A DNA stretch of 64,000 nucleotides, from NCBI GenBank assembly GCA_005954745.1, contig CP040678.1:310001-374000 (forward strand). The letters run 5' to 3'. This document shows, piece by piece, positions 1 through 64,000 of the stretch. Source of the stretch: Halostella pelagica. Its GTDB lineage: Archaea; Halobacteriota; Halobacteria; Halobacteriales; Natronoarchaeaceae. How positions within the stretch are numbered: the first letter of the stretch is position 1; each line of letters starts with the position of its first letter. The notes beneath the pieces were generated by a model. That model ran no database searches and was not told where the DNA came from. It saw nothing but the letters and a program-made list of their open reading frames with translations. Position numbers and translations under genes: made by a program.

Positions 1-459
1 CACGGCTTCGTACAGAACTCATACACGAACGGCCTGACCCCGCGGGAGTTCTTCTTCCACGCGATGGGTGGCCGAGAGGGTCTGGTCGACACGGCAGTCC
101 GGACGTCGAAGTCCGGATACCTGCAGCGCCGTCTCATCAACGCCCTGTCCGAACTGGAGACGCAGTACGACGGTACCGTCCGCGACACCGGCGACACCAT
201 CGTCCAGTTCGAGTTCGGAGAGGACAGCACCAGTCCCGTGAAGGTCTCCTCCGGCGAGGAGAACGACATCGACGTCGACAGGATCGCCGACCGGGTTCTG
301 GAAGCCGAGTTCGACGGCGACGAACTCCAGGAGTTCCTCGGCGAGAAGCAACCGGCAACCAATCTCTCGGAACACGCCGAATCCCGGCGGATGGACGCCG
401 CCGGTGACCGCGGCGCAACGAGCGTCGCTTCCGAAGCCCCCCAGGTGAACGATGACTGA
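1..459 (+). CDS. rpoA1: DNA-directed RNA polymerase subunit A' (C-terminal part)
   Basis: This is the 3' end of the gene for the large archaeal RNA polymerase subunit A' (Rpo1N); the gene starts before the window. The frame is open from base 1 and reads through the conserved [19 protein letters not shown] block, which leads to the active-site bridge helix in beta-prime/Rpb1-type subunits. The segment [12 protein letters not shown]-like (here [12 protein letters not shown]) follows. The tail after about residue 100 of the fragment is acidic and variable, as expected where archaea split A' from A''. The stop overlaps the rpoA'' start by eight bases, so the two halves of the split subunit are translationally coupled. 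Confidence 0.97.
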
Positions 460-1654
460 GATCACCGACGACATCGAGGCCGTCGTGGAGGACACGAACC
501 TCCCGAAGCGGCTGAAAGACCAGGTGTACAGCACGGTCGACGAGCGAGACGGCGTCACGGTCGAGCAGGCCGACCAGATCGCAAAGGCGGTCGAGAACCG
601 CTATCTCGACACGCGGGTCGACCCGCTCGACCCGGTCGGCACCGTCTCCGCGCAGTCGATCGGCGAACCTGGCACCCAGATGACGATGAACACGTTCCAC
701 TACGCGGGCGTCGCGGAGATCGACGTCACGCAGGGGCTTCCGCGGCTCATCGAACTCGTCGACGCTCGGAAAACTCCCGACACGCCGATGATGACGGTGT
801 TTCTGGAGGACGAGTACGCCGACGACCGCGAGCGCGCCCACGAGGTCGTCTGGGGGATCGAGGCGACGAAGATCCTCGCGCTCGGCGACATCTCCACGAA
901 CGTCGCCGACATGCGCGTCCAGATCAGCCTGAACGAGGACACGCTGCAGGAACGCTGGCCGCGCGTCGACAGCACGGACGAGATCGCCGGCGAGATCGCC
1001 GGGATCATCGAGGACTCGCTGGGCGTCACGACGGTCCAGGACGGGACCAGCGTCGAGTTCGGCCCCGAGGAGCCCAGTTACCGCGACCTCCTGCAACTCG
1101 TCGAGGAACTGCGCGACATCACCTTCAAGGGTATCGAGGAGGTCAGCCGCGTCGTCATTCGCAAGGAGGAGCTAGACTCCGGCGAGGAGTTCGTCCTCTA
1201 CACCGAGGGGTCCGCATTCGGCGACGTGCTCTCTATCGAGGGCGTCGACGCCTCCCGAACGACCTGCAACAACATCCACGAGATCTACCGCAATCTCGGC
1301 GTCGAGGCCGCCCGCGAGGCGATCATCAACGAGACGATGGACACGCTCGAAGAGCAGGGGCTTGACGACGTGAACGTCCGGCACCTGATGCTGGTCTCGG
1401 ACATCATGACCAACGAGGGGACGATCGAGTCTATCGGCCGGCACGGGATCTCCGGGTCGAAAGACTCCGTGCTGGCCCGCGCCGCGTTCGAGGTGACCGT
1501 CAATCACCTGCTCGACGCCGCCATCCACGGCGAGGTCGACGACCTGAACGGCGTCACCGAGAACGTCATCGTCGGCAAGCCGATCAAGCTGGGTACCGGC
1601 GACGTCGACCTCAAGATGGGGTCGTTCAGCCGGCAGTCCGGACAGGCTGACTGA
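452..1654 (+). CDS. rpoA2: DNA-directed RNA polymerase subunit A''
   Basis: 400-residue subunit A'' (Rpo1C), the C-terminal half of the split largest RNA polymerase subunit. It carries the trigger-loop signature [13 protein letters not shown] at residues 71-83, followed by the [15 protein letters not shown] segment typical of archaeal A''. Length fits the family. Its start lies inside the end of rpoA' and its last base is the first base of the nusA start codon, so rpoA', rpoA'' and nusA form a tight operon. The C-terminal region contains the expected [12 protein letters not shown] block. Confidence 0.98.
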
Positions 1655-2124
1655 TGCCGACACGCACCCTCACCGACGCTGCACGGCAGTTCATCGCCGC
1701 CTTCGAGGAGGCGACCGACGCAACGGCGCGGGACTGCGTCGTCTTCGAGGGTGAGTCCGACGACGCGGCGGACTCGGCCGACGACGGACCGGGCGACGAC
1801 CGCGTGGTCATCCTCGTGACCGCGGGCGAGATGGCGGAGGCCATCGGTCCCGGCGGTCAGCACGTCCGCCGCGTCGAGGACCGTATCGGCAGGGACGTCA
1901 AACTCGTCGAGGACGCCGACACAGCCGAGGCGTTCGTCGCCAACGCCCTGTCGCCCGCAGCGGTGTACAACGTGACGATAAGCGAGGACGACGAAACGAT
2001 CGCCTACGCCGAGGTCGCGGAGGAAGACACCGGCGCGGCTATCGGTAAAGGCGGCGAAAACATCGACACTGCGCGGACGCTGGCGAAGCGCCACTACGAC
2101 ATCGACGACGTACAGTTGACGTAG
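1654..2124 (+). CDS. nusA: NusA-like transcription factor (KH domains)
   Basis: 156-residue archaeal NusA homologue, which has only the RNA-binding KH part of bacterial NusA. Two KH signatures are visible: IGPGG at residues 64-68 and IGKGG at 130-134. An acidic insertion (residues 33-49, rich in Asp, Glu and Ala) sits before the first KH motif and is probably a halophilic embellishment. It overlaps the rpoA'' stop by one base and precedes rpsL, the usual archaeal order. It is expected to bind nascent RNA during transcription; its exact role in archaea is inferred from bacterial NusA. Confidence 0.93.
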   Translation: MPTRTLTDAARQFIAAFEEATDATARDCVVFEGESDDAADSADDGPGDDRVVILVTAGEMAEAIGPGGQHVRRVEDRIGRDVKLVEDADTAEAFVANALSPAAVYNVTISEDDETIAYAEVAEEDTGAAIGKGGENIDTARTLAKRHYDIDDVQLT

Positions 2125-2275
2125 CGGTCGGGGCTCCCCGTCTCCTCTCAGCCGTTCTCCTGACCGGATTCGGCTCGTACGTCGCGCAGAACTAGTCCAG
2201 CGAAACGCGTTCAGATGCCGTTATCACCCCCTGTCGAGGCTCCTGCTTCCGTAACTCCCCGTCGCAAAAGGGGAT

Positions 2276-2283
2276 GCTTAAGT
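2276..2283 (+). promoter_or_regulatory. TATA-like box of the rpsL-rpsG operon
   Basis: An AT-rich box, GCTTAAGT, lies 26 bases before the rpsL start codon, preceded by a purine-rich stretch (AAAAGGGG) that could be a BRE. The spacing predicts a leaderless or nearly leaderless transcript. It suggests that rpsL-rpsG can be transcribed separately from the upstream rpoA-nusA genes. Confidence 0.55.
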
Positions 2284-2309
2284 GCCTCCGTTAGCTACTG
2301 GGTTGTACT

Positions 2310-2738
2310 ATGGCAAACGGCAAGTACGCCGCGCGCAAACTCAAGCAGGACCGCCAGAAGCGACGGTGGTCCGACTCCGAGTACGCCCGCAGAGAGCGGG
2401 GTCTCGGGGAGAAGTCCGACCCGCTTGAGGGTGCGCCCCAGGGTCGCGGTATCGTCCTCGAAAAGGTGGGCATCGAAGCGAAACAGCCCAACTCGGCCAT
2501 CCGGAAATGCGTCCGAGTTCAGCTGATCAAAAACGGGAAGCAGGTCACCGCCTTCTGTCCCGGCGATGGAGCTATCTCCTTCATCGACGAACACGACGAG
2601 GTCACTATCGCCGGCATCGGCGGTGCGAAGGGTCGAGCGATGGGCGACCTCTCCGGCGTCAACTACAAAGTCGAGAAGGTAAACGGCGTGAGCCTGATCG
2701 AACTCGTCCGCGGGAACGCGGAGAAACCGGTGCGATAA
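2310..2738 (+). CDS. rpsL: 30S ribosomal protein S12
   Basis: 142-residue small-subunit protein S12 (uS12), which sits at the decoding centre. The conserved [19 protein letters not shown] segment (about residues 57-75) and the [14 protein letters not shown] segment match archaeal S12, which is longer at the N terminus than the bacterial form. The start gives a nearly leaderless transcript from the box 26 bases upstream. Only two bases separate its stop from rpsG. Confidence 0.98.
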
Positions 2739-2740
2739 CC

Positions 2741-3355
2741 ATGGCGGCAGAGGACCAGCCCGAACCGGACGAACCGGTGGGCACGGACGACGACGCCGTC
2801 GGTGCGAAGCTGTTCGACCGGTGGGAGGTCACGGGCATCGAGTACGGCGACCCCTCCACCGAGCGGTACATCACCGTCACTCCCATCGCACACACGATGG
2901 GTCGTCACGCTTCCAAGCAGTTCCAGAAGTCCGAGATCAGCATCGTCGAGCGGCTCATCAACCGTCTGATGCAGACCGAGGAGAACACGGGGAAGAAACA
3001 GCAGTCGCTGAACATCGTTCGCGACGCGTTCGATATCATCCACAACCGCACGGAGGAAAACCCCGTGCAGGTGCTCGTCACGGCCGTCGAGAACGCCGCG
3101 CCGCGCGAGGAGACCGTCCGCCTGAAGTACGGTGGCATCTCCGTCCCGAAAGCCGTCGACGTCGCCCCGCAGCGCCGCGTCGACCAGTCGCTGAAGTTCA
3201 TCGCCGAGGGCGTGTACAACGCCTCGTTCAAGAGCACGACCGACGTCGAGGAGGCGCTCGCCGACCAGTTGCTCGGTGCCGCTAACTACGACGTCCAGAC
3301 GTACTCGATCAATCAGAAAGAAGAGAAAGAGCGCGTCGCCGCCGCCGCACGGTAA
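2741..3355 (+). CDS. rpsG: 30S ribosomal protein S7
   Basis: 204-residue archaeal S7 (uS7), the primary binder of the 16S 3' major domain. The ATG at 2741 follows the rpsL stop after two bases; the open frame extends upstream inside rpsL, but that part is a shadow. The acidic N-terminal extension (about 25 residues rich in Asp, Glu and Pro) is typical of halophiles. Conserved GRHASKQF, VERLINRLM and QRRVDQSLKFI segments are present. In many archaea EF-2 follows directly; here other genes intervene for 8.8 kb. Confidence 0.98.
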   Translation: MAAEDQPEPDEPVGTDDDAVGAKLFDRWEVTGIEYGDPSTERYITVTPIAHTMGRHASKQFQKSEISIVERLINRLMQTEENTGKKQQSLNIVRDAFDIIHNRTEENPVQVLVTAVENAAPREETVRLKYGGISVPKAVDVAPQRRVDQSLKFIAEGVYNASFKSTTDVEEALADQLLGAANYDVQTYSINQKEEKERVAAAAR

Positions 3356-3375
3356 TCTTTTCTCTCTCTCTCGTT
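3356..3375 (+). terminator. Pyrimidine-rich terminator after rpsG
   Basis: Directly after the S7 stop codon the non-template strand is almost entirely T and C with T runs (TCTTTTCTCTCTC type). Archaeal termination typically needs only such T-rich tracts, and transcription of the next gene is convergent, so a terminator is expected here. Confidence 0.5.
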
Positions 3376-3436
3376 TCTCACTCATCGTCCAGTGCCGACA
3401 GCGTTCGCCGCCGGTCAGTTCGTCCCCGGCGTTCGG

Positions 3437-4795
3437 TCAGGCCCGTCCGAGGATAGCCATCACGGCGTCGCGGTCGGGTCCGCCGGCGAACGTCACCCGC
3501 TCGCCGTCGCGGGTCCGCTCCGACGCGACGGTAACGAAGTCGCCGTCCAGTAGCCAGCCGCCGTCTCGGGCCTCGCCGCGGTCGTCGTATGCCTCGGCGA
3601 CCGCGTCCGCCACCGTGCGCGCATCGGTCTCCCACGCCGTTCGCCAGCGGTAGCCGACGCGGCCGTCCCCGTCGCTGTACGCGGCCAGGGAGTCACCGTG
3701 CCACTTCCGGAGCAGATCGGAGCGATAGGCTCGCGGCAGGTCGACCGTTTCGGCGGCCTCGCCCTCGACCGCGGCGTCGGGGTCGTCGAGCGACGCGATG
3801 TCGAGGGCGACGAACTTGCTGTACAGCGCGTTGACGCCCATTCGAGTCGATTGGACGCGGTTCCACTCCTCGCTCGCCTCGTTCGGGACGTCGACCGACC
3901 GGTACGTGATGCCAGTTTCGAAGTACTCCTTCGGAAACATGATGGCGGCCGCCGTCTCGGGCGGCGAACCGTGTTTCTCCCACAGCTGGTCGTAGCCGCC
4001 GCGTTCGACGGCCTCGTAGGCGAACAGCGCCCCATTGACGTACGGGATCCGCCGCGGTAGCATCCAGAGGGGAACGTCGACGGCGCGGCGAAACGAGTCG
4101 AGCAGGATGCAGGGGTCGTACTCGCCGTCGATGCAGTTCGCGCGATAGCGCCCCTCGACGTAGGTCGCCGTCCCTTCTCTGACGCCGGTGACGGCGTTCT
4201 GGCCGTCGTTTGTCGGATCCGATCCATCGGAAACGTCAGTGACGTCGTACTGGATGGCGTGTGTCAGTTCGTGAGCGATGTGCGGTTCGTTCGGGTAGTT
4301 CTCCAGGCTGATATCCGGGACGGCCTCCTGTTCGGTTATCGAATCGACGTCTATCTGCTCCGTGTCGGTGAGTGTGATCACCCGGTTCGACATGTTGTAT
4401 CGGCCGAGTGATCCTGGGGCCCGGTCAGGGCGAGTTGCGGAGCGGAGATGTGTGGCCTTCCCGGTCGCGACCGCGAACGCCCCTCTCGGGCCGGTACGGG
4501 ACACGACATTCGGGTCTCTCAACTCGATCCTGACCGGGGCATCGAGGTGTTCGCCCGTGATATCGACCGTTCGGTCCAGTGCGCGTTCGCACCGCTCGCG
4601 TATCTCGTCGCCGACCCGGTCGCCGAATCGGAGCATCTCCTCGGCCGGTTCGGTCGTCCTCGACGTATTCGCAGTCGTCGCGGTAGTTGAATCGCGGGGG
4701 TTAGTCGTGTCGGACTCCTCGTTCGACGAGGTACATCCGGCGGTGCCGACGGCAACGCTCGTCGCGATCGATGTCAGGAGGGCTCTACGTCGCAT
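3437..4795 (-). CDS. Secreted lipoprotein with gluzincin-type protease signature (Hvo_1808-like)
   Basis: 452-residue exported protein. I chose the ATG at 4795 because it begins a signal peptide with a lipobox (AVGTAGC, Cys21); upstream residues of the open frame read through the promoter. A Ser/Thr-rich linker (residues 22-50) follows, as in haloarchaeal lipoproteins. HELTH at 175-179 and a downstream REGTATYVEG (Glu207) match the HExxH...E zinc site of gluzincin peptidases. The overall look resembles the Hvo_1808 surface-protein family. The substrate is unknown. A TATA-like TTTAATTA lies about 30 bases upstream of the start. Confidence 0.8.
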   Translation of the reverse strand: MRRRALLTSIATSVAVGTAGCTSSNEESDTTNPRDSTTATTANTSRTTEPAEEMLRFGDRVGDEIRERCERALDRTVDITGEHLDAPVRIELRDPNVVSRTGPRGAFAVATGKATHLRSATRPDRAPGSLGRYNMSNRVITLTDTEQIDVDSITEQEAVPDISLENYPNEPHIAHELTHAIQYDVTDVSDGSDPTNDGQNAVTGVREGTATYVEGRYRANCIDGEYDPCILLDSFRRAVDVPLWMLPRRIPYVNGALFAYEAVERGGYDQLWEKHGSPPETAAAIMFPKEYFETGITYRSVDVPNEASEEWNRVQSTRMGVNALYSKFVALDIASLDDPDAAVEGEAAETVDLPRAYRSDLLRKWHGDSLAAYSDGDGRVGYRWRTAWETDARTVADAVAEAYDDRGEARDGGWLLDGDFVTVASERTRDGERVTFAGGPDRDAVMAILGRA

Positions 4796-4851
4796 GTATT
4801 TCTCCGTCCGAAATGGTGGGTAATTAAACTTCCCGTCCCCGGCCCGGTCGG

Positions 4852-6069
4852 TTACGGCCACTCGTCGACTGCGTCGATCGCCGTGCCGAGCGTTCCCCGG
4901 ATATCAGCGAACGACGTGGGCGTTGTGCCGCGTCTGTTGAACAGGACGGCGACGTCGACCCCGTCCCTGCGCTGTTCGAGCATGGTGAACGTTCCGGGGA
5001 GTGAGCCGAAGTACACGTACGGACCGTCACCCTCGACTCTCGGTTCGCCGGTGACCCGGTAGTCGTCGGCGAACGAGAGCAAGGTGCGAGTCGTCCCGAC
5101 GAGTTCGCCGGCCGCGCCGATCCCCTCTAGATGGTAGCCGCCGTCGGGGCAGGGAACGCGGTCGGTCCGATCGAGCGCCATCACGTTCGGACACTCGTTC
5201 GGACTGTGATAGTCGACTTCGTCGTCCGGCCGGTCCTCCGGAAGCGACGCGCCCTCGTACAGGCGGTCCGGACTCGCTCCGTCGAGCACTGAGTCCCGAA
5301 CGTACTCGGGATACTCGTCCCCGGTCACCGTCTCGACCAGTAGCCCCAGTAGCGCGTAGCCGAAGTTGGAGTACGCCTCGCTCTCGCCGGGGGAGAACTG
5401 GAGGGGTTGCCCGAGCATGAAACGAGCCGTCTGTCGCGTGGTGGGCGGGTTCGAGAGGTCCATTCGGGAGGCGATGGCGAAATCGTGGAACACCGGGTCG
5501 AAGGTCCGTCTCGGATCCCACCCGCCGGCGTGGTCGAGCAGGTGCTGGACGGTTATCTCGTCGAGGCGCTCGTCCGGGTCGTCCCCGGGAAGCGGGTCGA
5601 GGTCGAGCGTCCGGAAGACGCGGGTGTCCGGGTCGAGCGTCCCATCGTCGAACAGCGTGCGGACCGCCGCGTTCGTCATCGCCTTTGTGACGCTCGCGAA
5701 CCGAAAGCGCGTGTCCGGCCGCGTCGCTTCGGTGCGGTCGGCATCCCGCCAGCCGTACCCGCGCTCGTGGACGACGGTGCCGTTTCTGGCCACGGCCATC
5801 GCGGCGGCGGGCACGTCTCGGTCGGACATGAACCCGAGAACCGCCTCGTCCAGCGGTTCGAGTTCGGGGACCGCGTCGCCGGTGACCGGGCGGTCGTTCC
5901 GGTCGTCAGTAGTAGTTTCGCCGGTCGTACTCGTCGGTGTCGAGGTTTCGGACGGATCGGTCGTCGTGTCGGTGCCGTCGGTCGCGGACTCGGAACAGCC
6001 GGCAAGACCGAGGCCGACCGCAACTGCAGCTGACCGGAGGAACCGCCGGCGGGACCTGTCGGAGATCAC
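4852..6069 (-). CDS. Serine hydrolase, beta-lactamase class C family lipoprotein
   Basis: 405-residue exported enzyme starting at a GTG. The N terminus has twin arginines (SRRRFLRS) and a lipobox ending at Cys25, so it is probably Tat-exported and lipid-anchored. A Ser/Thr linker follows. The class C beta-lactamase/DD-peptidase catalytic motifs are SVTK (Ser126, Lys129) and YSN (233-235); HLLDHAGGW is the usual structural motif. Archaea lack murein, so the substrate is likely a peptide or ester; that is inference. It is divergent from the MFS gene, with a shared intergenic region of about 110 bases. Confidence 0.85.
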   Translation of the reverse strand: MISDRSRRRFLRSAAVAVGLGLAGCSESATDGTDTTTDPSETSTPTSTTGETTTDDRNDRPVTGDAVPELEPLDEAVLGFMSDRDVPAAAMAVARNGTVVHERGYGWRDADRTEATRPDTRFRFASVTKAMTNAAVRTLFDDGTLDPDTRVFRTLDLDPLPGDDPDERLDEITVQHLLDHAGGWDPRRTFDPVFHDFAIASRMDLSNPPTTRQTARFMLGQPLQFSPGESEAYSNFGYALLGLLVETVTGDEYPEYVRDSVLDGASPDRLYEGASLPEDRPDDEVDYHSPNECPNVMALDRTDRVPCPDGGYHLEGIGAAGELVGTTRTLLSFADDYRVTGEPRVEGDGPYVYFGSLPGTFTMLEQRRDGVDVAVLFNRRGTTPTSFADIRGTLGTAIDAVDEWP

Positions 6070-6179
6070 ACGAGCAGTTTATTTTCTCCGCATATAATGT
6101 CGATGAAACGGTCGCTCCGGGAAGTTACTCAAATTCGTTTCAGCGAGCAGTTAACTACCGCCCGGTTCTGTGGCGGATC
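6070..6179. promoter_or_regulatory. Divergent promoter region, serine hydrolase / MFS permease
   Basis: AT-rich boxes point both ways. On the minus strand ATTATATG lies about 25-30 bases before the GTG of the hydrolase. On the plus strand GTTAACTA (about 6150) lies about 25-30 bases before the ATG at 6180. Both genes are therefore likely to have leaderless transcripts. Confidence 0.45.
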
Positions 6180-7409
6180 ATGATCACGGACCGCTCGCTG
6201 GTTTTCCGCTATTACGCCTTCCGGGCGGCGTCCTCGGTGGGGTTCATCACCCCGGTGTTTACGCTGTTCATGCTCTCTCGTGGGCTGTCCTTCAGCGAGA
6301 TAGCGACGCTTTCGGCTATCGTCGCGGTCGTCGTCACCGCGGGCGAGATACCGACTGGGTACGTCGGCGACCGCGTCGGCCGCCGGAACAGTCTCGTCGT
6401 GAGCACTGCGCTGCTCGTCGCCTCGCTCGTCGGGTTCGTCTGGGCGAACACGTACCCGGCGTTCGTCGTCCTGTACGTCCTCTGGGCGCTGGGGCTGACG
6501 TTCGCCTCGGGCAGCGACAGCGCGTGGCTGTACGACGCGCTTCGGGCGCGCGATGCGGAGGACCGGTTCACTCGGATCCGCGGTCGCGGCGAGTCCGTGC
6601 GCCGGGCGGCGAGCGTGGTCACGATGATCGCCGGCGGCCTGCTGTACGTCGTCTCTCCGGCGGTCCCCTTTATCGCCGCCGCGGCGCTGAACGTCGTCGG
6701 GATCCCGGTCTTGCTGTCGCTGCCGAAAAACGAGGGGTACGCCGACGGAACGGCGGACCGACTCTCCGTGCGGGAGGCCGCTTCCGTCGTCCGCACGGCG
6801 CTCACTCGCCCCGAAATCCGTTCGTTCGTTCTCTACGTCGGGATCTTTTTCGGTGCGGTGTCGGCGTCGAACACGTACGTTCAGCCGATCACAGTCGACG
6901 TGTTAGAGGCGAACGTCGCGGCGCTCGGCGTGCCCGAAGAGGCGACGATCGGCGTTCTCTACGCCGCCTTTACCGGTGTCTCCGGGGTCGCGAGCTACCA
7001 CGCTGCGACCGTCGAGTCGCGTCTGGGCCTTCGGACCGCGGTCGTCGGCGTCACCGTCGGCGTCGCCGTGTTGCTCGCTGTCCCGCTCGCGGTACCGTTG
7101 CTCGCCGTCCCGACGTTTCTCGCGATGCGGGCGGGCGACGCGATGCTCCGTCCGGTGGCGAACCGCTATCTCAACGACCGGATCGAGGGGGCGGGCAGGG
7201 CGACCGTACTCTCGGCCGCATCTATGGCCTACGCCCTCATTCGGGTGCCGCTGATTCTCACGGGCGGCGTCGTCGCGGACGCCGCCGGACCGCTCGTCGC
7301 CGTCGCCGGATTCGGCGGCACGTTCCTCGTCGGTGCCGCGACGATGTCGTTCGTCGTCGCGAGCGTGTTCGGCGATACTCACGGCACGGGTGACGTAGAC
7401 CGCTCCTGA
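6180..7409 (+). CDS. MFS transporter
   Basis: 409-residue permease of the major facilitator superfamily, with about 12 hydrophobic segments. The loop between segments 2 and 3 has the MFS signature GDRVGRR (residues 63-69). The ATG at 6180 was chosen because the first transmembrane segment follows soon after and a TATA-like box sits about 28 bases upstream; the longer open frame is the complement of the hydrolase start. Substrate cannot be told from sequence. It may act with the neighbouring secreted enzymes, but nothing shows this directly. Confidence 0.88.
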   Translation: MITDRSLVFRYYAFRAASSVGFITPVFTLFMLSRGLSFSEIATLSAIVAVVVTAGEIPTGYVGDRVGRRNSLVVSTALLVASLVGFVWANTYPAFVVLYVLWALGLTFASGSDSAWLYDALRARDAEDRFTRIRGRGESVRRAASVVTMIAGGLLYVVSPAVPFIAAAALNVVGIPVLLSLPKNEGYADGTADRLSVREAASVVRTALTRPEIRSFVLYVGIFFGAVSASNTYVQPITVDVLEANVAALGVPEEATIGVLYAAFTGVSGVASYHAATVESRLGLRTAVVGVTVGVAVLLAVPLAVPLLAVPTFLAMRAGDAMLRPVANRYLNDRIEGAGRATVLSAASMAYALIRVPLILTGGVVADAAGPLVAVAGFGGTFLVGAATMSFVVASVFGDTHGTGDVDRS

Positions 7410-7483
7410 CCACCTCTACGGCCGCCGTGCGGCCCGGCAGGCGAGAGAGAAAGTATTTGCCGGACCGATAATTACGGAGGTGT

Positions 7484-8827
7484 ATGGCAGAACGATTGTC
7501 TCGCCGCCGCCTCCTCGCGGTCGCGGGAGCGACAGCCGTCGCCGGCTGTAGCTCGTCCGACACGCCCTCCGACGAAACGACGACCGAAGAGCCCCAGTCG
7601 CCGGAGTACGACGTTACCGTGGACCACGATGTCGAGTCGTGGGACGACTACGACCCGGAGTGGGAGTCGCCGACGACCTCGCCCGTCGAGACGGAAGTCA
7701 GCGCGGAGATTCTCGTCGAGAACCTCGAGATCCCCTGGGACCTGTCGTTCGCGCCGAACGGCGAACTGTTCATCACCGAACGCGTCGGGCGTATCAAGAC
7801 GTTCGCGGACGGCGAGGTTCAGGAGGTTGCTGAACCCGCCGACGCCATCGACGGGGGGTCCGTCGAACCCGGTGCCGAAGAAGGTAGCTGGTGGGTCGAG
7901 GGCGGCGAGGGCGGCACGCTCGGCGTCGCGGCCCACCCCTCGTACCCGGACCCGCCGCTGGTGTACGCCTACTACACCTACGAGGAGGGCGACGAGCGCT
8001 ACAATAAGGTCGCGTACTTCGACGTGAGCGCCGACGACCCGAGTCGCCACGCCGAGACTATCATCGACGGTATCCCGGCCGACAGTTATCACAACGGCGG
8101 CCGGATCACCTTCGGCCCCGAGAACTACCTCTGGGTCACCTGCGGCGACGCCGGCGAAAAACCGCTGGCGCAGGACCGTGACAGTCTTGCGGGGAAGGTC
8201 CTCCGTCTGAAACCCAACGGCGACGCCGCACCGGACAACCCGAACGGCGGTGATCCGCGGGTGTTCTCTTACGGACACCGGAACCCGCAGGGCATCACGT
8301 TCCTCCCCGACGCGACCCCGGTCGCCGACGAGCACGGGGAGAACGCCCACGACGAGGTGAACGTGTTGACGCCCGGCGGAAACTACGGCTGGCCGGACAT
8401 CCGCGAGGATGGGGAGGAGTACCTCGCCCCCGACGTTCACCCGCCGGTCGTAAACACCGGCAACGAGACGTGGGCACCGACCGGGTCGGTGTTTTACACG
8501 GGCGACGGCGTTTCCGCGTGGCAGAACCGCCTCGTTCTCGGCACGCTCGCCGGCCAGCACGTCAACGTGGTCACGCTCTCGCAACCGGACCGCGACCTGC
8601 CGCCCGCCGAAAACGGCCGGCGCTTCGACGACGACTTTTACGACGATAGCTACACCGCAACGTCTCACAAGACGTTCGAGGACGAACTCGGCCGCGTCCG
8701 CCACGTCGAACAGGGGCCGGACGGCGCGCTGTACGGCGTCACGTGTAACCGCGACGGTCGCGCAGACGGCGATTTCCCGACAGAGCGCGACGACGTGCTG
8801 GTGCGGTTCACGCCCGAAGAGGAGTAA
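7484..8827 (+). CDS. PQQ-type sugar dehydrogenase (glucose/sorbosone dehydrogenase family) lipoprotein
   Basis: 447-residue exported beta-propeller enzyme. The N terminus has a twin-arginine region (SRRRLLAVAG) and a lipobox ending in Cys22, so it is probably a Tat lipoprotein. Family landmarks are IPWDLSFAPNGELFITERVG, YHNGGRI (catalytic His region), GHRNPQG and NYGWPDI. Known members oxidise aldose sugars at the cell surface using PQQ or a related cofactor; whether this haloarchaeon has PQQ is not shown here. The residues about 110-140 contain an acidic Gly-rich insertion. Confidence 0.85.
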   Translation: MAERLSRRRLLAVAGATAVAGCSSSDTPSDETTTEEPQSPEYDVTVDHDVESWDDYDPEWESPTTSPVETEVSAEILVENLEIPWDLSFAPNGELFITERVGRIKTFADGEVQEVAEPADAIDGGSVEPGAEEGSWWVEGGEGGTLGVAAHPSYPDPPLVYAYYTYEEGDERYNKVAYFDVSADDPSRHAETIIDGIPADSYHNGGRITFGPENYLWVTCGDAGEKPLAQDRDSLAGKVLRLKPNGDAAPDNPNGGDPRVFSYGHRNPQGITFLPDATPVADEHGENAHDEVNVLTPGGNYGWPDIREDGEEYLAPDVHPPVVNTGNETWAPTGSVFYTGDGVSAWQNRLVLGTLAGQHVNVVTLSQPDRDLPPAENGRRFDDDFYDDSYTATSHKTFEDELGRVRHVEQGPDGALYGVTCNRDGRADGDFPTERDDVLVRFTPEEE

Positions 8828-8847
8828 CGTACCGGCGTCCGGTGGCG

Positions 8848-9019
8848 ACGGTACCGCTGAGCAGCGTTCTGTTCGGCCTGTCGTTCGCGGTCGTCTTCAC
8901 TTCGTGTACGGGACGCTACTAGGGACAGTTAACGCCGCACTTCGAGAACGTCCCGGTAGAACTTCCGTGCATCAGCGTCTTCCGCGTATCAGTTCCTTCC
9001 GTGCACCAGCGGACTCTAG
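8848..9019 (+). pseudogene. Possible remnant of a small membrane-protein gene
   Basis: Two short frames read like one hydrophobic segment joined by a frameshift: PLSSVLFGLSFAVVF in one frame and VYGTLLGTVNAALRERPGR in another, overlapping near 8900-8915. No start codon or intact frame is visible. Fragments like this occur in haloarchaeal small membrane proteins, but I cannot name the family. It could equally be chance in a 218-base gap between genes. Confidence 0.25.
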
Positions 9020-9045
9020 GTATTAGCGCCCGTGAGACGCCCGAC

Positions 9046-9219
9046 TCACTGCTTGAGGACGTACCGAGCGATTTCGGTCGTCCCGCAGACGGGACACGAC
9101 TCATCGTCGGCATCGACCGCGACGCCGCAGTGACGGCACTCGTGGAGGATCCTGGTCCCGTCTTCGACGGGATCGTCGGCGTCCGTCAGCAGTTCCTGTA
9201 GCCAGTCGCGTACTGTCAT
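9046..9219 (-). CDS. Small zinc-ribbon protein
   Basis: 57-residue protein with two Cys pairs (CRHC at residues 28-31, CPVC at 42-45), a rubredoxin/zinc-ribbon knuckle arrangement after an acidic helical N terminus. Third positions are mostly G or C and there is no other frame that looks coding. Its ATG overlaps the stop of the upstream Lrp-like fragment as ATGA, so it was probably co-translated with that regulator. Function unknown; such ribbons often bind nucleic acid or partner proteins. Confidence 0.7.
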   Translation of the reverse strand: MTVRDWLQELLTDADDPVEDGTRILHECRHCGVAVDADDESCPVCGTTEIARYVLKQ

Positions 9220-9464
9220 AGTGTGGAATTCATTCGTTGCCGCTGCCGCCGCCGCGGAACGTCCCTAGCGTGATGTCCTGCGACTTCATCCGTCGCTTCG
9301 TGTTTCGAGATGCGGTTTCGAACTGTTGCGGCGGAGACGTTGACTGTTTCGGCGCTCGTCGGCGCGGAGACTCCCCTCTCGTCCGCCTTCATGGCGTGGA
9401 TGCTCCGACTGTCTATCTCGTCGAGTCGGTGGTCCCTGTCGTTCGCTGGGTCGTCCCGCTCCAT
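9216..9464 (-). pseudogene. Lrp/AsnC-type regulator, HTH fragment only
   Basis: Residues from the in-frame ATG at 9464 give an N-terminal Lrp/AsnC helix-turn-helix: LDEIDSRSIHAMKADE, then SAETVNVSAATVRNRISK. Haloarchaeal Lrp-family proteins usually continue into a RAM or other sensing domain to about 150 residues. Here the match fades after the HTH and the frame ends about 35 residues later in an Arg-rich tail. The frame could also be opened at 9497. The likely reading is an internally deleted, decayed regulator; a free-standing HTH protein translated with the zinc ribbon cannot be excluded. Confidence 0.55.
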
Positions 9465-9731
9465 TCGCTGTAATGATCTACGGCGGGGACTCGTCAAATA
9501 AGTGTTTTGTTGATCGGTACGATAATATTGGGTAGGGGTCGGTACTGTTACGAAAATATACGACCGGACAGACCCGACTATAAATAATTTCTATCTATAT
9601 ATGGGGGGATTAAAGCGCCGAATATCGGGCTGTTGGCGGGGGTGCGGCCCGGGATCACGAGCGCCAGTCCGGGTCCGGAACTGAATTTGCGTTTACAGCG
9701 GCGGGTTCCGAGTCGACGCGCCGGATGCTCG

Positions 9732-9896
9732 TTAGCGGCCCCACTCGTAGAACCACCACGCGATACCGAACAGCAGTAGTCCCGCGCCGAGCGTCGACGA
9801 CGCCGGTTCGGGGACAACGAACAGCACGAACCCGACGAGGATCAGGGCGGACGGTTCTATCTCGTTCCACGCGTCAGGCCAAAACGGAAGCGCCAT
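9732..9896 (-). CDS. Small two-helix membrane protein
   Basis: 54-residue protein with two hydrophobic stretches (about residues 16-29 and 36-49) separated by a short Pro/Ala/Ser loop, and Trp/Tyr at the C-terminal membrane edge. It ends EWGR. Codon use is strongly GC3, and no longer frame competes on either strand. Haloarchaeal genomes carry many such small unnamed membrane proteins. Function unknown. Confidence 0.6.
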   Translation of the reverse strand: MALPFWPDAWNEIEPSALILVGFVLFVVPEPASSTLGAGLLLFGIAWWFYEWGR

Positions 9897-9934
9897 GCCC
9901 GGCGTATGCCCTCGACGACCAAATAGTCTACCCG

Positions 9935-10690
9935 TCAGTCTGCCGCCTGGTTGTCCTGTACCGCGTACTCGCGGGTCACGTCGACCAGCGCTTTCCGGTA
10001 CTCGCTCTCGTCTGGGTCCTCGGAGAGCGAGCGGAAGTGTCGACGGAACGTGTCGAGGCTGATGCCCGGTGCGTCCTTCGCCGCGGCGTCGGCGAGGTCG
10101 TAGAGGCGGTGGTCGGCGTCGACCAGGTCGTGGCGCTCGACCATGGCCAACGCGAACGCGGCGTTGACGGCCGTGATCTCCGGATCAGCCGCGGGATCAG
10201 TGAGCCTGGAGACGGCACGGGGTGCCCGCCCCGGAGCGTCGGCGATAGCGCCTGCCAGACTCGACTCCAGGAAGGCGACGAGTTTGTCGGGCGGGCCGAC
10301 CTGAAGGGTGATGTCGTCGGCGTAGATGTCTTTCATGTGGTTGGCGATCTGGTAGCAGTGCGTGAGTCGGCGGCGTTCGACGGACTTGCCGGCGAGTGCG
10401 AGATACAGCGCTTCTTCCGTCGACTGCGTGTGTGACGGGTGGCCTCCCTCGTGACGGCGCATGTGCGCGTACTCGTGGAGTGCGAGTTCGCGCGCCATCG
10501 CGCTTGTCGCCGCCTGACGGGAGATGTTGAGAACGTGATGGTCCGCGTCGTGGCCGGTCCACGTGCGCTCGTCCGGGTCCTCCCGGATCCGCACGTGAAC
10601 CGGGCGGTCGACGTCGTACTCCGTCTCGAAGATGTCCTGTGCGCTGAGAAACGGCGCGGCCGGCCCAGGTCCCTGCACGCGAACGTCCAT
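9935..10690 (-). CDS. HExxH-containing haloarchaeal protein (DUF5781-like)
   Basis: 251-residue acidic soluble protein without a signal peptide. It has HEYAH (His72, Glu73, His76) followed by another His at 80, in a context that resembles zinc metallopeptidase sites. I associate it with the conserved haloarchaeal family DUF5781, from memory. Proteolytic activity is unproven. It lies downstream of, and in the same direction as, the saccharopine-dehydrogenase-like gene, with about 90 bases between them. Confidence 0.7.
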   Translation of the reverse strand: MDVRVQGPGPAAPFLSAQDIFETEYDVDRPVHVRIREDPDERTWTGHDADHHVLNISRQAATSAMARELALHEYAHMRRHEGGHPSHTQSTEEALYLALAGKSVERRRLTHCYQIANHMKDIYADDITLQVGPPDKLVAFLESSLAGAIADAPGRAPRAVSRLTDPAADPEITAVNAAFALAMVERHDLVDADHRLYDLADAAAKDAPGISLDTFRRHFRSLSEDPDESEYRKALVDVTREYAVQDNQAAD

Positions 10691-10783
10691 GCGTACACCT
10701 ACCAGGGGACGGAACGATATGACTCTTGTCCCGGTGTTGCGAAGCGCTGCGCGCTTCGACCAGGGACGAGCGGGCCATCCCGC

Positions 10784-11875
10784 TCACCGGGCTACGTCCG
10801 CGGTCGGTACCTGCTCGGCGTCGGTGATCGTCCGGGTGACGCCCTCCACGTCGAGGACGAAGTCCGTGCCGAACGCCGAGGCCGGCGTCTGGAACCCGTC
10901 CGAGACCTCGCCCGCGAGCATTCGCTTCGCGGCCTCGACCGCAGTCGCCGTCGCGAGGTCGTAGGTGTCCGGCGTCTCTAACACCGCCGTCACGTGGCTG
11001 CCCTCGTCGTCGACGACCCGTCCCCAGACGCGGGTCGTGCTTTGCGCGCGTTCGCGCGCGCTCGGCCCGGACAGCGCGGCGTCCGCAAGCACTTCGAGCG
11101 CCCGGCGAACCGGCGTCAGCCCGAGCACCGGGACGAGGGGTCGGATTCGGCGCATGACCGAGACGGCGTACTCCGGCACCGTCGCGTACACTTCGATGTT
11201 CTCGATCCCAGTCGAGTAGTACGCCGTCGAGACGTCTCCCCACGGTACGGTGACGCCGGTTTTCGCCGTCCCGTCACCGAAGTCGAACTCGCGGCGTTTC
11301 CACGCCGCTGGCACGTACCGTATCGCTCCGTTCTTCCGCACTGCGCCGGCCTGTGGCAGTTTCTCGAGTATCGATTTCACGGTCCCCGGGGAGAACGTTC
11401 CTAACCCGTCGAGCGCCAGCGTCAGTTCCGTCGCGGAGCGCAACTGCGACTCCAGAAACCCGGACAGACAGTCCGTCGCGACCACGTCGAACCCGACGCC
11501 GGGGACGAGCGACACGCCGTCTTTCTCGGCGTCGCGGTCCCGCTCCGCGACCCCTTCCAGTACGTCTATCTCGCCGGCCAAGTCGAGGTAGTCAGTCCCG
11601 GTTTCCATGCACGCCGTCGTCAGGCGCTCGGTCGTCCGGGAGAACGGCCCCGCGCAGTTCAGCACCGCGTCGGCCGCTGCGACGCGGTCCTCGACGACTG
11701 TCCCGTGTTCGAGACTGAACACCTCGTGGTCGAGTCCGAGGTCAGTGGCCTGCCGCTCGACTTGTTCCGCGTCACGCCCGGCGACTGTCGGGTCGAGACC
11801 GCGGTCGACCGCCCGCTGAGTGATCAGGCTTCCGGCGTAGCCGTACGATCCGTATATCAGGAGATCCCCTCCCAT
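10784..11875 (-). CDS. Saccharopine dehydrogenase-like NAD(P)-binding protein
   Basis: 363-residue enzyme. The ATG at 11875 was chosen because the Rossmann motif starts immediately (LLIYGSYGYAGS, residues 5-16). GPFSRT and LDLAGE segments match the family that includes trans-acting enoyl reductases and uncharacterised saccharopine dehydrogenase-like oxidoreductases. It is unlikely to act in lysine metabolism; in bacteria close relatives reduce polyketide or lipid double bonds. Possible role in haloarchaeal lipid or small-molecule metabolism is inference. Confidence 0.8.
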   Translation of the reverse strand: MGGDLLIYGSYGYAGSLITQRAVDRGLDPTVAGRDAEQVERQATDLGLDHEVFSLEHGTVVEDRVAAADAVLNCAGPFSRTTERLTTACMETGTDYLDLAGEIDVLEGVAERDRDAEKDGVSLVPGVGFDVVATDCLSGFLESQLRSATELTLALDGLGTFSPGTVKSILEKLPQAGAVRKNGAIRYVPAAWKRREFDFGDGTAKTGVTVPWGDVSTAYYSTGIENIEVYATVPEYAVSVMRRIRPLVPVLGLTPVRRALEVLADAALSGPSARERAQSTTRVWGRVVDDEGSHVTAVLETPDTYDLATATAVEAAKRMLAGEVSDGFQTPASAFGTDFVLDVEGVTRTITDAEQVPTADVAR

Positions 11876-12130
11876 ACCGGATAGTACGACCCACACCACC
11901 AAAACGATGGGTCGGTAAGCGATCGGAGATCCGTCGGCTCAAAAACGGTGGGGCCTCCCGCGGCGACGAACCACCTCGACTCGTTTCACTCGTCGCGAGC
12001 TTTCCCTTTGTCTCTCCCGTCGGCGAAGACGAAACGCCGTCTCGTCACTCTGTTCGTGTCGAGCTACGTCGGTTCCTCCGTCGCCGACGAAACACTACCC
12101 TTTTCACTCCGCTGGCGATATGAGTGGGTA

Positions 12131-14320
12131 ATGGGTAGACGCAAGAAGATCGTCGAACAGTGCGAGCGACTGATGGACGAACCGGAGAACATCCGGAACA
12201 TCGCCATCGCCGCACACGTCGACCACGGCAAGACGACACTGACGGACAACCTGCTCGCCGGCGCGGGCATGATCTCCGACGACACCGCGGGGGAACAACT
12301 CGCCATGGACACGGAGGAGGACGAACAGGAACGCGGCATCACGATCGACGCCGCTAACGTCTCCATGACCCACGAGTACGAGGACACCGACCACCTCATC
12401 AACCTCATCGACACGCCGGGCCACGTCGACTTCGGCGGTGACGTTACCCGTGCGATGCGTGCCGTCGACGGTGCGCTCGTCGTCGTCGACGCTGTCGAGG
12501 GCGCGATGCCGCAGACGGAAACGGTGCTTCGTCAGGCGCTACGGGAGGGCGTGAAGCCGACCCTGTTCATCAACAAGGTCGACCGCCTCATCTCCGAACT
12601 GCAGGAGGGTCCCGAGGAGATGCAGAACCGCCTCCTCTCGGTGATCCGCGAGGTGAACGACCTCATCCGCGGCATGACCGAGGAGATGGACGACATCGAC
12701 GACGACTGGACGGTGTCCGTCGAGGGCGGAACCGTCGGCTTCGGGTCGGCGCTGTACAAGTGGGGCGTCTCGTTCCCGTCGATGCAGCGAACCGGTATGG
12801 ACTTCGCCGACATCATGGACCTGGAGCGCAACGACAAGCGCCAGGAACTCCACGAGCGAACGCCGCTGTCGGACGTCGTGCTCGACATGGTCTGCGAGCA
12901 CTTCCCGAACCCCGTGGACGCGCAGCCCCGTCGTATCCCGCGCATCTGGCGCGGCGACGCGGACTCCGAACTCGCCGACACGATGCGTCTGGTCGACGAA
13001 GAGGGCGAAGTCGTTCTGATGGTCACTGACATCGGCGTCGACCCCCACGCGGGGGAGATCGCCGCCGGCCGCGTCTTCTCCGGGACCCTAGAGAAGGGCC
13101 AGGAACTGTACGTCTCCGGGACTGCCGGGAAGAACCGGATCCAGAGCGTCGGCATCTACATGGGTGGCGAGCGCGAGGAGGTCGAACGCGTTCCCGCAGG
13201 GAACATCGCCGCCGTCACGGGCCTCAAGGACGCCATCGCCGGTTCTACCGTCTCCTCCGTGGAGATGACGCCGTTCGAGTCCATCGAGCACATCTCGGAG
13301 CCGGTCATCACCAAGTCCGTCGAGGCGAAGAACATGGACGACCTGCCGAAGCTCATCGAGACGCTGCGGCAAGTGTCCAAGGAGGACCCGACGATCCAGA
13401 TCGAGATCAACGAGGAGACGGGCGAACACCTGATCTCCGGACAGGGCGAACTCCACCTGGAAGTCCAGACCCAGCGCATCGAGCGCAACCAGGGGATCCC
13501 GGTCAACACCGGTGAGCCCATCGTCGTCTTCCGCGAGGCTCCCCAGGAGCCGACCCAGGAAGTCGAGGGGATCTCGCCGAACCGTCACAACCGCTTCTAC
13601 ATCTCGCTACAGCCGCTGACGGACGACATCGTCGACGCGATCCAGCTCGGCGATGTTTCCATGGACGTGCCCGAGCAGGAGCGCCGCGAGGCGCTGCAGG
13701 AAGCGGGGATGGAGAAAGACGCGTCCCAGAACGTCGAACACATCCACGGGACGAACATCCTCATCGACGACACGAAGGGTATCCAGCACCTGAACGAGAC
13801 GATGGAACTCGTCATCGAGGGCCTCGAAGAGGCGCTCGACGACGGTCCGCTCGCGGCCGAGCCCGTACAGGGGTCGCTCATCCGCCTGCACGACGCTCGA
13901 CTCCACGAGGACACCATCCACCGGGGTCCCGCACAGGTCATCCCGGCGGTCCGCGAGGCTGTCCACCGCGCGCTCATCCGCGGTGAGGTTCGACTCCTCG
14001 AACCGATTCAGGACGTCCGCATCGACGTTCCGAACGAATACATGGGATCGGCTTCCGGCGAGATTCAGGGTCGCCGTGGCCGCGTCGACGACATGTACCA
14101 GGAAGGCGACCTGATGGTCGTCGAGGGCGTCGCACCCGTCGAGGAGATGATCGGCTTCTCCAGCGACATCCGCTCGGCCACGGAAGGCCGCGCCTCCTGG
14201 AACACCGAAAACGCCGGCTTCCAGGTCATGGCCGACAACCTTCAGCGCGACCAGATCATGGAGATCCGGGAGCGTAAGGGGATGAAGCTGGAACTACCGG
14301 AGTCCATCGACTACTTCTAA
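12131..14320 (+). CDS. fusA: Translation elongation factor EF-2
   Basis: 729-residue archaeal EF-2, the GTPase that drives ribosomal translocation. The start at 12131 (MGRRKK) matches the archaeal N terminus; the upstream open frame is not conserved-looking. G1 is AHVDHGKTT (residues 28-36), G3 DTPGHVDF, G4 NKVD. His597 in the IHRGPAQ loop is the expected diphthamide site. It is normally next to rpsG in archaeal str operons; here it stands alone after an accessory block, with its own promoter region and a T-run at its end. Confidence 0.98.
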
Positions 14321-14337
14321 CGACGCCTCGCATTCCC

Positions 14338-14347
14338 GCGTTTTTTC
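14338..14347 (+). terminator. T-run terminator after the EF-2 gene
   Basis: Six consecutive T bases (14341-14346) follow a GC-rich stretch 20 bases after the EF-2 stop, a typical archaeal intrinsic terminator. The next 240 bases up to the CBS gene hold no gene that I can see. Confidence 0.55.
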
Positions 14348-14585
14348 GACGCTTACCCGTATTCGGACGCGGTTTCGAGACGCTTACCTCCGCAAGTAGT
14401 TGTCTCTCAGAGCGCACTCGCGTCAACCACGTCTCCGCGGCGCTCCCCAGCGCACGGTCCGTTTGTCTCCCCGACAACGACGGCTTAACCCCCGTTTCGT
14501 ACCGGGTAGGTCGAAACTGTCGTTGGGGTTTATTCTCGCCAGGGTCGTGGCCTCGGCTGTCGCTGTGACCGCTCGGTGCGGACAC

Positions 14586-14594
14586 AGAGGTGAT
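14586..14594 (+). promoter_or_regulatory. Strong Shine-Dalgarno site of the CBS protein gene
   Basis: AGAGGTGAT is complementary to the 3' end of archaeal 16S rRNA and ends four bases before the ATG at 14599. This decides that start over the in-frame GTG at 14590, which would lie inside the site. Most genes in this window appear leaderless, so this one is notable. Confidence 0.65.
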
Positions 14595-14598
14595 ATTC

Positions 14599-15627
14599 AT
14601 GAGAGACCGCGATACGCCAGACCGTCGACCGACAGGCGAACGGAACCAGTCCCAGGGCCGACAGGGTCCTGACCGACGAGAACAACGAGGCGGGCAACAG
14701 CCGCCGAGACAGGGCCAGCAGGGCGGCGCTCCGCAGGGAACGCCGGGCACCGGACAACCGCCACAGCGAGGCGGACAGCGGGGACAACAGGGCGGCGGGT
14801 ACACTCCGCCGGGTCAGCAGTCCCACCACACCCCGCCTAGCGGGACTGGCCAGCAGGGGCCCCGGCTCTCCGGCGGCCAGCAGGGAGGAGGCGAACGGCC
14901 CCAGTCTCGGCCGACGGCCCAGCAACAGCACCAGCCCCACCACGGCAGTACGCATCAGGCCGGACAGACTGGGCAGCAGTCGGCTTTCGGACAGCCCGGA
15001 CAGCAATCCGGTTTCGGACAGGGGGGACAGCAGAGCCAGCAAGGCCGACAGGCCCCGCCGGGACAGCACGGAGTCCAGTCGGGACCAACCAGCCAACAGT
15101 CCGGCGGCCAACAAGCCGGACAGGGGATGGCACGGACACAGACCGGCCAGCAGTTCGGCGGGGTACAACAGCAGCACTCGCCCGCACGGAACATTCCGAT
15201 CGAACCCGTCGGCGTCGAACGCATCGCCCGGGAAGAGGTAATCACCGCGGACCGGGACACGCCCATCGCCACGGTCGTCGCGATGATGGAAGAACAGGAC
15301 GTGGGGACCGTCGTGATCACGGAGGACGACCGGCCGGCGGGTATCATCACCGACCGGAAGATAGCGCTCGCGCTGGAGGAGACGCCCGATCTCACCCAGC
15401 GGTCCGTCGAGGATCTGATGAGCGAGGACCCGGTGACCGTCACTCAGGACGAGGAACTGTTCGACGCGGTCCGGACGCTGAGCGAGAACGACATCCGACG
15501 GGTACCGGTCGTCGACGACGAGGGGACGCTGTCGGGGATCCTCTCGCTCGACGACGTGCTGGTCGTGCTCTCCGGGGAACTCAGTTCGGCGACTGACGTC
15601 ATCCGAGAGCAATCGCCGCGGTTCTGA
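14599..15627 (+). CDS. CBS-pair protein with long Gln/Gly/Pro-rich N-terminal tail
   Basis: 342-residue protein. Residues 1-197 are low complexity, dominated by Gln, Gly, Pro, Ser and Arg, with repeated GQQ, GGQQ and FGQ units and almost no acidic residues, which is unusual for a halophile. Residues about 200-340 form a CBS pair (DRDTPIATVVAMM...GTVVITEDDRPAGIITDRK and TLSENDIRRVPVVDD...GILSLDDVL), a module that usually binds adenine nucleotides. The tail should be intrinsically disordered; a role in condensate formation or binding a surface is speculation. The family-A element starts on the base after its stop codon. Confidence 0.9.
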   Translation: MRDRDTPDRRPTGERNQSQGRQGPDRREQRGGQQPPRQGQQGGAPQGTPGTGQPPQRGGQRGQQGGGYTPPGQQSHHTPPSGTGQQGPRLSGGQQGGGERPQSRPTAQQQHQPHHGSTHQAGQTGQQSAFGQPGQQSGFGQGGQQSQQGRQAPPGQHGVQSGPTSQQSGGQQAGQGMARTQTGQQFGGVQQQHSPARNIPIEPVGVERIAREEVITADRDTPIATVVAMMEEQDVGTVVITEDDRPAGIITDRKIALALEETPDLTQRSVEDLMSEDPVTVTQDEELFDAVRTLSENDIRRVPVVDDEGTLSGILSLDDVLVVLSGELSSATDVIREQSPRF

Positions 15628-15704
15628 TACTGTCGGCTGTCACTTCGGAACGACACTCGGACCACGGGGGTCCGATATCCTGCAAGGGAGTACAGCCAAC
15701 AGTA
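15628..15704. repeat. Family A palindromic element, copy 1 (77 bases)
   Basis: Begins on the base after the TGA of the CBS gene. Ends are inverted repeats: TACTGTCGGCTGT on the left and ACAGCCAACAGTA on the right. The centre has a perfect hairpin, TCGGACC-ACGGG-GGTCCGA. The reverse complement of 49295-49371 is the same length and matches at 66 of 77 positions by hand alignment. It encodes nothing. It resembles a MITE or REP-like repeat, and its stem-loop could also act at the mRNA 3' end. Confidence 0.85.
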
Positions 15705-15981
15705 TGTGGCCCACATCACGCGTTGATCCGGTTCTCGGCCGGGTGCGGTGCCGGGAGACCTGCCGGAGAGTTCGTCTATCTTTCGCCGTCCCGTTGCCGT
15801 CTGGCACGAGCCCGACTCGACGGCGACGAAATCGCTGATACACTGGCGGCGTACAGTCGGGCGTCGAGGAACGCGATACGGACACCGCCTCGATCCGTCG
15901 GAGACATTTGCAAATGAGTGAACTCTTTACCGCACGGGCGAGAGAGGTGGGATATGAACTTCGTAGCGCGAGGTGATCCGT

Positions 15982-16605
15982 GTGGGAGATGAACGTGCCA
16001 CCAGCCAGGAAGACGATTCCGATTCCGGCGCAGAGGACGAAGGCGACGCTAGCGCGGACGACGGTTTTAGTGAGGAACGCACCGACGGGGGCGTACAGTC
16101 GTACACCGTCCGCCTCGAACTGGTCGACGAACCGGGCGAACTGCTCCGAACTCTCGAACCGATCGCCGAAAACGGCGGAAACCTCCTCTCTATTTTCCAC
16201 GAACGCGGCAATCTAACACCCCGGGGACACGTCCCGGTCGAGGTCGACATCGAGTGTCCGCCGGACCGGTTCGAAGACATCGTCGACGCTCTGCGAGACG
16301 CCGGCGTCAACGTCATCCAGGCCGGGGCCGAGCGCTACAGCGAGGAGGTGTCCGTCCTCCTGGCCGGACACATCATCGACACTGACCTCTCAGACTCGCT
16401 GAACCGTATCGAGAAGTGTTCCGGGGCGTCCGTCGTCGACTTCTCACTGACATCGCCGGAGGGAACCGACGACGTCACCTCGGCTCGTCTCCGACTCGCG
16501 GTCGAATCCGGCCGCACCGACGACGCGCTGTCGACCGTCCGAAGCATCGCGGGCGAGAAGGACCTGAGCGTGGTCGAACCGCTCACCGAGGGGGGTCCGG
16601 CATGA
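15982..16605 (+). CDS. ACT-domain amino-acid-sensing protein
   Basis: 207-residue protein with two ACT-like halves: YTVRLELVDEPGELLRTLEPI (about residues 40-60) opens a typical ACT domain, and VSVLLAGHI opens a second region. The first 35 residues are acidic and probably flexible. I chose the GTG at 15982 because GAGGTGAT ends four to five bases before it; GTG at 15973 is an alternative. The last bases overlap the homoserine dehydrogenase ATG as ATGA. It probably regulates that enzyme, or the pathway, by sensing threonine or a related amino acid. Confidence 0.85.
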   Translation: MGDERATSQEDDSDSGAEDEGDASADDGFSEERTDGGVQSYTVRLELVDEPGELLRTLEPIAENGGNLLSIFHERGNLTPRGHVPVEVDIECPPDRFEDIVDALRDAGVNVIQAGAERYSEEVSVLLAGHIIDTDLSDSLNRIEKCSGASVVDFSLTSPEGTDDVTSARLRLAVESGRTDDALSTVRSIAGEKDLSVVEPLTEGGPA

Positions 16606-17552
16606 ACCTCGCAGTGCTCGGGGCAGGGTCCGTCGGCCGTTCCGTCGTCGAACTCGCCGGTGAGTACGGTCACACGGTGACTGCCATCGCCGACTCCGGG
16701 GGCGCGACGGTCGCTCCCGACGGCGTCGACGCCGAGAGGATACTCGACCGAAAGGACGAGACGGGAACTGTCGGCGACGGCGACCTCGACGAGGTTCTGG
16801 CCGCGGAGTACGACGTTCTCGTCGAGGCGACGCCGACGACGCTCGGCGACGCCGAACCCGGCTTCAGTCACGTTCGGGCCGCGCTCGAACGCGACCGCGA
16901 CGTGGTACTCGCGAACAAAGGGCCGGTCGCTGAGCGATACGGCGACCTGCGCGGGCTCGAACGGAAGAGCGCGGGCGACGTACTGTTCGAGGCGACCGTC
17001 GGCGGCGCTATTCCCGTCCTCTCGACCATCTCCGATTTCGGCCCGTCACAGGTGACCGCGGCGCGCGGCGTGCTCAACGGCACCGCGAACTTCATCCTCA
17101 CGCGGATGGCCACCGAGGGCCTGGACTACGAACACGTTCTCGCGGAGGCCCAGGACCTTGGCGTCGCGGAGGCAGACCCCACCTTCGACGTCGACGGGAC
17201 GGACGCGGCGCTGAAATGCGTCATCCTCGCGAACGTTCTCTCCGACGACGCCACGGAGTACTCGCTCGACGACGCCGATGTCGAGGGTATCCAGAGCGTG
17301 CCGGGAAGCGCGCTCGAACTGGCCGCCGAGGACGGGCGAACCGTCCGTCTCATCGGCGAGGCGACCGCCGCCGGCGTCCGCGTCGCCCCTCGTCTCGTTC
17401 CCGAGAACGGTACCCTCGCGGTCACGGGTACGCGCAACATCGTCCAGTTAGAGACGCGCCACGCGGGTCGACTGAACGTCAGCGGGCGCGGTGCGGGTGG
17501 TCCTGAGACGGCGACTGCCGTCCTCGCCGATGTCGGTCGCCTCGAACGGTGA
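16602..17552 (+). CDS. hom: Homoserine dehydrogenase
   Basis: 316-residue enzyme that reduces aspartate semialdehyde to homoserine, on the route to threonine and methionine. It has an N-terminal Rossmann fold (LGAGSVGRSVVELAGEYG), the active-site region with ANKGP at about residue 105, and the GTANFILTRM and ADPTFDVDG signatures of the family. It lacks a C-terminal ACT domain, which fits with the separate ACT protein coupled just upstream. The ACT-hom pair between EF-2 and EF-1 alpha is, as I recall, conserved in haloarchaea. Confidence 0.95.
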   Translation: MNLAVLGAGSVGRSVVELAGEYGHTVTAIADSGGATVAPDGVDAERILDRKDETGTVGDGDLDEVLAAEYDVLVEATPTTLGDAEPGFSHVRAALERDRDVVLANKGPVAERYGDLRGLERKSAGDVLFEATVGGAIPVLSTISDFGPSQVTAARGVLNGTANFILTRMATEGLDYEHVLAEAQDLGVAEADPTFDVDGTDAALKCVILANVLSDDATEYSLDDADVEGIQSVPGSALELAAEDGRTVRLIGEATAAGVRVAPRLVPENGTLAVTGTRNIVQLETRHAGRLNVSGRGAGGPETATAVLADVGRLER

Positions 17553-17718
17553 CCCTGTCGCCTGTTTCGGCCTGACCAAACTCGCTGGGTTGTCCGGCGG
17601 ATCCGCTCACCGACTGTCAGCCGACGGCATACGCCCGCACTACCGCGACTATGCCCGTGTGACGAGTCACCAAACCGCCGGACGGAAACGGGATGGGGGG
17701 CGTACCGTATCGAAATGG

Positions 17719-17724
17719 TTTTAA
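17719..17724 (+). promoter_or_regulatory. TATA box of the EF-1 alpha gene
   Basis: TTTTAA preceded by a purine-rich CGAAA element, about 50 bases before the EF-1 alpha start. A transcript would begin around 17748 and have a leader of about 27 bases. The only open frame across this stretch reads upstream of the true start and is not conserved. Confidence 0.5.
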
Positions 17725-17774
17725 CTGCTTCCGCCGAAAGACTCCGATATAGCGCCTCTGCGCGTGAGATACCA

Positions 17775-19043
17775 ATGAGCGAAGACAAACCCCACCAGAA
17801 CCTAGCCATCATCGGTCACGTTGACCACGGCAAGAGCACGCTTGTGGGCCGACTCCTGTACGAGACAGGATCGGTACCGGAGCACGTAATCGAACAGCAC
17901 AAAGAAGAAGCGGAGCAGAAGGGCAAGGGCGGCTTCGAGTTCGCCTACGTCATGGACAACCTCGCCGAGGAGCGCGAGCGTGGTGTCACCATCGACATCG
18001 CCCACCAGGAGTTCGACACCGACGATTACTACTTCACCATCGTCGACTGTCCGGGCCACCGCGACTTCGTCAAGAACATGATCACGGGCGCGTCCCAGGC
18101 TGACAACGCTGTCCTCGTCGTCGCAGCTGACGACGGTGTCGCGCCCCAGACCCAGGAACACGTGTTCCTGGCCCGCACGCTCGGCATCAACGAACTGATC
18201 GTCGGCGTCAACAAGATGGACCTCGTCGACTACAACGAGTCCGACTACAACCAGGTCGTCTCCGAGGTCGAAGACCTGTTCCAGCAGGTCCAGTTCAACA
18301 CCGAGGACGCCAGCTTCATCCCGATCTCTGCCTTCGAGGGCGACAACATCGCCGAAGAGAGCGAGAACACGGACTGGTACGACGGCGATATCCTCCTCGA
18401 TGCCCTGAACAGCCTCGAAGAGCCGGAGCCGCCGACGGACGCGCCGCTCCGCCTCCCGATCCAGGACGTCTACACCATCGACGGCATCGGTACGGTCCCG
18501 GTCGGCCGCGTCGAGACGGGTATGCTCAACGTGGGCAACAACGTCTCCTTCCAGCCCAGCGACGAGGGCGGCGAGGTCAAGACCATCGAGATGCACCACG
18601 AAGAGGTGCCCGAAGCCGGTCCCGGTGACAACGTCGGATTCAACGTCCGCGGCATCGGCAAGGACGACATCCGCCGCGGTGACGTCTGTGGCCCCGCCGA
18701 CGACCCGCCGTCGGTCGCCGAGACGTTCCAGGCCCAGGTCATCGTCATGCAGCACCCGAGCGTCATCACGGCCGGTTACACCCCGGTCTTCCACGCTCAC
18801 ACCGCACAGGTCGCCTGTACCATCGAATCCATCGACAAGAAGATGGACCCGTCCAGCGGTGAGGTCGCCGAGGAGAACCCGGACTTCATCCAGAGCGGCG
18901 ACGCAGCCATCGTCACGATTCGCCCGCAAAAGCCGCTCAGCATCGAGTCTTCCCAGGAGATTCCGGAGCTCGGCAGCTTCGCCATCCGCGACATGGGTCA
19001 GACCATCGCGGCCGGCAAGGTCCTGAGCGTCAACGAGAGCTAA
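17775..19043 (+). CDS. tuf: Translation elongation factor EF-1 alpha
   Basis: 422-residue archaeal EF-1A, which delivers aminoacyl-tRNA to the ribosome. The ATG at 17775 gives the normal N terminus [21 protein letters not shown]1 is GHVDHGKS, G3 DCPGHRDF, G4 NKMD. Length equals the archaeal family. The S10 gene follows after one base, the classic tuf-rpsJ order. Confidence 0.98.
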
Positions 19044-19044
19044 G

Positions 19045-19353
19045 ATGCAACAGGCACGCGTCCGCCTCGCGGGCACCAGCCCCGAGGACCTGGACGACAT
19101 CACCGACGACGTTCGGGAGATCGCGAACAAGACCGGTGTTTCGATGTCCGGTCCGATCCCGCTCCCGACGAAGACGCTGGAGATTCCCACCCGGAAGTCC
19201 CCCGACGGTGAAGGGACGGCGACGTGGGAGCACTGGGAGATGCGCGTCCACAAGCGTCTGATCGACCTCGACGCGGACGAGCGCGCGCTCCGCCAGCTCA
19301 TGCGCATTCAGGTGCCGAACGACGTCAGTATCGAGATCGTTCTCGAAGACTAA
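19045..19353 (+). CDS. rpsJ: 30S ribosomal protein S10
   Basis: 102-residue S10 (uS10), a small-subunit head protein. [14 protein letters not shown] at the start, [19 protein letters not shown] in the middle (the long loop reaching into the head) and [16 protein letters not shown] at the end are all conserved. It starts one base after the EF-1 alpha stop and is surely cotranscribed with it. Confidence 0.98.
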
Positions 19354-19450
19354 CGGCACCGCTTTTGCGGCGGACCCGCCGTCGACGCGGTCACGACGGG
19401 TACCTCTCGTCACTCTCGCGCGCAGGCCGGGCCAGTTGCGTCGCTCACAA

Positions 19451-19458
19451 TTTTATAT
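19451..19458 (+). promoter_or_regulatory. TATA box of the rhomboid gene
   Basis: TTTTATAT lies 23-30 bases before the ATG at 19481, predicting a leaderless transcript separate from the tuf-rpsJ operon. Confidence 0.55.
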
Positions 19459-19480
19459 CGCCGGGTAGTCAGGCAACAGT

Positions 19481-20104
19481 ATGCGGACTCCACTGGCGGA
19501 CAGTCCAACCGTGGACACGTTACTCATCTTCGCCGCAGTGTTTCTGGCACAACAGTTGATGGGCCTCCTGATTCCGTACGCAGTCGGCCTGTTCGCGCTC
19601 GCGCCCCCGCTTTCCGTCCGGCCCTGGACCATCGTCACCAGCGTGTACGCCCACAGCGACGTCTCTCATCTGCTCGCCAACAGCATCACTTTGCTGTTCG
19701 TCGGCATCCCCGTCGAACGCTCGACCACGCCGTTCCGGTTCCACGTGTTTTTCATCGCCACAGGAGCGACCGCCGGCATCGTCCAGGTCCTGCTCAAGAG
19801 CCTCATCGCGGAACCGATCCCGGTACTCGGTGCTAGCGGTGCCGTGTTCGCGCTCCTTGGCTACGTTCTCACCGGGAACCGCCTTGCCAGCGGTTTCTTC
19901 TCCCGCTTCGACCTGAGCCCCCCCGTCCAACTACTCGGATTCGCCGTCCTCGCGGCCGTCGTCACCGTCGCTACGGGCGCGCCGGACGTCGCGCTCATCG
20001 CGCATTTCACTGGCTTCCTGCTCGGTCTCGTCGCCGGACGGATAGGCGTTCTCGACGCCAGCCCGCGAGCCAGCGTCCGTCCCGAAAACACAACCTACAA
20101 ATAA
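19481..20104 (+). CDS. Rhomboid family intramembrane serine protease
   Basis: 207-residue multi-pass membrane protein with about six hydrophobic segments. The catalytic dyad is visible: GASGA with Ser119 and a later HFTG with His175. The HSDVSHLLANS loop (58-68) matches the rhomboid HxxxHLxxN motif. It cleaves transmembrane substrates within the membrane; haloarchaeal rhomboids have been linked to surface glycoprotein processing, but no substrate can be assigned here. Confidence 0.9.
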   Translation: MRTPLADSPTVDTLLIFAAVFLAQQLMGLLIPYAVGLFALAPPLSVRPWTIVTSVYAHSDVSHLLANSITLLFVGIPVERSTTPFRFHVFFIATGATAGIVQVLLKSLIAEPIPVLGASGAVFALLGYVLTGNRLASGFFSRFDLSPPVQLLGFAVLAAVVTVATGAPDVALIAHFTGFLLGLVAGRIGVLDASPRASVRPENTTYK

Positions 20105-20129
20105 CCGCACCGGGTTACGTTCTGGTAGC

Positions 20130-20201
20130 GGGCTCGTAGATCAGTGGTAGATCGACACCTTCGCAAGGTGTAGGCCCCGGGTTCAAATCCCGGCGAGTCC
20201 A
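20130..20201 (+). tRNA. tRNA-Ala (anticodon CGC)
   Basis: A full cloverleaf can be drawn: acceptor GGGCTCG with CGAGTCC, D-arm GATC...GATC, anticodon stem ACACC/GGTGT with loop TTCGCAA (anticodon CGC), variable AGGCC, T-arm CCGGG-TTCAAAT-CCCGG, discriminator A. The acceptor has the G3:U70 pair that marks alanine tRNAs. No intron and no encoded CCA. It marks the left edge of an AT-richer block. Confidence 0.95.
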
Positions 20202-20365
20202 TCCCGAATTTCTGTCATGTCGGGTTATCCACTGAGCGACCGCTCTGGGTGATTAATGCGGACGATCTCGCTACCAACAAAACTGAGCTAATACTCCTCT
20301 CAGAGAGCGATAGTGAAGATACGTGAAGCGGCACTGTGCGATTTGAGGAATCGGATGACTGCAGC

Positions 20366-20815
20366 TTACTGATCACTCAGCTGTGTCACAACGGGGCACT
20401 CGGCATTCAACAAGATCTGTTGAGTAGTGTTTCCAAACACCGCCTTTCCGGTCGGCGACCGCCGTCGCCCGCTGATAACGAGAAACCGCGGTTCAAGCGA
20501 GGCCGTTTCGGCCAATATCTTATCAGTAACATTACCGACGCGCCCTCGCGCTTCGAACCGCTCCACATCGACAGTATCGGCAGTTTCCTCGACGAATTCT
20601 CTGACAAATCGTTCCGCACTGTCCTCTTCTTGCGTGAGCGAGTAGTCCTGGAACTCTGGAATACTTTGTATGGATCGGCGGTGCTCATCGAAATCTTCCT
20701 GCGGGACGACGTGCAAAGCGACGAGGGTATCATCGTACGTCGCTGCGAGATCGGATGCGACTTTGGCGACAATTCTGGACCGCTCGTTCTCATCGATCGC
20801 AGCAAGTATTGTCAT
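20366..20815 (-). CDS. Universal stress protein (UspA family)
   Basis: 149-residue single Usp domain: [11 protein letters not shown] at the start and the ATP-binding signature [18 protein letters not shown] near the C terminus. The same [13 protein letters not shown] block occurs in the Usp protein at 50401, so the two are close paralogues. Base composition is visibly less GC-rich than the window average, as in the neighbouring RCK remnant. The role is presumably in stress or ion homeostasis; no partner is proven. Confidence 0.9.
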
Positions 20816-20889
20816 ACATTCTCAATCAAGCTGAAACTACAAGTAGATTTGTTCATATATAATATATTTTCCATTTCTCTGACGGCCTT

Positions 20890-21519
20890 ATTCAGGTTTG
20901 TTGGCCACCCGATCTATTCGGAAGATACAGTCAACGTGCGTATCGTCGTCGACAACCTCACCAGCGGCAAAAACCCAGGTTCGAAGGGCTACTTGGTCAA
21001 GTGCTTCCACCGCGTCCATCGCAGTGATCTCCGTGACACTGACCTCGTCAGTCTCGAACTGACCCGACTCGATAGTTCCATCGTACTCGCGTTGCCCAAA
21101 GGCACGGCGGCGATCTTCGCGACGTTCGTCATTCGTGAACTGAATTCCCGGATCGAAATCATCGCCCGAGCGAACGAGCACGAGAATGGGTCGAAGCTGT
21201 CTCGCGCCGGCGCTGACTACGTCTGTCGCTCGCGGCAGTCAGCGGACGAATGCTCGCGTCGGTCGTTCGCGACGAGGAGATCCTCTCCCCGGGGACGCAA
21301 CTGAAACTCGTCCGGACGACGGTTCCGGGTGCCGTTGGCGAATCGCTCGCCGAGGCGGACATCCGTAACAGGACTATATGTACCGTAGTCGCCGCCGAAC
21401 GCAACGGTAGCGTTGTCACCAATATTGGAGCGTCGTTCGTGATCGAATCTGGGGACGAACTCGTGGTGGCCGGGACCGACGAAAACATCAGTCGGTTCCA
21501 TAGGTGGTTCGCGTCGTGA
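20890..21519 (+). pseudogene. Frameshifted RCK (TrkA-N/TrkA-C) potassium-channel regulatory protein
   Basis: From about 21075 one frame reads like the end of a TrkA-N domain (IVLALPKGTAAIFATF, IEIIARANE, RAGADYV). Near 21221-21224 the match jumps to another frame after the apparent loss of one base (LSLAAVSGRMLASVV would be the continuation). That frame then runs as a complete TrkA-C domain (SLAEADIRNRTICTVVAAER, SFVIESGDELVVAGTD) to a stop at 21519. The expected N-terminal Rossmann motif and any membrane part are missing or unrecognisable before 21075. The gene is therefore 5' truncated or decayed as well as frameshifted. Confidence 0.75.
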
Positions 21520-21703
21520 CCCGCCACGAGGCGCTCGATCGGCTCCACCTGTCGAACGCGGCGACCCATTGGTCGTCGGTTTCGGGTCCGCCCTTCGTCT
21601 CAGGAATGTTCCCTCGCCTCGGTAGCAAGGGTCCGTCTTCCACCGTCGCCACCGTGCGGCGGACGACCACTGTCGATATGTGCGAGCGGATGCAAGGTGC
21701 CCT

Positions 21704-22135
21704 ATGGCGCCATCGCACGTCCTCGTCCCGCTTGACGGGTCGCCGCTGGCGGACGAGGCACTCGGGCAGGCGCTCGAACTCTTCGATTGTCAGGTGACTG
21801 TCCTGAACGTGGTGACACCGATCGACGCGGCGATGAGTGAGGGAGGGATTCTCGAACCCGGCGAGGATCGTCGCGAGAACGCACGTGACCGGGCCGACCG
21901 CGTCGTCGAACGGGCGAGAGCACAGGCTACCGAGGCCGACCGAACGATCGAGACAGCGGTGGTCACGGGTGACCCAGCCGAGGCGATCCTGGGATACGTC
22001 GCCGCCAACGACGTCGACCACGTCGTGATGGGAGGGCATGGCGGGGAGCGGAGCGATATCTCTCGTCGGTTGCTCGGCACCGTGGCGACGAGCGTCGTCG
22101 GCGAGGCTCCCGTGTCCGTGACTGTCGTCCGCTGA
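21704..22135 (+). CDS. Universal stress protein (UspA family)
   Basis: 143-residue Usp domain. The ATG at 21704 starts SHVLVPLDGSPLADEAL, the conserved N-terminal strand and helix; the in-frame GTG further upstream adds unlike residues. The nucleotide-binding signature VMGGHGGERSDISRRLLGTVATSVV is close to the classic GxxG-x9-GS/T motif. It converges with the phosphate permease gene, and sits just after the RCK remnant, an arrangement typical of ion-transport-associated Usp genes. Confidence 0.88.
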   Translation: MAPSHVLVPLDGSPLADEALGQALELFDCQVTVLNVVTPIDAAMSEGGILEPGEDRRENARDRADRVVERARAQATEADRTIETAVVTGDPAEAILGYVAANDVDHVVMGGHGGERSDISRRLLGTVATSVVGEAPVSVTVVR

Positions 22136-22146
22136 CCCGGTTCTCC

Positions 22147-23352
22147 TCACCCGCCGAGCACCGCGGCGAAGACCCTGTATAGCACGAACCCGACCACAGT
22201 AGAGACGGCGAGCGTAATGAGCCAAAACGCGAGGGTCACGCCGATTTTCCGGCGGGAGACGCCTGCCGAACCGCCGGCGAGCCCGCCGCCGATAACGCCG
22301 GAGATGATGATGTTGTTGAACGAGATAGGGATCCCCAGTGCGATGGCAAGTTGTGCGATGATGAACCCGGGAACCAGCGCGGCGATGGAGCGCCTGACCC
22401 CCAACTGCGCGTACTCGCGGGAGGTGGCTTGAAGCAACTTGGGCGCGCCCATCCACGCGCCCCCGAGGATACCGGTTGCGCCGAGCGCCAGTAGGACGAT
22501 GCTGGGCAGCCCGAGTTCGGCCCCATACAGGTTCTCGAGCGGGCCGGTCGCCAACCCGACCTGACTGCCGCCACTGGAGAAGGCGACGACGCTCCCGAGG
22601 GCGATGAGGAACGTCCGGATGCCGTCCTCAACCGACGCCTGGGTCCGTCGGCGGATGAACCGGAACCCCGCCGCGGCGACCGCAAGCGTCACGAGCACCG
22701 CCAGGGGGTCGACCCCAGCGACCGTCGGTGTATCGACCTGTCGCGCGATGAACCCCGCGACGGAACTCTGAGTTGCGTCGGCCGGCGAGGGGATGACCCC
22801 CAGTTGGACGTTGGCGACGATGCCGCCGACGACCGCCGCGAGCAACGGCACGCCGACGGTCTCCGGGATGTCGTCGCGTCGGAGGAGAGTGGCGGTGAGA
22901 TAGGCGAGCCCGCCCGAAACGGGAGGGACGAGCGTCCAGAAGAGTGCGATGCGGCGGTAGGTGTCGATAGCAGGGTTGCCACCGAGCGACACCCCGACGC
23001 CGACCATCGCTCCGGTAGTCGCGAACGCCGCTGGGACCGGATAGCCGGTGTAGATGCCGAAGGCCATGAACCCGGTCGCAGTCAGCAGCCCCGCCGTCGC
23101 CGCCAGCGACGTGATCTGGACGCCGTTGATGAGCCCTGCTCCGACCGTCTCGGAGATCGCCCCGCCCTGGGTGAGTGCGCCGAGCGCGGCGAGGATACCG
23201 ATGAGAAAGGCCGCCTGCATCGTCGAGATAGCGTTGGCACCGATCGCCGGGGCGAACGGCGGCGAGTTGCTGTTAGCACCGAGCGCCCACGCCGTGGCGA
23301 GGCTAGTGAGTGTGGCCAGCACGACGAGCGCCCAGAAGACGGCTCCCGCCAT
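22147..23352 (-). CDS. Inorganic phosphate transporter, PiT/PHO4 family
   Basis: 401-residue integral membrane protein. The ATG at 23352 opens directly into the first hydrophobic helix; the 40 residues upstream in the open frame are hydrophilic and unlike the family. The PiT signature GANSNSPPFAPAIGANAIS and its inverted second copy near the C terminus (GASMGAPKLLQATSREYAQLG-like region) are visible. It is a sodium- or proton-coupled phosphate (anion) permease by family. A second, divergent PiT gene lies directly upstream on the same strand. Confidence 0.9.
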   Translation of the reverse strand: MAGAVFWALVVLATLTSLATAWALGANSNSPPFAPAIGANAISTMQAAFLIGILAALGALTQGGAISETVGAGLINGVQITSLAATAGLLTATGFMAFGIYTGYPVPAAFATTGAMVGVGVSLGGNPAIDTYRRIALFWTLVPPVSGGLAYLTATLLRRDDIPETVGVPLLAAVVGGIVANVQLGVIPSPADATQSSVAGFIARQVDTPTVAGVDPLAVLVTLAVAAAGFRFIRRRTQASVEDGIRTFLIALGSVVAFSSGGSQVGLATGPLENLYGAELGLPSIVLLALGATGILGGAWMGAPKLLQATSREYAQLGVRRSIAALVPGFIIAQLAIALGIPISFNNIIISGVIGGGLAGGSAGVSRRKIGVTLAFWLITLAVSTVVGFVLYRVFAAVLGG

Positions 23353-23523
23353 GCTCAGAGCCCTCCATGGTCGGGAGGACGATCCATGTCTGTCATTTCG
23401 GGAAAGTCGGGGATAAACGTTCGTCCGATGGGTCCGACAGTAGAGACGCACCGTTTCCCGGAACGCTTTCACGGACTCCGGGTCCCACTCTTTCGAAGTG
23501 GATCTCGGTACGTGGAGATACGG

Positions 23524-24777
23524 TTACAGGAGGAGAGCGAAGAGAAGATACGATCCCACGACCGAAAGCGTCGGCGTGAGGATCCAGAGGATGACGATTC
23601 GACTTGTCGCTGCCGGGTCGAACAGACTCTCGGCGGTCAGTTCCTCAATGTCCTCTTCGCCGATCGGTGGGACAGATGGGGCGTCGTCGCGCTGATCCGC
23701 CGTGTCCGGGGCCTCTCCGGACGCGAGTTCGCCCACAGTCGGCCCTCCTGGTTTGTCATCCTCGGCCGAGGAGGTAGCGAGGGCGCGAGTAGTGAGATTC
23801 GGCCCTGGTTCGGTCTTGGACGGCGGCGCGGCCAGTTCCGTGAGTGTGACGGCGCGACTCGCCCGTCCCCAGCCGAGACCGATGATACAGCAGGTCGTGC
23901 TCACCGCGAGGCTCGCCGGAATACCGTAGTACGAGAGGATGGTGATGATCGTCGCACCCACGGTTGAGACGATGAGCGCCGCCAGAATGGGGAGGTCCGT
24001 GATGTCGTCACCGACCGTCGCGAGGGTGCGCCTGGCGATAGTGAATCCGCCGAGGCTGATGGCGGCGACGGCGAGTAACACACCTTGGTCGACAGTCACT
24101 GATCCGTTGCCGACGAGCGGGGCGACCGCGTTCGCAGCGTTCGAGGCCCCCGCGCTGAAGCCCATGTAACAGGCGATGCCGAGCACCAGCGCCGATCCGA
24201 CGAGGTCACGCGGAGACACGTTCCTGTTGATCCGGACGCGGGGGAACCGTCCAGAGCGGTCGACCTGGATCAACTGCCGTTCGAGGCGCGTAAACGACAG
24301 TCGAGCTTCGAGTTGTGGATAGACGTACCGTCCGATGATTGCACCGATAGTGAGTCCAATGAGCGGGGCGATGATCCACGCGGAGACGATCGTGAACATC
24401 AACGCCTCGTTGAGCGAGTCCGTTGCGAGCCCGAGCCCCACGATCGCCCCCACAGCCGTCATCGAGGTCGAGGCGGGGACGCCGTAGAGGTTCGAGACCA
24501 GCAGCGAGAGGCCGGTGAAAAACAGGACCCCGACGCCGGCCACTGGGGTGAACTGTGCGGCCGGCACGATTCCCTCGCTCATCGTCACGATGACGTTGCG
24601 GCCGACGGTCCACGCCCCCAGAAACGCGAACACGCTGAAGAGTGCTGCCGCGGTCACCTTTCTGACTAGCTTGCTCCCGACGGCCGGTCCGAAAGCGACG
24701 CCGGTCGACGACCCGCCGATGTTGAACCCGACGAACGCGGCGACGAGGAGACCGACGATGACCAGCAGAGAGACCAT
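23524..24777 (-). CDS. Inorganic phosphate transporter, PiT/PHO4 family, second copy
   Basis: 417 residues from the ATG at 24777 (a GTG at 24789 is also possible). GFNIGGSSTGVAFGPAVGS near the N terminus and GFSAGASNAANAVAPLVG in the second half are the two PiT signatures. A hydrophilic insert of about 80 residues, rich in Pro, Asp and Glu, precedes the last transmembrane helix; this is a cytoplasmic or external loop not seen in the neighbour copy. The two permeases are only distantly alike, so they may be a functional pair or a subspecialised set rather than a recent duplication. Confidence 0.88.
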   Translation of the reverse strand: MVSLLVIVGLLVAAFVGFNIGGSSTGVAFGPAVGSKLVRKVTAAALFSVFAFLGAWTVGRNVIVTMSEGIVPAAQFTPVAGVGVLFFTGLSLLVSNLYGVPASTSMTAVGAIVGLGLATDSLNEALMFTIVSAWIIAPLIGLTIGAIIGRYVYPQLEARLSFTRLERQLIQVDRSGRFPRVRINRNVSPRDLVGSALVLGIACYMGFSAGASNAANAVAPLVGNGSVTVDQGVLLAVAAISLGGFTIARRTLATVGDDITDLPILAALIVSTVGATIITILSYYGIPASLAVSTTCCIIGLGWGRASRAVTLTELAAPPSKTEPGPNLTTRALATSSAEDDKPGGPTVGELASGEAPDTADQRDDAPSVPPIGEEDIEELTAESLFDPAATSRIVILWILTPTLSVVGSYLLFALLL

Positions 24778-24789
24778 GAAGTTAGCCAC

Positions 24790-25094
24790 ACTGTTTCGGT
24801 TCCAGACACAATGGCCTATTCATTCGTATTCGGTGCTGTGGAGTGTTACTCTGCCCGTCCAACTCCGAACTAGCTTTCAAAGCGATCGCGATACGACTTG
24901 AATCGAGACGTATCCCCGTGATTTAGCCGTAGTGTCATTTCCCCGGTGAGTCCATTCCTTCGCCCCCTATCGGTTCAACAGCCGGCGGACCGTATTTAAC
25001 CGACAGTTGGGAGACGCGAGAGTTCGTCATGGTTCGTGACGGAGTCCGCCGCTGACCTGCGCTTCGCGGGGTTCGAATTACGGGGATAGGTGGA
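24790..25094. other. Intergenic region without a recognisable gene
   Basis: This 305-base stretch separates the PiT gene start from the TrmB gene stop. It should hold the promoter of the PiT pair, on its left side; a GTATTTAAC box is seen near 24990. I find no coding frame, tRNA or repeat. A GGTTCGAAT stretch near 25067 resembles a tRNA T-loop but has no matching stem. Confidence 0.5.
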
Positions 25095-25856
25095 TCACTC
25101 GGCATGTCGCTCGCGGCCGGACTCCATGCCGGACCGCATGAACGCTGCGAGGATCCGTCCGATGCTGGAGTCGCCGGTCCACATCGCTTCCTCACCGACC
25201 GGTTCGTCTTCCGTTTCGGCGGCGAGTAACACGGTGCGGTCGTCGATCATCAGCGCACGTCCGGCGAAGTCGGCGGGGTTGTCCTCGGACATAACGAAGA
25301 CGTTCACGGGGCCGGACGCGAACTGACCGTCAAGTGAGTGGTCTGCGGTGACGACGGTGACGTCGACGTCGTCGCCGGCGGCCTCACGAAGCGCATCCGT
25401 GATGTCCGGCGTCATCGACTCGGCCGTCGGCGAGACGAAGACGACGGTGTGGTCGGCAGACCGAACCAGCGCGGCGATGCGGTCGTCGATCGGTTGCCGA
25501 CCGCGGAGCACCGAGACGTCCCGTCCCTCGCCGTGGTCGGCCTCTGTTGCACGGAGTGATTCGAGGCGGTCGAACGCCCGCGCTGTCTCTCGTTCGAGGC
25601 GTTCATTGAGGAGTTCGCGCGCCGTCGAGAGTGCAACCGGCCGGTACGCTTTCGGCGACGCTTCGACGACTTCGACGAGTCCCTGTTCGGCGAGGCTGTC
25701 GGCCGCTCCGTACACCTGCGACCGTGGGACCTCTGATAGCTGACTCACTTCCTGTGCGGTGCCACTCCCCAGTTTCTGGAGAGCGACGAACACCTGCGCC
25801 TCGTAGTTAGACAGCCCTAGCGTCCGCAACGCGTCGGTCGCCTCGCGCTCACTCAT
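25095..25856 (-). CDS. TrmB-family transcriptional regulator
   Basis: 253-residue regulator. Residues 1-75 form the TrmB winged helix: LRTLGLSNYEAQVFVALQKLG, then EVSQLSEVPRSQVYGAADSL as the recognition region and GLVEVVEASPKAYRPV as the wing. A coiled helix follows (about 80-105), then a PLD-like C-terminal domain (IAALVRSADHTVVFVSP, VTVVTADHSL). It is divergent from the exporter gene, with a perfect palindrome between them, so it likely controls that gene and itself. The effector is unknown. Confidence 0.88.
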   Translation of the reverse strand: MSEREATDALRTLGLSNYEAQVFVALQKLGSGTAQEVSQLSEVPRSQVYGAADSLAEQGLVEVVEASPKAYRPVALSTARELLNERLERETARAFDRLESLRATEADHGEGRDVSVLRGRQPIDDRIAALVRSADHTVVFVSPTAESMTPDITDALREAAGDDVDVTVVTADHSLDGQFASGPVNVFVMSEDNPADFAGRALMIDDRTVLLAAETEDEPVGEEAMWTGDSSIGRILAAFMRSGMESGRERHAE

Positions 25857-25941
25857 TAGTGTTCCTCAGGGGACGTTTGCCTCGATTTCCGTTGAGTCCT
25901 GCGATGCCGGTCGAACCCGCCCGACCCGTTGTCGATAAATA

Positions 25942-25957
25942 TTGTAGAAATCTACAA
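25942..25957. promoter_or_regulatory. Palindromic operator between the TrmB and exporter genes
   Basis: TTGTAGAAATCTACAA is a perfect 7-base inverted repeat with a 2-base spacer. It lies between two TATA-like boxes: AATATTTAT on the minus strand (25935-25943) and CTTAATAAT on the plus strand (25961-25969). The position at both core promoters suggests a binding site for the divergent TrmB-type regulator. Confidence 0.6.
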
Positions 25958-26078
25958 ACACTTAATAATGGTGCGGAGAGATACACACGACTAACTAGTG
26001 ATCACAGGTGAGCGAAAACGACTCTCAAACGCGGCGGACGTTCAGGCGACCACCGTGGCGTAGAACAGAGGTCTGAGT

Positions 26079-28736
26079 ATGGCGGGGGCTCTCTCGCAGT
26101 GGTACGCGGACACGATAACGACGTACAGCAAGTCCGTCATCATCGGCGTGTTGGTGGTGACGGGTGTGGTTGCGGCGGGGGCGGCGTTCGGCGGCGCGGG
26201 CGAGGAGGACATCGGCGGGTTCGACGTCGACGCGGAGGAGACGGACGCTCAGGAGTACGTCCGGAGCAACTACGGGGGCGACGACGGCGTCGCCGCGCAA
26301 CTGGTCGTCCGAAACGAGAGCGGCGACGTACTCACTCGCGACTCGTTGCTGGCGGGATTGCGACTCCAGCAGGACATCAGGGCGAACGGGACACTTAACG
26401 AGACGCTATCCGAGCGGGGGTTCATCGGCATCGAAAACGTCGTCGCGACGGCGGCCGTCTACGAGGACCGCGGCGATAGTGACAGTCAGTCGTCGAACAC
26501 CGGCGGGAACGGATCGGCGACGAGCGGGAACGGCACCAGGACAGCGACGGCGGACGGCGGCCAGCCGCCGACTGCCGCGCCGTCGCTGGCGACACAGATA
26601 GACGCGCTCGAATCCCGGGACGAGAAAGCAGTCGAGCAGTTGCTGGCGGAGGTCCTTGACCCGGAGAGTGACGCGTTCGGAGAACAGGACCCCTACGAAT
26701 TCCTGCCTCGGAGCTACGAGCCGGGAGAGACGGACGCCGAGGCACGGCTCACGCTCATCGCACAGACAGACGACAGCGGAGAGAATGAAGACCCCCAGGC
26801 GGCCTACGATGCGCAGGTGGTCATCGACAGCATGGTTCAGGACCGGTTCGACGACGCGTTCGTGTTCGGCCAGGGCGTCCGCGACGACGCTTCCTCACGA
26901 GCGACGGGCGACAGCTTCGCGATCATCACGCCGTTCGCGCTCGTTCTCATCGTGCTGGTCCTTGCGATCACCTACCGTGACCTGCTGGATATCCTGCTGG
27001 CGTTTGCGGGCATCGGTGTCGTGCTGGTGTGGCTTCAGGGGATCATGGGCTGGCTCGCTATCCCGATGAACGTCATTCTCATCGCGGTCCCGTTCCTGCT
27101 CATCGGGCTGAGCATCGACTACGCGCTGCACGTCGTCATGCGCTACCGCGAGGCTCGGGAGGGCGAACTCGGTGTCGATGAAGAAGCCGACGACGGGGCT
27201 CGGAGCCGGGGCATCCGTGCTGCGATGGCGATCGGGTTCGGGAGCGTCGTGCTGGCACTCGCCGCGGCAACCGTCTCGACGGCCGTCGGGTTCGCCTCGA
27301 ACGTCGTCAGTCCGTTGCCGGCCATCCGCGATTTCGCGGTCCTCAGCGCGGGTGGGATCTTCGCAACGTTCGTCGCCTTCGGCGTGTTCCTGCCGGCGCT
27401 GAAGATCGAAGTCGACGGGTTCATCGAAAACCGGGTCGGCTGGAATCGGCGAAAGAGCGCCTTCGGGGTCGAGAGCGGACGAGCGAACGCCGTTCTCGAC
27501 CGACTTGCTGCCCTCTCCTTGCGGGCGCCGATCGCTATCGTTGTCGTCGCGGTCTTGCTGGCGTCGACGGGCGCGTACGGTGCGACGACCATCGACACGG
27601 AGTTCAACCAGGCCGACTTCCTCCCGCAGGACGCGCCCGAGTGGGCGCAGTACCTCCCGGGACCGCTGGCACCCGACAGCTACACTATCGCCGATGACTT
27701 CGAATATCTCAGCGACAACTTCCAGCTACGGGGTGACGACGGGCAGTCACAGGTACTGATACGCGGCAATGTAACCGACCCCGCCGTGCTGACGGCATTC
27801 GACAACACGAGCGAGGGCGTCGCGGACGGGAGTTCGATTCAGGTCAGGCCCGACGGGAGGACGGCCGTCGAGGGACCCCATACGGCGATCCGGGATGTCG
27901 CGGCAGACAACGAGACGGTCGCGGCGATAGTCGACGAGAACGACAGGGACGGCGACGGACTGCCCGATGATAACGTCTCGGCGGTGTACGCGGCGCTGTT
28001 CGACGCCGACCGGGAGACGGCCCAGCAGGTCCTCAGCCGCGACGACAGCGGGACCGTCACCTCGGCACGGCTGCTGGTGTCTATACGGGGTGACGAATCG
28101 GCACAGACCATCGCGGCGGACACTCGAACGTACGCCGACCGGATCGAAGCCGATGCGTCCGGTATCACTGCGGTGGCTACGGGTGGGACAGTCATGACGG
28201 CCGTGATCCAGGACGCTCTGCTGGAGACGCTCGTCGAGGCGTTCGCGGTGACGCTGGTCGTGATTCTGGTGTTCCTGACCGCCCTGTTCTGGGCGCGCTA
28301 CCGGTCGCTATCGCTCGGTGCGCTGGTACTCGTGCCGGTCGTCGTCTCGCTGGCGTGGTTGCTCGGCGCGATGTCGGTACTCGGCATCGCGTTCAACAGT
28401 GAGACGGCGGTGATCACGAGCCTCGCGATCGGACTCGGTGTCGACTACAGCATCCACGCCGGCGAACGGTTCGTCGACGAGCGGGAGAAACACGATACGC
28501 TCGATGCGGCCGTCCGGAGTACGCTCACCGGTACTGGCGGGACGCTGCTGGCGAGCGCTGCGACGACGGCGGCCGCGTTCGGCGTCCTCGCCTTCGCGCT
28601 CTCGCCGCCGCTGCAGCGGTTCGGTCTCGTGACCGGGCTGGCCATCCTTTTTGCCTTCGCTGCTGTCGTCACTATGCTCCCCAGCCTGCTGGTCCTCCGA
28701 GAGCGGGCCCGCTCGCGCTGGCGGTCCCGGCAGTGA
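26079..28736 (+). CDS. RND/MMPL-family exporter
   Basis: 885-residue membrane protein made of two similar halves. Each half has one helix, a large external acidic domain, and a cluster of about five helices (residues about 270-440 and 705-880). Sterol-sensing-like helix clusters with GLSIDYALHVVMRYREA and GLGVDYSIHAGERFVDE are the repeated family signatures containing conserved Asp and His. This is typical of the haloarchaeal MMPL proteins, which may export lipids or hydrophobic compounds by proton motive force. A leader of about 110 bases lies between the putative TATA box and this ATG. Regulation by the divergent TrmB-type gene is likely. Confidence 0.9.
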   Translation: MAGALSQWYADTITTYSKSVIIGVLVVTGVVAAGAAFGGAGEEDIGGFDVDAEETDAQEYVRSNYGGDDGVAAQLVVRNESGDVLTRDSLLAGLRLQQDIRANGTLNETLSERGFIGIENVVATAAVYEDRGDSDSQSSNTGGNGSATSGNGTRTATADGGQPPTAAPSLATQIDALESRDEKAVEQLLAEVLDPESDAFGEQDPYEFLPRSYEPGETDAEARLTLIAQTDDSGENEDPQAAYDAQVVIDSMVQDRFDDAFVFGQGVRDDASSRATGDSFAIITPFALVLIVLVLAITYRDLLDILLAFAGIGVVLVWLQGIMGWLAIPMNVILIAVPFLLIGLSIDYALHVVMRYREAREGELGVDEEADDGARSRGIRAAMAIGFGSVVLALAAATVSTAVGFASNVVSPLPAIRDFAVLSAGGIFATFVAFGVFLPALKIEVDGFIENRVGWNRRKSAFGVESGRANAVLDRLAALSLRAPIAIVVVAVLLASTGAYGATTIDTEFNQADFLPQDAPEWAQYLPGPLAPDSYTIADDFEYLSDNFQLRGDDGQSQVLIRGNVTDPAVLTAFDNTSEGVADGSSIQVRPDGRTAVEGPHTAIRDVAADNETVAAIVDENDRDGDGLPDDNVSAVYAALFDADRETAQQVLSRDDSGTVTSARLLVSIRGDESAQTIAADTRTYADRIEADASGITAVATGGTVMTAVIQDALLETLVEAFAVTLVVILVFLTALFWARYRSLSLGALVLVPVVVSLAWLLGAMSVLGIAFNSETAVITSLAIGLGVDYSIHAGERFVDEREKHDTLDAAVRSTLTGTGGTLLASAATTAAAFGVLAFALSPPLQRFGLVTGLAILFAFAAVVTMLPSLLVLRERARSRWRSRQ

Positions 28737-28803
28737 TAGCACTGGACGGACGCCACTCACACTGAGACACGACGCTTGGGCGTCGGTCCTTCGGTCGGTG
28801 ACT

Positions 28804-30924
28804 CTACTCCTCGGCGAGTTCGACGTCCGCGATCTCGAACCTCGCTCCGCCTTCGTCGCTTTCGGTCACGCTGCTCACCCAGCCGTGGGCCTTGGCGATC
28901 TCTCCGACGATCGAGAGGCCGAACCCGATGCCTTCGTCCGATGTCGAGTACCCGCTCTCGAACACCTTCTCGCGTTCGTCCTCGGGGATCCCGGGGCCGT
29001 CGTCTGCGACGTAGAAGCCGGTGTCGCCGTCGAGGTCGCCGATCGTAACGACCACGCTCTCGCCGCCGTGGTCGACGGCGTCGTCGGCCGCTGGCCGACT
29101 GCTGGCTGAACTGTGTTCAACGGCGTTTCGCACGAGGTTCTCCAGGAGTTGCTGGAGTCGGCTACGGTCGGCCCGGATCGTCCGTTCGGTGTCGGTGACG
29201 AGCGTCGCCCCGGGCGTTTCGACGTTCCGCCAGCAGGTTTCGCTGAGCGCCGCGAGATCGACCGCTTCCGTCTCACTTACCCGCTCGCCTTCCCGTGCGA
29301 GCGCCAGGATGTCGTCGACCAGCGCGCTCATCCGGTCCAGCGCCTGCGCCAGGTCGTCCAGATGTTCGCTTTCGCACTCCGTCCGAGCCAACTCGAGTCG
29401 TCCCTCGGCCACGTTCAACGGGTTCCGGAGGTCGTGGCTGACGATGCTTGCGAACCTCTCCAGCCGTTCGTTCTGCTGTTTGAGCCGGTCCTGCGTCTTC
29501 TGGCGAGTGAGTTCGTAACTCACCCACTGGGTTATCAGGTCGACGACTGTGATTTCCCATTCGGAGAACTCGTCGGCTGGTCTCTCGTCGGCGAAACACA
29601 GCGTCCCGTACACGTCCCCTGCGGCGGTCACCGGCGTCCCGATGTAACAGGCGGCCTCCAGGAACTCGGCCCGGTCGCTCGACTCCGGCCTCTCTTGTTC
29701 GAGATCTTCGATGACGACCGTCTCCTCGTTCCGCATCGTCCGTTCGCAAACCGTTTCGGAGAGTGACATCGAATGGCCGGGGTCCGGCGCTCCGGGGGGC
29801 CCTCGTATCGCCTCGATAACGTAGTTGTCGCCGTCGATGCGCGAGAAGGTCCCGTACGCCATACCGAGCGCGTCGCGACCGATCGAGAGCAGTTCGTCGA
29901 CCTGTTCGGTAAACGACCGGTCCGCGTCAGCGGTTACCTCCTGTATCTCCTTGAGGACGTGCTCGCGTTCTCTCTGCTCGGTAATATCACGGCCGGTCGC
30001 GACGATCGCCGTGACGCGACCGTCGGTATCGGTCACCGGATACACCATCCCGTCCATCACGACTCTTTCGCCGTCCGGTCCGTAGTGGTCGGCGTCGAAT
30101 CGGATGACCTCGCCGTCGGCGGCGCGGTCGATCCGCTCCTGAATATCGGTCTGTAGCTCCGTCGAGTGATCCCACCACGACGTCTCCCAGAACGGCTCTC
30201 CGACGATCTCGTCGACCGGAACGTCGATGAAGTCTCGTGCCGGTTCGTTGGCCCGCCTGACCCGGCCGTCGGGATCTAGGATCCCAACGAACGAGACCGG
30301 GTTGTTGAAGACGGCCTCGAACTGCCGTTTCTGGCGTTTCAGATCGCGTTCGCGTTCCCGGCGCGCAGAGTCGCGTTCCCGGCGCGCGGAGATATCACGC
30401 CCGGGACCCACGAGGCCGATGCGATCCCCGGCGGAATCAGTCGGGCGTGCGCCGGCGGATCTGTACGGGTCGCGGTCGCCGTCCGCGGAGAGTGATTCTG
30501 CTTCGACGGTCGTCTCATCCGTCGTCAACGACCGCTTCGAGTGATACGCCTCGACGGCGTTCGAGATCTGATTGCCGAGTAGTTCGTACTGTTGCGTGCC
30601 GGACTGCTTCTGGAGATAGTCGGTAACGCCCGCCGAGATCGCATCGCTGGCAACTTCCTCGTTGCCTTTGCCCGTGAACAGAATGAACGGCAGATCCGGG
30701 TACTCGTCGCGGACGGCTTCGAGAAACTCGATACCGTTCGTCACCGGCATCTCGTAGTCGCTAACGATGCAATCGATTTCCTCGGTGAGTCGGTCCAGTC
30801 CGTCGGTCGCGCTCGTCGCCGTTTCGACGGTAAACCGGTCGTCCTCGCGTTCGAGAAAGGTCGCTGTTAGGTCTGCAAACTTCGGATCGTCGTCAACGTG
30901 GAGGATCCGAATTGAGCCACTCAT
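28804..30924 (-). CDS. Hybrid sensor histidine kinase (REC-PAS-GAF-HisKA-HATPase)
   Basis: 706-residue soluble signalling protein without transmembrane helices. The ATG at 30924 is preferred to a TTG at 30939. A receiver domain (residues 5-125; HVDDDP, phosphoacceptor Asp56 in SDYEMP, TGKG) is followed by a linker and a PAS domain (about 205-325), a GAF domain (about 340-475), the dimerisation helix with SHDLRNP (His497) and the ATPase with N box at about 600, DDGPGIP at 641 and GFGLSIV. N-terminal receiver kinases of this order are common in haloarchaea. The signal is unknown. Confidence 0.92.
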   Translation of the reverse strand: MSGSIRILHVDDDPKFADLTATFLEREDDRFTVETATSATDGLDRLTEEIDCIVSDYEMPVTNGIEFLEAVRDEYPDLPFILFTGKGNEEVASDAISAGVTDYLQKQSGTQQYELLGNQISNAVEAYHSKRSLTTDETTVEAESLSADGDRDPYRSAGARPTDSAGDRIGLVGPGRDISARRERDSARRERERDLKRQKRQFEAVFNNPVSFVGILDPDGRVRRANEPARDFIDVPVDEIVGEPFWETSWWDHSTELQTDIQERIDRAADGEVIRFDADHYGPDGERVVMDGMVYPVTDTDGRVTAIVATGRDITEQREREHVLKEIQEVTADADRSFTEQVDELLSIGRDALGMAYGTFSRIDGDNYVIEAIRGPPGAPDPGHSMSLSETVCERTMRNEETVVIEDLEQERPESSDRAEFLEAACYIGTPVTAAGDVYGTLCFADERPADEFSEWEITVVDLITQWVSYELTRQKTQDRLKQQNERLERFASIVSHDLRNPLNVAEGRLELARTECESEHLDDLAQALDRMSALVDDILALAREGERVSETEAVDLAALSETCWRNVETPGATLVTDTERTIRADRSRLQQLLENLVRNAVEHSSASSRPAADDAVDHGGESVVVTIGDLDGDTGFYVADDGPGIPEDEREKVFESGYSTSDEGIGFGLSIVGEIAKAHGWVSSVTESDEGGARFEIADVELAEE

Positions 30925-31078
30925 CACACTAGTGTTCAAGCGCGATCACAAAACCATTGTGACAGCTCGAACTGTCGGCGTTGCATCTACGAGCAACGAC
31001 CTCCGGATTTTTCGTCTCTCACCGTTCGGTTCAGAATTCCTTTCAGAGGAGCTAACTGTTCCCGACAGAAGACAAGCG

Positions 31079-31534
31079 TCACCGACTGTTTTCGCCCGCG
31101 CCGAGAACTGCGGCCCCGCCCGCCAGCAACAGCACGCTGGCAAGCACCCAATGCGGGTCCCAGTGTGCCGTCCCGTGGACGACGTGGTGCAGTTCGAGCA
31201 CGTAGTGGTCAACGGTGCCGTCGAAGAGGTTGAACAGCCCTGCGCCGACAAGTGCGCTTCCGACGAGTCGTCGCGGCGACAGCGGCTCGTCGGAACGGTT
31301 GGCCGTCCCCCACGCGACGGCCGAACCGGCCACCGCGACGGCGAGCATCGCCAGCGCGAACGCGCCGTCCCAGAACACGTTCCACTGAAGTCCGGACAGC
31401 GTCCCCGGATCGCGGTAGTTCGACAGCAGGTGGTGGGTCCCCAGGAGATGATGGAAGACGAGAACGTCGAGGACCCCACCGAGGCCGAATCCGGCGACGG
31501 CCCCGCCGAACACGAGTCTGCCTCGCTCGCCCAT
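31079..31534 (-). CDS. DUF2243 membrane protein
   Basis: 151-residue integral membrane protein with four hydrophobic helices and His-rich segments: FHHLLGTHHLLSNYR after helix 1 and DHYVLELHHVVHG before the last helix. This matches DUF2243 as I know it. The histidines could bind metal or heme. Its ATG overlaps the stop of the sulfatase gene as ATGA, making it the third gene of a DUF1450-sulfatase-DUF2243 operon. Function unknown. Confidence 0.85.
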   Translation of the reverse strand: MGERGRLVFGGAVAGFGLGGVLDVLVFHHLLGTHHLLSNYRDPGTLSGLQWNVFWDGAFALAMLAVAVAGSAVAWGTANRSDEPLSPRRLVGSALVGAGLFNLFDGTVDHYVLELHHVVHGTAHWDPHWVLASVLLLAGGAAVLGAGENSR

Positions 31535-33117
31535 CAGTCCAGTCCCAGGCGCTCGTACTGGCTGTCGGGCGCGTCGTAGTCGTCTAGCGCGTCGACGAGG
31601 AGGCCGCGCATCCGCTCTGTCTGGTCGCTCGCTCCATCGTCACTGCTCGTCTCGTCCGTGCCCGGATCGGCCCCCGCCGCGAGGTTCTCTGTCTGTTCGG
31701 GGTCGGCATCCGTGTCGAACAGCAGGGGAGCCTCGTTCTGCTGGGTCGATGGCGCGTCGTACCGCCACACCGGCGAGTCGGTGTACGGCAGGAACGGACC
31801 GGCTTCCGCGTCCGTTTTCGGCTGTCGCGGCACGGCGAACTGCCGCGCGTTCATCATCTCGGTGGAGAAGCAGTCTGTCGGCTCATCGGGGACACAGGGG
31901 TGCATGTAGGTGTAGCGCCCGTCGGTAACGTTGACCGAGGTTCCCCAGTAGCCGTACAGCGCGTAGTCGCGGTGGTCCTCGGCGTCGCCGCGGATCAGCG
32001 GCGCGAGGCTTCGACTGTGGGTTCCGTCGGGCACTGTCGCGTCCATCGCCTCCAGCACCGTGGCGTAGAGGTCGACGGCGGACGTGAGCGCGTCGACGCG
32101 TTCGCCGGTCCGGGGGCTGTCCGGATGCCAGACGAAAAGCGGCGTGTTGGCGAGGACATCGTAACACGGCGGTTCGTTCTTTCCGACCCAGCCGTGGTCG
32201 CCGAGGAAAAAGCCGTGGTCGCTGGTGACGATCACCGCCGTGTCGTCCCAGCGGTCGCCCTCGTCCAGGGCGTCCATGACGCGGCCGAACCAGCGGTCGA
32301 CCATCGTCACCTTCCCGGCGAACTGCGCGCGGACGAAGTCGAGTTCCCGTTCGGACAGTTCACTCTGTCCCTCGTCGACCGGGCCGTAGTAGGGCCAGAA
32401 CGGCAGGTCCGGGTCAGCCGGGTCCTCGTCGGTGTACATCGAGGCGTACGGCTCCGGACAGTGGAACGGTTCGTGAACGTCGAAGCTGTCGACGTAGCAG
32501 AACCACCCGTCCCAGTCGTCGTGGTCGCCGACCCACTCTGCCGTCCGCGAAAGCACGCGCGGGCCGAAGAAGTTCTCTTCGTCGGCGTCCGGGTCGCCGA
32601 GACCCAGCGCCTCGGCGTTGCGGGCGTAGTTCGTCCGGTTCACGTAGCCGACGCCGTGGGGCGAGTCAGTCTCGGGATCCGCGGACTGGCGATACAGGCG
32701 GTCGTCGGGGTCGCGCGGCGCGGTGCGCCAGGCGTCGTACTCGTGCCCGCGCAGGAAATCGAAGCCGTTGAAGTCCTCGTAGTAGCCGTGGCTGCCGTGC
32801 TGGAAGTAGTGGAAGTGGTCCGTGATCAGGTGCGTCAGCGCTCCTGCCTCGCGGGTCAGTTCCGCCAGCGAGTCGTCGTAGGCCTCCATCGGCCCCCACG
32901 GACGCCAGAGGAACTCCTGAACGCCGGCCAGCCACTCCCGGCGGGCGGGCATGCAGGGGAGACTCCCCGCGTAGTGGTTGTCGAAGGTGATCGCCTTCTC
33001 GGCGAAGCGGTCCAGATTGTCCGTCTCCACGCCGTAGTCGAGACAGCGCGGCGTGTCGCGATACGCCGTGAGAAAGTCCCGGCGGAGGCTATCGATAGAG
33101 AGCAACAGGACGTTCAT
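31534..33117 (-). CDS. Sulfatase, formylglycine type (alkaline phosphatase superfamily)
   Basis: 527-residue enzyme. The ATG at 33117 gives MNVLLLSIDSLRRD, the metal-binding N terminus (Asp9). Cys55 in CMPARR fits the CxPxR motif whose cysteine is oxidised to formylglycine, so true sulfatase or phosphonate-ester hydrolase chemistry is expected if the modifying enzyme exists. TSDHGFFLGDHGW gives the other metal ligands. No signal peptide, so it appears cytoplasmic. It overlaps DUF1450 upstream and DUF2243 downstream by four bases each. Confidence 0.88.
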   Translation of the reverse strand: MNVLLLSIDSLRRDFLTAYRDTPRCLDYGVETDNLDRFAEKAITFDNHYAGSLPCMPARREWLAGVQEFLWRPWGPMEAYDDSLAELTREAGALTHLITDHFHYFQHGSHGYYEDFNGFDFLRGHEYDAWRTAPRDPDDRLYRQSADPETDSPHGVGYVNRTNYARNAEALGLGDPDADEENFFGPRVLSRTAEWVGDHDDWDGWFCYVDSFDVHEPFHCPEPYASMYTDEDPADPDLPFWPYYGPVDEGQSELSERELDFVRAQFAGKVTMVDRWFGRVMDALDEGDRWDDTAVIVTSDHGFFLGDHGWVGKNEPPCYDVLANTPLFVWHPDSPRTGERVDALTSAVDLYATVLEAMDATVPDGTHSRSLAPLIRGDAEDHRDYALYGYWGTSVNVTDGRYTYMHPCVPDEPTDCFSTEMMNARQFAVPRQPKTDAEAGPFLPYTDSPVWRYDAPSTQQNEAPLLFDTDADPEQTENLAAGADPGTDETSSDDGASDQTERMRGLLVDALDDYDAPDSQYERLGLD

Positions 33118-33296
33118 CGCTGGTCGAGTATCGCCTCGTGGTCCGACCCCGTTTCCACCGTTCCGTCGACGACGAGAAACGAGTCCCGATAACACCGGCC
33201 GCAGTGGTCGAGACAGGACGCCTCCCGCGTATCGTCTCTGTCAGTAAGCAGGCGTCTCGTCCGCTCGTCGACGTTGTTCAGGCAGTACTCGATCAC
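33114..33296 (-). CDS. DUF1450 family small cysteine protein
   Basis: 60-residue protein starting at a GTG. Cysteines occur near the N terminus (EYCLNN) and as SCLDHCGRC at about residues 28-36, the pattern of DUF1450 (YuzB-like) proteins, which are thioredoxin-fold or metal-binding candidates. Its stop overlaps the sulfatase ATG as ATGA, which supports it as a real gene and the first of the operon. Function unknown. Confidence 0.75.
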   Translation of the reverse strand: MIEYCLNNVDERTRRLLTDRDDTREASCLDHCGRCYRDSFLVVDGTVETGSDHEAILDQR

Positions 33297-33373
33297 AGTG
33301 ACGACGGTTCACGCCCGGAAGTAAAACGGTACTTACCAACTCGCTACGGACGGCCGGGCTTCCGGCCCGAACG

Positions 33374-34831
33374 TCACTGCAGGTAGCCCAGTTGCTCTAA
33401 CTGTGCCTTGCGGTCGCCCTCGATAGCGACGTCGGCGTCGGTGTCGGCCGACTCGAACGAGCGGAGCCAGTCGTCGAGAACCGTTTCCATCGAGTCGGCA
33501 CGCTCCGGGCGCTGTCGGACGAGGTCGTTCGTCTCCCCCGGGTCGTCGACGACGTCGTACAGCTGGCGCGACCCGTCTGACCCGCGGACGAACTTGAACT
33601 CCGACGAGCGGACGGCCCGGAGCGAGCGGTCGTACTCGTACACGTGCGCCGGCAGGTCGTCGACGTGTTCCTCCAGCGCCTCCATCGACGGTTGCGGTTG
33701 GACGTACTCCGCGAACACGTACTTGTGGCGTTCGGCGTCGGCGTCCGGATGAAACGACTGCCCCTGGAACTCCCGGCGCGCCGTCGTCGCCGGGACGTCG
33801 GCGGCGTCCAGCAGCGTCGGCGCGACATCGGCGAGGCTGACCAGGCGGCCGTCCTCTCCCCGGCCGTCGAACGCGCCCCCGCTGGCGACGAGTGGGACGT
33901 GCAACAGCGTGTCGTAGAGGCAGTACTGGTGGTCCATCAGACCGTGTTCGCCGAGGTTCTCCCCGTGATCGCCGACGAGGACGAAGACGGTGTCGTCCCA
34001 CTCTCCCGCGGCTTTCAGGGCGTCCCGAACCCTGCCGACGTGTTCGTCGAGGTACGCTATCTCCGCCCGGTAGAGCGCCCGCAGGACCGTCAGGTCACGG
34101 TCGCTCAGTTCGAGAGTCCCGGCGAGATACTCCCAGGGCTCTTGGGGCACGTCCATCGCCTCCGCGTAGGAGACGCCGTCAGGCAAGAACCGCTCGGCCA
34201 GTCGCTTCGGCGGTCGATACTCCAGATGCGGTTCGAGGTAGTTGGCGAACAGGAAAAACGGGTCGTCGCCGTCCCGCTCACCGACCCAGTTCTCGATCCA
34301 GTCGGTCGCGCGTTCGGCCCCCTCGTCGCCGCGCTCTCGGACGAGCGTCCGGTAGACGGCGTTGGCGGCGTTCGTCAGCGGGTTACCGTCGAACAGTTTC
34401 CGCCCGACGGCCCGGACTCGGCTCTCCTCGGTGACCTCGACCAGTTCGCCCATCGCCGTCTCCGACTGCACGAACTGCCAGGTCTGGTGGAACTCGTCGA
34501 ACCCGCGGGCGAACCCGCCTTCCTGGCTGACCCAGGTGTTCCCCGACACTCCGGCGGTATCGTAGCCGGCAGACCGGAACAGTTCCGGCAGCGTCGGGTA
34601 CCGGTCTTCCAGCCGTTCGTGTCCGGCGTGCGCGCCGTGTTTCGACGGGTACGTTCCAGTGAACAGCGACCCATGCGAGGGGAGCGTCCACGGTGCAGGC
34701 GAGATGGCCTGCGTGAACGTCGTCCCCTCATTCCCAAGTTCGGTGATGTTCGGTGCCACTTCCGCGGTCAGTGCATCGTCGTATCTCGTCGTGTCCGCGA
34801 CGACGAGCACTACGTTTGTCCCCCCACCCAT
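33374..34831 (-). CDS. Sulfatase-like hydrolase/transferase
   Basis: 485-residue member of the alkaline phosphatase superfamily. The ATG at 34831 begins GGGTNVVLVVADTTRYD (Asp13 as metal ligand). At the nucleophile position the motif is TLPSH (Thr49), not Cys or Ser with PSR, so formylglycine cannot form. Thr is the nucleophile in phosphoglycerol transferases of this fold, so a phosphotransferase or phosphodiesterase is possible. GDHGENLGEHG is the second metal site. It may modify surface lipids or glycans; that is inference. Confidence 0.85.
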   Translation of the reverse strand: MGGGTNVVLVVADTTRYDDALTAEVAPNITELGNEGTTFTQAISPAPWTLPSHGSLFTGTYPSKHGAHAGHERLEDRYPTLPELFRSAGYDTAGVSGNTWVSQEGGFARGFDEFHQTWQFVQSETAMGELVEVTEESRVRAVGRKLFDGNPLTNAANAVYRTLVRERGDEGAERATDWIENWVGERDGDDPFFLFANYLEPHLEYRPPKRLAERFLPDGVSYAEAMDVPQEPWEYLAGTLELSDRDLTVLRALYRAEIAYLDEHVGRVRDALKAAGEWDDTVFVLVGDHGENLGEHGLMDHQYCLYDTLLHVPLVASGGAFDGRGEDGRLVSLADVAPTLLDAADVPATTARREFQGQSFHPDADAERHKYVFAEYVQPQPSMEALEEHVDDLPAHVYEYDRSLRAVRSSEFKFVRGSDGSRQLYDVVDDPGETNDLVRQRPERADSMETVLDDWLRSFESADTDADVAIEGDRKAQLEQLGYLQ

Positions 34832-35335
34832 TTCGTTATCAGATATGAGAATCCCACGGTTAATATTTTTGCCACGTGCCAGATATCGGGTACGACGCCT
34901 GTGATTATCAGTTAATAATATATCTGATATGGGTGCCGGGGGGTGATTTCGCGTCGCTCTGTCCGTCGTCGTCGCGTCTGAGAACATATCGGCGCGGAGA
35001 GGGACCCGGGAAACCGGCGATTAATCGGCGTCTCAGGCCGCGGCAGCTCCGATCCGTTCTGTCAGCCGTACTGCAGTCATGCGTCAGATATCCGACCCGT
35101 CTACCCGGTCTCGCTACCCCGTGTCCCCAGCCGACGGCGTTCGCGGTCGGCACTACTCCTCGGCAGGAGGCCGGAAAATCCGAACTCGTCGGGTTTGACC
35201 GATCCCAGCGATGTCGTGTCCGCTCGCCAGCGTTCGATCGGCTCTGCTTGGCCCCGGTTGCTACCGACGAGTGCCGGTCCGCTACCGGCCAGAGCTACTC
35301 CTACGGGCGAAAGCTGGTCCGCTACCGTCCCGGCG
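34832..35335. other. Long intergenic region with AT-rich left part
   Basis: 504 bases without a supportable gene. The left 110 bases are AT-rich and hold the sulfatase promoter and a pair of inverted sites (34837-34846 and 34920-34929). The right 380 bases are GC-rich and lack a coding frame with halophile codon use; GGTCCGCTACCG occurs twice (about 35274 and 35319). Nothing else recognised. Confidence 0.5.
34837..34929. promoter_or_regulatory. Inverted pair of TATCAGATAT sites upstream of the sulfatase-like gene
   Basis: TATCAGATAT at 34837-34846 and its exact reverse complement ATATCTGATA at 34920-34929 flank the putative promoter. A half-site TATCAG (about 34906) and AGATAT (about 34891) lie between them. 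The arrangement is compatible with a looping or cooperative regulator site. Confidence 0.35.
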
Positions 35336-36622
35336 TCAGGCCGCCTCGTCGTCCTCGACTACTTCGATCCCGCGACTGTTGACGGCGTCCGGGTCGAGAC
35401 CGACTTCCTGGAGGAAGTCCTTGTACTCACGCTCGCAGGACTCCGCCTCTTTCTGGCGGTCGGACGCCCGGTCGCAGAGCGCGATGAGGTCCTCGGGCAC
35501 GTCGTTCGTGTAGACGATCCAGTGGTTGATGAGGTCGGACAACCGCCGGATCGGGCTGGTGAAGTGGCCGTATATCTCGAAGTTCAGCGCGTGGTGTCCG
35601 CCGAACGGGTCGTTCATGTACTTCGCGCGCGGCATCACCTTCATCACGGCCCACTGGATCTTGTCCAGTTGCCGGGCGGGTGCCTCCTCCAGCGTCGCGT
35701 TGACGGCTATCCGCGGGTCTTCCCAGGCTTCGCCCGGGATAGAAACGCCGTTCAGGTCCTGGATCTCCCGGAGCGCCTCGTCCCACTCGTCGGGGCTTGG
35801 CTGGGGGTGGACGCGGTACATCGCCTCGACGCCGCGGTCCCACATGAGTTCGTGCGTGACCGCCTTGTTCGCCTTCAGCATGCACTCCTCGATGATGGTG
35901 TGAGCGCGGTCCCGGCGCGGGTTGAGGACGAGACTCCCTTCCTCCTTGCGCTGTTCGTGCATCCGGTCGGCCAGGTCGAACACGTCCGATATCTTCCCGT
36001 GGAGCGGCGAATCCGGGGCGTCAAGCCGGTTCTCCGCCTCGGTGTAGGTGAGTCGCTCGTCGCTCTCGATGACGGACTTGTAGATGTCGATGGTCTCGTA
36101 TGAGAGCGTCTCCTTGTCGAGGTGCATCTCGACGGTGTGAGCGAGGCGGTCCTCGTTCGGGACGAGCGAACAGACCGTCTCGGCCAGCACCGGCGGGAGC
36201 ATGTGGACCGTGTAGCCCGGCAGGTAGACGGTGTTGCCCCGCTCGACGGCCTCGTCCCACATCGCGGTGTCCGGGTTGACGTAGTGGGTCACGTCCGCGA
36301 TGTGGACCCACAGCACGTACTCGTCCTCGCGCGTCTCGATGCTGATCGCGTCGTCGAAGTCCTGTGCGTCTATCGGGTCGATGGTCCAGGTCGGCATCTC
36401 CCGCAGGTCCTCGCGCTCGTCCACCTCGTCGGCGATCTCCTGCTGGATCCCTTCGGTGCGCTCCTCGGCTTCCTCAAGCACTTCCGACGGGAACGCGTCG
36501 CGGATCTCGAACTTCTCGAAGAGTTCCTCCCGCTTGTTCTCCAGATGGCGGGCCATCTCCTCGTCGATCTCCACAGGTCCCTGCGCCTCGGCGGTGCCCG
36601 CCTCGGCTTGTGTATCGCTCAT
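35336..36622 (-). CDS. RNB-domain ribonuclease (RNase R/VacB family)
   Basis: 428-residue 3'-5' exoribonuclease. The RNB catalytic signature WTIDPIDAQDFDDAISIE has the Asp cluster at 82, 85, 88, 90 and 91. HIADVTHYV and LPPVLAETVCSL follow, and SPIRRLSDLINHW near the C terminus is the RNA-anchoring motif. It is shorter than bacterial RNase R: the cold-shock and S1 domains are absent and replaced by an acidic N-terminal helix. This fits the haloarchaeal RNase R, a main candidate for exosome-independent RNA decay. Confidence 0.93.
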   Translation of the reverse strand: MSDTQAEAGTAEAQGPVEIDEEMARHLENKREELFEKFEIRDAFPSEVLEEAEERTEGIQQEIADEVDEREDLREMPTWTIDPIDAQDFDDAISIETREDEYVLWVHIADVTHYVNPDTAMWDEAVERGNTVYLPGYTVHMLPPVLAETVCSLVPNEDRLAHTVEMHLDKETLSYETIDIYKSVIESDERLTYTEAENRLDAPDSPLHGKISDVFDLADRMHEQRKEEGSLVLNPRRDRAHTIIEECMLKANKAVTHELMWDRGVEAMYRVHPQPSPDEWDEALREIQDLNGVSIPGEAWEDPRIAVNATLEEAPARQLDKIQWAVMKVMPRAKYMNDPFGGHHALNFEIYGHFTSPIRRLSDLINHWIVYTNDVPEDLIALCDRASDRQKEAESCEREYKDFLQEVGLDPDAVNSRGIEVVEDDEAA

Positions 36623-36729
36623 GCCCGGGGCTACGGGGGTCGCACAGTTAACCTATCGGGTAGCTATCGACGGCCACTATCGGCGGCCCACACACTCCAA
36701 CGATAACGAGTACATCGGCTGCGCGAAGC

Positions 36730-36834
36730 ATGACCGGTCTCGACGAACCGATGGACGCCCTCACCGTGTACTACGTCAGCGACGGCGCTATCGCACGCCT
36801 CTGGCTCGGTGAGGCCCGAAAAAGCCCGTCGTGA
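36730..36834 (+). CDS. Possible 34-residue protein
   Basis: A short frame (MTGLDEPMDALTVYYVSDG... to a TGA at 36832) has coding-like third positions (about three quarters G or C) and an acidic start. No family is recognised, and no clear ribosome site is seen. It may be a fragment of a longer lost gene. Kept because the 226-base gap holds nothing else. Confidence 0.3.
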   Translation: MTGLDEPMDALTVYYVSDGAIARLWLGEARKSPS

Positions 36835-36848
36835 ACGCGTCGAGCCCT

Positions 36849-37145
36849 CTACTGTTCTTCTTCGAGTGTGCCGTAGCGGTCCTCGACGGTCGCGCTGTAC
36901 CACTCAAGAAACCGCTCTCTGGGGTGCTCGCCGGCGTCTACCTCGACGAGCAGTCCTTCGAGTTCGTCTCGCGGCTGGTGACAGAGTTCGCGGTAACAGG
37001 GTTTACAGAGGTACTCGAACTCCTTACCCTCTCGGTCCCAGCGGTCGCCGTACTTGTCGTATTCCCGCGCGTCGGACCGGGGGATCGAGTCCCCGCAGGC
37101 GATGCAGGTCTCCATCTCGTCCCGGTTCTTCCGGGAGGACCACAT
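36849..37145 (-). CDS. Small zinc-finger protein (DUF7562-like)
   Basis: 98-residue acidic protein with CIACG at residues 14-18 and a second pair CKPC at about 47-50, plus a later Cys in ELCHQ. The REYDKYGDRWDREGKEFEYLC block is characteristic of a haloarchaeal family that I recall as DUF7562. The two pairs are likely to hold zinc. Function unknown; it is divergent from the PUA-protein gene. Confidence 0.75.
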   Translation of the reverse strand: MWSSRKNRDEMETCIACGDSIPRSDAREYDKYGDRWDREGKEFEYLCKPCYRELCHQPRDELEGLLVEVDAGEHPRERFLEWYSATVEDRYGTLEEEQ

Positions 37146-37292
37146 ACTACGACAGTAGGCCGGGATTTACTTAGCCCTTTTCGAGTGTGTCAGTCCCCGG
37201 TAACGACCCTTCCCCGTCCCCGACTTCGCGACGGCCCCGCGTCGCCGCCCCGGAACGGTCGATTTATGCGCGCCGCGGTGGATCCACCGTTC

Positions 37293-37772
37293 ATGCAGGT
37301 CAAGTCCCGGCACCACCTCCGCAGCGACGAAATAGACGAGATAGAGGACAACGTCGCCGCCCAACTCGACGTAGAGATCGACGGCGACGCGTACGAACTC
37401 GTGGAGTTCGAGAACAGCGACGACGAACTCGTTCTCGTCGACGGCGAACCGGCGGTCGTCTACGTGGACGGCGAACCCTTCCTCACCGTTCGCGGCGCGA
37501 ACGAGTACCCGCCGGAGAACCGCGTCGTCACGGTCGACGCCGGTGCCGTCTCGTTCGTCAGCGACGGTGCGGACGTGATGCGGCCGGGCATCGTCGAGGC
37601 CGACGAGGACATCGAGTCAGGCGACCTCGTCGCTATCGCCGAGGAGTCTCACGGCAAGGTGCTTGCCATCGGCCGCGCCCAGACCGCCGGTGCGGATATG
37701 GTCGGCGACAGCGGGAAAGTCGTCGAATCGATCCACCACGTCGGCGACGACCTCTACGAGTTCGCGATCTAA
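37293..37772 (+). CDS. PUA-domain RNA-binding protein
   Basis: 159-residue protein of the archaeal MCT-1/Tma20-like PUA group. The N-terminal half (SRHHLRSDEIDEIEDNV) is a pre-PUA region. The PUA domain occupies about residues 75-155 with RVVTVDAGAVSFVSDGADVMRPGIVE and SHGKVLAIGRAQ. The start at 37293 fits a leaderless transcript from GATTTATG 25 bases upstream; the in-frame ATG at 37266 lies in that box. Likely role in translation or RNA modification. Confidence 0.85.
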   Translation: MQVKSRHHLRSDEIDEIEDNVAAQLDVEIDGDAYELVEFENSDDELVLVDGEPAVVYVDGEPFLTVRGANEYPPENRVVTVDAGAVSFVSDGADVMRPGIVEADEDIESGDLVAIAEESHGKVLAIGRAQTAGADMVGDSGKVVESIHHVGDDLYEFAI

Positions 37773-37869
37773 TCGCGACCTATTTTCTCGTCGGCGACCT
37801 CGCGCCGCGCTCCCGTCCGCGGGCTCTTTTTCGTCTGTCAGTATACTTCGCTCCGTAGCGATCCGTCCG

Positions 37870-37920
37870 GGAGGTGACGCTATGTGCGCGGACGACGAAC
37901 GGGTCGGTAATGAGCCCTGA
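37870..37920 (+). promoter_or_regulatory. Shine-Dalgarno site and 12-codon leader ORF
   Basis: GGAGGTGA at 37870-37877 lies four bases before an ATG at 37882. That ATG opens a 12-codon frame (MCADDERVGNEP) ending in TGA at 37918-37920. The start codon of the next gene, at 37910, lies inside this frame, so the leader peptide would be translated first and coupled to it. Confidence 0.5.
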
Positions 37921-38077
37921 AGAGGACGGGTCAGACCAGTCGAGGGTCGGTGCTGGGATCGCTATCGGGGCGGGCATCGGGGTAGCGCTCGGCGCGGCCA
38001 CCGATCAGATCGCGCTCGGCGTCGCCGTCGGGATAGGTGTCGGAGTAGCGCTCGGAGCGGCGCTGGACCGTCGGTAG
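37910..38077 (+). CDS. Small glycine-zipper membrane protein
   Basis: 55-residue protein: acidic N terminus of 11 residues, then two similar hydrophobic segments (GAGIAIGAGIGVALGAA and GVAVGIGVGVALGAAL) rich in regularly spaced Gly and Ala, the glycine-zipper pattern of tightly packed helices. The ATG at 37910 is preferred; a GTG at 37874 would overlap the ribosome site of the leader ORF. Function unknown; pore-forming or scaffolding peptides and bacteriocin-like peptides also look like this. Confidence 0.65.
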   Translation: MSPEEDGSDQSRVGAGIAIGAGIGVALGAATDQIALGVAVGIGVGVALGAALDRR

Positions 38078-38140
38078 CGGCGACACTGCGAGATGGCCGG
38101 CGTTCCGCCCGATGACCGCGACGTAAGAATCCGTCACATC

Positions 38141-38887
38141 TCACGCTCTCTCGTCCGCCTGTTCGGAGTCCGCCATCCAGTCCGGGTTCTCGACGGTCGT
38201 CTCGCCGTACGACTCCACCTCGTACGTGCCGGCTACCGTCCGGCTCTCGCCGCCCTCGTCGATCGATATCCGGTACTCGAACTGGTGAATGGTACCTTCC
38301 TCGTCGACGACGAGTTCCCCGGACACCGACTCGACATTGTCGGCGATGTCTCCGATCCGCCTATCGACTTCCGTTACCTCGTAGCGGACGGCGGGCGTCC
38401 CGTCGACGACGACGGTCCTCGCCGCCGAGAAGTTGAGTATGCCGACTGTGCGCAGCAGACCGGCCTGCGCCCGGTAGTTCGCCTCCTCGTACGTGATGGC
38501 GTCGGTGTGAACGGTGCCATCGAAGTGGCGGTATAGTGTTCCGCCCCAGTAGAACGTCTCCTGCGAGGTGTCACCGCCCCGATGCTGGCGACTGTAGATC
38601 CGCTCCCGCTCGGCGTCGATGCGGATGACCGTTCTGGCGGTCCCGCCGCCGTCGAACGTCTGCGTCGCGTTGACGACACCGCCTGTCGCGGCAAGCCGGT
38701 CCCAGTGCGTCTCGGCCGCCACCGTTCCGTTCGGGACGCCGTCCTCGTCGTACCCGTTGGGATAGTCGAACTCCGAGAGCGACGGCGTCTCGGCGTCGAA
38801 GCCGTCGCCGCCGTCGAGTAGCGCGCCGTTACAGCCGGCGAACAGGAGCAGTACTGCGACCGCGAGGGCTCGTCGGTGAGGGGCCAT
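38141..38887 (-). CDS. Haloarchaeal lipoprotein (DUF7537-like)
   Basis: 248-residue exported protein. The signal peptide ends at a lipobox (LLFAGC, Cys19). The mature part is acidic with predicted beta strands (TFYWGGTLYRHFDG, ARTVVVDGTPAVRYEVTEV), like a LolA- or outer-surface beta-sheet lipoprotein. I recall this as a common haloarchaeal family, DUF7537. Function unknown. Confidence 0.75.
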   Translation of the reverse strand: MAPHRRALAVAVLLLFAGCNGALLDGGDGFDAETPSLSEFDYPNGYDEDGVPNGTVAAETHWDRLAATGGVVNATQTFDGGGTARTVIRIDAERERIYSRQHRGGDTSQETFYWGGTLYRHFDGTVHTDAITYEEANYRAQAGLLRTVGILNFSAARTVVVDGTPAVRYEVTEVDRRIGDIADNVESVSGELVVDEEGTIHQFEYRISIDEGGESRTVAGTYEVESYGETTVENPDWMADSEQADERA

Positions 38888-38927
38888 TGCCAGCCGGTAC
38901 GAAGACGATCGGTTTGTACCTTCTCAG

Positions 38928-39638
38928 TTACTCCGTCCCGTCTATGCTGTCCTCGTCGTATGCATCCTCGTAACGGTCCATGGCCATCTCGTACCCCTCG
39001 ACGGCGTACTCGTAGGTCTCGCGCAGGTCCTCTATCGGCGTCTCCGTCGCGTCGACCCGCAGGTCGTCGTAGTACGGGTCGACGACGGGGTCGGCGGTCG
39101 TCTCGACGAGCAGCGCCGCGCTCTGGACGTGGAGGTCCTCGCGCTTGTCGCCGCCCTCGGCGTGGCCGGCGGCAAGCGCGTCGATCAGGCGTTCCGCGAG
39201 CGGCCGGTCCTCGTCACGGTCCGCCTCGTACGCGGCCGCCGTCTCGGTGATGACGTCCTCGCCCGTGAGCAGGTTCCCCGCGACGGTGTAGTTCTCCCTC
39301 TCGACGTGCCCGTACCAGTCCCCGCACTCCTCGCCGGAGAAGGCGAAGGTCCCGTCCGCGTCCACGCCGTGTAACTGCCGTCCCTCCCGTCCGTCGTCCG
39401 CGTTCAGCAGCGATTCGAGCGCGTCTTCGACCGCCAGCCCGTCGTCGAGGTATTCGACGCCTTTCCGCCCGAGTTCGACGTTGACGAGGCTCTGCGTGGC
39501 GACGGCCCCGTTCTCGCTGGCGAACGGACAGAGCGTCCCGACGCCCGGAAGCCGCGTCGTGACAGCGACGCCGAACCGGGTCTGCTCGTCTCCGCCCTCG
39601 TCCTCGAACCGCTCTTTCACGCAGATGCTGAAGGTCAT
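38928..39638 (-). CDS. DUF1028 family Ntn-like protein
   Basis: 236 residues from the ATG at 39638 (an upstream start at 39653 adds five residues). The N terminus TFSICVKE, GVAVTTRLPGVGTLCPFA and GAVATQSLVNVELG match DUF1028, a family with an N-terminal nucleophile hydrolase-like fold. AGNLLTGEDVI is a second family block. The usual N-terminal motif is SIVARD; here the residue after SI is Cys. Enzymatic activity is not established for the family. Confidence 0.78.
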   Translation of the reverse strand: MTFSICVKERFEDEGGDEQTRFGVAVTTRLPGVGTLCPFASENGAVATQSLVNVELGRKGVEYLDDGLAVEDALESLLNADDGREGRQLHGVDADGTFAFSGEECGDWYGHVERENYTVAGNLLTGEDVITETAAAYEADRDEDRPLAERLIDALAAGHAEGGDKREDLHVQSAALLVETTADPVVDPYYDDLRVDATETPIEDLRETYEYAVEGYEMAMDRYEDAYDEDSIDGTE

Positions 39639-39793
39639 ACCGATCACTGACACCGGTTCATCAAAAAGATCGGTCTTCCGGAAAGTCGCCGCCGGAGTCG
39701 GCTACACGACCCCGGTTTCGGAGGCGGCTGACGCACGCTTCGTCGGCGTGTCTGACGTAAGAACTATACTCGCTCCGCCGGAGGTGTTTCCCT

Positions 39794-40153
39794 ATGGGAC
39801 TCATGAGTAAGATACTCGGCGACCGCAATAGTCGCTCGACTGGGGATTACGTCGAACTCAACCCTGATGACTTCGACGCCGGAACGAGCGAGGCGGCGAT
39901 GGAAGTTCATATCGCCGAGATAGCGGGCAAAGAAGACGTGATAGACATCAAAGACGCCGTCTACGACGGGGACCTTATCATTGCTGACATCACTCGTCTC
40001 CGGACGGAGGACCCGACGGTCGAGCATATCACCGACGAACTTCGCCAGGTCGCCGAGGAAGTCGGCGGCGACATCGTCCAGAAAGGCGACGACCAGATCA
40101 TCGTCACGCCGACCGGCGTCAGCATCAGTCGCGAGAAACTCGGCACGCGATAA
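39794..40153 (+). CDS. sepF: Cell division protein SepF
   Basis: 119-residue archaeal SepF, the FtsZ membrane anchor of FtsZ-based archaea. The N-terminal GLMSKILGDR is a short amphipathic membrane-targeting helix, followed by a flexible linker and the SepF core (about residues 35-112) with DVIDIKDAVYDGDLIIADITRL and GGDIVQKGDDQIIVTP. Length fits haloarchaeal SepF. It has its own promoter region and stands alone, convergent with the DUF5611 gene. Confidence 0.93.
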   Translation: MGLMSKILGDRNSRSTGDYVELNPDDFDAGTSEAAMEVHIAEIAGKEDVIDIKDAVYDGDLIIADITRLRTEDPTVEHITDELRQVAEEVGGDIVQKGDDQIIVTPTGVSISREKLGTR

Positions 40154-40213
40154 CCGTCGCTCGCGCAGCGTTCTTTCTGCCCTGTGGAACCGAAAACGCG
40201 GTCGAAAACCGTC

Positions 40214-40606
40214 TCAGGCGTCGACGTCGTGGTCGGGGTCGTCCTCGACCGACCGTTTTAGCGATTCGCGCCGGGCCTTCGCGTCCCGACCAGTCGCTTC
40301 CAGCAGGAACTCGTTTTTCGCGTCGACAGCGTCGGCCGCGGCGTCGGCGTTCCCCTCCGCGATGACGTCTTCCGCGTCTCGCTCCTCGAAGTGGACCGCC
40401 AGTTTGTCCTTCTTGCTACCGTAGGACGCCGTGCCGGCGATGATCTGGTCGAACACCGGATTGTCCGGGTTCCCGATGACGTACAGTTCGTTGCCCTCGT
40501 ACTCCTCGGTCCCGGTCACCTCGCCGAAATACTCCTCGATAGTCGCTTTCATTTCCGGGATCCGTTCTTCGAGATACTCGCCACGACGCATCTTGTATTC
40601 CTTCAT
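40214..40606 (-). CDS. DUF5611 family protein
   Basis: 130-residue acidic protein starting at ATG 40606 (MKEYKMRRGEYLEERIPEM). The long open frame upstream is the complement of the neighbouring gene. Family resemblance to DUF5611, from memory: a single alpha/beta domain (ATIEEYFGEV, ELYVIGNPDNPVF) with a charged helical tail. Function unknown. It follows the zinc-ribbon gene 40647-41552 in the same direction and may be cotranscribed. Confidence 0.78.
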   Translation of the reverse strand: MKEYKMRRGEYLEERIPEMKATIEEYFGEVTGTEEYEGNELYVIGNPDNPVFDQIIAGTASYGSKKDKLAVHFEERDAEDVIAEGNADAAADAVDAKNEFLLEATGRDAKARRESLKRSVEDDPDHDVDA

Positions 40607-40646
40607 AAGTGATGAGATGCACAGGGGGAGGTTTACCCTTTTCGCG

Positions 40647-41552
40647 TCAGCGCTCCCGTTCAGTGATGTATCCGTGCCGGCATTCGGGGCAAATATCCCC
40701 CGATCGGAGCGACGACCGGGTCGCAGAGGCGCTGTACCCGCACTCCGGGCAGACGAACTCCGTGTCAACGCTCTCGGTATCGGTCGGCGCGTCGGGCGAC
40801 GGTGCGGACCCGGCACTCGTGATACTCGTCTCCGTGGTCGGCTGGTCTCCGCCGACGGTTTCGTCGCCGTCGATGTCGACGTTTTCGGCCTCGGGCGTCA
40901 GCCCTCCACCGAACTCGACGTCGGCCGTTTCGTCGCCGAGTTCGGCGTCGTACCCCTCGTCCTCGCCCTCGTTCTCGGGCCAGGCCGTCGGTTCCATCTC
41001 GTCGTCGTCGGCTCCGGTGTCCTCGGCCTCTGGCCATTCACCGTGTTTCCGGTCGCGGTCCGGCTCCTCGTCCTCGTCGAGGATAACCGCGTCGTCCTCC
41101 TCGGTGGCCGGGGCGCTTTCGGCCTCGGCGACCACGTCTTCGGCGGTGTCCGTGCGTGCTTGCTCGGCCGCGTCCGTTTCCGCGGCAGTTTCCTCGATTA
41201 TCTCCGCGTCGTCCGTTACGTCGTCGCTCTCGTCCGCCGTGGCGGACTCCTCGGCGGAAGCGGTGTCGTCCGCGGTGGGCGAACTGGCGGGCGTACCCCC
41301 GTCTCCGCTTTCGCTCGCGGTTTCGAGACTGTCGTCGGTGTTCGCCGATGTGTCGTCCGTCGTCTCTGCGCCTGTGGTTCGCCCCAGCGACGTGACGTTC
41401 GTGTTCTCCGTGAGTAGTTTCTCCTTCCCGCAGCGCGTACACGTTTCGACCTCGCGGACAGTCTCCACCACCTCGCTACCGTCCTCCTCTCGCTCGCGTT
41501 CGACCTCGGTTTCCCCGAAGTCGTGCCCGAGTAACGAACATCTGATACCCAT
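40647..41552 (-). CDS. Acidic protein with two terminal zinc-binding modules (DUF7093-like)
   Basis: 301-residue protein. The N terminus (GIRCSLLGHDFG...ETCTRCGKEK) carries a Cys/His set with CTRC at about 38-41, and the C terminus has CPECG and CPECRHG, a zinc ribbon. The 200 residues between are a low-complexity acidic linker of Asp, Glu, Ala, Thr and Ser. I recall haloarchaeal DUF7093 for this N-terminal module. The design suggests a flexible adaptor between two binding ends. Function unknown. Confidence 0.75.
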   Translation of the reverse strand: MGIRCSLLGHDFGETEVEREREEDGSEVVETVREVETCTRCGKEKLLTENTNVTSLGRTTGAETTDDTSANTDDSLETASESGDGGTPASSPTADDTASAEESATADESDDVTDDAEIIEETAAETDAAEQARTDTAEDVVAEAESAPATEEDDAVILDEDEEPDRDRKHGEWPEAEDTGADDDEMEPTAWPENEGEDEGYDAELGDETADVEFGGGLTPEAENVDIDGDETVGGDQPTTETSITSAGSAPSPDAPTDTESVDTEFVCPECGYSASATRSSLRSGDICPECRHGYITERER

Positions 41553-41642
41553 TGTCACTCCATATCCAACCGGGGCTCAAAAGGCTACTGCTTGGCCTGA
41601 TCAGGGGTTAATGGTAAAACCCACCCTCGCCAAGTATGGGCC

Positions 41643-41942
41643 ATGAGAGCAAAGCGGGAGTACCGTGACCGGGATTCGGTCGAGGTTTCGGTACTCGACG
41701 CCCTCGTCGACCGGAGCGAGGAGGGGATGACTGTCTTCGAGATCCGGTCACACGTCGAGGAGGACATCGACGACCTCGAAGGCGCACTGGCGACGCTGAA
41801 GGAGGACCAGCTAATAACCGTCGACGAGAACGGCGACCGGACGGTGATCAAACCGGACGACCGCGTCGTCCCTGACCCGGGCGAGCCACAGGACGATGAC
41901 CAGAGCGTCTTCGACCGGGTCCGCGACCGGCTACCGTTCTGA
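41643..41942 (+). CDS. DUF6432 winged-helix protein
   Basis: 99-residue protein whose core looks like a winged helix: VEVSVLDALVDRSEEGMTV, FEIRSHVEEDIDDLEGALATLKEDQLI as helices and TVDENGDRTVIKP as wing. I recall the family as DUF6432. It probably binds DNA as a small regulator. A family-B repeat begins right after its stop codon, before the YgfZ-like gene. Confidence 0.75.
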   Translation: MRAKREYRDRDSVEVSVLDALVDRSEEGMTVFEIRSHVEEDIDDLEGALATLKEDQLITVDENGDRTVIKPDDRVVPDPGEPQDDDQSVFDRVRDRLPF

Positions 41943-42017
41943 TAGGAACTGTTGTACCTCAGTACGGCAGTTCGCAGATCCGCGTCGGCGAGTTCCAGGA
42001 CACGTTACAACGATCCC
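41943..42017. repeat. Family B palindromic repeat, copy 1
   Basis: Begins right after the TGA of the DUF6432 gene. Outer ends GGAACTGTTGTA and TACAACGATCC are imperfect inverted repeats. The inner part GTTCGCAGATCCGCGTCGGCG aligns with the reverse complement of the copy at 59068 (GTTCGCCGACCCCGCGTCGGCG there). It lies in opposite orientation to that copy. Confidence 0.55.
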
Positions 42018-42060
42018 GATGATAGGGAGGTTTTTCCGCCGCTACCCCCACGACACGAGT

Positions 42061-43143
42061 ATGACAGTTATCGAGTCGGTCCACGAGGACCACGGCGCGA
42101 CGTTCGGCGGACGCGGCGGACGCCGCGTTCCGGTAGAGTACGGCCGCCCCAACAGAACCCACCGCGCTGTCCGGAACGTCGTCGGCGTGACGGAGATGCC
42201 GTACGGCATTGTCGTCGTCACCGGCGACGACCGCGTCGATTATGTCGACAACGCCGTTTCCAACGACGTTCCGTCCACGGACGGCGAGGGCGTTTACGCT
42301 CTCCTGTTAGACCCTCAGGGCGGCATCGAAACGGACATCTACGTGTACAACGCGAACGACCGCCTCCTGCTGTTCACCCCACCCGGCCGCGCTGAGCCCC
42401 TCGCCGCGGACTGGTCAGAGAAGGTGTTCATCGAGGACGTCGAGATCAGCGTCGCTACCGACGAGTTCGGCGTCTTCGGCGTCCACGGCCCGAAAGCGAC
42501 CGAGAAGATAGCGAGCGTTCTCAACGGTGCCGCGTCTCCCGACGAACAGCTCTCGTTCGTCCGCGGGTCGATGGGCGACGAGGGCGTCACAGTCGTCCGC
42601 ACGGACGGTCTCGCTGGCGAGGAGGGGTTCGAGGTCGTCTGCGCCGCGGCCGACGCCGCGGACGTCTTCGACACGCTGGTAAACCACGGGCTGAACGCCG
42701 CGCCGTTCGGACTGCACACCTGGGAAGCACTCACGCTCGAAGCCGGGACGCCGCTGTTCGACACGGAACTGGAGGGCCGGATCCCCAACGTCGTCGGGAT
42801 CCGAAACGCGCTCGATTTCGACAAGGGCTGTTACGTCGGCCAGGAGGTCGTCTCCCGCGTGGAGAACCGCGGTCGACCGAGCAAGCGCCTAGTCGGCCTC
42901 CGACCCGACGCGGTGCCGGACGCCGGTGCGGCCGTGTTCGCGGGCGACGAGGCGGTCGGCGAGGTGACGCGTGCGGTCGAGAGCCCGATGCTCGATGAAC
43001 CGATCGCCTTCGGGCTGGTGGACTTCGACGCGCCCGCGGACGGCCTCACCGTTCGCGTCGACGCGGAGGAAGTCCCGGCCCAGCGCACGGCACTACCGTT
43101 CGTCGAGGGGAGCGACCGGTCGGCGCGGCTGCCGACGTACTGA
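42061..43143 (+). CDS. YgfZ/GcvT-like folate-binding protein
   Basis: 360-residue protein of the aminomethyltransferase fold. The KGCYVGQE signature (Lys255-Glu262, Cys257) is the hallmark of YgfZ-type proteins, which bind folate and support iron-sulfur cluster enzymes. The start at 42061 gives MTVIESVHEDHGATF; the longer frame upstream is unlikely. It lacks nothing obvious and ends in a pyrimidine-rich tract. A role in Fe-S protein repair is inferred from bacterial YgfZ; some haloarchaeal annotations call it glycine cleavage T protein. Confidence 0.87.
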   Translation: MTVIESVHEDHGATFGGRGGRRVPVEYGRPNRTHRAVRNVVGVTEMPYGIVVVTGDDRVDYVDNAVSNDVPSTDGEGVYALLLDPQGGIETDIYVYNANDRLLLFTPPGRAEPLAADWSEKVFIEDVEISVATDEFGVFGVHGPKATEKIASVLNGAASPDEQLSFVRGSMGDEGVTVVRTDGLAGEEGFEVVCAAADAADVFDTLVNHGLNAAPFGLHTWEALTLEAGTPLFDTELEGRIPNVVGIRNALDFDKGCYVGQEVVSRVENRGRPSKRLVGLRPDAVPDAGAAVFAGDEAVGEVTRAVESPMLDEPIAFGLVDFDAPADGLTVRVDAEEVPAQRTALPFVEGSDRSARLPTY

Positions 43144-43145
43144 CC

Positions 43146-43155
43146 CGTCTTTTTC
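43146..43155 (+). terminator. T-rich terminator after the YgfZ-like gene
   Basis: CGTCTTTTTCC follows the stop codon within ten bases, the common archaeal T-run. The following 140 bases up to the convergent flavoprotein gene contain GC-rich imperfect hairpins but no gene. Confidence 0.45.
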
Positions 43156-43298
43156 CCCTGGGACTTATCACTGAAGCCGCGGCCACACCCGCCGTGTTCT
43201 GAAAAACCGCCGCGGAGCGGTCTGCGGGTGAGCGATCAGCCGCTTCGCGTTCGAACGTCTCTGCGGATAGATCGCCTGCTCGCTACGCGCCACTCCAA

Positions 43299-44378
43299 CT
43301 ACGAGAACACCTTCCGCAGGTGCTCTCGCGAGAACAGCGACGACGGACGGTCCATGTGAACACCGATCTCCCCGGAGAGCGCGCTCAGGCCCGCCCGCTG
43401 GACAGGTTCCGGCAGGGAATACGCCCGCCGGAGCCAGTGGCCAAGGCGGATCTCCTGTGAGAGGTCGTCGCGCCACGCGCGTTCGTACGCCGCGAGCGAC
43501 GCCGGACTGTCCGGATCGATCTCGCGAACGGCGTGATCGGCGCTCGTCATCCCGTAGAGGATGCCGCCGCCGGTGAACGGTTTCGTCTGGGCGGCGGCGT
43601 CGCCGAGCAGGAACCCTCGGTGGCTCGTCACGCTCTCCGGCGGTCCGATGGGGATCGCGCCGGAGCAGCGTCTGTGCAGGTCGACGCCGTACCCGTCGAC
43701 GAGGTCGTCGAATCGTCCTCCCACGTCGTCTCCCGGCGGAGCCGCGAGTCCGTACTCGACGCCGGCGTCGCCACGCGGGATGCGCCAGGCGAAAAACCGC
43801 GGCGCGCTCAGGTGGACGTCGACGTAGTCCGCGGCGTCTGCGTCCGAGTCGAACCCGAGAACGCCGTGTAGAAGTTCGCCCGGTTCCGCCAGGTCGAGTT
43901 CGGTGCGGACACGCGACCGCGGTCCGTCACAGCCCGCGACCATCTTCGCCTCGAACGTCTCGGTGCCGTCAGGGCCGCGGACGGTGACCGCGACACGGTC
44001 GTGACGCTGGTCGACCGCAGTGACAGTGTGGTGTTCGCGCACGTCAGCGCCGGCGTCGCGCGCGAGACCCGCGAGATGGCGGTCCAGTCCCTCGCGGTCG
44101 ATGACGTTCGACACCACTTCGCGCTTGTAGAACCGGTGAGCGTCGCTCCCCGGCCCGCCGACGTGAAAGCGCGCGCCGACGATCTCGTTCTGCAGCAGTT
44201 CGTCGCGCGCGTTCTCGCCGGTGAACCCCCAGATGTCGGTACTGACGTGGCCGGAACAGGCGAGCGGCTCTCCGACCTCGCCCTGTTCGAAGGCGAGCAC
44301 GTCGTACCCCTCCTCTGCGGCGCGCCGGGCGAATCGCGATCCGGCGGGGCCGGCCCCGACGACGACGAAGTCGTACAT
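43299..44378 (-). CDS. Geranylgeranyl reductase-like FAD-dependent oxidoreductase
   Basis: 359-residue flavoprotein. The N terminus has the dinucleotide motif VVGAGPAGSRFARRAAEEG (residues 5-23) and then PLACSGHVS, the CSG/CAG motif of this family. GCDGPRSRVR and FLLGDAAAQTKPFTGGGI are the second FAD-binding signatures. Members saturate geranylgeranyl chains of archaeal ether lipids or related prenyl groups. It is shorter than the main lipid reductase (about 400 residues), so it may act on another prenyl substrate such as menaquinone. Confidence 0.85.
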   Translation of the reverse strand: MYDFVVVGAGPAGSRFARRAAEEGYDVLAFEQGEVGEPLACSGHVSTDIWGFTGENARDELLQNEIVGARFHVGGPGSDAHRFYKREVVSNVIDREGLDRHLAGLARDAGADVREHHTVTAVDQRHDRVAVTVRGPDGTETFEAKMVAGCDGPRSRVRTELDLAEPGELLHGVLGFDSDADAADYVDVHLSAPRFFAWRIPRGDAGVEYGLAAPPGDDVGGRFDDLVDGYGVDLHRRCSGAIPIGPPESVTSHRGFLLGDAAAQTKPFTGGGILYGMTSADHAVREIDPDSPASLAAYERAWRDDLSQEIRLGHWLRRAYSLPEPVQRAGLSALSGEIGVHMDRPSSLFSREHLRKVFS

Positions 44379-44466
44379 GTCCGACGAGTCGACGGGAGGG
44401 GCTAAATCCTTCCCGGTCGCACATCGCCGTCTCGCGGGCCGCGCGATCCGCGTTCCCCCGATCGGC

Positions 44467-45462
44467 TCAGCCTACGACCGCCAGGCCGCGGCAGGTGTGT
44501 TCGCCGAACCGCTCCCACGGCACCGGAACGCGCTCCCAGCGGTCGCCCGCGTCGGCGGTGCGGAACAGACCGTGATTCGTCGCCGCGAACAACTCGCCCG
44601 CCTCCGTTCCAGCCGCGAGGACCGCTCGGACGACACCCTCGCCCGCCGGGAAGTCGGTCAGGCGAACCCACTCGCTGCCGTCGCGCTTGCGGTAGAGGTA
44701 CGACTCCGCTCGACTGGCCGTGTGTGCCGAGTACGCGCCGCTGGCGGCCGACACGAGCACCGTGTTCGGATCGTCCGGATCGACGGCGAGGCTCCAGCAG
44801 TAGCGGTGTTCAAGCCCCTCCTGTGGATGGTCCCACGTCTCGCCGCCGTCGCGCGTCTCGGCGTACCCATCGCCCGCCGCGCTCCAGGCCCGGTCCGGGG
44901 CGTCGGGGTGGGTGGTCAACGTGTGGTTGTCCCGGCGCGATCCCGGCGGGCGCTCCCCCCACGTCTCGCCTCCGTCTTCCGTCATGACGAGCGCGCCGGC
45001 CTCGACGCCGACGTAGAGGCGGTCCGCGTCGTTCGGATCCGGTTCGATCCACCGGACGTGATGTGTGTCCGGACGCGGCGGGAACGACCACTCGTCAGCC
45101 GATGGGAGGTCGATCAGTCCGTCGAAAAGCGACCACGTCTCGCCGCCGTCCGTCGAACGGTACACCCGCGAGGGTTCGGTCCCCGCGTACACGACATCGG
45201 GGTCCCGAGGCGAGACGGCGACGGACATCACGGCGTCCTGTTCGATCGTCTCGCGACCGACCCGTTCGAACGAGTCGCCGCCGTCCATGGACCGCCGGAG
45301 ACCGGACCCGAACGTCCCGACGAACGCGCGGTTCGGAGCGTCGGACGAAACGTCCACGCACTCCAGGTCGTACCCATCGAGCGATCGCGTGTCGGACCAC
45401 TCTGCTCCTTCGCGTTCGGCGACTACGAGCGCGTCACGCATTGCGGCGTACGCTGTCGGCAT
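44467..45462 (-). CDS. BNR/Asp-box beta-propeller protein
   Basis: 331-residue protein built of Asp-box repeats (SxDxGxTW): SMDGGDSF (58-65), STDGGETW (103-110), TEDGGETW (161-168), TRDGGETW (203-210) and TADAGDRW near the C terminus. This indicates a six- or seven-bladed propeller of the sialidase/VPS10 type. There is no signal peptide, and the sialidase arginine triad is not evident, so it is likely a binding rather than a cleaving protein. It is upstream of uvrA in sequence but about 85 bases from its stop, same strand. Confidence 0.82.
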   Translation of the reverse strand: MPTAYAAMRDALVVAEREGAEWSDTRSLDGYDLECVDVSSDAPNRAFVGTFGSGLRRSMDGGDSFERVGRETIEQDAVMSVAVSPRDPDVVYAGTEPSRVYRSTDGGETWSLFDGLIDLPSADEWSFPPRPDTHHVRWIEPDPNDADRLYVGVEAGALVMTEDGGETWGERPPGSRRDNHTLTTHPDAPDRAWSAAGDGYAETRDGGETWDHPQEGLEHRYCWSLAVDPDDPNTVLVSAASGAYSAHTASRAESYLYRKRDGSEWVRLTDFPAGEGVVRAVLAAGTEAGELFAATNHGLFRTADAGDRWERVPVPWERFGEHTCRGLAVVG

Positions 45463-45546
45463 GGGCGTAGCTACGGCCGTCTCGGAGAAAGGTCTATCCT
45501 GAATTCGACTACTGTAAAAATAGAGACGTGTCGGTACCGAAACTAC

Positions 45547-48498
<2,952 letters not shown>

Positions 48499-48680
48499 CT
48501 ACACTGTGCCAGGGACGCAGGGTGTGAAACCCTGTCGGTTTCAGGTGCGGATCGGTCCGCGGATACAATCATAACGGGTATCGGAAGGCGTCTCCCGCCC
48601 GATCTTGTATTCGCGGCGACCTGTCGTTTCTCCGTTCTATCGCCCGCTCGTGAGCTGATTTTATAGACAGATTGTTTATC

Positions 48681-48688
48681 TTTAAGTA
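48681..48688 (+). promoter_or_regulatory. TATA box of the LURP-one gene
   Basis: TTTAAGTA lies 21 bases before the ATG at 48710, in an AT-rich stretch, predicting a leaderless transcript. The rest of the 211-base gap behind uvrA holds nothing recognisable. Confidence 0.5.
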
Positions 48689-48709
48689 CTAGAATGAGAG
48701 TTCGAATCT

Positions 48710-49294
48710 ATGGCATCCACTGACGTTATCGGCGGTGTCGATCTCACTGGCGAACGGTACACGGTGAAGCAGTCGCTGATACGGAACAAGTACGCCGTGT
48801 ACGGCGGCGACGGGTCGCTCGTCCTGAAAGCCAAACAGAAACTCTTCAAGATGAAAGAGGACTTCCCGTTCGTCACGCCCGACGGCGAGACGGTGTTCAG
48901 GGTGAAAGCCCAGAACCTCCTCGATATCGCAGGTGACTACGCGATCATCGACGAACGGAGCGGTGAGACTATCGCCGTCCTCGAAAAGCAGTTCACCTTT
49001 CTCAAGCACGTCTGGCGCGTCAAAGACCCCGATCACGACGGCGTCGTGGCGACCGTCGAGTCCCGCGGGGCGCTGGTTGAACTCCTCCGGAACATTCCCC
49101 TTCTCGAAATAGCCACGTCGTTCATCCCTCACAAGTACACGATCGAATCGCCTCGCGGCGATTCACTCGGTGAAATCGCGGGGCAGTTCTCGTTCCGTGA
49201 CGTGTACGAGATCAGCATTCAGGAGACGGGCGAGGCGCCCCGCGAAGCCCTGGTCGCCAGCGCTATCGCTATCGACGCCCTAGAGGGGAATTAA
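48710..49294 (+). CDS. LURP-one-related (tubby-like fold) protein
   Basis: 194-residue soluble protein. ERYTVKQSLIRNKYAVYGGDG, the repeated strand pattern and IPHKYTIESPRGDSLGEI match the LURP-one/YxjI family, which has a tubby-like beta-barrel with a central helix and may bind phospholipids at membranes. Two basic patches (KAKQKLFKMK) are seen. Its stop codon directly abuts the second family-A palindrome. Function in archaea unknown. Confidence 0.85.
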   Translation: MASTDVIGGVDLTGERYTVKQSLIRNKYAVYGGDGSLVLKAKQKLFKMKEDFPFVTPDGETVFRVKAQNLLDIAGDYAIIDERSGETIAVLEKQFTFLKHVWRVKDPDHDGVVATVESRGALVELLRNIPLLEIATSFIPHKYTIESPRGDSLGEIAGQFSFRDVYEISIQETGEAPREALVASAIAIDALEGN

Positions 49295-49371
49295 TACTGT
49301 CGGCTGTAATCCCTTGAAGAATATCGGACCCACGGGGACCGAGTATCATTACGAAGTTACAGCCGACAGTA
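49295..49371. repeat. Family A palindromic element, copy 2 (77 bases)
   Basis: Begins on the base after the TAA of the LURP-one gene. It has perfect terminal inverted repeats TACTGTCGGCTGTAA/TTACAGCCGACAGTA and a central stem around CGGACCCACGGGGACCG. It is inverted relative to copy 1 at 15628 and has the same length. The perfect ends suggest it is the younger or better kept copy. Confidence 0.88.
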
Positions 49372-49418
49372 TAACGACTTCCTGCCTCGAATCGTCGGGG
49401 GCGACCGCTCCGCCACCG

Positions 49419-50159
49419 CTACACCGTCTCCGGCAGCCACCCGCCGTCGACCTCGACGTTCTCCCCGCTGATGTAGCCGCTCTCCTCGTCGAGGAAAAAG
49501 AGCAGAGCCTGGATCACGTCGTCGAACGCGGCGGGGCGGTCCCGCGGGAGGTCGTCGGGAAATTCGTCGGAGTTCTCGACGACGTAGGGGGAGACGGCGT
49601 TGACGGTGATCCCGTCGTCTTGGGTGTCGTTAGCGAGCATCCGGGTGAACATCAATACGCCCGCCTTGGCGATGAAGTAGGGCGCGTTCTTCGGGGAGAT
49701 TAGCCCCTTCTCGCTGCTGGCGTAGCCGATGTTGACGATGCGGCCCCACTCCTGTTCGCGCATCTCGGGTAGCGCGCGCTTCGAGCAGAGGTAGGTCCCG
49801 TTGACGTTCGTCTCCAGAACCGTGTTCCACCGGTCGAACGATATCTCCGCCCAGTGGTCCGGCGCGAACGCCCCGACGTTGTTGACGAGAACGTCGACCG
49901 TGCCGAGGTCGGCTTCGACGGCGGCGAACACCCCTTCGACGTCGTCGGGATCCGTCACGTCTCCCTGAACCGTCGTCGCGGCCGCCGCGCCGCGGTTTCG
50001 GGCCGCGTCGGCTACACGTTCAGCGGCGGCCCCGCTAGTTCGATAGTGGACGGCGACGCTGGCTCCTCGTTCAGCGGTCGAGAGAAGAAGCTCTCTGCCG
50101 ACGCCTTTCGCGCTCCCGGTGACGAGTACGACGCGGTCCGTCAGATCTGGCTCGATCAT
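49419..50159 (-). CDS. Short-chain dehydrogenase/reductase (SDR, FabG-like)
   Basis: 246-residue oxidoreductase. TGSAKGVG (residues 14-21) binds the cofactor; NNVGAF (93-98) is the NNAG motif variant; catalytic YxxxK is Tyr161 and Lys165 in YFIAKAG; GRIVNIGYASS carries the serine region. SGENVEVDGGW near the end is typical. The substrate is not predictable; a 3-oxoacyl or sugar derivative is common for this group. Confidence 0.88.
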   Translation of the reverse strand: MIEPDLTDRVVLVTGSAKGVGRELLLSTAERGASVAVHYRTSGAAAERVADAARNRGAAAATTVQGDVTDPDDVEGVFAAVEADLGTVDVLVNNVGAFAPDHWAEISFDRWNTVLETNVNGTYLCSKRALPEMREQEWGRIVNIGYASSEKGLISPKNAPYFIAKAGVLMFTRMLANDTQDDGITVNAVSPYVVENSDEFPDDLPRDRPAAFDDVIQALLFFLDEESGYISGENVEVDGGWLPETV

Positions 50160-50204
50160 ACAGGATGTTCGGCTGTATCGGTCAAATATACCGGCGGTTG
50201 CTAC

Positions 50205-50280
50205 AGTAGCGTCTGCAAGTCATCGCACACCAGGCCCCGCAAGCGTGCGATCTGGTGTGTACACGGTTGCAAACGCTACT
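50205..50280. repeat. Family C palindromic repeat, copy 1
   Basis: A 76-base imperfect inverted repeat in the gap between the SDR gene and a universal stress gene. The arms are AGTAGCGTCTGCAA...CACACCAG and, on the other strand, AGTAGCGTTTGCAA...CACACCAG; a seven-base internal stretch does not pair. A second, shorter relative occurs at 56393. It contains no coding frame. Confidence 0.6.
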
Positions 50281-50400
50281 ATCGCAGGGATGGATCGGCG
50301 CGCTACGCTGTCGCGCTGACGAACGCGGACAGTCGAAACCGTCCGTTCGGCCCGTCTCTCTCACCGTCAAAACTTTGATGTGGGCCCAAGTACTTCCGGT

Positions 50401-50850
50401 ATGGCTATCGAAACCGTTCTCCTCGCCGTCGGGGAGAAAGACGAGCCCCGGGCCGAGCGACTCGCTGACGCGGCCATCGACGTCGCCGCCCCGACCGGTG
50501 CCACGGTCGTCCTGGCACACGTGTTCACTGACGACGAATACGACACTGTACTGGACCAGTTAGATTTCGACCCCAGCGGCGAGGTGACGCCGGACGAGGT
50601 CGCAAACCGGCACGCGACGATCCGCACGATAGGCGACTTGCTTTCAAGCGCCGGAGTCGAGTTCGAAACCCGCGGCGCCGTCGGTAGCCACGGCGAAACG
50701 ATCGTCGACCTGGCGAAAGACGTCAGCGCTGACCGCGTCGTCGTCGGCGGTCGCCGCCGCTCGCCCACCGGCAAGGCGGTGTTCGGAAGCGTCGCGCAGG
50801 AAGTGATGCTATCGTCGCCCTGTCCGGTCACGTTCGTCCGCGACGCGTGA
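50401..50850 (+). CDS. Universal stress protein (UspA family)
   Basis: 149-residue single Usp domain beginning ETVLLAVGEKDEPRAE and ending with the nucleotide-binding block [20 protein letters not shown]. This block is nearly the same as that of the Usp at 20366, so they are paralogues, while the Usp at 21704 belongs to another branch. The in-frame ATG at 50380 is less likely than 50401. Convergent with the gene that follows. Confidence 0.9.
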   Translation: MAIETVLLAVGEKDEPRAERLADAAIDVAAPTGATVVLAHVFTDDEYDTVLDQLDFDPSGEVTPDEVANRHATIRTIGDLLSSAGVEFETRGAVGSHGETIVDLAKDVSADRVVVGGRRRSPTGKAVFGSVAQEVMLSSPCPVTFVRDA

Positions 50851-50851
50851 C

Positions 50852-51241
50852 TCACTCCTCCGCACGGTCCGTCCAGTCTTTCTCTAGCCGCCGTTCCATG
50901 ACGTGACGCCGTCCATCGGCTATCTCGTCGCGCGTCCGGCGCTCGAACGACTCGAAATCGTCGAGGAACCCCCGCTGATACGTCTCCAGCAGGTCGTACG
51001 TCCAGCGGTCGTCGACGACGCCTCGCGGCAGATACTCGTCCCGCACAGCGTCGGCGAGTTCCTCGTGTCCCACCTCGCGGAGGAGCGACTCGCCGTCGTC
51101 CAGATGGTCGATCGCGTGGCCGGTCGCGTGGTGGAACTGGACGAGATGTCCGTGTGCGCGCTGGAGCCACTCCAGACAGAGTTCGACCTCGTGAAGCGCC
51201 TTCGCCTCGGTGTCACTGATATCGGACTGCTCCTCCCCCAT
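50852..51241 (-). CDS. Conserved helical haloarchaeal protein, function unknown
   Basis: 129-residue acidic, mostly helical protein from the ATG at 51241 (MGEEQSDISDTEAKALHEVE). It has clustered His residues (RAHGHLVQFHHATGHAIDHL, about 30-50) that might bind metal, then ESLLREVGHEELADAVRDE. I do not recognise a named family. The longer open frame upstream (to 51445) is not conserved-looking. It ends one base after the stop of the universal stress gene, which converges on it. Confidence 0.65.
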   Translation of the reverse strand: MGEEQSDISDTEAKALHEVELCLEWLQRAHGHLVQFHHATGHAIDHLDDGESLLREVGHEELADAVRDEYLPRGVVDDRWTYDLLETYQRGFLDDFESFERRTRDEIADGRRHVMERRLEKDWTDRAEE

Positions 51242-51463
51242 GCGTGACGGTACGATGCCGACCGGGATAGACTTCGGGGCTCGACGGTGACGCGGAACGT
51301 CTGTCCGAGAGACGACTGTCCGCGGATCTGACCGCGCAGAGTCGAACGTTCGGACGGTCCGGCACATGAGATCTATCACACACATCACCGGAGCGAACTG
51401 AACGTACTCGGTGCCGAGTGAATCTATGCAGTTAAGTGTCGGCACGTTCGTTCCTTCACCAGA

Positions 51464-52438
51464 ATGGCCAACTACGCGGGCGTCGACCTTGGCGCGACGA
51501 ACGTCAGTGCGGTCGTCGCCGACGACGAGGGGACGATTCTCGGGTCACACCGACAGTCAACCCCGCGCGGGCCGACTGGTATCGCGGTCACCGAGGCCGT
51601 GCTGTCGGCCCTTCGTGCGGCCTGCGAGGACGGGGGGATAGACGCGACGAGTATCGGGGCGGTAGGTATCGGCTCGATCGGTCCGCTTGACCTCGCGGAA
51701 GGGGCGGTCGAGAACCCGGCGAACTTGCCGGATTCGATCGACCGGGTTCCGCTGACGGGGCCGGTCGAGAAACTCGTCGACAGCGACGAGGTGTACCTCC
51801 ACAACGACACCAACGCCGGCGTCATCGGCGAGCGGTTCCACAGCGAACGTAACCCCGACGACATGGTGTATCTGACCATCTCCAGCGGCATCGGCGCGGG
51901 CGTTACCGTCGACGGGAACGTTCTCTCAGGGTGGGACGGCAACGCCGGCGAGGTCGGACACATGGTCATCGACCCGCAGGAACTGCTGACCTGCGGGTGC
52001 GGCAAGGACGGCCACTGGGAGGCCTACTGTTCGGGCAACAACATCCCCCGGTACGCCGAGTTCCTGCACGACGAGGACCCCGTCGACACCGCGCTTCCGC
52101 TCGACGACGCCGAGTTCGACGCCGCGGACGTGTTCGCCCACGCCGGCGAGGACGAGTTCGCGGACCACGTCATCGACCAGGTCGCCCACTGGAACGCAAT
52201 GGGCATTGCCAACATCATCCACGCGTACGCCCCGCTCGTCATCTACGTCGGCGGTGCCGTTGCCCTCAACAACGAGGAACTCGTTCTCGACCCCGTTCGC
52301 GAGCGCCTCGACGACATGGTGTTTACCAACCTGCCCGAGATCGAGCTGACGACGCTCGGTGACGACGTTGTCGTCAGGGGCGCGCTCGCGAGCGCGTTGA
52401 CCCGAGGTACCGGCGACCGGGGCCGAATGCGTAACTGA
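51464..52438 (+). CDS. ROK-family sugar kinase
   Basis: 324-residue kinase. The ATP motif YAGVDLGATN starts the protein, IGSIGPLD and HNDTNAGVIGE (Asp115 as catalytic base) follow. The ROK zinc motif is GHMVID (His166) ... CGCGKDGHWE: Cys177 and Cys179 are kept, but His184 stands where the third Cys usually is. Glucokinase activity (glucose to glucose 6-phosphate) is the likeliest function in haloarchaea. Confidence 0.87.
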   Translation: MANYAGVDLGATNVSAVVADDEGTILGSHRQSTPRGPTGIAVTEAVLSALRAACEDGGIDATSIGAVGIGSIGPLDLAEGAVENPANLPDSIDRVPLTGPVEKLVDSDEVYLHNDTNAGVIGERFHSERNPDDMVYLTISSGIGAGVTVDGNVLSGWDGNAGEVGHMVIDPQELLTCGCGKDGHWEAYCSGNNIPRYAEFLHDEDPVDTALPLDDAEFDAADVFAHAGEDEFADHVIDQVAHWNAMGIANIIHAYAPLVIYVGGAVALNNEELVLDPVRERLDDMVFTNLPEIELTTLGDDVVVRGALASALTRGTGDRGRMRN

Positions 52439-52519
52439 GGCGTCGGTTTCGCTCTGGTCGCAAAAAAGTGATTGGTCGGTATCGATTGGTTTTATTTCCC
52501 GTCCGCTAGGAGTAGACGT

Positions 52520-53998
52520 ATGGAGCGCCCCCGTACTCCGCGGCCACTCCGTAGAGATGTACTCAAAGCAAGCGGTGCTGCCCTCTCTCTCCCCGTTATC
52601 GGCGGTGTCGCCGCAGGACAGGAGAGCGATGGTTACTCCCCCCTCGGCAGATACGATATCCCGCACGCGAAGGAAGTCGTCGTCGACGACGAAGGGACGA
52701 CCGCGTACGTCGCGCTGACCGACGGATACGCGGTTTTCGACGTTTCTGACCCGGCGAACCCAGAGCCTCTGGTCACTGAACGCGAACTCGTTCCCGAAAA
52801 CGCGTCGAACCCGCTCGGTCGGATTTACGACGTGAAACAGGACGGCGACTATCTGGTGGTCGCGAGCCAAGCCGGTAGCACCGGCGTTCTCGGCTACGAC
52901 GTGAGCACGCCGTCCGAACCGGAGCGGATCGGCTTCTTCCCGATCCGCGCGGCTATCCACAACTGTTACGTCAAAGACGGGTACGCGTATCTCGGCGCAC
53001 TCAACGGGGAAGCGAACCCCGTCGTCATCGTCGACCTCGAAACGATGGAAGAGGTCGGGCGCTGGTCGGTACTCGATGACGACGAGCAGTGGGGCGAAGT
53101 GCCGTTCAGTCGCCGACAGACCCACGACCTGTACGTGCAAGACGACCTCGCGTACGTGGCGCTCTGGGACACCGGAACCTGGATCGTCGACGTGAGCGAC
53201 CCCTCGAACCCCGAACTGGTCACTCGCTTCGGCGACCACTCGAAGGACGAGGTGACAGGCGCGGGATCGCCGTCCGCGGGCCTCGAACCGCCGGGCAACT
53301 CCCACTACGTTCAGCCCAACGAGGACGGCAGCGTCGTCGCCGTCGGAAAAGAGGCGTGGGACGCTGGAAACTCCGGTTCCGGCGGCCCGGGCGGGATCCA
53401 CTTCTGGGACGTATCCGACCCCTCCTCGCCCGAAGAGATCGGCGCGATCGAGCCCAACGTCGCGGAAAACAACGCCTACGACGGCGGTACGTGGACGACG
53501 TCGCACAACTTCGACTGGGTCGGCGACCGACTCTACACCTCCTGGTATCAGGACGGCGTCAAGGTGTTCGACGTGAGCGACCCCTCGAACCCCGAGCGGT
53601 TATCGTGGTGGCGTCAGCCCGAGGAAACGAGCATCTGGACCGCACAGTGTGCGGTTCAGGACGACTTCTACGTCGCCACCAGTCTCGGGACGGGCCTCAA
53701 CGACACGGAGCCTGCGGCGCTGTTTACCTTCCCTGACGAGGCGGGTGAACAGGAGAACCGTCCGGCGCTGCCGGGCGACAGTTCGAGTTCGACCACGTCC
53801 ACAACCCCGACGCAGACGACGACCGTGACGGACGACGGAACCGAAACCGACGGCGGGACGACCGCGGAGACCGACGGCGAAAACGACGACGGTGACGACA
53901 GCGACGGCGGCAGTCTCCCCGGGTTCGGCGTCGGTGCCGCGCTTGCGGGTCTCGGCCTGGGTGCACTCCGGTACCGCGGTAACGATAACGATAGTTAA
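52520..53998 (+). CDS. Tat-exported LVIVD-repeat surface protein with PGF-CTERM anchor
   Basis: 492-residue protein. The N terminus has a Tat signal (RRDVLKASGAALSLPV) followed by a cleavage region. The body is a beta-propeller of LVIVD-like repeats with recurring VFDVSDPSNPE, VVDVSDPSNPE and WDVSDPSSPE. A Thr/Asp/Glu-rich linker (about 430-465) leads to LPGFGVGAALAGLGLGALRYR, a PGF-CTERM signal for archaeosortase processing and lipid attachment. It should sit on the cell surface and bind a ligand. The ATG at 52520 was chosen because the Tat motif follows closely. Confidence 0.88.
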   Translation: MERPRTPRPLRRDVLKASGAALSLPVIGGVAAGQESDGYSPLGRYDIPHAKEVVVDDEGTTAYVALTDGYAVFDVSDPANPEPLVTERELVPENASNPLGRIYDVKQDGDYLVVASQAGSTGVLGYDVSTPSEPERIGFFPIRAAIHNCYVKDGYAYLGALNGEANPVVIVDLETMEEVGRWSVLDDDEQWGEVPFSRRQTHDLYVQDDLAYVALWDTGTWIVDVSDPSNPELVTRFGDHSKDEVTGAGSPSAGLEPPGNSHYVQPNEDGSVVAVGKEAWDAGNSGSGGPGGIHFWDVSDPSSPEEIGAIEPNVAENNAYDGGTWTTSHNFDWVGDRLYTSWYQDGVKVFDVSDPSNPERLSWWRQPEETSIWTAQCAVQDDFYVATSLGTGLNDTEPAALFTFPDEAGEQENRPALPGDSSSSTTSTTPTQTTTVTDDGTETDGGTTAETDGENDDGDDSDGGSLPGFGVGAALAGLGLGALRYRGNDNDS

Positions 53999-54056
53999 AC
54001 CGGGTCTCCCGGCCGAACCCAAACCCTTCCGTACCTGGAGCGCCTAGCCCCGCGTA

Positions 54057-54434
54057 ATGACCATCGGCTCACCCGAGGACCCCGACTCCGACGAACCGCT
54101 CGCGGAGCGCGTCGAGACGTGGCTCGTACAGCAGATGCCGATCATCCAGATGCACGGCGGAACGAGTTCGGTCAGGAAAGCCGATCCCGAAACGGGAGAG
54201 GTGATCGTCGAACTCGGCGGCGGCTGTTCCGGCTGTGACGTCAGCGAGATAACCGCCGGCAACATCGAGGCGGACCTGCTCAAATGGCCGGAGGTCGATG
54301 AGGTCACCATCCGCGTGCCGGAGGGCGGCGAGAACCTCGGCGTCGACCAGGCCGAGAGCATCATGGGTATCGACCGCACAGAGGGCGGCCGCGGCGACTG
54401 GGGCTCCTCGAACCCCGGAAAGGACCACCTCTAG
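54057..54434 (+). CDS. NifU C-terminal-domain protein (iron-sulfur scaffold)
   Basis: 125-residue protein of the NFU/NifU C-terminal family. ERVETWLVQQMPIIQMHGG leads to GGGCSGCDVSEIT, where the CxxC pair would bind an Fe-S cluster as a carrier. The fold continues to about residue 95; the C-terminal 30 residues are a charged tail of no known role. It is convergent with the FAU-1-like gene. Confidence 0.87.
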   Translation: MTIGSPEDPDSDEPLAERVETWLVQQMPIIQMHGGTSSVRKADPETGEVIVELGGGCSGCDVSEITAGNIEADLLKWPEVDEVTIRVPEGGENLGVDQAESIMGIDRTEGGRGDWGSSNPGKDHL

Positions 54435-54440
54435 CTCCGC

Positions 54441-55859
54441 CTACAGCGCGTTCTCGACGGCTTTCGCGACCGTTCTCGCCTTCTCGGCCAGCGCCTCGGA
54501 GACGTGGCCGGCGTCGACCGCCGCATCGAGTTCGTCCTCGTCGACGCGTTCGACCGTTCCGTCCGGCCGCTGTATCACGTCGACGTGTAGGTCGACGTAT
54601 CGGACGGCGTCGGGAAACACCTCGACGGGCGTGCAGACGTTGACGTACGTTCCTTTGCGCTCGCCGTCCTCGCCGCGGTACGCGGTGGGATACCACCACT
54701 TCCCCTCCGTTATCTTGGTGATGGCGGCGTCGCCGCGTTCGCGTTTCGTCCCCAGTGCGTCGTACGTGCCGCTTCCGCGGATCGTCCGCCGGAGGGTGAT
54801 CTTCCCGTCCGGGTCGTACTCGGTCACGTCGCCCCGGCCGAGCGTGTAACAGCGGCCGTCCGGCTTGCCGTGGACCAGCGCGATCTCGTCGCCCTGTTGC
54901 GGCCCGTACTGTTCCGTCACCGCCTCGAAGGGGAACTCGCGGCCGTCTAAGTCGCCGTCTTCGACGACGCTCTCGACGAAATCGACCGCGGAACTCGCCG
55001 CGCGGTGGGCGGCCTTCGTCCGGTGGTGGCCGGGCATCGTCGTCTCGACGGCACGGCGCTCGTCGTCGAGTCCGAACCGACACTCCCGGCCGAACCAGCA
55101 CCATCGCGTCGCGTACGGTGCGGTGACCCGTTCGGGGGCGGCCTCCTCCGGTGACGGCGCGTCGGCCACGTCGCTCTCCAACGCCGCCGCGCTGTCGGCC
55201 GCCTCGCTGAGCGCGTCGCCCAGCGCGTCCATCTCCGCGTCGGCCGCCGCTCGCTGCCAGCGAACCCCCCAACCGTCAGGGGGTTCGGCGGGGAGGATCT
55301 CCGTCGTGCGAACGAGTTCGGTCGCCCGCTCGCCCGACGCGTCAGCGGTCACACCGTCTCGCTCCCGCGAGAGCGTCACGAGACCGCCCGGGAATTCAAG
55401 GCCCGTGCCGAGTTCCGGGCGGTCGTCGCCCCACGGCGGCGCGGGGTCGCGGACCTGCACGCGGATGCGGTCGCCGTCGTCGGCGTACCCGTCGACGGCC
55501 GAGTAGGGGAGAAACCCCTCCCGGTCGCCGTCGAGGTCGACGACCGCGCCGCTGCCGAGCGTCTCCGTTACCACGCCGTCGAACACGGCACCCAGCGCCG
55601 CCGTCTCGTCCCAGACGAAGGCGTCGCGGCCGATATCGCTCAGCGTTTCGACCACCGCGTCGACGGCAGCGGGGCCGCCGGAGACCCCGACTCCCTGTCG
55701 GTCGCCCGTGGTGTCGACGCGGACGTCCGCGGGCGCGGCGTCGAACTCGGCGTCGAACCGCCGGCGGATGGGCGGAGACGCCTGCACCACGTCGAACTCG
55801 CCCCGCAGTCGCTCGGTCAGCGCGGTCGTGTAGATGCCGCGGACGCGAACGCCCGTCAT
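54441..55859 (-). CDS. Ribonuclease of the FAU-1 (RNA-binding protein AU-1) family
   Basis: 472-residue protein. Parts in order: N-terminal domain (1-90), an S1-like domain with GAVVDLDGDREGFLPYSAV (about 100-165), a helical linker (210-245) and a C-terminal DUF402 domain with TKRERGDAAITKI and YVDLHVDVIQRPDGTVERVDEDEL. This is the RNase E/G-related archaeal FAU-1 protein, which binds or processes AU-rich and rRNA precursor RNA. The ATG at 55859 overlaps the upstream stop by four bases. Confidence 0.87.
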   Translation of the reverse strand: MTGVRVRGIYTTALTERLRGEFDVVQASPPIRRRFDAEFDAAPADVRVDTTGDRQGVGVSGGPAAVDAVVETLSDIGRDAFVWDETAALGAVFDGVVTETLGSGAVVDLDGDREGFLPYSAVDGYADDGDRIRVQVRDPAPPWGDDRPELGTGLEFPGGLVTLSRERDGVTADASGERATELVRTTEILPAEPPDGWGVRWQRAAADAEMDALGDALSEAADSAAALESDVADAPSPEEAAPERVTAPYATRWCWFGRECRFGLDDERRAVETTMPGHHRTKAAHRAASSAVDFVESVVEDGDLDGREFPFEAVTEQYGPQQGDEIALVHGKPDGRCYTLGRGDVTEYDPDGKITLRRTIRGSGTYDALGTKRERGDAAITKITEGKWWYPTAYRGEDGERKGTYVNVCTPVEVFPDAVRYVDLHVDVIQRPDGTVERVDEDELDAAVDAGHVSEALAEKARTVAKAVENAL

Positions 55860-56233
55860 TCCAACCGCTCGCGGGTGTCGGCGAACAGCACCCGGTCGTG
55901 GATAGTCGGCCCCAGCGTCAGTTCGACCAGGTCGTCGTCCAGTACGCGGCCGTCCTCGACGTACGCGCCCCACGTGTCGAAGCGGAGCCAGCCCCGCATC
56001 TCGTCGGCGTGGGTCGTCAGGTCGAGATACTCCACTGCGTGTTCCGGATAGTCGCTCGCGGCGTGGGCCATGTCCATATCCGAGTACACGATATCGCGGC
56101 CGTCGAAGAACTCGACGAGGTCACCGGCGGTCTCCTCGGTAGCCGAAACGACCGCGTCGGAAGCGGCCTCGATACCGTCAGCGTCGAGGCCGGCATCGCG
56201 GAGCGCCCGCTGCGTGCGCTGGTCGAAGTGCAT
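55856..56233 (-). CDS. Haloarchaeal protein (DUF7532-like)
   Basis: 125-residue acidic protein (MHFDQRTQRALRDAGLDADG). Notable segments are HAASDYPEHAVEYLDL and HADEMRGWLRFDTWGAYVEDG. I recall a conserved haloarchaeal family, DUF7532, with this pattern. The stop overlaps the FAU-1 start as ATGA, so the two are translationally coupled and may act together in RNA metabolism. No catalytic motif seen. Confidence 0.75.
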   Translation of the reverse strand: MHFDQRTQRALRDAGLDADGIEAASDAVVSATEETAGDLVEFFDGRDIVYSDMDMAHAASDYPEHAVEYLDLTTHADEMRGWLRFDTWGAYVEDGRVLDDDLVELTLGPTIHDRVLFADTRERLE

Positions 56234-56322
56234 ACCGGGCGCTTCGCAGGCCAGGGATTTGAACGGTCCGGAACTCCGAACCGTCGGTCGACGGCAGAAA
56301 ACAGCGGAGAGTCGGTCTCAGA

Positions 56323-56388
56323 GGGACTGCTGCCCTTCAGCTCGGTAGGTCGCCGACCCCGCGCCGGCGAACGCCGGCAAAGGTACAA
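56323..56388. repeat. Family B palindromic repeat, copy 2
   Basis: GGGACTGCTGCCCTTCAG, then GGTCGCCGACCCCGCGCCGGCGAACGCC-type core with a hairpin of CGCCGAC and GCCGGCG. Aligns with the copy at 59068 over most of its length. It lies head to tail with the family C repeat just downstream, both in a gap without genes. Confidence 0.55.
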
Positions 56389-56392
56389 CTAC

Positions 56393-56439
56393 AGTAGTCA
56401 CTGAAAGTCATTGCACAGTTGGTCGCATCAGGGACTACT
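56393..56439. repeat. Family C palindromic repeat, copy 2 (short)
   Basis: AGTAGTC and GACTACT form perfect outer arms. The left half, with CTGAAAGTCATTGCACA, matches the left half of the copy at 50205 (CTGCAAGTCATCGCACA), while the right half is shortened. It ends ten bases from the stop codon of the minus-strand gene 56449-56685. Confidence 0.5.
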
Positions 56440-56448
56440 ATAACTCTC

Positions 56449-56685
56449 TCAGTCGTCAGCGGCTAACCGGCCCGTCCAGTTCGCGCTCGCTTCGGTCACG
56501 GTGGCGTCTTTCGCTTCCGTGTCCGCGGTCACTTCCTCGGTTGTCTCGACCGTTTCGCCTGTCGCTTCGTCTACGTTCTCGTCTGCTGTCGGGAGGGATG
56601 CGTAAAGGATGCCTCGGCTGGTATTGTACATTGTTACCTGAACAGACTCGTCCTCACTGTTAAGGTCGACCCTAAAACAATCCAT
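56449..56685 (-). CDS. Small acidic protein of unknown function
   Basis: 78-residue frame starting MDCFRVDLNSEDESVQ with a beta-like first half and a Thr/Glu/Val-rich second half (ENVDEATGETVETTEEV). Upstream AT-rich bases (TTATATAA near 56688-56695) could be a TATA element. No family recognised. The less GC-rich N-terminal codons and low-complexity tail suggest either a fast-evolving gene or a remnant. Confidence 0.45.
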   Translation of the reverse strand: MDCFRVDLNSEDESVQVTMYNTSRGILYASLPTADENVDEATGETVETTEEVTADTEAKDATVTEASANWTGRLAADD

Positions 56686-56761
56686 GTTATATAATCACAT
56701 ACATACTGGTGCAGGGGTGGGGAGCCAAAACGTTACCCGAAGTGCCGACTGAATAAGAGAC

Positions 56762-57778
56762 ATGCCACCAGGTCGCGATCCGGTCGATCGCGCGTCGGAC
56801 AACTCGCGTGACCTGTACGATGTCACGAGTTGGGAGCCGCGAACGCTCGTAGACCGACTCGCTGTCGGCATCTACGGGAGCCTCCGTCCGATACTGCGCT
56901 GGGTGCTCATCCTCCTCGGAGTCGTCATTCTCGCCGCGTTGTTCGCCCTCGGCAGTCTCGGGGCCATTCTCGACCCCGTCGTCGGCGCGTTCGTCGTGCT
57001 GTCGGCCATCCCCGCGTTGCTGCTTGCGGCGTACTTCTGGCGGGCCGACGTGACCAGCGGCGAACCGCTCGACCTGCTGGTCGTCACGTTCGTTCTCGCC
57101 GTCCTGTTCGCCGGGTTCGCCGGGGTTCTCAACGACTTCGGGAGCGGATTACAGGCGCTTGATTTCGGTGCCTTCGGTGTCGGCCTCGGTTCGGTCCTCT
57201 TTTTCTACCTCGTCGTCGGGCCGATAGAGGAGACGGTCAAACTGCTTGCGGTCCGTCTGCATGCCTTCCGGAGCAGTCGCTTCGACTCCGTCGTCGACGG
57301 TGCCGTCTACGGTGCCGTCGCCGGTCTCGGCTTCGCAACCATCGAGAACGCGCTGTACATCACGCGGTTCATGGAAGCGGACGGCGGCGTGTTCAGCATC
57401 GCGTTCGTCCGAGCGCTCGCGGGTCCGGGCCACGTCGTGTACTCGGGTATCGCCGGTTACTATCTCGGTCTGGCGAAGTTCAACCGGGCGGACGCCGGAC
57501 CCATCGTCGTCAAAGGCCTGCTCATCGCGGCGTTCGTCCACGGCACGTACAACGTCACCGTCGGGGTCGTGCCGCCGCTCATCGCTAACTCGACACAGCT
57601 CTCGCTCGGCGCGTCGTTCGTCGGCTACATCGCTTTCTACGTCGCCGCCGCCGGGTTCTACCTCTACCGGAAGATCGGCCGATATCGCTCCGTCTACGAG
57701 TCGGTCGGAGCCGGCGACACGCACGACGCCGACGCGCCGCCGGAGCGCACGGAGTTCGACAGCCCGCCGCGGGAGTGA
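56762..57778 (+). CDS. PrsW-family intramembrane metalloprotease
   Basis: 338-residue membrane protein with about eight helices. PIEETVKLLAVR (Glu156, Glu157) and FATIENALY (Glu195) followed by FVHGTYN (His near 260) match the PrsW/CAAX-protease type glutamate and histidine sites. Members cleave anti-sigma or other membrane proteins in bacteria; archaeal substrates are unknown. Hydrophilic termini of about 20 and 25 residues. The base after its TGA begins a family-B/A-like repeat. Confidence 0.88.
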   Translation: MPPGRDPVDRASDNSRDLYDVTSWEPRTLVDRLAVGIYGSLRPILRWVLILLGVVILAALFALGSLGAILDPVVGAFVVLSAIPALLLAAYFWRADVTSGEPLDLLVVTFVLAVLFAGFAGVLNDFGSGLQALDFGAFGVGLGSVLFFYLVVGPIEETVKLLAVRLHAFRSSRFDSVVDGAVYGAVAGLGFATIENALYITRFMEADGGVFSIAFVRALAGPGHVVYSGIAGYYLGLAKFNRADAGPIVVKGLLIAAFVHGTYNVTVGVVPPLIANSTQLSLGASFVGYIAFYVAAAGFYLYRKIGRYRSVYESVGAGDTHDADAPPERTEFDSPPRE

Positions 57779-57830
57779 TAGTGTCCGCTGTCTTCAGTTC
57801 GGTGGTTCGCCGACGCGGGTCAGTACCCGT
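57779..57830. repeat. Family B palindromic repeat, copy 3 (partial, overlaps ribE end)
   Basis: Begins right after the PrsW stop with TAGTGTCCGCTGT, which matches 11 of 13 bases of the family-A end TACTGTCGGCTGT, and continues with CTTCAGTTCGGTGGTTCGCCGACGCGGGTC, which matches the family-B core. It seems a truncated or mosaic copy and runs into the last codons of the convergent ribE. Confidence 0.4.
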
Positions 57831-58416
57831 CGACTAACTGCTCGGCGTACTTCGCTATCACGTCCACCTCGACGTGGACGGGGTCGCCCGGTTCCTTCTC
57901 CGAGAGCGTCGTCTCCTCGTAGGTGGTCGGGATTATCGCGACCGTGAACGTCTCCTCGCCGCGGTCGGCCACCGTCAGACTGATCCCGTCGAGCGAAACC
58001 GAGCCCTTGTCGACGACGTACTGCGCCTGGCCGGGGGGCAGCGCGAACTCGAACTCCCAGTCGTCGCCGACGGCGAGCACGTCGACCACCTCCGTCGTCG
58101 CGTCGACGTGGCCCTGCACGAAGTGACCGTCGAGGCGGTCGTCGGCCCGCAACGCCCGTTCGAGGTTGACCCTGTCGCCGACCGTCACCTCGCCAAGGTA
58201 CGTCTTCGCCCGCGTCTCCTCCGCTAGGAACACGTCGAACCACTGGCCGTCCTCGCCGTCGCCGAACGCCTCGACGGTGAGACACGCGCCGCTGACGCTG
58301 ATGCTCTGGCCGTGCTCTAACTCGTCGAACCCGCTGGCGATCCGGAGTCGCAGACCGCCCTCCGCGCTCTCCGCGGCGACCACCTCGCCCGTCTCCTCGA
58401 CGATACCGGTGAACAT
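57820..58416 (-). CDS. ribE: Riboflavin synthase, alpha type
   Basis: 198-residue enzyme that dismutates two lumazines to riboflavin. MFTGIVEETGEV at the start and the internal duplication (N half with SISVSGACLTVE, C half with SVSLDGISLTVAD) are diagnostic; GHFVQGHVD is the second signature. The ATG at 58416 is the conserved start. Many archaea use an unrelated riboflavin synthase, so this bacterial-type enzyme reflects the transfer known in haloarchaea. Confidence 0.96.
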   Translation of the reverse strand: MFTGIVEETGEVVAAESAEGGLRLRIASGFDELEHGQSISVSGACLTVEAFGDGEDGQWFDVFLAEETRAKTYLGEVTVGDRVNLERALRADDRLDGHFVQGHVDATTEVVDVLAVGDDWEFEFALPPGQAQYVVDKGSVSLDGISLTVADRGEETFTVAIIPTTYEETTLSEKEPGDPVHVEVDVIAKYAEQLVDGY

Positions 58417-58499
58417 GCCCGACTGTCGGGGCCGGCGGGGCAAAACCCTCTCGACTCGGACGGACGGACTTTTCTTCCCCGGCGCGCTACCTCGTCAGT

Positions 58500-58736
58500 A
58501 TGAGCCGCGGTATCATCGACACGCTACAGCTTGGGGCGACTCTCCTTTTCGCTATCCCCATCGCGTACGTCGGGGCCGACTTCCTGTTTTCGGGGCGGAC
58601 GCTCTTCGGCGCTGGCTTTCTCGCGATCGCGGTCCTGATGGTGCTCGCCGAGGAGTACCTGACGACGCCCGGCGATCTCACGGGCAAAGCGGCCGAGAAG
58701 GCAGTCGGCGCGGTGGCGAAAGACGAGGACGAATAG
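58500..58736 (+). CDS. Small membrane protein (DUF7533-like)
   Basis: 78-residue protein with two hydrophobic helices (about residues 9-28 and 34-53) and the tail EEYLTTPGDLTGKAAEKAVGAV, which I recall from a haloarchaeal family, DUF7533. The charged C terminus is probably cytoplasmic. It is divergent from ribE; a pyrimidine-rich gap of about 80 bases separates the starts. Function unknown. Confidence 0.75.
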   Translation: MSRGIIDTLQLGATLLFAIPIAYVGADFLFSGRTLFGAGFLAIAVLMVLAEEYLTTPGDLTGKAAEKAVGAVAKDEDE

Positions 58737-58813
58737 CTGGGTTCGGCCTCACCGCTACTGCGGCCGAACGGCCAGAATCCATTAATAGTTCACCCCGACT
58801 CTTTAGGTAAGGC

Positions 58814-59065
58814 ATGAAGGAGACTATCTACCGCTCCTCGACCGGGGAGTTCTGGACCGGGACCCAGATCTGGCAGCGATTCGAGTCCGGCAAGTGGACA
58901 CCCTGCTGCTGGGACAGCGAGTCCGGCGTCGAGTGGGTCGAGACTGACTCCGAGACGCTGCTCCGTCTCGCGCCGGTCTCCCCGTCGGACCTACCCGAGG
59001 AGGTCCGTCTCGAACGCGTCAGCCAGGGCGTCGTCGTCGAGGACGAGCGACGGATGGTCGCCTGA
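58814..59065 (+). CDS. Small protein of unknown function
   Basis: 83-residue frame starting MKETIYRSSTGEFWTGTQIWQRFESGKW, with CCWD and later EVRLERVSQGVVVEDER. GC3-rich codons and an AT-rich box (CCATTAATAG, about 30 bases upstream) support it. No family recognised. A family-B palindrome begins two bases after the stop. Confidence 0.65.
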   Translation: MKETIYRSSTGEFWTGTQIWQRFESGKWTPCCWDSESGVEWVETDSETLLRLAPVSPSDLPEEVRLERVSQGVVVEDERRMVA

Positions 59066-59067
59066 AA

Positions 59068-59127
59068 GGGACTGTTGCAGTTCGGTAACTCGCCGACGCG
59101 GGGTCGGCGAACGCCGGTAACAGTTAC
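59068..59127. repeat. Family B palindromic repeat, copy 4
   Basis: Best copy. Outer GGGACTGTTGCAG pairs roughly with the end CGGTAACAGTTAC, and the core is a perfect hairpin CGCCGAC (59091-59097), loop GCGGG, GTCGGCG (59103-59109). It lies directly after the gene 58814-59065. Confidence 0.6.
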
Positions 59128-59168
59128 GACATCCCTAGGACTGACCGCGACGACGCGTCGCGGCGGTT

Positions 59169-60278
59169 TCAGGGTCGGAGCGACCGCTCAGTCGTCGCCA
59201 GCGACTCGTACCCGTCTTCGGTGACGGCGACGAGATCCGTCAGCGCGACTTCACCGCCGTCGGGGTCCGTTACGGCGGGCGATATCGCGAGCACCGTGCC
59301 GGCCGGAAGCGGGTCGTCGCTTCGCAGGTCCGGCCGCTCCCGCGGAGCGAGACCGACGCCGTGGCCCGCCGTTTCGGGGAGCGCGTCGTCGGCGAAGCCG
59401 TACGCGCCGCATTCGACCATCACTTCCTCGCGTATCGTCGACGCCGGGACGCCGGCCTCCAGTTCGCGCAGCGCCGAGTCGAGCGCTCGTTCGACGGCGA
59501 GCTGTGCTCGGCGCTCCCACCCGCCTTCGCCCTCGACGACGAACGTCCGGGCGAGCGCTCCGTAGTAGCCGCCCGGTTCCCGCGGTGCGACGCGGACGAC
59601 GACCGTCTCGCCGGGTTCGATACGGTCGTCCGGGTCGCCGGCTTCGGGCCCGAGCACCACCCGCGACTCGACGCCCGGGCACGCGCCGTTCGAGCGGACC
59701 GCGTCGTCGATGGCCTCCCGGAGCGTTCGGGTGGTCACCGGTTCGTCACTGCCGTCGCGCCACAGCCGTCCATCGGCGACGGTTGCAGTCCGCAACAGTT
59801 CGCGGGCGCGCTCGACGCCAGCGACGGCGGCCGCCTGAGCCGCGGCCGTTCGCTCCCGTTCCGCGGCGTCTTTCGTCTCGCGTGCGCGGGCGACGGCATC
59901 CGTCGACGCCACGTCGTAGCCCGCGTTCTCGGCGTACAGCGCTGCGTCGTGCGGGACGTTGCGCGGCGTCAGCACCGGCCCCGCGACGCCGCATTCGTCG
60001 AGAACGGCGACGGCCTGTTCGCCCACCGGAGCATCGTTGACGCGGACAGCCGCCGCCGAGTCCTCAGTCCGGACGGTCGACCTCGCCGCAGCGTCGAGCG
60101 CCGGCGAGACGCAGAGCGTCGCCTGTCCGTCGGCGTAGACGAACGCCGCCTCGCCGTCCGGCAATGGACCCGCACAGTAGCGAAGCGCCGGCTCGGCGGT
60201 GTGGCCGGCGTGGAGAAAGGCGTCCGCATCGCGCTCCGCGAGAGCGCCAGACAGGAACGCGGTCGAAAGCGCCGCCAT
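59169..60278 (-). CDS. M24-fold (Xaa-Pro peptidase-like) protein lacking metal ligands
   Basis: 369-residue protein with an N-terminal creatinase-like domain (1-135) and a C-terminal pita-bread domain (140-365). In active M24 enzymes five residues hold two metals. By alignment with the usual blocks they are Arg229 (for Asp), Ala241 (for Asp), His306 (kept, in GHGVGL), Ser333 (for Glu) and Thr347 (for Glu). Four of five ligands are gone, so it is probably a pseudoenzyme, perhaps a binding protein. It precedes the helicase stop by six bases, same strand. Confidence 0.82.
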   Translation of the reverse strand: MAALSTAFLSGALAERDADAFLHAGHTAEPALRYCAGPLPDGEAAFVYADGQATLCVSPALDAAARSTVRTEDSAAAVRVNDAPVGEQAVAVLDECGVAGPVLTPRNVPHDAALYAENAGYDVASTDAVARARETKDAAERERTAAAQAAAVAGVERARELLRTATVADGRLWRDGSDEPVTTRTLREAIDDAVRSNGACPGVESRVVLGPEAGDPDDRIEPGETVVVRVAPREPGGYYGALARTFVVEGEGGWERRAQLAVERALDSALRELEAGVPASTIREEVMVECGAYGFADDALPETAGHGVGLAPRERPDLRSDDPLPAGTVLAISPAVTDPDGGEVALTDLVAVTEDGYESLATTERSLRP

Positions 60279-60284
60279 CGCCGC

Positions 60285-62123
60285 CTACTTCGCCTCGATG
60301 GGCTCTTTGGCTTCGTCGATGAGCTTCTCGATGTCTGTCTCGATCGGCTCGTTGTGTAGCAGGACGTCGATGGGGAGCGTCGGCGCGCCGTCGACGAGGT
60401 TCTCGAGGAGGACGAGCCGTTCCCGTGCCCGACTCATCCCGACGTAGAAGACGCGGCGCTCGTTGTCGGTCAGCGTCGGCACGGGGCTGGTCGTCTTGGT
60501 GAACACGTCGCAGCCGTCGATGTCGGACGGGTCGTCGACGGTCGCGGCCATCTGCTCGACGACCTTCTCCGTCAGGTCGGTCCCCACGAACACGTGGTCG
60601 GCCTCGCGACCCTTCGCGCTGTGAATGGTGCCGACGCGGATCCGGTCGCGGTCCATGTCCTCGTACTGACCGGACGCGAAGTACGCTTTCATGCTCTTTT
60701 TCTGGAAGCTCGTGACCTTCCGGACCATGTCGGACGCCGACGCGGGGCCGGGCATGAACGGGACGTGGTCGCTCACGACCGCTGAGTCGATAGTGATCTC
60801 GGTGAGGTCGTCTACCTCGGCGGCCTCCTCCCGCTCGTCGATGTGGTCGAACAGGTCGTCGCGGTCCTTGGTGCCGAACGCCGAGTCCTGAAGCATGTCA
60901 GCGAGACGACGCGCCTGCAGTCCCGTCACGTCTTTCCCCTCGTCGATCCGCTGGACGGCGGTGACGTACTGGTCGAGGCGGTCGGTCCACATCCGCTGGT
61001 CGGTGAGACACTGGAACGGGACGCCCTCGGTGATGAACTCGTCGATGAACCGGAACATCTGGTAGCGCGCCCGGAACAGGAGCATGAGCGAGCCGTCGTC
61101 GGTGTTTATCGTCTGGCGCACGTTCCGGACGAGGTCGAGCATCGACGGGCTCTCGACGGCCTCGACGACGCCGCCCTCGGTTCGCGGCGACAGGTTCTTC
61201 TCCTGACGCTGGTCGATGTGTTCTATCTCCTGTTGGACCGTGTGGAGGATCTTAGATGGGAGGCGGTAGGACGTGTCGAGGATAACGTCCTCACCGTTCT
61301 CTTCGAGCAGGAGCTGCGGGTCCGCGCCCTGCCAGGCGTAGACGACCTGGTCGTCGTCACCGGCGATCAGCACTCGTTCGAGATGGGGCTTCCACTCCTC
61401 GTACACCCTGTACTGGAGCTGCGTGATGTCCTGGAACTCGTCGATGACGAGATATTCGACGTTCGGCTGCAGCGAGCGCTGTTCTACGCGCTCTAGCATG
61501 TCGGCGAAGCCGACGAGGTCGTTTTCGCCCTTGTAGGAGCGCCAACCGCGGATCGTCTCGGGGACGTCGATGCGGTCGTCGTCGCTCGGCCAGGTGGGTG
61601 TGTACTTGTTCCCTTCCTGGGAGCGCTCGTCGACCTCCGGCGGCAGTCGGACCGTCTCGTCGTCCCACTGGAACGGGACGTCGTACCAGTCGGCCACCTC
61701 ACGGTTGGTCCGCTGGAGCCACTGGCTCGTGGCGATTATCTTGTTGCCGATGGTAGTCGACCGGGCGGTACGACGGCCCGCGCCGCCGTACTCGTCCTCG
61801 AACTCGACCCCGAACTCTTCACAGAACTCCTCCTTGTCGGACTCGCCCACGACATCGCTCCGCGAAAGGTTGAGCAACTCGTACGCTTTCGCGTGCATCG
61901 TACAGACGTTCCCCTTCAGCGATCTGGGGTTCTCGTCGAGTCGTTCGGCCAGGCGTTCGCGCACCTCGGCGGCGGCGGCCCGCGTGTAGGAGACGACGAG
62001 GACGTCCCGCATCTCGACGTCGTCGTCCTCTAGGATTCCCTCGACACGGTCGAGGAGGGCCGTCGTCTTCCCGCTCCCCGGACCACCGAACAGCCGGGTT
62101 ACGGCCGTGTCGGACTGAGTCAT
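60285..62123 (-). CDS. UvrD/Rep-family superfamily 1 DNA helicase
   Basis: 612-residue helicase. Walker A is GGPGSGKT (13-20); VVSYTRAAAAEVRERL is motif Ia region, YLVIDEFQDITQLQ is Walker B, AGDDDQVVYAWQGA is motif III, and YVGMSRARERLVLL is motif VI. The ATG at 62123 is preceded by a TATA-like CTTATAG about 25 bases before it. A compact SF1A helicase, common in haloarchaea, probably acting in DNA repair or replication restart. Confidence 0.93.
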   Translation of the reverse strand: MTQSDTAVTRLFGGPGSGKTTALLDRVEGILEDDDVEMRDVLVVSYTRAAAAEVRERLAERLDENPRSLKGNVCTMHAKAYELLNLSRSDVVGESDKEEFCEEFGVEFEDEYGGAGRRTARSTTIGNKIIATSQWLQRTNREVADWYDVPFQWDDETVRLPPEVDERSQEGNKYTPTWPSDDDRIDVPETIRGWRSYKGENDLVGFADMLERVEQRSLQPNVEYLVIDEFQDITQLQYRVYEEWKPHLERVLIAGDDDQVVYAWQGADPQLLLEENGEDVILDTSYRLPSKILHTVQQEIEHIDQRQEKNLSPRTEGGVVEAVESPSMLDLVRNVRQTINTDDGSLMLLFRARYQMFRFIDEFITEGVPFQCLTDQRMWTDRLDQYVTAVQRIDEGKDVTGLQARRLADMLQDSAFGTKDRDDLFDHIDEREEAAEVDDLTEITIDSAVVSDHVPFMPGPASASDMVRKVTSFQKKSMKAYFASGQYEDMDRDRIRVGTIHSAKGREADHVFVGTDLTEKVVEQMAATVDDPSDIDGCDVFTKTTSPVPTLTDNERRVFYVGMSRARERLVLLENLVDGAPTLPIDVLLHNEPIETDIEKLIDEAKEPIEAK

Positions 62124-62213
62124 TGTCACATTCCAGGCCCCCAACGACTATAAGGGTCGTGGGTTCGTCTTCGGACCGCTGATCGGCCATAGAACCGCGT
62201 AAAACCAGCGAGG

Positions 62214-62372
62214 TCAGTTGTTCCGGGGGGACCGGGCATCGCGCACGTCACTCCCGTCCCGTATCTTGTCTTTACAGTCCGGACAGACGCGCGGGTCGTC
62301 GACGCCACGTGGCGTAAATACTCGAGCGTACGCTTCCGTGACAAACGCGCCGCAGTTCTGACATTCCGGCAT
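62214..62372 (-). CDS. DUF7563-like zinc-finger microprotein
   Basis: 52-residue protein beginning MPECQNCGAFVTEAYARVF and followed by CPDC, so it holds two CxxC pairs (Cys4, Cys7, Cys30, Cys33) for zinc. I recall this as the haloarchaeal DUF7563 family. An AT-rich box (ATTATAAGA, about 30-40 bases upstream) supports its own promoter. Function unknown; small zinc fingers of this kind in haloarchaea have been linked to regulation and biofilm in some cases. Confidence 0.75.
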   Translation of the reverse strand: MPECQNCGAFVTEAYARVFTPRGVDDPRVCPDCKDKIRDGSDVRDARSPRNN

Positions 62373-62555
62373 TTCTCTCTCCACCGCTACCTGAGGAAAT
62401 AATATCTTATAATTCTGTCGACGGATGGGTACTCTCCGGTCGCTGGTACGTTACTCGGCCCGAGAACCGGCCGACTCGCTGCTCGGACGGGACCATACTG
62501 ACTCACGGCTGACAGCACACTGGACCGAGAAAAAACCGAGTCGCGTTTCGCCTGT

Positions 62556-62741
62556 TCACTCCGACGGGCCCCATCCGCAAACGGTACACTCCGTCGCGGA
62601 AGAGTCGTGGATCCCGCCGCACTCCGGACACTGCTTCTTGTTATACTCCGTCTCCCAGTCTACTCGCTCTGTCTCGTGGCCGCGCTGCGAGAGGAACTGG
62701 TCGAAAACATCGTCGTCGCCGGTGTCGGGTGCGGAAGCCAT
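62556..62741 (-). CDS. HVO_0416-like zinc-finger protein
   Basis: 61-residue protein: an acidic start (MASAPDTGDDDVFDQFL), then NKKQCPECGGIHDSSATECTVCGW, with CPEC at 38-41 and CTVC at 52-55. This is the pattern of the HVO_0416 zinc-finger family. The box CATATAAA (62767-62774) lies about 26 bases upstream, predicting a leaderless mRNA. The longer open frame into 63014 is not real. Confidence 0.8.
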   Translation of the reverse strand: MASAPDTGDDDVFDQFLSQRGHETERVDWETEYNKKQCPECGGIHDSSATECTVCGWGPSE

Positions 62742-62766
62742 ACACGGTAAGGTATGGCACACCACG

Positions 62767-62774
62767 CATATAAA
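62767..62774 (-). promoter_or_regulatory. TATA box of the HVO_0416-like gene
   Basis: On the minus strand TTTATATG lies about 26 bases before the ATG at 62741, in a local AT-rich island within GC-rich DNA. Confidence 0.55.
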
Positions 62775-62880
62775 TCGTGAGGGTCCGACAGACCTTGCCG
62801 GGACGCGGGAACGAACAACTGATTGTGTGAGTGTCACCCCCGTCCCGCGATGCGAACGAGACCGGTTTCCCGGCGTCGCG

Positions 62881-63129
62881 TCACTCTTTGACGTTGCCGA
62901 CCACGTAGTCGCCCGGACCGTCCTCGATGCGGACGAGGGCGTCTCCGCTGTCGAAGTCGGCGAGCGTCGGCGCACACCCCATATGGCCGACGGTGCCCCA
63001 CCCGCACGTTTCACAGACCGCGGTCTCCCGCCGGAGTTCGCCGTCGGCCGCGGATGCGTAGCCGCGTTCTATCGTCTCTCCGCATTCGGCGCAGGTGAGC
63101 GGGTCGGCCAGACCGTCGTAGGTCGTCAC
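62881..63129 (-). CDS. Zinc-ribbon protein coupled to rhodanese
   Basis: 82-residue protein from a GTG (63129), with CAECG at residues 13-17 and CETCGWG at 39-45, a treble-clef or ribbon site, then VGHMGCAP and an acidic beta-rich tail. Its start overlaps the rhodanese stop as GTGA, so the two are co-translated. It may be a partner that accepts or guides the sulfur transferase; that is inference. Family not recognised. Confidence 0.7.
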   Translation of the reverse strand: MTTYDGLADPLTCAECGETIERGYASAADGELRRETAVCETCGWGTVGHMGCAPTLADFDSGDALVRIEDGPGDYVVGNVKE

Positions 63130-63467
63130 GGTCGTTCGTCGTCCCCGCCCGCGCTTTCCAGTTCGTTATTCCACGCCTCGTAGCCGCCGGCGAGCGACGC
63201 CACCGTGGTGTCGGGGCCGACGGCCTCGTGGGACTCCAGCAAGCGGCCCGCCTGCACCGAACTCTCGCCGATCGGACAGGCGATCACGACGTCTTCGCCC
63301 CAGTCGCGCCCCTCGACGGCCGCCGTGAACTCGGGGAACGGAACGTTCTCCGCGCCCGGAATGTGTCCCGCTTCGAACGCCGCTTCCGGGCGGATGTCGA
63401 CGACCGACACGCTCCCGTCGGTGTCCAGTTTCGCTGCCAGTTCGTCCGGCGTGATCTCCTCGACCAT
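63126..63467 (-). CDS. Rhodanese-like sulfurtransferase
   Basis: 113-residue single rhodanese domain: LDTDGSVSVVDIRPEAAFEAGHIPGA is the N-terminal block, and the active-site loop is CPIGESS with Cys64, which would carry persulfide. Full length for a one-domain form. It is divergent from the ubaA/moeB-type gene, whose E1 product often works with rhodanese domains in sulfur mobilisation for molybdopterin and tRNA thiolation. Confidence 0.9.
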   Translation of the reverse strand: MVEEITPDELAAKLDTDGSVSVVDIRPEAAFEAGHIPGAENVPFPEFTAAVEGRDWGEDVVIACPIGESSVQAGRLLESHEAVGPDTTVASLAGGYEAWNNELESAGGDDERP

Positions 63468-63588
63468 CGCGCGTTTCTAGGCCTCGTCGCGCTAAACGTC
63501 TTCGGGGCGCGGCCGGGTTCGGGCCGCTACCCCTTCGTCGACCCGTTCTGGCGGACGGTTTAAGCCCGCAGGCCCGCAACCGTCGGAC

Positions 63589-64000
63589 ATGACCGATCTG
63601 AATCTGGACGCGACGCAGCTCGACCGCTACTCCCGGCACATCATCATGGACGAAGTCGGGCCGGAGGGCCAGAAGCGCCTCCTCGACGCGTCCGTCCTCG
63701 TCGTCGGGGCTGGCGGACTCGGCTCGCCGGTCGTCCAGTATCTCGCGGCGGCGGGCGTCGGTCAGTTGGGCATCGCCGACGACGACGCCGTCGAGCGGAG
63801 CAACCTCCAGCGACAGATAATCCACGGCGACGACGATGTCGGCCGCCCGAAAGTCGACAGCGCAGTCGACTACGTCACCCAACTGAACCCGGACGTCGAC
63901 GCTGTCGCCCACGAGACGCGCGTCACCAGCGACACCGTCGCGGATCTCGTCGACGGCTACGACTACGTGGTCGACGCGAGTGACAACTTCCAGACGCGCT
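63589..64000 (+). CDS. ubaA: ThiF/MoeB-type E1 adenylyltransferase (N-terminal part; UbaA candidate)
   Basis: Only the first 137 residues are in the window. MTDLNLDATQLDRYSRHIIMDEVG is the start of MoeB/UbaA-type E1 enzymes, with the ATP-binding GAGGLGS (40-46), RQIIHGDDDVGRPK and DASDNFQTR blocks. In Haloferax UbaA adenylates SAMP modifiers for protein conjugation and sulfur transfer. Whether this is UbaA or another HesA/MoeB paralogue cannot be settled without the C terminus. Confidence 0.85.
   Translation, partial: MTDLNLDATQLDRYSRHIIMDEVGPEGQKRLLDASVLVVGAGGLGSPVVQYLAAAGVGQLGIADDDAVERSNLQRQIIHGDDDVGRPKVDSAVDYVTQLNPDVDAVAHETRVTSDTVADLVDGYDYVVDASDNFQTR

Follow-up and report, generated by a model that had tools for sequence, protein, structure and literature searches.

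Halophile proteins usually remain soluble in molar salt by means of acidic surfaces. In the stretch of 64,000 nucleotides from Halostella pelagica that was analysed here (the window), one gene encodes a CBS-pair protein with a long N-terminal chain that is nearly free of acidic residues, which raises the question of whether this chain is a selected part of the protein and what it could contribute. A sequence-only reading of the locus had described a CBS module fused to a Q/G/P-rich disordered segment of about 200 residues (the arm), and this is confirmed by the open reading frame, Pfam, the amino acid composition and an AlphaFold2 model. The gene starts with an ATG at 14599 and encodes 342 amino acids; its stop codon ends at 15627. 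Gene and arm are arranged as follows:

14599..15627, + strand: whole gene for a CBS-pair protein with a predicted disordered N-terminal arm, 342 amino acids, stop included (open reading frame and translation)
14599..15198, + strand: N-terminal arm, residues 1-200, Q/G/P/R-rich, Lys-free and predicted to be disordered (composition, AlphaFold2, dN/dS)
14961..15032, + strand: tandem repeat with a 27-nt (9-residue) unit in 2.7 copies, GQxGQQSxF type (Tandem Repeats Finder)

Within residues 1-200, Q contributes 26%, G 23%, P 12%, R 9% and N 1%; Lys is absent, and only four aromatic (2%) and four aliphatic residues are present. The arm is indeed almost devoid of acidic residues, with seven D/E in total, six within the first 30 residues and a single one beyond residue 30. 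As a background, 721 genes were predicted with a simple gene predictor from 864 kb (~22%) of the same genome, and their mean D+E content is 17%; elsewhere in this sample, windows without D/E correspond to membrane segments or to frames of doubtful validity. The densest 100-residue window contains 33 Q in the CBS-arm gene and 17 in the runner-up gene, with a median of 4 over the sample. A whole-genome search with the arm revealed no second copy in H. pelagica. The GQQ-type repeats were also verified, because GQQ occurs 11 times versus 3.1 times expected (3.6-fold), a number that was reached by none of 5000 shuffles of the same composition; part of this excess is underlain by the 27-nt tandem repeat. 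In the AlphaFold2 model, built with 13 aligned relatives as input, residues 1-200 lack secondary structure and pLDDT per 10-residue block ranges from 39 to 55; this agrees with disorder of the arm without being proof of it. Acidic proteins of halophiles, a class to which the arm does not belong, are called disordered too often by published predictors (PMC6384707).

The proposed prion-like nature of the arm fared less well. Like the eukaryotic prion-like domains of the FUS type, the arm is Q/G-rich, of low complexity, predicted to be disordered and of low charge, but it differs from them by its low N (1%) and Y+F (2%) content, by 12% P and by the presence of R. In addition, Q drops to 9% and 14% in the arms of two congeners (G002 and G003, respectively), where D/E reach about 9-10% (18-21 acidic residues). 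Q+N amounts to 27% in the arm of the window, 11-17% in these two congeners and 19-43% in the other members. Prion-like thus appears to be a weak label on compositional grounds, and Q-richness is not the conserved trait, even inside the genus. The RGG/RG class of RNA-binding proteins, which is defined by multiple RGG/RG repeats, was considered and rejected, because the arm contains two RGG and three RG per 200 residues; 0-3 RGG were counted across 13 arms.

The distribution of the arm was determined with a profile of the CBS part, which was run against 392 genomes of the order and gave 22 matches with E values of at most 4.5e-51. Of these, 21 are armed, and G275 is the sole arm-less member of this top-scoring set; since the best ten candidates per genome were scored, the order contains at least 21 armed members. 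Absence of the tail from all orthologues, named in the sequence-only reading as a refutation, is therefore not what is observed. The armed members fall into five family-level groups (f1, f4, f5, f7 and f17), their genes are often located on megaplasmids, and no further member was detected at a strict cut-off in a phylum-wide sample of 295 genomes. Pooled over all arms (3720 residues), the composition is 27% Q, 18% G, 15% P, 9% R, 0.2% K and about 2% I+L+V+C; the net charge is positive in 20 of 21 arms, and arm lengths range from 100 to 275 residues. At the sequence level, these comparisons demonstrate that it is the composition (Q/G/P/R-rich, Lys-poor, with few acidic and hydrophobic residues) that is conserved, and neither the sequence nor the length.

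Nei-Gojobori estimates for four pairs gave dN/dS values of 0.23, 0.29, 0.35 (the comparison with G001) and 0.49 for the arm and of 0.15-0.40 for the CBS part. Reliable values are those of the two closest pairs (77-79% identity; arm 0.23-0.29), while the distant pairs suffer from uncertain alignments. Codon comparisons thus demonstrate purifying selection on the arm. A frame artefact was rejected as the origin of the arm, because arm and CBS pair share one reading frame in 21 genomes and because of this selection; in the orthologues on NZ_CP100405.1 and NZ_CP134951.1 the architecture is the same and the annotated CDS includes the arm. In a tree of the CBS pair, the unconstrained topology needs four changes of arm state, but the AU test does not reject one armed clade (p 0.195). 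Public annotation describes the members only as 'CBS domain-containing protein', and literature searches retrieved no description of an arm of this kind on a haloarchaeal CBS protein. The armed CBS proteins are a real, selected and little-noticed subfamily, in which a known domain is combined with an unusual partner.

The known domain is a single CBS pair at residues of about 205-325 (two Pfam matches, E 3e-25, 88.7 bits in all). Residues 1-200 contain no further Pfam match, and the C terminus ends right after the pair:

15214..15378, + strand: CBS domain 1 (PF00571, E 9.6e-10, G000:C1:325214-325378)
15340-15360, + strand: signature GIITDRK of CBS domain 1, in which the usual Asp is missing (motif table)
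15406..15573, + strand: CBS domain 2, residues 270-325 (PF00571, E 2.9e-16, G000:C1:325406-325573)
15535-15555, + strand: signature GILSLDD of CBS domain 2, intact (motif table)

In the AlphaFold2 model, residues 201-330 fold as a CBS pair with pLDDT values of mostly 83-93, and the best structural match in the PDB is MJ0922 (2p9m; Z 19.4 over 126 residues). Ordinary CBS pairs follow at Z 17-19, several of them with a bound ligand, such as AcuB with AMP/ADP, the plant protein CBSX2 with AMP and MJ0100 with SAM; DarB was matched as well. The stand-alone proteins among these (MJ0922; ST2348, 2ef7, E 1.9e-28; CBSX2, 4gqy; Bacillus subtilis DarB, 6yj7; AcuB, 9s4v) consist of the same single pair with the same fold over about 125 residues, but their matches cover residues 197-336 only and never the arm, and the Halostella protein differs by the loss of the CBS1 Asp. 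As judged from the model, a shared fold alone does not identify the ligand. A ligand motif of the form G-h-x-S/T-x-x-D was sought in each CBS domain. In CBS1 of all 21 armed members, TDR or SDR is followed by K, H, T, S or R instead of D, whereas the S/T-x-D-D motif of CBS2 is intact in all of them. At most one canonical ligand site per chain is therefore probable. The loss is not unique to the armed subfamily, because the CBS1 Asp is also missing in some arm-less haloarchaeal CBS-pair paralogues. These are about 140-150 amino acids long, are ~40-48% identical within the CBS pair and also end in a QSPRY/F-type C terminus, but lack the arm, and some of them retain TDRD/TDRE in CBS1.

The sequence-only reading had also emphasized the position of the gene within a cluster of translation factors. 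The gene indeed lies close to EF-2 and EF-1A, and this position is kept in four congeners (here and below, the window's own genome and three others), which share the gene order EF-2, CBS-arm gene, ACT protein, HSD and EF-1A. In four genomes of sister genera (G005-G008), however, EF-2, ACT and HSD adjoin without a CBS-arm gene, so that the EF-2-ACT-HSD-EF-1A cluster of other genera in the family lacks it, and neither EF-2 nor EF-1A was found within about 7 kb of the 17 loci outside the genus, two of which are short at one side. Instead, unrelated genes are found there, such as topoisomerase and PcrB in f17, TrkA in G007, and on f4 replicons genes for regulators and for proteins resembling ferritin or rubredoxin. 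The translation neighbourhood thus results from an insertion at the level of the genus and provides weak evidence for a function, and a functional link to translation was rejected on the basis of the 17 loci and the four sister-genus clusters. Nothing can be concluded from the absence of the gene in the congener G004, whose assembly (89% complete) lacks the ACT gene too.

Several genes recur around the locus. On five f4 megaplasmid loci (L155, L156, L160, L162 and L163), genes for HalOD1, DUF7130 rubredoxin-like, ferritin-like and HTH_10 proteins are repeatedly present. In four genomes from two families, a conserved multi-pass membrane protein of 119 amino acids without Pfam match adjoins the CBS-arm gene:

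L153:6910-7266, L154:7851-8207, L159:8314-8670 and L166:7004-7360: loci of the 119-amino acid membrane protein

Between EF-2 and the ACT gene, G008 encodes a 371-amino acid IMPDH/GMP-reductase-like protein without CBS domains (L219:261-1376), and by match an IMPDH-like, CBS-less protein occupies this slot in G007 as well. The relative in the Halostella genome is located elsewhere (G000:C1:554340-555446, L223) and contains one in-frame TAG in the matched stretch, so that it could be a pseudogene or a match that overruns the stop.

What the arm might do is best captured by a mechanism in which the CBS dimer displays two multivalent disordered arms, the contacts of which depend on the ligand state. 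We give this reading a probability of roughly 0.35; it goes beyond sequence, predicted fold, conservation and selection to what we infer from them. The CBS pair would dimerise into the disc that is usual for such pairs, and the site around the intact CBS2 motif would bind a ligand, probably an adenosine compound. From this dimer, the two arms would project and engage in weak multivalent contacts, either between themselves or to partners (nucleic acid, ribosomes or acidic proteins), and the ligand state would alter dimer geometry and thereby the valency or exposure of the arms. As molar KCl screens charge, contacts would be made via the side chains of Arg, Gln, Gly and Pro and via the backbone rather than by salt bridges, and the outcome could be visible condensates or merely small complexes. 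In favor of this mechanism we count the occurrence of 21 armed relatives in five groups, arm dN/dS values of 0.23-0.49, the predicted disorder, a GQQ periodicity above that given by composition, a CBS fold close to that of ligand-binding pairs and the CBS2 motif in all 21 members. At high salt, peptides rich in arginine, but not those rich in lysine, phase-separate again and need no aromatic partners (PMC9705477), and FUS and other proteins do so above 1.5 M KCl (PMC7889641). By analogy, multivalent assembly or condensation at molar salt is physically possible, and the near absence of Lys from the arms fits this preference for Arg over Lys. The Arg content of the published peptides is, however, far above the 9% of the arms. 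Scarce aromatic and aliphatic residues in the sequence also argue against strong self-association of the arm, the chemistry of interaction is not strictly preserved, as the G002 and G003 arms combine 18-21 acidic residues with little Q, and the loss of the CBS1 Asp could reduce or alter ligand binding. The stronger proposal, that a ligand-sensing CBS dimer reversibly drives the Lys-free Q/G/P/R arm into condensates in molar KCl, is unlikely; if true, it would represent an archaeal condensate that is switched by energy or ligand and built on salt-driven instead of charge-driven contacts.

Ranking close behind the multivalent-arm mechanism is the possibility that the arm is a protective, hydrophilin-like chain, i.e., an extremely hydrophilic Gly-rich segment that holds water, maintains the solubility of the protein or shields partners during desiccation or salt stress, while the CBS pair serves as dimeric anchor or stress sensor and specific arm contacts are unnecessary. 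With 15.2% Gly and a GRAVY of -1.08 for the whole protein (-1.76 for the arm), the Halostella protein lies within the limits used for hydrophilins (Gly > 6%, GRAVY < -1; PMC4190154). The conserved composition with a drifting sequence also suits such a role, and several megaplasmid copies outside the genus are located near genes for ferritin-like, rubredoxin-like, HalOD1, HTH_10 and universal stress proteins or for trehalose synthesis. Yet the protein differs from hydrophilins by its fusion to a folded ligand-sensing pair, and GRAVY of the whole protein is above -1 in 16 of the 21 relatives. The GQQ repeats exceed what composition requires, and Lys is nearly absent although it would be usable in a hydrophilic spacer. 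Somewhat more doubtful is a tethering arm, in which short motifs or the conserved N-terminal start (e.g., MRDxxTPDRR in the genus) dock onto one specific partner (a transcription regulator or a membrane protein, for instance), with the remainder acting as linker and the CBS pair making docking ligand-dependent. Charged motifs with D/P/R persist at the start of nearly all arms, in contrast to the drifting middle, MRDxxTxDRR is conserved within the genus, YTPPGQQSHH is common to G000 and G001, the 119-amino acid membrane protein adjoins four loci, and HTH_10-type regulators are recurrent nearby. These observations are countered by the lack of any motif common to all 21 arms and by neighbours that are not kept across families.

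That the arm is a functionless, nearly neutral extension driven by repeats is improbable. Its rapid turnover through indels and repeats, its variable length and its unsteady Q content within the genus would be explained, but the dN/dS of 0.23-0.29 in the two closest pairs already disfavors neutrality, the same composition recurs across five family-level groups (21 genomes), G275 being the only arm-less member of the top set, and a useless acid-free chain would be costly in a halophile proteome with 17% D+E. Least likely by far is a ribosome-associated energy sensor or hibernation factor of the HibA/Dri type. These proteins are likewise archaeal and contain CBS domains, the CBS module of HibA binds AMP (PMC13324472), PDB entries matched by sequence include CBS domains from hibernation factors (9sr9, 9znf, 9zni and 9e6q), and the basic arm and the position beside EF-2/EF-1A in four congeners would suit this role. 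However, HibA/Dri modules comprise four CBS motifs (PMC13324472), and HibA carries an HPF/RaiA domain and Dri a second CBS module, whereas the Halostella protein has two CBS motifs, a disordered arm and neither of these parts, which rules out its assignment to HibA/Dri. Moreover, no tie to translation genes is seen at the loci outside the genus, and the same genome encodes another protein that has four CBS motifs, the length of HibA and a C-terminal extension. This 408-amino acid protein (L199:16371-17594), in which Pfam recognizes CBS domains alone, is likely a HibA orthologue.

The sequence-only reading is hence partly supported: its description of the protein is right, but its prion, energy-sensing and translation interpretations are each weaker than stated. 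With its selected, nearly acid-free and Lys-free chain, which several families have retained next to a ligand-sensing pair, the protein is a test case for disordered regions in a molar-salt cytoplasm, and the arm family likewise allows testing whether condensates work under these conditions.

The upstream region contains elements that could direct expression of the gene:

14487..14524, no strand assigned: imperfect inverted repeat AACCCCCGTTTCG / CGAAACTGTCGTT, directly 5' of the TATA-like box
14529..14534, + strand: TATA-like box TTTATT in the block GGGGTTTATTC, invariant in four congeners (alignment of upstream regions)
14587..14594, + strand: Shine-Dalgarno sequence GAGGTGAT, 4 nt upstream of the ATG and kept in congeners

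Gene start and ribosome-binding site are conserved in the four congeners, and the upstream alignment shows that the start context GGTGAT-ATTC/GTTC-ATGAGAGAC is preserved in three congeners. Since the four have all conserved the TATA-like block, the inverted repeat and the ribosome-binding site, the CBS-arm gene probably has a promoter of its own. The GTTTCG and GAAAC-type cores of the inverted repeat are largely preserved in all four congeners, and the repeat is a possible operator candidate. A single instance of the spaced CGTTTCG...CGAAAC pattern is present in the window.
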